From contig CANPYU010000022.1 of assembly GCA_947588665.1 (NCBI GenBank), forward strand, positions 1 to 11,802: 11,802 nucleotides of DNA, in the 5' to 3' direction. A program made the position numbers and the translations under genes. Shown in pieces: positions 1-11,802 of the stretch. The notes below the pieces were generated by a model. It saw only the letters and a program-made list of their open reading frames with translations. It was not told the origin of the DNA and ran no database searches. This DNA is from an uncultured Bacilli bacterium. Its GTDB lineage: Bacteria > Bacillota_I > Bacilli_A > RF39 > UBA660. Within the stretch, counting starts at the first letter, position 1. Each line of letters begins with the position of its first letter.

Positions 1-449
1 GCCCAACTGGCCCAACATCTGGATTAGCAGCTTATGGAGGATTATATAATTCTGCCACTCAAAGTATCAGTACAACAGGTGGAGGAACAGGAGACCAAAT
101 TACTCTTAATACACCAATGGAAGAAGCAAACGTAACTAATGCATCAAACGAGTTAACTGTAAGTGAAGCAGGAACATATGAAATAACTTATACCGTTATT
201 TTATCACCTACCACAACTGGTGGGACAATAGAAGTTTACGCTCGTGGTAATGAAACTGAAATAGAAGCCAGCAATGTTACTTATGATGTATCAACTGGAA
301 CAACTGGTGTTTTCACTAATTCAGTTATAGTACCTTTAACAGCAAACGAAAGAGTAGATTTAGCTGTTGAAACAACCGGTGCCGATAATATTTCTATTTC
401 AACTGCATCTCTAACCGTTAAAAAACTTGATGCTGGGGAAGCTATATAG
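1..449 (+). CDS. Collagen-like (Gly-X-Y) surface protein, C-terminal end, 5' truncated
   Basis: The reading frame is open from the first bases and ends at TAG 447-449, so the gene starts outside the window. The first visible codons read GPTGPT, the end of a Gly-X-Y collagen-like repeat. They are followed by S-G-L-A-A-Y-G-G-L-Y-N, which resembles the junction between the collagen stalk and the C-terminal beta-sandwich head of BclA-type proteins. The remaining roughly 130 residues are rich in Thr, Val and Ile with alternating strands, as expected for such a TNF/C1q-like trimerising head. BclA-family proteins form hair-like filaments on the spore exosporium and are O-glycosylated on Thr of the GPT triplets. 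A spore location here is inference from the SpoVID-like gene further along; a vegetative surface or phage tail fibre is possible. ATG 117 is an internal Met, not the start. A bidirectional terminator follows directly. Confidence 0.8.
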   Translation, partial: PTGPTSGLAAYGGLYNSATQSISTTGGGTGDQITLNTPMEEANVTNASNELTVSEAGTYEITYTVILSPTTTGGTIEVYARGNETEIEASNVTYDVSTGTTGVFTNSVIVPLTANERVDLAVETTGADNISISTASLTVKKLDAGEAI

Positions 450-451
450 CA

Positions 452-476
452 AAAAAAGGCTTTTAAAGCCTTTTTT
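452..476. terminator. Bidirectional Rho-independent terminator
   Basis: An A-run plus GGC (452-460) pairs with GCC plus a T-run (468-476) around a 7-nt TTTTAAA loop. The hairpin reads the same way on both strands, with a T-tract on each 3' side. It lies between the convergent stops of the collagen-like gene and the DUF2779 gene, so it serves both. Confidence 0.85.
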
Positions 477-482
477 AAATGT

Positions 483-1964
483 CTAAACTTCCACCAAAGC
501 TTGAACTTCCTTTAACTTTTCCCAAATTTTTACCATCGCGTAAGTATCAAGTTCGCAATATTTAAGAAGTCTTTCTCTAACTATTTCTTGTTCTTTTCTT
601 GTTAAATTCCCTAAATTATGATAAGCATCCATAGCTTCACTCCCATTATGAATTAAATCTAAGTTATGATAATTTAAACTCTCATCATTAGGAAACAAAG
701 CTGGTAAAACATATTTAATCGAATATGAACCTTCCATTTCTTTAACATAATAATTTCTATTTATAAAAGGTGTCATTAAATCTTTAATATTATCATGAAT
801 ATTCATTAAATGTTCTTTTAAATCTGAAAATTCTAGAGCTAAATTTTTAATTACATTTTTTTCAAAACTCATATTATAAGCAAGAACACAAACATCTTTG
901 GGAATATCTTTTACTAATCTTTTTGCTAAAGCCCTTCTAGGATCAATATTTGCATCTGCTAAAAACTCTTTATGTTTTAAAATATCATTTTCTTTTTCTA
1001 TATAATGTAATGAATATTGAAAAGGAATTTGCATATAAGGTTTTATTCCTTTATATTCTGGTATTGCTTGTTGAAAAGTTTCAAAATCTAAAAAATATAG
1101 AGGATAAGATAAAGTATTTAAAAATTTTTTTATTTCTCTAACTTCTATTTTAGGCTTTTTATTATTTAAAGTAAAATCAATTTGTTCTTTAAATTTATTA
1201 TCAATATTTTCTTTTAATAAATCCTGATAACTATAACTCCCTTTATGATATAACTCCAATTTCTTTTTTATATTCATTCTTCTAATATCAAAAACATTAT
1301 TAACCGGTAAATGTCTTGAACAATATTTAAAAAAAGGGCAATCATAAGGTTTAAAACAATAATAATCAAGATCTCTAATTGGTTCATTAGTTAACTTCAT
1401 ATCTTTATTTATGCTATTAATATTTTCTTTTACTATATCTAATCTATTTAAAGCAAATTCTGTAATATCTTCTATTTTAAATAGTTTATCAAGTTCTAAT
1501 TTTTCTCCTCTAATATAATCACTATTTAAATAAACTAAAGAAGCCTTTTTAATTTTATAACCCAAATTATATAATACATAAACTTGATAAGCTAAATCTT
1601 CATAATAAATATCTTTTAATGCCGTTGAGCTTTTAACTTCATATACCTCAAAATTATCCCCATCTTTTTTTAAAATATCAACACTACAAAAGTTATTTTG
1701 ATAAACAAAAGATGCTTCGGTAATAATCACATTATCTTCCTGTAATAATTTATTAGTATCTTCTATCATTTTATTTAAATTAGTATTAAACTCTATATCT
1801 TTAGAACCTTTAAATAAATCTTTAGCAACTATTCCCACCATAGTACCATTATCTAAAACACTTTCATTTTTTACTTCTTCTTTTACTTCTAGCTTATTTT
1901 TATCTAGCCATAATATTTTATGACATTGAATTCCTAAACAATATTTAGATTTTGATAAATTCAT
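483..1964 (-). CDS. DUF2779-type protein: Cas4-like PD-(D/E)XK nuclease domain plus DEDD exonuclease-like domain
   Basis: This 493-residue protein has two recognisable nuclease-like parts. In the N-terminal part, Asp96 (SVDIL), Glu109-Val-Lys111 (YEVK) and Gln127 in YQVYV fit the PD-(D/E)XK active site. Cys9/Cys14 and the cluster Cys203, Cys209, Cys215 fit the Cas4-like pattern that may bind an Fe-S cluster. In the C-terminal part, FLDFET (Asp293, Glu295), AYNMSFE (364-368) and YCELDT (Asp473) fit the DEDD/RNase H-like exonuclease motifs. The family is known as DUF2779; its cellular role is not established, and DNA or RNA processing is inference. The frame extends to TTG 2003, but ATG 1964 has AGAGGG six bases upstream and the longer start would lie inside the promoter. 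The start MNLSKSKY also looks like the family N-terminus. The gene stands alone, with no cas genes or CRISPR array nearby. Confidence 0.82.
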   Translation of the reverse strand: MNLSKSKYCLGIQCHKILWLDKNKLEVKEEVKNESVLDNGTMVGIVAKDLFKGSKDIEFNTNLNKMIEDTNKLLQEDNVIITEASFVYQNNFCSVDILKKDGDNFEVYEVKSSTALKDIYYEDLAYQVYVLYNLGYKIKKASLVYLNSDYIRGEKLELDKLFKIEDITEFALNRLDIVKENINSINKDMKLTNEPIRDLDYYCFKPYDCPFFKYCSRHLPVNNVFDIRRMNIKKKLELYHKGSYSYQDLLKENIDNKFKEQIDFTLNNKKPKIEVREIKKFLNTLSYPLYFLDFETFQQAIPEYKGIKPYMQIPFQYSLHYIEKENDILKHKEFLADANIDPRRALAKRLVKDIPKDVCVLAYNMSFEKNVIKNLALEFSDLKEHLMNIHDNIKDLMTPFINRNYYVKEMEGSYSIKYVLPALFPNDESLNYHNLDLIHNGSEAMDAYHNLGNLTRKEQEIVRERLLKYCELDTYAMVKIWEKLKEVQALVEV

Positions 1965-1981
1965 ATATATCCCTCTAATTA

Positions 1982-2010
1982 ATGATAGCATTTTTTCGTT
2001 CAAAATTCAA
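1982..2010 (-). promoter_or_regulatory. Sigma-A type promoter for the DUF2779 gene
   Basis: On the minus strand TTGAAT (2010-2005), a 17-bp spacer and TATCAT (1987-1982) lie just upstream of the Shine-Dalgarno AGAGGG (1976-1971). The transcript would begin almost at the ribosome-binding site. This also argues for the 1964 start. Confidence 0.6.
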
Positions 2011-2034
2011 TTTAAAATATTTACCAAATCCTAG

Positions 2035-2063
2035 TTCTAGTATTATTAAGCTAAAGATATAAT
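2035..2063 (+). promoter_or_regulatory. Promoter for the glycosyltransferase gene
   Basis: A consensus -10 TATAAT (2058-2063) sits 17 bp after a weak -35, TTCTAG (2035-2040). The -10 is followed after TTAC by TAGAGAGG, the likely ribosome-binding site, giving a very short leader. It is divergent from the DUF2779 promoter. Confidence 0.55.
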
Positions 2064-2084
2064 TTACTAGAGAGGATGAATAAA

Positions 2085-3167
2085 TTGAATAAATATAAAG
2101 TTTGCGTCTATGCGATATGTAAAAATGAAAGTAAATTTATCAAAAGATGGGTAAAATCCATGAGTGAAGCTGATGCCATTTATGTTTTAGATACAGGTTC
2201 CACTGATAACAGTGTGGATCTTTTAAAAGAGTTAGGGGTTCATGTTACTAAGAAAATTATATCCCCTTGGCGTTTTGATGAAGCCCGAAATGCTTCCTTA
2301 GATTTAGTGCCGAGTGATACCGATATATGTGTTTGTACTGATATCGACGAAGAGTTTACACCTGGCTGGCGTGCACTTTTTGAGCATACTTGGGAAAAGG
2401 GTGCCGATAAATTAAAATACAATTATAATTGGAGCTTTGATGAACTAGGTAATCCCGCGACTACTTATTATATTGGAAAAGTTCATAAAAGAAACGGCTA
2501 TAAATGGACACATCCAGTTCATGAAGTTTTAAATTCTTTGCCTAACGAAAGAGAACTAATCGCGGAAGGAGTAACTTTAAATCATTATCCTGATAGAGAA
2601 AAATCCCGTAGTAGTTATCTTCCATTACTTGAATTAAGTGTTAAAGAAGACCCCTTAGATGATCGTAATATGCACTATTTAGGAAGAGAATATATGTATT
2701 ATGGTCGTTATCAAGAATCTATTGATACTTTAATTAAACATTTAAATCTTCCCCGTGCTACTTGGAATGCCGAAAGATGTGCTTCCATGCGTTTTATTGC
2801 CCGTGATTATATTAATTTAGGCCGAAGAAAAGAAGCTATCATGTGGTTAAAAGAAGCTATCAAAGAAGCACCATATTTAAGAGAAAGTTATGTTGAACTA
2901 GCCCAAATATATACTGATGATAAATTATTTGAAGAAGCCTATAATTTATTAGAACAAGCTTTTTTAATTAAAAATAAACCCGCAATTTATATAAATGAAG
3001 CTTTTGCTTGGAATGAATATATCTATGAACTAATGGCTATAGTAACTTATAATTTAGGAAGATATCCTGAGAGTCTTCAATATATTAATAAAGCAATAAA
3101 CTTAAATCCTAAGGAAGAACGTTTAAAAAATAATAAAGAAATTATTAATAAAGCTTTAAACGGTTAA
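2085..3167 (+). CDS. Family 2 glycosyltransferase with C-terminal TPR repeats
   Basis: The N-terminal part is a GT-A fold transferase. It opens with VCVYAICKNESKFIKRWV, has the LDTGSTDNSVD sugar-nucleotide loop, then PWRFDEARNASLD and the metal-binding stretch CTDIDEE (DxD). From about residue 190 to the end it becomes helical TPR-like repeats (for example RYQESIDTLIKHL and GRYPESLQYINKAINLNP). GT2-TPR proteins of this layout glycosylate proteins or peptides, SunS being one example. The collagen-like protein upstream is an attractive but unproven substrate. Start choice: AGAGAGG directly abuts ATG 2076, too close to be used, but lies 9 nt before TTG 2085, so TTG is preferred; the ATG would add three residues. 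No membrane segment is seen, so the enzyme is probably cytoplasmic. No clear terminator follows. Confidence 0.85.
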   Translation: MNKYKVCVYAICKNESKFIKRWVKSMSEADAIYVLDTGSTDNSVDLLKELGVHVTKKIISPWRFDEARNASLDLVPSDTDICVCTDIDEEFTPGWRALFEHTWEKGADKLKYNYNWSFDELGNPATTYYIGKVHKRNGYKWTHPVHEVLNSLPNERELIAEGVTLNHYPDREKSRSSYLPLLELSVKEDPLDDRNMHYLGREYMYYGRYQESIDTLIKHLNLPRATWNAERCASMRFIARDYINLGRRKEAIMWLKEAIKEAPYLRESYVELAQIYTDDKLFEEAYNLLEQAFLIKNKPAIYINEAFAWNEYIYELMAIVTYNLGRYPESLQYINKAINLNPKEERLKNNKEIINKALNG

Positions 3168-3199
3168 ATAAAAAATATTAATGATAACTAAAAAAAGTA

Positions 3200-3242
3200 T
3201 TTATTTTATAATAAAAATATTGTAAAATTAATAAGTAAGGAG
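3200..3242 (+). promoter_or_regulatory. Weak promoter and ribosome-binding site for the zinc-ribbon gene
   Basis: TG-TAAAAT (-10 at 3223-3228, with a TG just before it) and a poor -35 (TTTATT, 3200-3205) precede AAGGAG (3237-3242), 7 nt before the ATG at 3250. The region is so A+T-rich that chance matches are likely. Confidence 0.35.
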
Positions 3243-3249
3243 AAATGCT

Positions 3250-4662
3250 ATGCACTGCGAAAAATGTGGAACTAAAAATGAAGAAGATTCTAAATTTTGC
3301 TATAAATGTGGTCATAAACTAGAAAATAACACTACCAAATTATCAAATAAATTTAAAAATATTCCTCAACAAAAGAAAATTATTATGGGACTAGTATTAA
3401 TTCTAGTAATTATATCTTTTATTATTTTAGGCTTTCTTTTAAGTAATCCTGTAAAAAAAGTAGAAGATAGTCTTGATCATTTTTATAACAACTATAAAGA
3501 AAATGATATTAGAGAATTACTTACTATTGCTAAAATTTTAAAAAATAATAAAACTGATGAAAAAACTCTTAATAATATTAAAGAAGCCGCAAGTAAATCT
3601 ATAAATAATTGGATTAAAAACTTTAATAAAGAATATCAAAATAGAGATTCTTTAGATAATGCTTATAATAAACTAACTAGTTCTTTAAAGAGTATTTATA
3701 ATTATTATAATGGGTTAGAATACATTTTGTCAGATGAATTATATAAAGAATATATTAAAGAATTAGACGATCTTTATCACTCTAAAATAAATTATTTTTA
3801 TGGTAAAGACTATGAAGGAGACAATGATTATCAAACTTATTACTATTATCAAAAAGTTCTTGAAGAAGACTGCTATTATAAAAAAGTAATCAAATTTATA
3901 AATAATTATATAGATGATGAATTAAATAAAGTATTAAATGAAGCTCAAAATAAAATAAAAGATCAAGATGCATCCAATAATAAAGAAATGTTAAATGCTC
4001 TAATTGAAGAATTAAAATATCTAAAAGAAAATAAAACTAGTAATAATATTGATTTAAGTACCAATAAAGAGTATCAAGATTTGTATACTAAAGTTTTAAA
4101 AGATATTGTCTCTTACATGGAAAAAATAATCACGGAAAATGATAATAATGAAGATAATATTACTAAAATAGATGAAATCTTAAAAATCATCAATGATGAA
4201 GATAATGACCAATATAAAAAATTATTAGAATTAAAAGATTCAGAAACCGAAAAGGAACCAGAAAAGCTCGTAGAATTAAGCACTATATTATATGACAGTA
4301 ATGTTACAATGACTTCAAAAGAAAGAGAAATAAAAAGCAAAGTATATCAAAGTGTCCTTTATTTTAAAACGACTACTAATAAAAGTAAAATAATTTATGA
4401 TTTAAATAAAAAATATAAAAAGTTTACAACTAGTATTATTCCAGAAATAGAACTAGATAGTAATTTTAAAGGAACAATTATTATTTATGGTGATGATAAA
4501 GAATTATATCGCAGCCAAGATATAACTAAAGATTATCAAAATGAACCTATAAACCTAGATGTTACAAACATAAAAGAATTAAAAATAGAACTAGAAATAA
4601 CTAGTAAGAGTCTAAATGACGACTCGCGTATTTATTTAGTTGAGCCATATTTATATAGATAG
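3250..4662 (+). CDS. Zinc-ribbon, single-pass membrane protein with large extracytoplasmic domain
   Basis: This 470-residue protein starts with a short zinc ribbon (Cys3, Cys6, Cys17, Cys20; CxxCG...CxxCG). A basic stretch and one hydrophobic segment follow at about 44-65. The remaining 400 residues are Lys/Glu/Asn/Tyr-rich, mostly helical, and probably outside the cell. The order zinc ribbon, membrane anchor, extracytoplasmic domain is that of the TcaA/YvbJ-like group of Bacillota, tied in some species to cell-wall stress or antibiotic response. The outer domain here is not recognisable by eye, so that link is only architectural. The Shine-Dalgarno AAGGAG sits 7 nt before ATG. The next gene, also with a zinc ribbon, starts 18 nt after the stop, so the two are probably co-transcribed. 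The end (YLVEPYLYR) suggests a beta-rich C-terminal module after residue 390. Confidence 0.75.
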   Translation: MHCEKCGTKNEEDSKFCYKCGHKLENNTTKLSNKFKNIPQQKKIIMGLVLILVIISFIILGFLLSNPVKKVEDSLDHFYNNYKENDIRELLTIAKILKNNKTDEKTLNNIKEAASKSINNWIKNFNKEYQNRDSLDNAYNKLTSSLKSIYNYYNGLEYILSDELYKEYIKELDDLYHSKINYFYGKDYEGDNDYQTYYYYQKVLEEDCYYKKVIKFINNYIDDELNKVLNEAQNKIKDQDASNNKEMLNALIEELKYLKENKTSNNIDLSTNKEYQDLYTKVLKDIVSYMEKIITENDNNEDNITKIDEILKIINDEDNDQYKKLLELKDSETEKEPEKLVELSTILYDSNVTMTSKEREIKSKVYQSVLYFKTTTNKSKIIYDLNKKYKKFTTSIIPEIELDSNFKGTIIIYGDDKELYRSQDITKDYQNEPINLDVTNIKELKIELEITSKSLNDDSRIYLVEPYLYR

Positions 4663-4680
4663 TTAGGAGTGTGAGTAAAA

Positions 4681-5508
4681 ATGGCTGAAAAAGAAAAAAC
4701 AGTAAAAAAAGAAGAAAAAGAAGAGGTAAAGGTTGAAAAAAAGTTTTGTACCAAATGTGGAAAAGAACTTAACGAGGATGAAACATGTTCCTGCATGACT
4801 GATGCCAAAGAGGAAATCATCAGTGTTAACAAAGAAGCCATGAAAAGTTATGGCAAAAAGTTTGTTGATACTATTATTGGAATGTTTAAAAATCCTAAAA
4901 CAACTATTGAACAAGAAGTTGAAGCAAAAGATACTACTAGTAATGTAATTATGCTACTAGCTATTGCCATTACTTTTGGTTTATATGTTATTGGTATGTG
5001 CCAGACTGCATTTAGTTCTTTAGGCAGTGTAAGTAATATTATTGATATTCCTTATTTTAAAATATTTTTATATGGAGTTATAATTTATTTTATCTTATCC
5101 TTTGTCCCAATTTTAGCCGCTTTCATTTTAGCAAGAATTATTGGCAATCAAAAATTTGATTTTAGAAAATCCATAAGTTTATATAGTACTAGTATGACTC
5201 CAATGATTATATCTAATCTTATCATGGCTGTATTATATTATTTAAATATCTTAACTCTAATTGGAGCTATCATTGGTATTATTATAGGCATCTTATGTTT
5301 CTTCCATTATATTTTAGGATATTTAGATTATGTCTCAGTGCATAAAGATAAAAAAGCTTACCTATTAACAGGTTTAGTAAGTCTATGGGTAATAATTGAT
5401 CTAATTGTTATAGTTATTCTAATTGCTAATGTAGGCGCTGATATATCTAAAGAATATAATCTAAATGATTACAACAATAACTCTAATAATATTTTTAATT
5501 GGGATTAA
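4681..5508 (+). CDS. Zinc-ribbon, Yip1-like multi-pass membrane protein
   Basis: This 275-residue protein has three parts. First is a highly charged Lys/Glu N-terminus (1-22), then a compact metal site (Cys23, Cys26, Cys36, Cys38). Last is an integral membrane region with about five hydrophobic segments (near 88-108, 127-152, 172-190, 192-212 and 229-250). The linker before the first segment (KFVDTIIGMFKNPKTTIEQ) resembles bacterial Yip1-domain proteins, where a soluble segment ending in P-x-x-T/x-I precedes the membrane bundle. Biochemical function in bacteria is unknown. GGAG at 4666-4669 is the likely ribosome-binding site, 11 nt from ATG, slightly long. It shares an operon with the preceding zinc-ribbon protein and a terminator follows, so the two may work as a membrane pair. 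Confidence 0.75.
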   Translation: MAEKEKTVKKEEKEEVKVEKKFCTKCGKELNEDETCSCMTDAKEEIISVNKEAMKSYGKKFVDTIIGMFKNPKTTIEQEVEAKDTTSNVIMLLAIAITFGLYVIGMCQTAFSSLGSVSNIIDIPYFKIFLYGVIIYFILSFVPILAAFILARIIGNQKFDFRKSISLYSTSMTPMIISNLIMAVLYYLNILTLIGAIIGIIIGILCFFHYILGYLDYVSVHKDKKAYLLTGLVSLWVIIDLIVIVILIANVGADISKEYNLNDYNNNSNNIFNWD

Positions 5509-5515
5509 TAAACTA

Positions 5516-5546
5516 AAAATAAAGTGCTTAAAAGGGCACTTTTTTC
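5516..5546 (+). terminator. Rho-independent terminator after the zinc-ribbon operon
   Basis: AAAGTGC (5521-5527) pairs with GCACTTT (5536-5542) around an 8-nt loop and runs into a T-tract. It closes the 3250-5508 operon and insulates the next promoter, whose -35 begins at 5551. Confidence 0.85.
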
Positions 5547-5550
5547 TTGC

Positions 5551-5579
5551 TTGACACCTATACATTTGTTTGCTATAAT
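5551..5579 (+). promoter_or_regulatory. Perfect consensus sigma-A promoter for the ORF6N gene
   Basis: TTGACA (5551-5556), exactly 17 bp, then TATAAT (5574-5579): both hexamers match consensus. Transcription would start near 5586, giving a leader of about 40 nt before the start at 5627. A full consensus promoter would normally give strong constitutive expression unless repressed, so self-repression by the DNA-binding product is possible. Confidence 0.9.
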
Positions 5580-5626
5580 GAAATTAGAATAAACAGGGCT
5601 AAAAATAATCTTTAGGAGGTTTTGTG

Positions 5627-6874
5627 ATGACTGATAAAAAAATTATTAGTATTAAAGTTTATAATATTAGAGAAAAAGAAGTAGTTTTAGATAGTGACTT
5701 AGCTAACGCGTACAATTATGAAACAAAATATTTAAATAGACAAGTCGAAAGAAATAAAGACAAGTTTTTAAATAGTTCCTATTTTAGATTAACCAATGAA
5801 GAATATGAACACTTGAGGTGCCAAAATGTCACCTCAAGTTTAACAAATTATGGCGGAAGAAGATATCTACCATACGTCTTCACTAAAGAGGGAATAGAAG
5901 TATTAAATACTATTTTAAAAACCCAAAATAAAGAAATAATAACTAAAAATATTTTAAAAAAATTTATTTCAGAAGATAATAATATTTCTTTAATAAAGCC
6001 CATAAATTCCGAGAAAATCACTAATTTAATATATGAAGTCCGTGGTGTTCAAGTAATGCTTGATATTGATTTAGCTCGATTATTTTCTTATGTTCAAGGA
6101 ACCAAAGCCTTAAATCAAGCTGTAAAAAGAAACAAAGATAGATTTCCCGAAGATTTTTATTTTCAACTTACTGCTGAAGAATTAACAAACTTGAGGTCAC
6201 AATCTGTGACCTCAAGTTTAACAAAATATGGAGGAAGGCGTTACTTACCATATGCTTTTACAGAACAAGGTGTGGCTATGCTAGCAACAATTTTAAAAAC
6301 AAATGAAGCAACCAAAGTTAGCATAAGTATTATGCGTGCTTTTGTAAAAATGCGCCATTTTATCATGGATAATAAAGTTATTTATCAAAGTTTAAATAAT
6401 ATAAATAATAAACTTAATGAGCACGATACTAAAATAAACGAATTATTCCTCAAATTTAAATCCAAAGAAGAAATAAATACTATCTTTTTTGAAGGGGAGA
6501 TTTATGATGCTTATTCTAAACTTGTAGATATTATGAATAAAGCCCAAGAAGAATTAATAATAATTGATAATTATGCTGATAAAACAGTTTTAGATATGAT
6601 AAAGAATATAAAAATAAAAGTATTATTAATAACTAGGGGAAGCTTATTAACGAATATTGATATAAGTAAGTATCAAGAACAATATCATAATTTAGAAATA
6701 ATATATAATGATAGTTTTCATGATAGATATTTGATATTAGATAGTAAGATTATATACCACTGTGGAGCTTCTTTAAATAAAGCCGGAAGAAGAACTTTTT
6801 CAATTAATAAATTAGAAGATATAAAGGTTAAAGATATGTTAATTCAAGAAGTAAATAAAATAAGAGAAATATAA
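5627..6874 (+). CDS. Tandem double ORF6N-domain DNA-binding protein with phospholipase-D-like C-terminus
   Basis: This 415-residue protein holds two copies of the ORF6N domain, at about 13-99 and 137-225. The copies share VxLDxDLA, RNKD+F, the LR(C/S)Q(N/S)VTSSLT stretch, YGGRRYLPY and FT(K/E)(E/Q)G. Domain 2 keeps the family ending FTEQGVAMLATIL, while domain 1 has drifted (FTKEGIEVLNTIL). A coiled linker (about 250-285) leads to a C-terminal module (290-415) with HDRYLILD (His365, Arg367, Asp372), an HxKx4D-like phospholipase-D motif with Arg for Lys. ORF6N domains are found in phage antirepressor-type regulators and stand-alone chromosomal genes; the target is unknown. AGGAGG (5614-5619) is 7 nt from ATG 5627 and only 4 from GTG 5624, so ATG is preferred. 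Usually one ORF6N domain is present. No other phage gene is nearby. Confidence 0.85.
   Translation: MTDKKIISIKVYNIREKEVVLDSDLANAYNYETKYLNRQVERNKDKFLNSSYFRLTNEEYEHLRCQNVTSSLTNYGGRRYLPYVFTKEGIEVLNTILKTQNKEIITKNILKKFISEDNNISLIKPINSEKITNLIYEVRGVQVMLDIDLARLFSYVQGTKALNQAVKRNKDRFPEDFYFQLTAEELTNLRSQSVTSSLTKYGGRRYLPYAFTEQGVAMLATILKTNEATKVSISIMRAFVKMRHFIMDNKVIYQSLNNINNKLNEHDTKINELFLKFKSKEEINTIFFEGEIYDAYSKLVDIMNKAQEELIIIDNYADKTVLDMIKNIKIKVLLITRGSLLTNIDISKYQEQYHNLEIIYNDSFHDRYLILDSKIIYHCGASLNKAGRRTFSINKLEDIKVKDMLIQEVNKIREI
5811..5839. repeat. Intragenic palindrome 1 in ORF6N domain 1
   Basis: ACTTGAGGTG (5811-5820) is the exact reverse complement of CACCTCAAGT (5830-5839). After one C/T mismatch, two more pairs (CA/TG) close on an AAA loop. 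It falls on the codons for the LRCQNVTSS stretch and has no T-tract, so it is not a terminator. Confidence 0.9.
6187..6219. repeat. Intragenic palindrome 2 in ORF6N domain 2
   Basis: AAACTTGAGGTCACA (6187-6201) is the exact reverse complement of TGTGACCTCAAGTTT (6205-6219), 15 bp with only ATC between. It lies on the codons for LRSQSVTSS, exactly homologous to palindrome 1. Confidence 0.95.
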
Positions 6875-6875
6875 T

Positions 6876-7397
6876 TTAAGGCCTTCCATAAATCATTTTA
6901 TTATAATCATAAAATATCCCAACTTTAATAGGATTAAAAGCTAGTATCGCATTTAGAGCAATTACTAAAATAAAACCAATAATTGCTAATTTTTCCAATT
7001 TAGGATTATAATTTTGCTCTAAAAGTTTATAATTAAGAATTTGACTTATACTTATTGCTATTAAAAATATTATAAATGTAATTATTATATTATCATTAGT
7101 TTTTAAAATAAGATAAAAAACTGGAATAAATACAAGCATTACCAAAACTGCACAAAAACATCCTGAAATGAATCCTGCCCATAAAGTATTTTTTTTATCT
7201 TTAAGTAAAAGTTTTTCTATTATAGCCCAAATAAGAAAAGAACCAATAATAATTTTATTATGTTCCCAAATACTTTCATTAACCGGAAAAAATAAGGCCG
7301 TAAAATTATTTGGAAACCACACATAAATAAAATGTAATAAACTACTAAACAAAAATATTCCCAATACACTTATAATTTTCCATTTTTTAATTGTCAT
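6876..7397 (-). CDS. DUF6512-like multi-pass membrane protein
   Basis: This 173-residue protein is very hydrophobic, with about five membrane segments. The stretch FFPVNESIWEHNKI after the first segment resembles the conserved motif of the DUF6512 family, small integral membrane proteins of Firmicutes with no assigned function. The Shine-Dalgarno AGGTGA (7409-7404) sits 6 nt before ATG 7397. The gene is convergent with the ORF6N gene and the two stop codons are separated by one base (6875), with no terminator between them. Transcripts from the strong ORF6N promoter could therefore run into this gene antisense. Confidence 0.75.
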   Translation of the reverse strand: MTIKKWKIISVLGIFLFSSLLHFIYVWFPNNFTALFFPVNESIWEHNKIIIGSFLIWAIIEKLLLKDKKNTLWAGFISGCFCAVLVMLVFIPVFYLILKTNDNIIITFIIFLIAISISQILNYKLLEQNYNPKLEKLAIIGFILVIALNAILAFNPIKVGIFYDYNKMIYGRP

Positions 7398-7414
7398 AAA
7401 AAATCACCTACTAT

Positions 7415-7443
7415 ATTATAGGCGAATTAAAAAATAATATGAA
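7415..7443 (-). promoter_or_regulatory. Promoter for the DUF6512-like gene
   Basis: On the minus strand TATAAT (7420-7415) is preceded 17 bp upstream by a weak TTCATA (7443-7438). After ATAG comes TAGGTGA, so the leader is very short. The -35 lies against the T-tract of the rpmB terminator. Confidence 0.6.
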
Positions 7444-7465
7444 AAAAATACCATTTGGAGGTATT
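7442..7465 (-). terminator. Rho-independent terminator of rpmB
   Basis: On the minus strand AATACC (7465-7460), loop TCCAAAT, GGTATT (7452-7447), then a T-run. The stem begins inside the rpmB stop codon, so the terminator is packed directly against the coding end. Confidence 0.8.
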
Positions 7466-7625
7466 ACTTTTCCATAGTTCTTGCTTCTCTAGCACTGATT
7501 CTTACTTTATTTCCATTAATAGACTTTTTTTGAATATTAGGTTTTTGTTTTGTTTTAGTTGCATTTAAAGCATGACTTCTTTTATTCCCAGATAAAGGTT
7601 TCTTTGTTGTAACTTTCTTAGCCAT
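7464..7625 (-). CDS. rpmB: 50S ribosomal protein bL28
   Basis: This 53-residue, very basic protein starts MAKKVTTKKPLSGNKRSHAL and ends VRISAREARTMEK. It carries the bL28 hallmarks GNxRSHALNxTK, xPNIQK and VRISAREA. It belongs to the large ribosomal subunit. It is shorter than the usual roughly 62 residues and has no CxxC pair, so it is the zinc-less form. A strong Shine-Dalgarno (TGGAGGTG, 7638-7631) lies 5 nt before ATG. It is monocistronic, with its own promoter and a terminator that overlaps the stop codon. The gene is easily missed because of its length. It is divergent from the spoVID-like gene. Confidence 0.92.
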   Translation of the reverse strand: MAKKVTTKKPLSGNKRSHALNATKTKQKPNIQKKSINGNKVRISAREARTMEK

Positions 7626-7657
7626 TTTGCCACCTCCAAATTTCTTTTACTTCTAAA

Positions 7658-7686
7658 ATTTTACTATAATATATTCTAAAAGTCAA
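7658..7686 (-). promoter_or_regulatory. Sigma-A promoter of rpmB
   Basis: On the minus strand TTGACT (7686-7681), a 17-bp spacer, then TAAAAT (7663-7658). The leader to ATG 7625 is about 25-30 nt. Confidence 0.75.
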
Positions 7687-7704
7687 TTTATTTATGATCT
7701 TTTG

Positions 7705-7732
7705 GCATATTTCTCGTCATAATACATACAAT
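7705..7732 (+). promoter_or_regulatory. Sigma-E-type (mother-cell sporulation) promoter
   Basis: GCATATT (7705-7711), 13 bp, CATACAAT (7725-7732). As I recall the Bacillus sigma-E consensus (about KMATATT, 13-15 bp, CATACAHT), both elements match closely. It lies directly before the SpoVID-like gene, with AGGAG at 7739-7743. There is no good sigma-A pair here (nearest -10-like TACAAT, no -35). Confidence 0.7.
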
Positions 7733-7751
7733 TTTTTTAGGAGATGATTAA

Positions 7752-8576
7752 ATGAACTGTAAAATACCTTTTACTAAAGATATAGATTTTGAAAAAAAAC
7801 TATATGAAATAACCAGTATAAGTCTTGAACATGAAATTAAAGTTGAAGAAAACACTTTAAAAGGTAATTTTATTATATCTGGTGATTTTAAAAGTCATGA
7901 AGTAAGTGTTAATAAAGAACCTTTCTCTTATATCTTACCATTTGAAATAGCTCTTACGGAGAACATAGATGAAAAAACTATTGAATTTATGATCGAAGAT
8001 TTTACTTATGAAGTAATTAAAAATAGTATTTTAAGAGTTAATATTGATTTTAACGTTATTGCAAGTCAAAAAGAAATTTCAAAAGTGGAGGAAGAAGAAA
8101 ATTTATTTAGAGAACCAACTGTAGAGGACCTAAATTTAAATTTAGAACCTTCTAAAGAAGAAAAGTTAGATGATACATATGAAGATAATCGTCTAAACAT
8201 ACCTTCAATTGATTTATCTGACTTACCATTTATAAAAAAAGAAGAAGAAAAACCAACAGAAAATACTGTTACGATAAACGAGGAGAAAACTATGATTCAA
8301 GAAGAAAATAAAGAAGAGTCTATAAAAATAAATGAGCCTATAAATGAATCACAAGAAGATAAAATTAATAAACTTAGCGAAGATACAATTATCAATAGTG
8401 TTAATGATGCCAGTGATGAATATGCAACTTATCACATTCATATGGTTTCTGATGGTGAATCAGTTGAAACTATTTGTACAATGTATAATTCCAGCTTAAA
8501 TATTTTATCTGAATATAATGATTTAAGTAATTTAACTCCTGGTGATAAATTAGTAATACCAGATAAAGATGAATAA
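7752..8576 (+). CDS. spoVID: SpoVID-like spore coat assembly protein with LysM domain
   Basis: This 274-residue protein has an N-terminal beta-rich domain (about 8-103: SISLEHEIKVEENTLKGNFIIS... then a second half ending LRVNIDFNV). It resembles the DUF3794/SPOCS-like N-terminal domain of SpoVID. A long acidic, disordered stretch follows (about 110-225), then one C-terminal LysM domain (226-270: YHIHMVSDGESVETICTMY ... LTPGDKLVIP). SpoVID helps the coat encase the forespore, in the mother cell. Bacillus subtilis SpoVID is about twice as long but has the same order, with LysM at the end, and is followed by ysxE, as here. The Shine-Dalgarno AGGAG is 8 nt from ATG. The overlap with the next gene and the sigma-E-like promoter support the call. 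Individual alignment is by eye, so similarity is moderate. Confidence 0.75.
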   Translation: MNCKIPFTKDIDFEKKLYEITSISLEHEIKVEENTLKGNFIISGDFKSHEVSVNKEPFSYILPFEIALTENIDEKTIEFMIEDFTYEVIKNSILRVNIDFNVIASQKEISKVEEEENLFREPTVEDLNLNLEPSKEEKLDDTYEDNRLNIPSIDLSDLPFIKKEEEKPTENTVTINEEKTMIQEENKEESIKINEPINESQEDKINKLSEDTIINSVNDASDEYATYHIHMVSDGESVETICTMYNSSLNILSEYNDLSNLTPGDKLVIPDKDE

Positions 8577-9468
8577 TGCATTAGAAGAACTAAAAAACAC
8601 ATATAAACCATATCGTTATACTAAAAAGAAAAATGTTACTATAATTGACTCTACCAGTGGTTCTTATGTTATAAAAGAAAAACAAAACAATAAAGTTGCT
8701 GATGTCTACAATTATTTAATCAGTCGTAACTTTGATTATTTTCCCAAATTAGAAAAAGAACAGCGATCAGATGTAAACGTCTTTGAATATATTGATGAAG
8801 TAAAAGAACCTAAGGAACAAAAAGCTAGTGATTTAATTGATTTAGTTGCTCTTTTACATAATAAAACCACTTATTATAAAGAAATAACTGAAGATAAATA
8901 TAAAGAAATTTATGATAATTTAAAAAATAATATTCTTTACAGTAAAAATTACTATGATAATCTATATAATATTATGATTGAAGAAATATATCCCAGTCCT
9001 AGTCATTATCTTCTTTTAAGAAACATTTATAAAATCTTTTCGGCTTTAGACTTTTGTGAAGAAGAATTAGATAATTGGTATGAAAATACCAAAAATGATT
9101 TAAAAGAAAGAATTTCTTTAATTCATAATAATTTAGAAACTGATCATTTTATAAAAGGGGATAAAGCTTACTTAATTAGTTGGGAAAAATCCAAACTTGA
9201 TTCCCCAATTTTAGATTTAATAACTTTTTATCAAAAAGAATATTTATCTTTAGATTTTGAAACTTTATTAAAGAAATATTTAAAAAATTATCCCTTAAAG
9301 GATAATGAATTAAATTTATTTATAATCGTTATTAGTATACCTCCCATTATAAATTTAGAAAATAATGAAATTAATGCAACTAAAGAAATAAGAAAAAAAA
9401 TAGATTATATTTTTAAAACAGAAAGTCTTGTCGCTTCCTTAAAGCCTAAAAATGCCGTGGATAAATAA
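8569..9468 (+). CDS. ysxE: YsxE/CotS-like spore coat kinase-fold protein, probably a pseudokinase
   Basis: This 299-residue protein starts inside the last codons of the SpoVID-like gene (8-nt overlap, ATGAATAATG). It has no strong Shine-Dalgarno of its own and is probably translated by coupling. The layout fits the CotS/YsxE branch of aminoglycoside-phosphotransferase-like proteins. An N-lobe has VIKEK (Lys36) and FPKLEK, a helical linker follows, and then a catalytic-loop equivalent at 184-194 (LIHNNLETDHF). In active members this loop reads HGDxxxxN; here the catalytic Asp is Asn and the Asn is His. The metal-binding Asp of the next motif is Ser (ISWE in place of IDFE). I infer loss of phosphotransfer. 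Position after a SpoVID-like gene is the gene order known from Bacillus and the best support. It overlaps the convergent small gene at 9446-9637 by 23 nt. Confidence 0.72.
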   Translation: MNNALEELKNTYKPYRYTKKKNVTIIDSTSGSYVIKEKQNNKVADVYNYLISRNFDYFPKLEKEQRSDVNVFEYIDEVKEPKEQKASDLIDLVALLHNKTTYYKEITEDKYKEIYDNLKNNILYSKNYYDNLYNIMIEEIYPSPSHYLLLRNIYKIFSALDFCEEELDNWYENTKNDLKERISLIHNNLETDHFIKGDKAYLISWEKSKLDSPILDLITFYQKEYLSLDFETLLKKYLKNYPLKDNELNLFIIVISIPPIINLENNEINATKEIRKKIDYIFKTESLVASLKPKNAVDK

Positions 9469-9637
9469 TTCTAAATAATAAATAAAAAAATAAAAATACT
9501 TCTATTAATAAAATAAATAAATTAAATCTTAAAGGTAGAATAAGGGTAATAATAATTTGATAAAATATTAATATAGAAAGAGCAAATAACGCTAAAATAG
9601 TAAAAAAGCTTCCTCCAAAATTTCTATTATGATACAT
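9446..9637 (-). CDS. Small hydrophobic membrane protein of unknown function
   Basis: This 63-residue protein has two probable membrane helices (about 11-32 and 40-58) and a basic C-terminal end (RIIYPRHF). I do not recognise it. GTG 9646 is in frame, but ATG 9637 has AGGTGA (9648-9643) 5 nt upstream, so ATG is preferred. TATAAT (9659-9654) sits 4 nt before TAGGTGA, the same compact promoter/ribosome-site module as the DUF6512-like gene. Its last 23 bases overlap the end of the YsxE-like gene on the other strand. A hydrophobic open frame can arise by chance in A+T-rich DNA, but the start signals make it plausible. Confidence 0.6.
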   Translation of the reverse strand: MYHNRNFGGSFFTILALFALSILIFYQIIITLILPLRFNLFILLIEVFLFFYLLFRIIYPRHF

Positions 9638-9653
9638 ATATCTCACCTAACAT

Positions 9654-9659
9654 ATTATA
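9654..9659 (-). promoter_or_regulatory. -10 box of the small membrane protein gene
   Basis: TATAAT on the minus strand is followed by ATGT and TAGGTGA. No convincing -35 is seen at 17-18 bp. Confidence 0.5.
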
Positions 9660-9726
9660 TTCATAACTAAAAAAAAGACTTAGAGTAACGCCTATAAAAA
9701 CTTTTAAAGTATGATTAAAAAATGTG

Positions 9727-9755
9727 TTGACTATTACTGAGAGTAAATATAAAAT
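9727..9755 (+). promoter_or_regulatory. Sigma-A promoter of the candidate small RNA
   Basis: TTGACT (9727-9732), 17 bp, TAAAAT (9750-9755). No coding gene follows before a terminator-like hairpin, and predicted transcription would begin near 9762. Confidence 0.6.
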
Positions 9756-9761
9756 ATAAAT

Positions 9762-9852
9762 AGTACAGAAAAAATTCTGTATGATTAGAGCACTTTTATC
9801 CTCCCAAGCTCTCTATGGCTTCATGCCTAATATAGGAAAAAGTGCTCTTTTA
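9762..9852 (+). ncRNA. Candidate structured small RNA, about 90 nt
   Basis: The 340-base stretch 9647-9986 has no coding gene. It holds a good promoter followed by two hairpins. Hairpin 1 is TACAGAA, AAAA, TTCTGTA (9764-9781). Hairpin 2 has AGAGCACTTTT (9787-9797) pairing with AAAAGTGCTCT (9838-9848), 11 bp. After a bulged A, the stem continues TCCT/AGGA (9799-9802 with 9834-9837) and encloses a 31-nt apical part with GGC/GCC (9817-9819, 9825-9827). A short T-run follows. CCTCCC at 9800-9805 is complementary to ribosome-binding sites. I recognise no known family: no 4.5S GGAAG loop and no 6S layout. It could be a trans-acting small RNA or the attenuated leader of the 9987 gene, though that gene has its own promoter. 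Confidence 0.55.
9787..9851 (+). terminator. Terminator-like long hairpin ending the candidate small RNA
   Basis: An 11-bp stem (9787-9797 with 9838-9848) is followed by TTT, then A-rich sequence. The T-tract is short, so termination may be partial. Confidence 0.45.
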
Positions 9853-9940
9853 AAATTTACTAATTTTAATAATTATTTTTTTTAAAATTATTTAAATATG
9901 TAAAGTTAATTATTGTTAAACAAATTACATCATTTTTTAA

Positions 9941-9970
9941 TTGTTTTTATATATAAAAATGTGTTATAAT
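9941..9970 (+). promoter_or_regulatory. Promoter for the 9987-11117 operon
   Basis: TTGTTT (9941-9946), 18 bp, then an extended -10, TGT-TATAAT (9962-9970). TAAA and TAGGTGA follow, so the ribosome site lies at the transcript's 5' end. Confidence 0.65.
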
Positions 9971-9986
9971 TAAATAGGTGAATAGT

Positions 9987-10826
9987 ATGAGGGAAGATTA
10001 TTTTGTTAATATTGCATTTGAACAAGCTATTAAACTATATCTTTCATATAAAAATAATCAAGAAAGTATTACTTATAATTGCTTTTTAGTAGTGATTATT
10101 CGTACTCTAGCTTTAATATATGGAGAAATAGATATTTTAAACCCTTACTATTTAAATAACAAAGTTGTTTTTTTAAATAATCTTAGTCGCTATGGTATGA
10201 ATAAATCTGATGTTGCTTTATTTAAAGACGAAGTATTAAATTATTATGAATTTGAAATCAAAAATAATCATACTGAAATAAATACAGTTAACCCTTATTT
10301 TATAAATATTATTAAATATTTAATAGATATGTTTGCTTTAAAAAGAATAAATTCTAGTGTTTCATTTGATGAAGAAGAACAATTTTTAAATTTAATATAC
10401 ACTACTCATACAACTAATGAATATATGCTTGCTTATAGTAAATTAATGCATAATGACCCTAATTTTAATGAAAAGTATTATTATTCTAAAATTAACGAAT
10501 TAGATGTAACTAAAGAATTTAATAAAACTATCAGTATGAATTTAAATTTAGAGGCCTTAAATTATGTTGGTGTTAATTTATCAAATGTTAATGATTTAAG
10601 CTCTGAAGAACTTGCTAATGCCCAAAATGCTGCATATAAATATTTTTCTGTAGATTCAAGTAAAGCGAGTAGGGATGAAGACCTAGCGTCTAAACTTCAA
10701 GCTTTAAAAACACTAAATTCTAAAACTATTACTAGTGGTAATGGCTATGTTGATATCTTATTATTAATGAGTGTCATAGTTACATCCTTAAGTGTTATTG
10801 CCATTATTGCATTTACTATTTTTTAG
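9987..10826 (+). CDS. Tail-anchored protein of unknown function
   Basis: This 279-residue protein is not recognised. It is mostly alpha-helical and soluble up to about residue 250, with many Asn, Tyr and Leu and no obvious catalytic motif. It then has one hydrophobic segment at the extreme C-terminus (about 256-279, ILLLMSVIVTSLSVIAIIAF). With no signal peptide and a terminal anchor, it should face the cytoplasm. GTG 9978 is in frame, but it lies inside the Shine-Dalgarno AGGTGA (9976-9981), which is 5 nt before ATG 9987, so ATG is chosen. It is followed after 9 nt by yutD, in an apparent two-gene operon that ends before the next promoter at 11114. Confidence 0.75.
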   Translation: MREDYFVNIAFEQAIKLYLSYKNNQESITYNCFLVVIIRTLALIYGEIDILNPYYLNNKVVFLNNLSRYGMNKSDVALFKDEVLNYYEFEIKNNHTEINTVNPYFINIIKYLIDMFALKRINSSVSFDEEEQFLNLIYTTHTTNEYMLAYSKLMHNDPNFNEKYYYSKINELDVTKEFNKTISMNLNLEALNYVGVNLSNVNDLSSEELANAQNAAYKYFSVDSSKASRDEDLASKLQALKTLNSKTITSGNGYVDILLLMSVIVTSLSVIAIIAFTIF

Positions 10827-10835
10827 GAGGGTTTT

Positions 10836-11117
10836 ATGGAAATAATAACAATTAATAATCGTCAGTATCAAGTCATAAAAAATTATAAAGAAGCTTTAAA
10901 TCCTGAAGAATTAAGTGAAAAATTAACTGATTATTTTGATGATTTTGACTACATAGTCGGAGATATTGCCTATAATAAACTACGCTTAAAAGGTTTTAAT
11001 AGTAAAACTAATAAAAATTTTAAACCCTATAATGATGTAGATAAAGTAGAAGAATACCTTAAAAATAATTGTGCTTATGGATGTCGCTGGTTCATGATAA
11101 GTGAAATAAAAGATTGA
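10836..11117 (+). CDS. yutD: YutD-like protein (DUF1027)
   Basis: This 93-residue protein matches the YutD pattern of Bacillota: INNRQYQVIKNYKEALNPEELSEK at the N-terminus, then the signature FDYIVGDIAYNKLRLKGF, and a C-terminal C-x3-C-like part (CAYGCRWFMISEIK). Length is typical of the family (about 90-100). Molecular function is not established. AGGAGG lies 5 nt before ATG and the gap from the preceding gene is 9 nt, so it is probably co-transcribed with it. It ends in TGA, direct evidence that UGA is a stop in this organism. The -35 of the next gene overlaps its stop codon. Confidence 0.85.
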   Translation: MEIITINNRQYQVIKNYKEALNPEELSEKLTDYFDDFDYIVGDIAYNKLRLKGFNSKTNKNFKPYNDVDKVEEYLKNNCAYGCRWFMISEIKD

Positions 11118-11142
11118 TTAACCATGATTATTTTGATATAAT
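11114..11142 (+). promoter_or_regulatory. Sigma-A promoter for the proline-rich gene
   Basis: TTGATT (11114-11119), exactly 17 bp, TATAAT (11137-11142). The -35 overlaps the yutD stop codon (11115-11117). Confidence 0.75.
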
Positions 11143-11175
11143 AAAAATGAAGAATAAAAGGGAAGAGTGATAAAA

Positions 11176-11802
11176 ATGGCTAAAATTACCATAACAACTC
11201 CAACTGGAGTAGAAAGTTTAAATCTTATAAGTGCTTTTAAAGCCGAAAATAATACATATATAGTTTTTGACAGTGAAAAAACTGGATCTATGGGTTTACC
11301 TATTATCTATATAAGTAAATTAACTGATAAATTAGAAAAAATTACTGATCAAAACGAATGGCAAAGTGTTAAAAATTATTTAAAAGGGATAATTAATGGT
11401 ACCAATTTTGAATACTTAAAAATAGAAGAAAATTTAACAAGTGATGAAGCTTATTATACACCACTTACTTTACCAGCAACCTCATTTGACATCATTAAAA
11501 ATCGTTATGTAGTACCAGTTCCTCCTGTAGAATCTAATATTCCAACCATTGAGCCAACTCAAGTGGCTCCTTCTCCTGAAATTGTGACTCCCAATCCTGT
11601 TATTCCTGAAATAACACCTCCTGTGGAGTCTAAAATAGAAACTAATCCACCAGAAGCAACTCTTGTATCGCCTGTAATTGATAATATTGAACCAACTCCT
11701 AATGTTATCCCACCTGTTGATATTGCATCTCCTATAAATCCGGTTGCCGGCCCTCAAGCACCTGAAATTAATCTTACTCCAGTAGCACCTATTATGCCTA
11801 AT
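11176..11802 (+). CDS. Proline-rich protein with small N-terminal domain, 3' truncated
   Basis: The frame is open for 209 codons to the window edge. The first ~110 residues form a small alpha/beta domain (MAKITITTPTGVESLNLISA ... NTYIVFDSEK ... PIIYISKLTDKLEKITDQNEW). It loosely recalls DUF1292-type domains, but I am not certain. From about 113 on the protein is a Pro/Ile/Val/Glu/Thr-rich unstructured stretch with repeated P-x-x-P and EI-x-P type units (VPVPPVES, PTIEPTQVAPSPE, VTPNPVIPEITPP). This looks like a linker to a further domain outside the window. No signal peptide is seen, so it is probably cytoplasmic up to here. GAG in GAAGAGTGAT (about 8 nt before ATG) is a weak ribosome site. 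Confidence 0.75.
   Translation, partial: MAKITITTPTGVESLNLISAFKAENNTYIVFDSEKTGSMGLPIIYISKLTDKLEKITDQNEWQSVKNYLKGIINGTNFEYLKIEENLTSDEAYYTPLTLPATSFDIIKNRYVVPVPPVESNIPTIEPTQVAPSPEIVTPNPVIPEITPPVESKIETNPPEATLVSPVIDNIEPTPNVIPPVDIASPINPVAGPQAPEINLTPVAPIMPN

Follow-up and report, generated by a model that had tools for sequence, protein, structure and literature searches.

A conserved DNA palindrome within the coding sequence of ORF6N domains across bacterial phyla

The analysed window, i.e., the whole stretch of 11,802 nucleotides of contig CANPYU010000022.1 from an uncultured Bacilli bacterium, is low in GC (25%) and Bacilli-like, and harbors a gene with two ORF6N domains in tandem. Each domain contains a palindrome in its loop, in which pairs are numbered outward from the centre (d1, d2, and so on). 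The gene and its features are as follows:

5624..6874, + strand: tandem ORF6N gene; start codon GTG 5624 (416 aa) or ATG 5627 (415 aa)
5636..5944, + strand: first ORF6N domain (part taken into the alignment); its loop, LRCQNVTSS, holds palindrome 1
5811..5839, no strand: palindrome 1, 27-bp element 5812-5838, centre 5825; 12/14 pairs at d1-d14
6026..6292, + strand: ORF6N domain 2, residues 135-223, palindrome 2 in its loop, LRSQSVTSS
6187..6219, no strand: palindrome 2, 27-bp element 6190-6216, centre 6203; 15-bp perfect arms, 3-nt centre
6479..6871, + strand: C-terminal phospholipase-D-like domain, HDRYLILD...GASLNKAG motif by eye; boundaries approximate

PF10543 matched the tandem gene in two stretches with 200.2 bits (curated cut-off 27.8), which places it in the ORF6N family, and its N-terminal part resembles phage anti-repressors (phrog_4792 anti-repressor, E 4.2e-39). 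The ORF6N domain is predicted to be a winged-helix-like DNA-binding domain followed by a long helix, a likeness drawn from weak structure matches; no significant relative was found among solved structures. In the predicted structure, the codons of palindrome 2 cover the last part of a helix and the first part of a loop of low confidence (residues 192-202, pLDDT under 50), where the wing of a winged-helix fold would be expected. The fold of the C-terminal domain resembles TrmBL2, NucT, and Zucchini (structure match); this phospholipase-D/TrmB-like domain is fused to the two ORF6N domains, and HDR replaces the HxK signature (motif by eye). Elsewhere in the window, positions 3-449 encode the C-terminal end of a BclA-like protein (PF18573, 36.2 bits, slightly below the cut-off of 38), and positions 7752-9468 encode a LysM-ending protein (PF01476) and, after it, a YsxE-like spore coat protein (TIGR02904, 96.8 bits, under its cut-off of 263.55), an order that resembles spoVID-ysxE.

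A preliminary description of this DNA had reported both palindromes, and their coordinates and pairs were borne out. Palindrome 1 pairs at d5-d14 (ten pairs) and at d2 and d3, with mismatches at d1 (A.A) and d4 (C.T), and palindrome 2 pairs at d2-d16 (fifteen pairs). The compensatory swap described between the copies, G5820:C5830 in copy 1 versus C6198:G6208 in copy 2, was likewise found. Regarding its codons, TGC (Cys) versus TCA (Ser) and GTC versus GTG (Val) were given correctly; a small correction is that the Cys/Ser codons differ at two bases. Through the second one (d4), the C.T mismatch of copy 1 is replaced by A-T pairing in copy 2. The codon choice is indeed unusual, with TTG accounting for 16 of 326 Leu codons (TTA 219) and AGG for 8 of 82 Arg codons (AGA 47) over the ten CDSs of the window. 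Selection on the protein alone had been said not to predict the palindromes, in agreement with 200,000 synonymous recodings of either loop (amino acids kept, codon usage of the window), none of which reached the observed pairing (13 and 15 of 16). The core pattern (≤3 mismatches) occurs in the window only at these two sites (4 strand matches vs. 0.10 expected), and folding as single-stranded DNA yielded −9.3 kcal/mol for palindrome 1 (z = −4.6) and −15.7 kcal/mol for palindrome 2 (z = −7.7).

ORF6N domains were collected from genome loci by protein similarity (80 of at least 588 related stretches), from 35 viral ORF6N loci, and from 30 loci in each of three phyla (probably Bacteroidota, Pseudomonadota, and Bacillota) that were searched for the family, in which ORF6N was present in 39/148, 37/249, and 18/245 genomes. 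Among the matches listed, the two best genome loci belong to an uncultured Bacilli bacterium and Candidatus Onthousia, so that the window probably derives from that group. A palindrome with ≥9/12 pairs was found in the same loop in 188 of 189 distinct domains, and ≥10 pairs in 173 of 189, a level reached by 2.4% of synonymous shuffles. These 189 domains were matched by a profile from our own alignment, and loci found by the palindrome pattern (L014-L081, L184-L232) were left out; weak PF10543 matches such as L289-L292 fall outside the profile and were assigned to the antirepressor group described below, where the palindrome is not universal. When the centre was slid along the whole domain, an excess appeared only at alignment column 100 (10.4 vs. 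5.2 pairs), values elsewhere being ≤0.66 above shuffles. At the fixed centre, the mean was 10.51/12 pairs compared to 4.63 (s.d. 0.10) in 500 synonymous shuffles of 209 domains, a set that takes in pattern-selected loci; without these, the mean was 10.4 pairs in 180 domains, and 165/180 had ≥9 pairs. The preliminary description had named a lack of excess palindromicity in other ORF6N genes as grounds for dismissal, and the excess is very large. The palindrome in the loop is a general feature of the ORF6N family across phyla.

The element is a 27-bp DNA palindrome (13+1+13) in the codons of the flexible loop, with a half-site of about YTTGAGGTCRCAA. Its reading frame varies. In the main ORF6N frame (156 domains at ≥10 pairs), it encodes LRSQxVTSS or variants of it, and its centre falls on the first base of a codon. 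A second ORF6N frame, seen in 16 domains, has the same kind of palindrome, e.g., GGTCACAAATTGTGACC, shifted by one base and mostly encoding ELVTNCDRF-like peptides, and in a single domain, which is probably spurious, the centre lies on the third codon base. In a more distant antirepressor group, which E. coli records likewise label as ORF6N, the equivalent loop has a different core, GTCCGAAWTTCGGAC and variants, and each of the three frames is used to read it. Of 58 distinct genes of this group, counted at ≥9 pairs, 30 encode SEIRT, 11 VRNSDE, and 4 RPEFGL or STKFVP; seven of the 58 have no GTCCGAAWTTCGGAC-type core. Identical antirepressor proteins were collapsed from 80 loci to 62 for the palindrome count and to 58 for the frame count, and 39/62 distinct proteins have ≥10 pairs (shuffles 1.3%). 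For a Rha-like group with the core CGTTTGAAACG or similar, the corresponding figure is 10/19 (shuffles 2.8%). The Rha control set (PF09669, 30 genes) was near null (8.20 vs. 7.69 pairs; 26/30 below 10 pairs), and at least three of its four genes with 10-12 pairs resemble the CGTTTGAAACG subgroup. Within the antirepressor group, five E. coli records showed 10/12 pairs in two cases, 9/12 in two, and fewer in one, the P1-like plasmid gene L637 lacking a palindrome at ≥9 pairs; no strong palindrome was present at the loop in the antirepressor genes of genome G171 (L336-L338), and both results speak against universality. A Rha-type gene (L514, G234) contains two different perfect palindromes with the core CGTTTGAAACG, 39 nt apart.

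These data show that the palindrome is conserved regardless of reading frame and that its core differs between protein subfamilies. A hidden DNA signal, not the protein, has shaped the loop stretch, and as the loop tolerates very different peptides, other frames are usable. A protein-level constraint or codon accident, in which the conserved LRxQxVTSS peptide and common ancestry would account for the symmetry, is extremely improbable: the peptide is common in the family, but shuffles that preserve it attain 4.63 instead of 10.51 of 12 pairs, palindromes of the same kind code for RSQIVT and VTNCD in ORF6N as well as for SEIRT, VRNSDE, and RPEFGL in the antirepressor group, and palindromes also occur outside genes. 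A codon accident shared by duplication is excluded because other genes have different palindromes at this place and other frames have the same kind.

The arms covary through synonymous bases and amino acid changes alike. Among the 209 domains, the third base of the Ser codon tracks the second base of the residue three later, so that TCA goes with Val (97/99), TCG with Ala (26/29), and TCC with Gly (8/9). The Thr codon is ACC with Arg in 111/113 domains, and with Lys it is ACT (24), ACA (16), or ACC (4); the Arg codon is AGA in 7/8 domains with Ile as the partner. Ser-Val, Phe-Gly, Cys-Gly, and Ser-Ala thus pair via the DNA and are seen as protein covariation. Where relatives are 25-30% diverged outside the loop, 588 changes affect both sides, 506 of them with pairing at both ends, and 296 affect one side, compared to 243 and 1234 expected for independent arms. 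At 12.7% divergence (14 pairs), we counted 3 two-sided and 0 one-sided changes against 3.0 and 40.5 expected. These figures come from non-independent pairs of relatives and from those 195 domains that reach ≥9 pairs when the centre is fixed, a choice that favours kept pairing. The element is therefore both conserved and compensated, and pairing is kept more than lost; the other ground for dismissal in the preliminary description, a pairing lost as often as kept, thus fails as well.

Regarding the size of the element, in-gene pairing from d12 to d16 was 0.88, 0.79, 0.55, 0.54, and 0.34 (shuffles 0.30, 0.29, 0.31, 0.42, and 0.28; 209 domains). In 92 distinct copies outside matched ORF6N domains, it was 0.75 at d13, then 0.46, 0.49, and 0.29; as detection of these copies required ≥10/12 pairs, their inner pairing reflects how they were picked and they are informative from d13 outward only. 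For this set, duplicates were collapsed, sites at locus ends were skipped, and unrelated or chance palindromes (L015, L020, L051, L063, L065, L073, L076, L120, L284, L286) were omitted by hand; "outside" refers to profile-matched domains, since a few copies (L290, L341) lie inside antirepressor-group genes and some in decayed ORF6N. The length is about 27 bp both in genes and outside, and a logo of 68 outside copies gave the half-site stated above.

It is very unlikely that the palindrome works as an mRNA hairpin with translation, RNase III cleavage, or an sRNA as its target. Although any coding palindrome can fold in mRNA and the pairing is strong, G.T mismatches are fewer than A.C mismatches in genes (19 vs. 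46 among 2004 pairs; 180-domain set minus 13 domains with under 8 pairs). In copies outside genes near ORF6N, the numbers are 13 and 19. Silent G.U choices are almost missing (R with ACT 1/113, V with TCG 1/99; 209 domains), i.e., the transcribed strand does not accept G.U as a structured mRNA element would, which probably speaks against an mRNA hairpin; Rfam gave no match in the six sources searched. As for terminator features, in-gene sites lie away from transcript ends, and A/T runs accompany some intergenic copies (L460, L461) and are absent at L463. The preliminary description had offered the mRNA hairpin as one candidate, which is now disfavoured; its broader suggestion of a maintained structure holds, as it is the DNA that is kept rather than the peptide or, apparently, the mRNA.

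With a probability of roughly 40%, we consider the palindrome to be a DNA site for the encoded ORF6N protein, i.e., an operator carried inside its own gene. The ORF6N protein is a candidate binder because the core is tied to the subfamily, copies lie at gene boundaries, and the domain is predicted to be winged-helix-like. A mobile single-gene unit would then carry its own operator within its reading frame and bring it wherever it lands, and the bound protein might hinder transcription or tag the gene's copies. The arms could be kept complementary by selection for a symmetric or hairpin form, and, once one arm has mutated, hairpin-templated (template-switch) repair could rewrite the other to match, changing amino acids. 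At ≥10/12 pairs, with fully decayed copies uncounted, a further copy was found ≤250 bp upstream of the domain in 26/185 genes and ≤250 bp past the stop in 8/172; copies farther out are rare. The 159/185 genes without an upstream copy count against an operator, as do the antirepressor-group loci, where no flanking copy of their core was found, the Rha and antirepressor genes that lack a strong palindrome, and the ORF6N-bearing Bacillota genomes unmatched by the narrower pattern (see below). Sites do occur with the ORF6N gene and near its boundaries, as expected for an operator, but remnants persist without the gene.

The genome search for the palindrome outside ORF6N genes revealed few copies, most of them at ORF6N loci. 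One pattern matched 28/148 Bacteroidota genomes, 20 of which have ORF6N, and only G142 (L221) of the other eight has a site with ≥10/12 pairs. A narrower pattern matched 12/245 Bacillota genomes, eight with ORF6N; in seven of these eight, the listed matches share contigs with the ORF6N match (exception G485), and the pattern was unmatched in 10 of 18 ORF6N-bearing Bacillota genomes. Per genome, there are at most 9 pattern matches, many inside a gene; the listed places number 0-6 per genome. Locus L323 is an exception with a palindrome and no nearby ORF6N. A strict pattern matched 68 viral stretches, about eleven of them in ORF6N-like frames by eye, with intergenic copies in uncultured-virus contigs. 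In five of these contexts (L017, L018, L027, L034, L050), an intergenic CTTGAGGTCTCAAWTTGAGACCTCAAG lies about 15 bp or less after a stop codon, and no ORF6N gene is present among the ORFs listed around it; CTTGAGGTCTCAAWTTGAGACCTCAAG also occurs in L060, L064, L069, L074, L079, and L081. The viral contig L037 has two different intergenic ORF6N-type palindromes 42 bp apart (~7472 and 7514). Another palindrome class, CAACTRTT...AAYAGTTG and similar, was seen near or at the end of ORF6N genes (L083, L090, L124, L302, L274).

Sites of one locus are mostly unlike each other, yet each is self-complementary. Over 78 loci with 201 sites, arm agreement was 11.37/13 within a palindrome and 8.85/13 between palindromes of the same locus, whereby detection at 8/13 pairs favours the former value and fully decayed copies are uncounted. 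Symmetry from two half-sites read alike by one specificity is not what these values show. If each half-site were read on its own, degenerate positions would be under no pressure to be symmetric, which counts against a plain operator; the symmetry at such positions within a locus shows a further, direct coupling of the arms by pairing, through either hairpin recognition or template-switch repair. Integron attC sites and REP hairpins are examples of recognised DNA hairpins. A DNA hairpin read by its structure, in the single-stranded DNA of replication, conjugation, or phage or as a cruciform, might likewise be recognised by a recombinase, a nuclease, or the ORF6N protein and serve the mobility or shuffling of ORF6N genes, a possibility that we rate as rather unlikely. 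It would fit the neighbouring copies that diverge in their arms while each stays self-complementary, as in an array of four copies at L258 (exactly 34-bp spacing, the first inside an ORF6N fragment), an array of six copies downstream of one gene at L315, and the two or three in-frame palindromes within one loop in 6/189 domains, as well as a hybrid palindrome with arms of two types (L481, position 797) and the truncated and decayed ORF6N copies beside palindromes. However, the half-site sequence is strongly preferred beyond mere pairing, copies per genome are few, and no insertion boundary was found, L464 resembling a gene deletion rather than an empty target.

The history of one locus was followed through the genus Dyadobacter, where the neighbourhood of L160 was matched in part in 41/41 genomes and 40 stretches were examined. 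By parsimony, 27 in-gene copies (some in interrupted genes) went from one paired state to another through two-sided changes 17 times, whereas a change on one side led to loss of pairing 11 times and to gain 7 times (6 of these at the centre pair d1); 2 changes were of other kinds. Pairing was thus kept more than lost here as well. At d7, A-T replaced G-C in both arms on four occasions, and three of the four A-T clades have Ile ATC with Arg AGA instead of Thr ACC with Arg AGG. Between species whose flanks agree at 0.6-0.8 (L460/L461, L466/L467), the arms of copies outside the gene are identical, and single G.T intermediates exist among such copies. G872 (L469), with one ORF6N match, has four copies within 740 bp, which differ in their arms and have 12-13/13 pairs each. 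A second inverted repeat, TGTATACAAT ... ATTGTATACA, lies just before the ORF6N start codon in L460 and, slightly different, in L461 (by eye), and is possibly a separate operator.

The family test in 20 Dyadobacter genomes detected no ORF6N in 13. Six of these keep palindromes at the old locus, the remnants having 13 and 13 (L454), 12 and 10 (L456), 13 (L458), 13 (L463), and 11 (L478) of 13 pairs; in L464 (G863), most of the ORF6N gene is lost, and an even-centred palindrome has 24-bp arms (by eye), as template switching might produce. In the stretches examined of the other seven (L473-L477, L479, L482), no palindrome at ≥9/13 was found. Copies can therefore outlive the gene but also get lost, and their persistence in genomes without a detectable ORF6N gene indicates that, for a short time at least, they do not require the product. 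Mutation without function, i.e., an ancestral perfect palindrome kept by template-switch (quasipalindrome) repair and read by no factor now, would account for this persistence, for perfect copies in interrupted genes (L359 and L363, both 12/12; L469 position 436, 13/13), for two-sided changes above expectation, and for the lengthened arms in L464; compensatory changes have been documented to arise by template switching (PMC8794818, available part). We nevertheless hold this explanation to be unlikely, as the element evolves more slowly than its surroundings (0 one-sided changes vs. 40.5 expected at 12.7% divergence, in 14 non-independent pairs), outside copies keep identical arms while their flanks differ, the half-site is retained across phyla and frames, single-mismatch intermediates exist (L444, L466, L467), and the palindrome is gone from some decayed copies (L360, L361, L368).

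Beyond an operator carried inside its own gene, antirepressor-type genes could be self-contained gene-plus-target units, whose product finds copies of its own gene by a mark in any frame that is copied from arm to arm by template switching. We put this forward as speculation and doubt that it applies. Under it, the DNA palindrome would dictate amino acid changes in the loop where the DNA-reading wing would lie, and reader and target would share the same bases and could change together in one step.

A DNA element that overrides protein sequence across bacterial phyla makes residues of a regulator family covary via base pairing and not via residue contact, and coevolution-based structure methods and protein trees could misread the loop. 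The element is also a test bed for the origin of compensatory two-base changes (template switching vs. stepwise selection) and for what ORF6N and antirepressor domains bind. If the product does bind its own gene, this would be a new regulatory design, in which an operator travels in a mobile gene in any reading frame. In the open-access literature, i.e., without most subscription journals, no description of the ORF6N palindrome was found, and in the available part of one ORF6N domain paper (PMC6591296), both mentions of palindromes concern CRISPR.

None of the known systems we compared, i.e., lac/gal operators, PARCELs, Rickettsia elements, and REPs, has the full combination found here. Intragenic operators such as lacO2 and galOI are dyad-symmetric protein sites inside coding sequence with auxiliary sites outside. 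The ORF6N element would resemble them in both respects; however, theirs is one operator sequence for one repressor, whereas nearly every ORF6N member across phyla has a palindrome, and different palindromes occur at one locus, each symmetric. PARCELs, as far as the available part of their description goes, are likewise coding DNA with dyad symmetry, tandem copies, sporadic occurrence across bacteria, and suspected mobility, but they are tandem arrays of a 25-residue amphipathic motif. The ORF6N element has 27 bp, occurs usually once per domain in one antirepressor-family loop, is independent of frame, and has compensatory arms; no tandem 25-residue amphipathic repeat was seen, as only 6/189 loops hold more than one palindrome and the site encodes a helix end plus low-confidence loop. 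Rickettsia palindromic elements (PMC10969869, available part) are also palindromic DNA in frame within reading frames, but at about 150 bp and in many unrelated genes, whereas pairing ends at d13-d15 in the ORF6N element, and its copies are tied to one gene family and its surroundings, being found within ORF6N loops or, for the most part, elsewhere at ORF6N loci. The REP/REPIN hairpins that go with RAYT transposases (PMC3116915, PMC8266576, available parts) are short DNA palindromes that also stand beside a gene family possibly acting on them; REPs are high-copy, in contrast to the ≤9 matches per genome, many inside a gene, that argue against such dispersal here. Template-switch maintenance of hairpins (PMC8794818, available part) explains coordinated two-sided changes as seen in the ORF6N loop, in that case in RNA genes and here in DNA inside protein genes.
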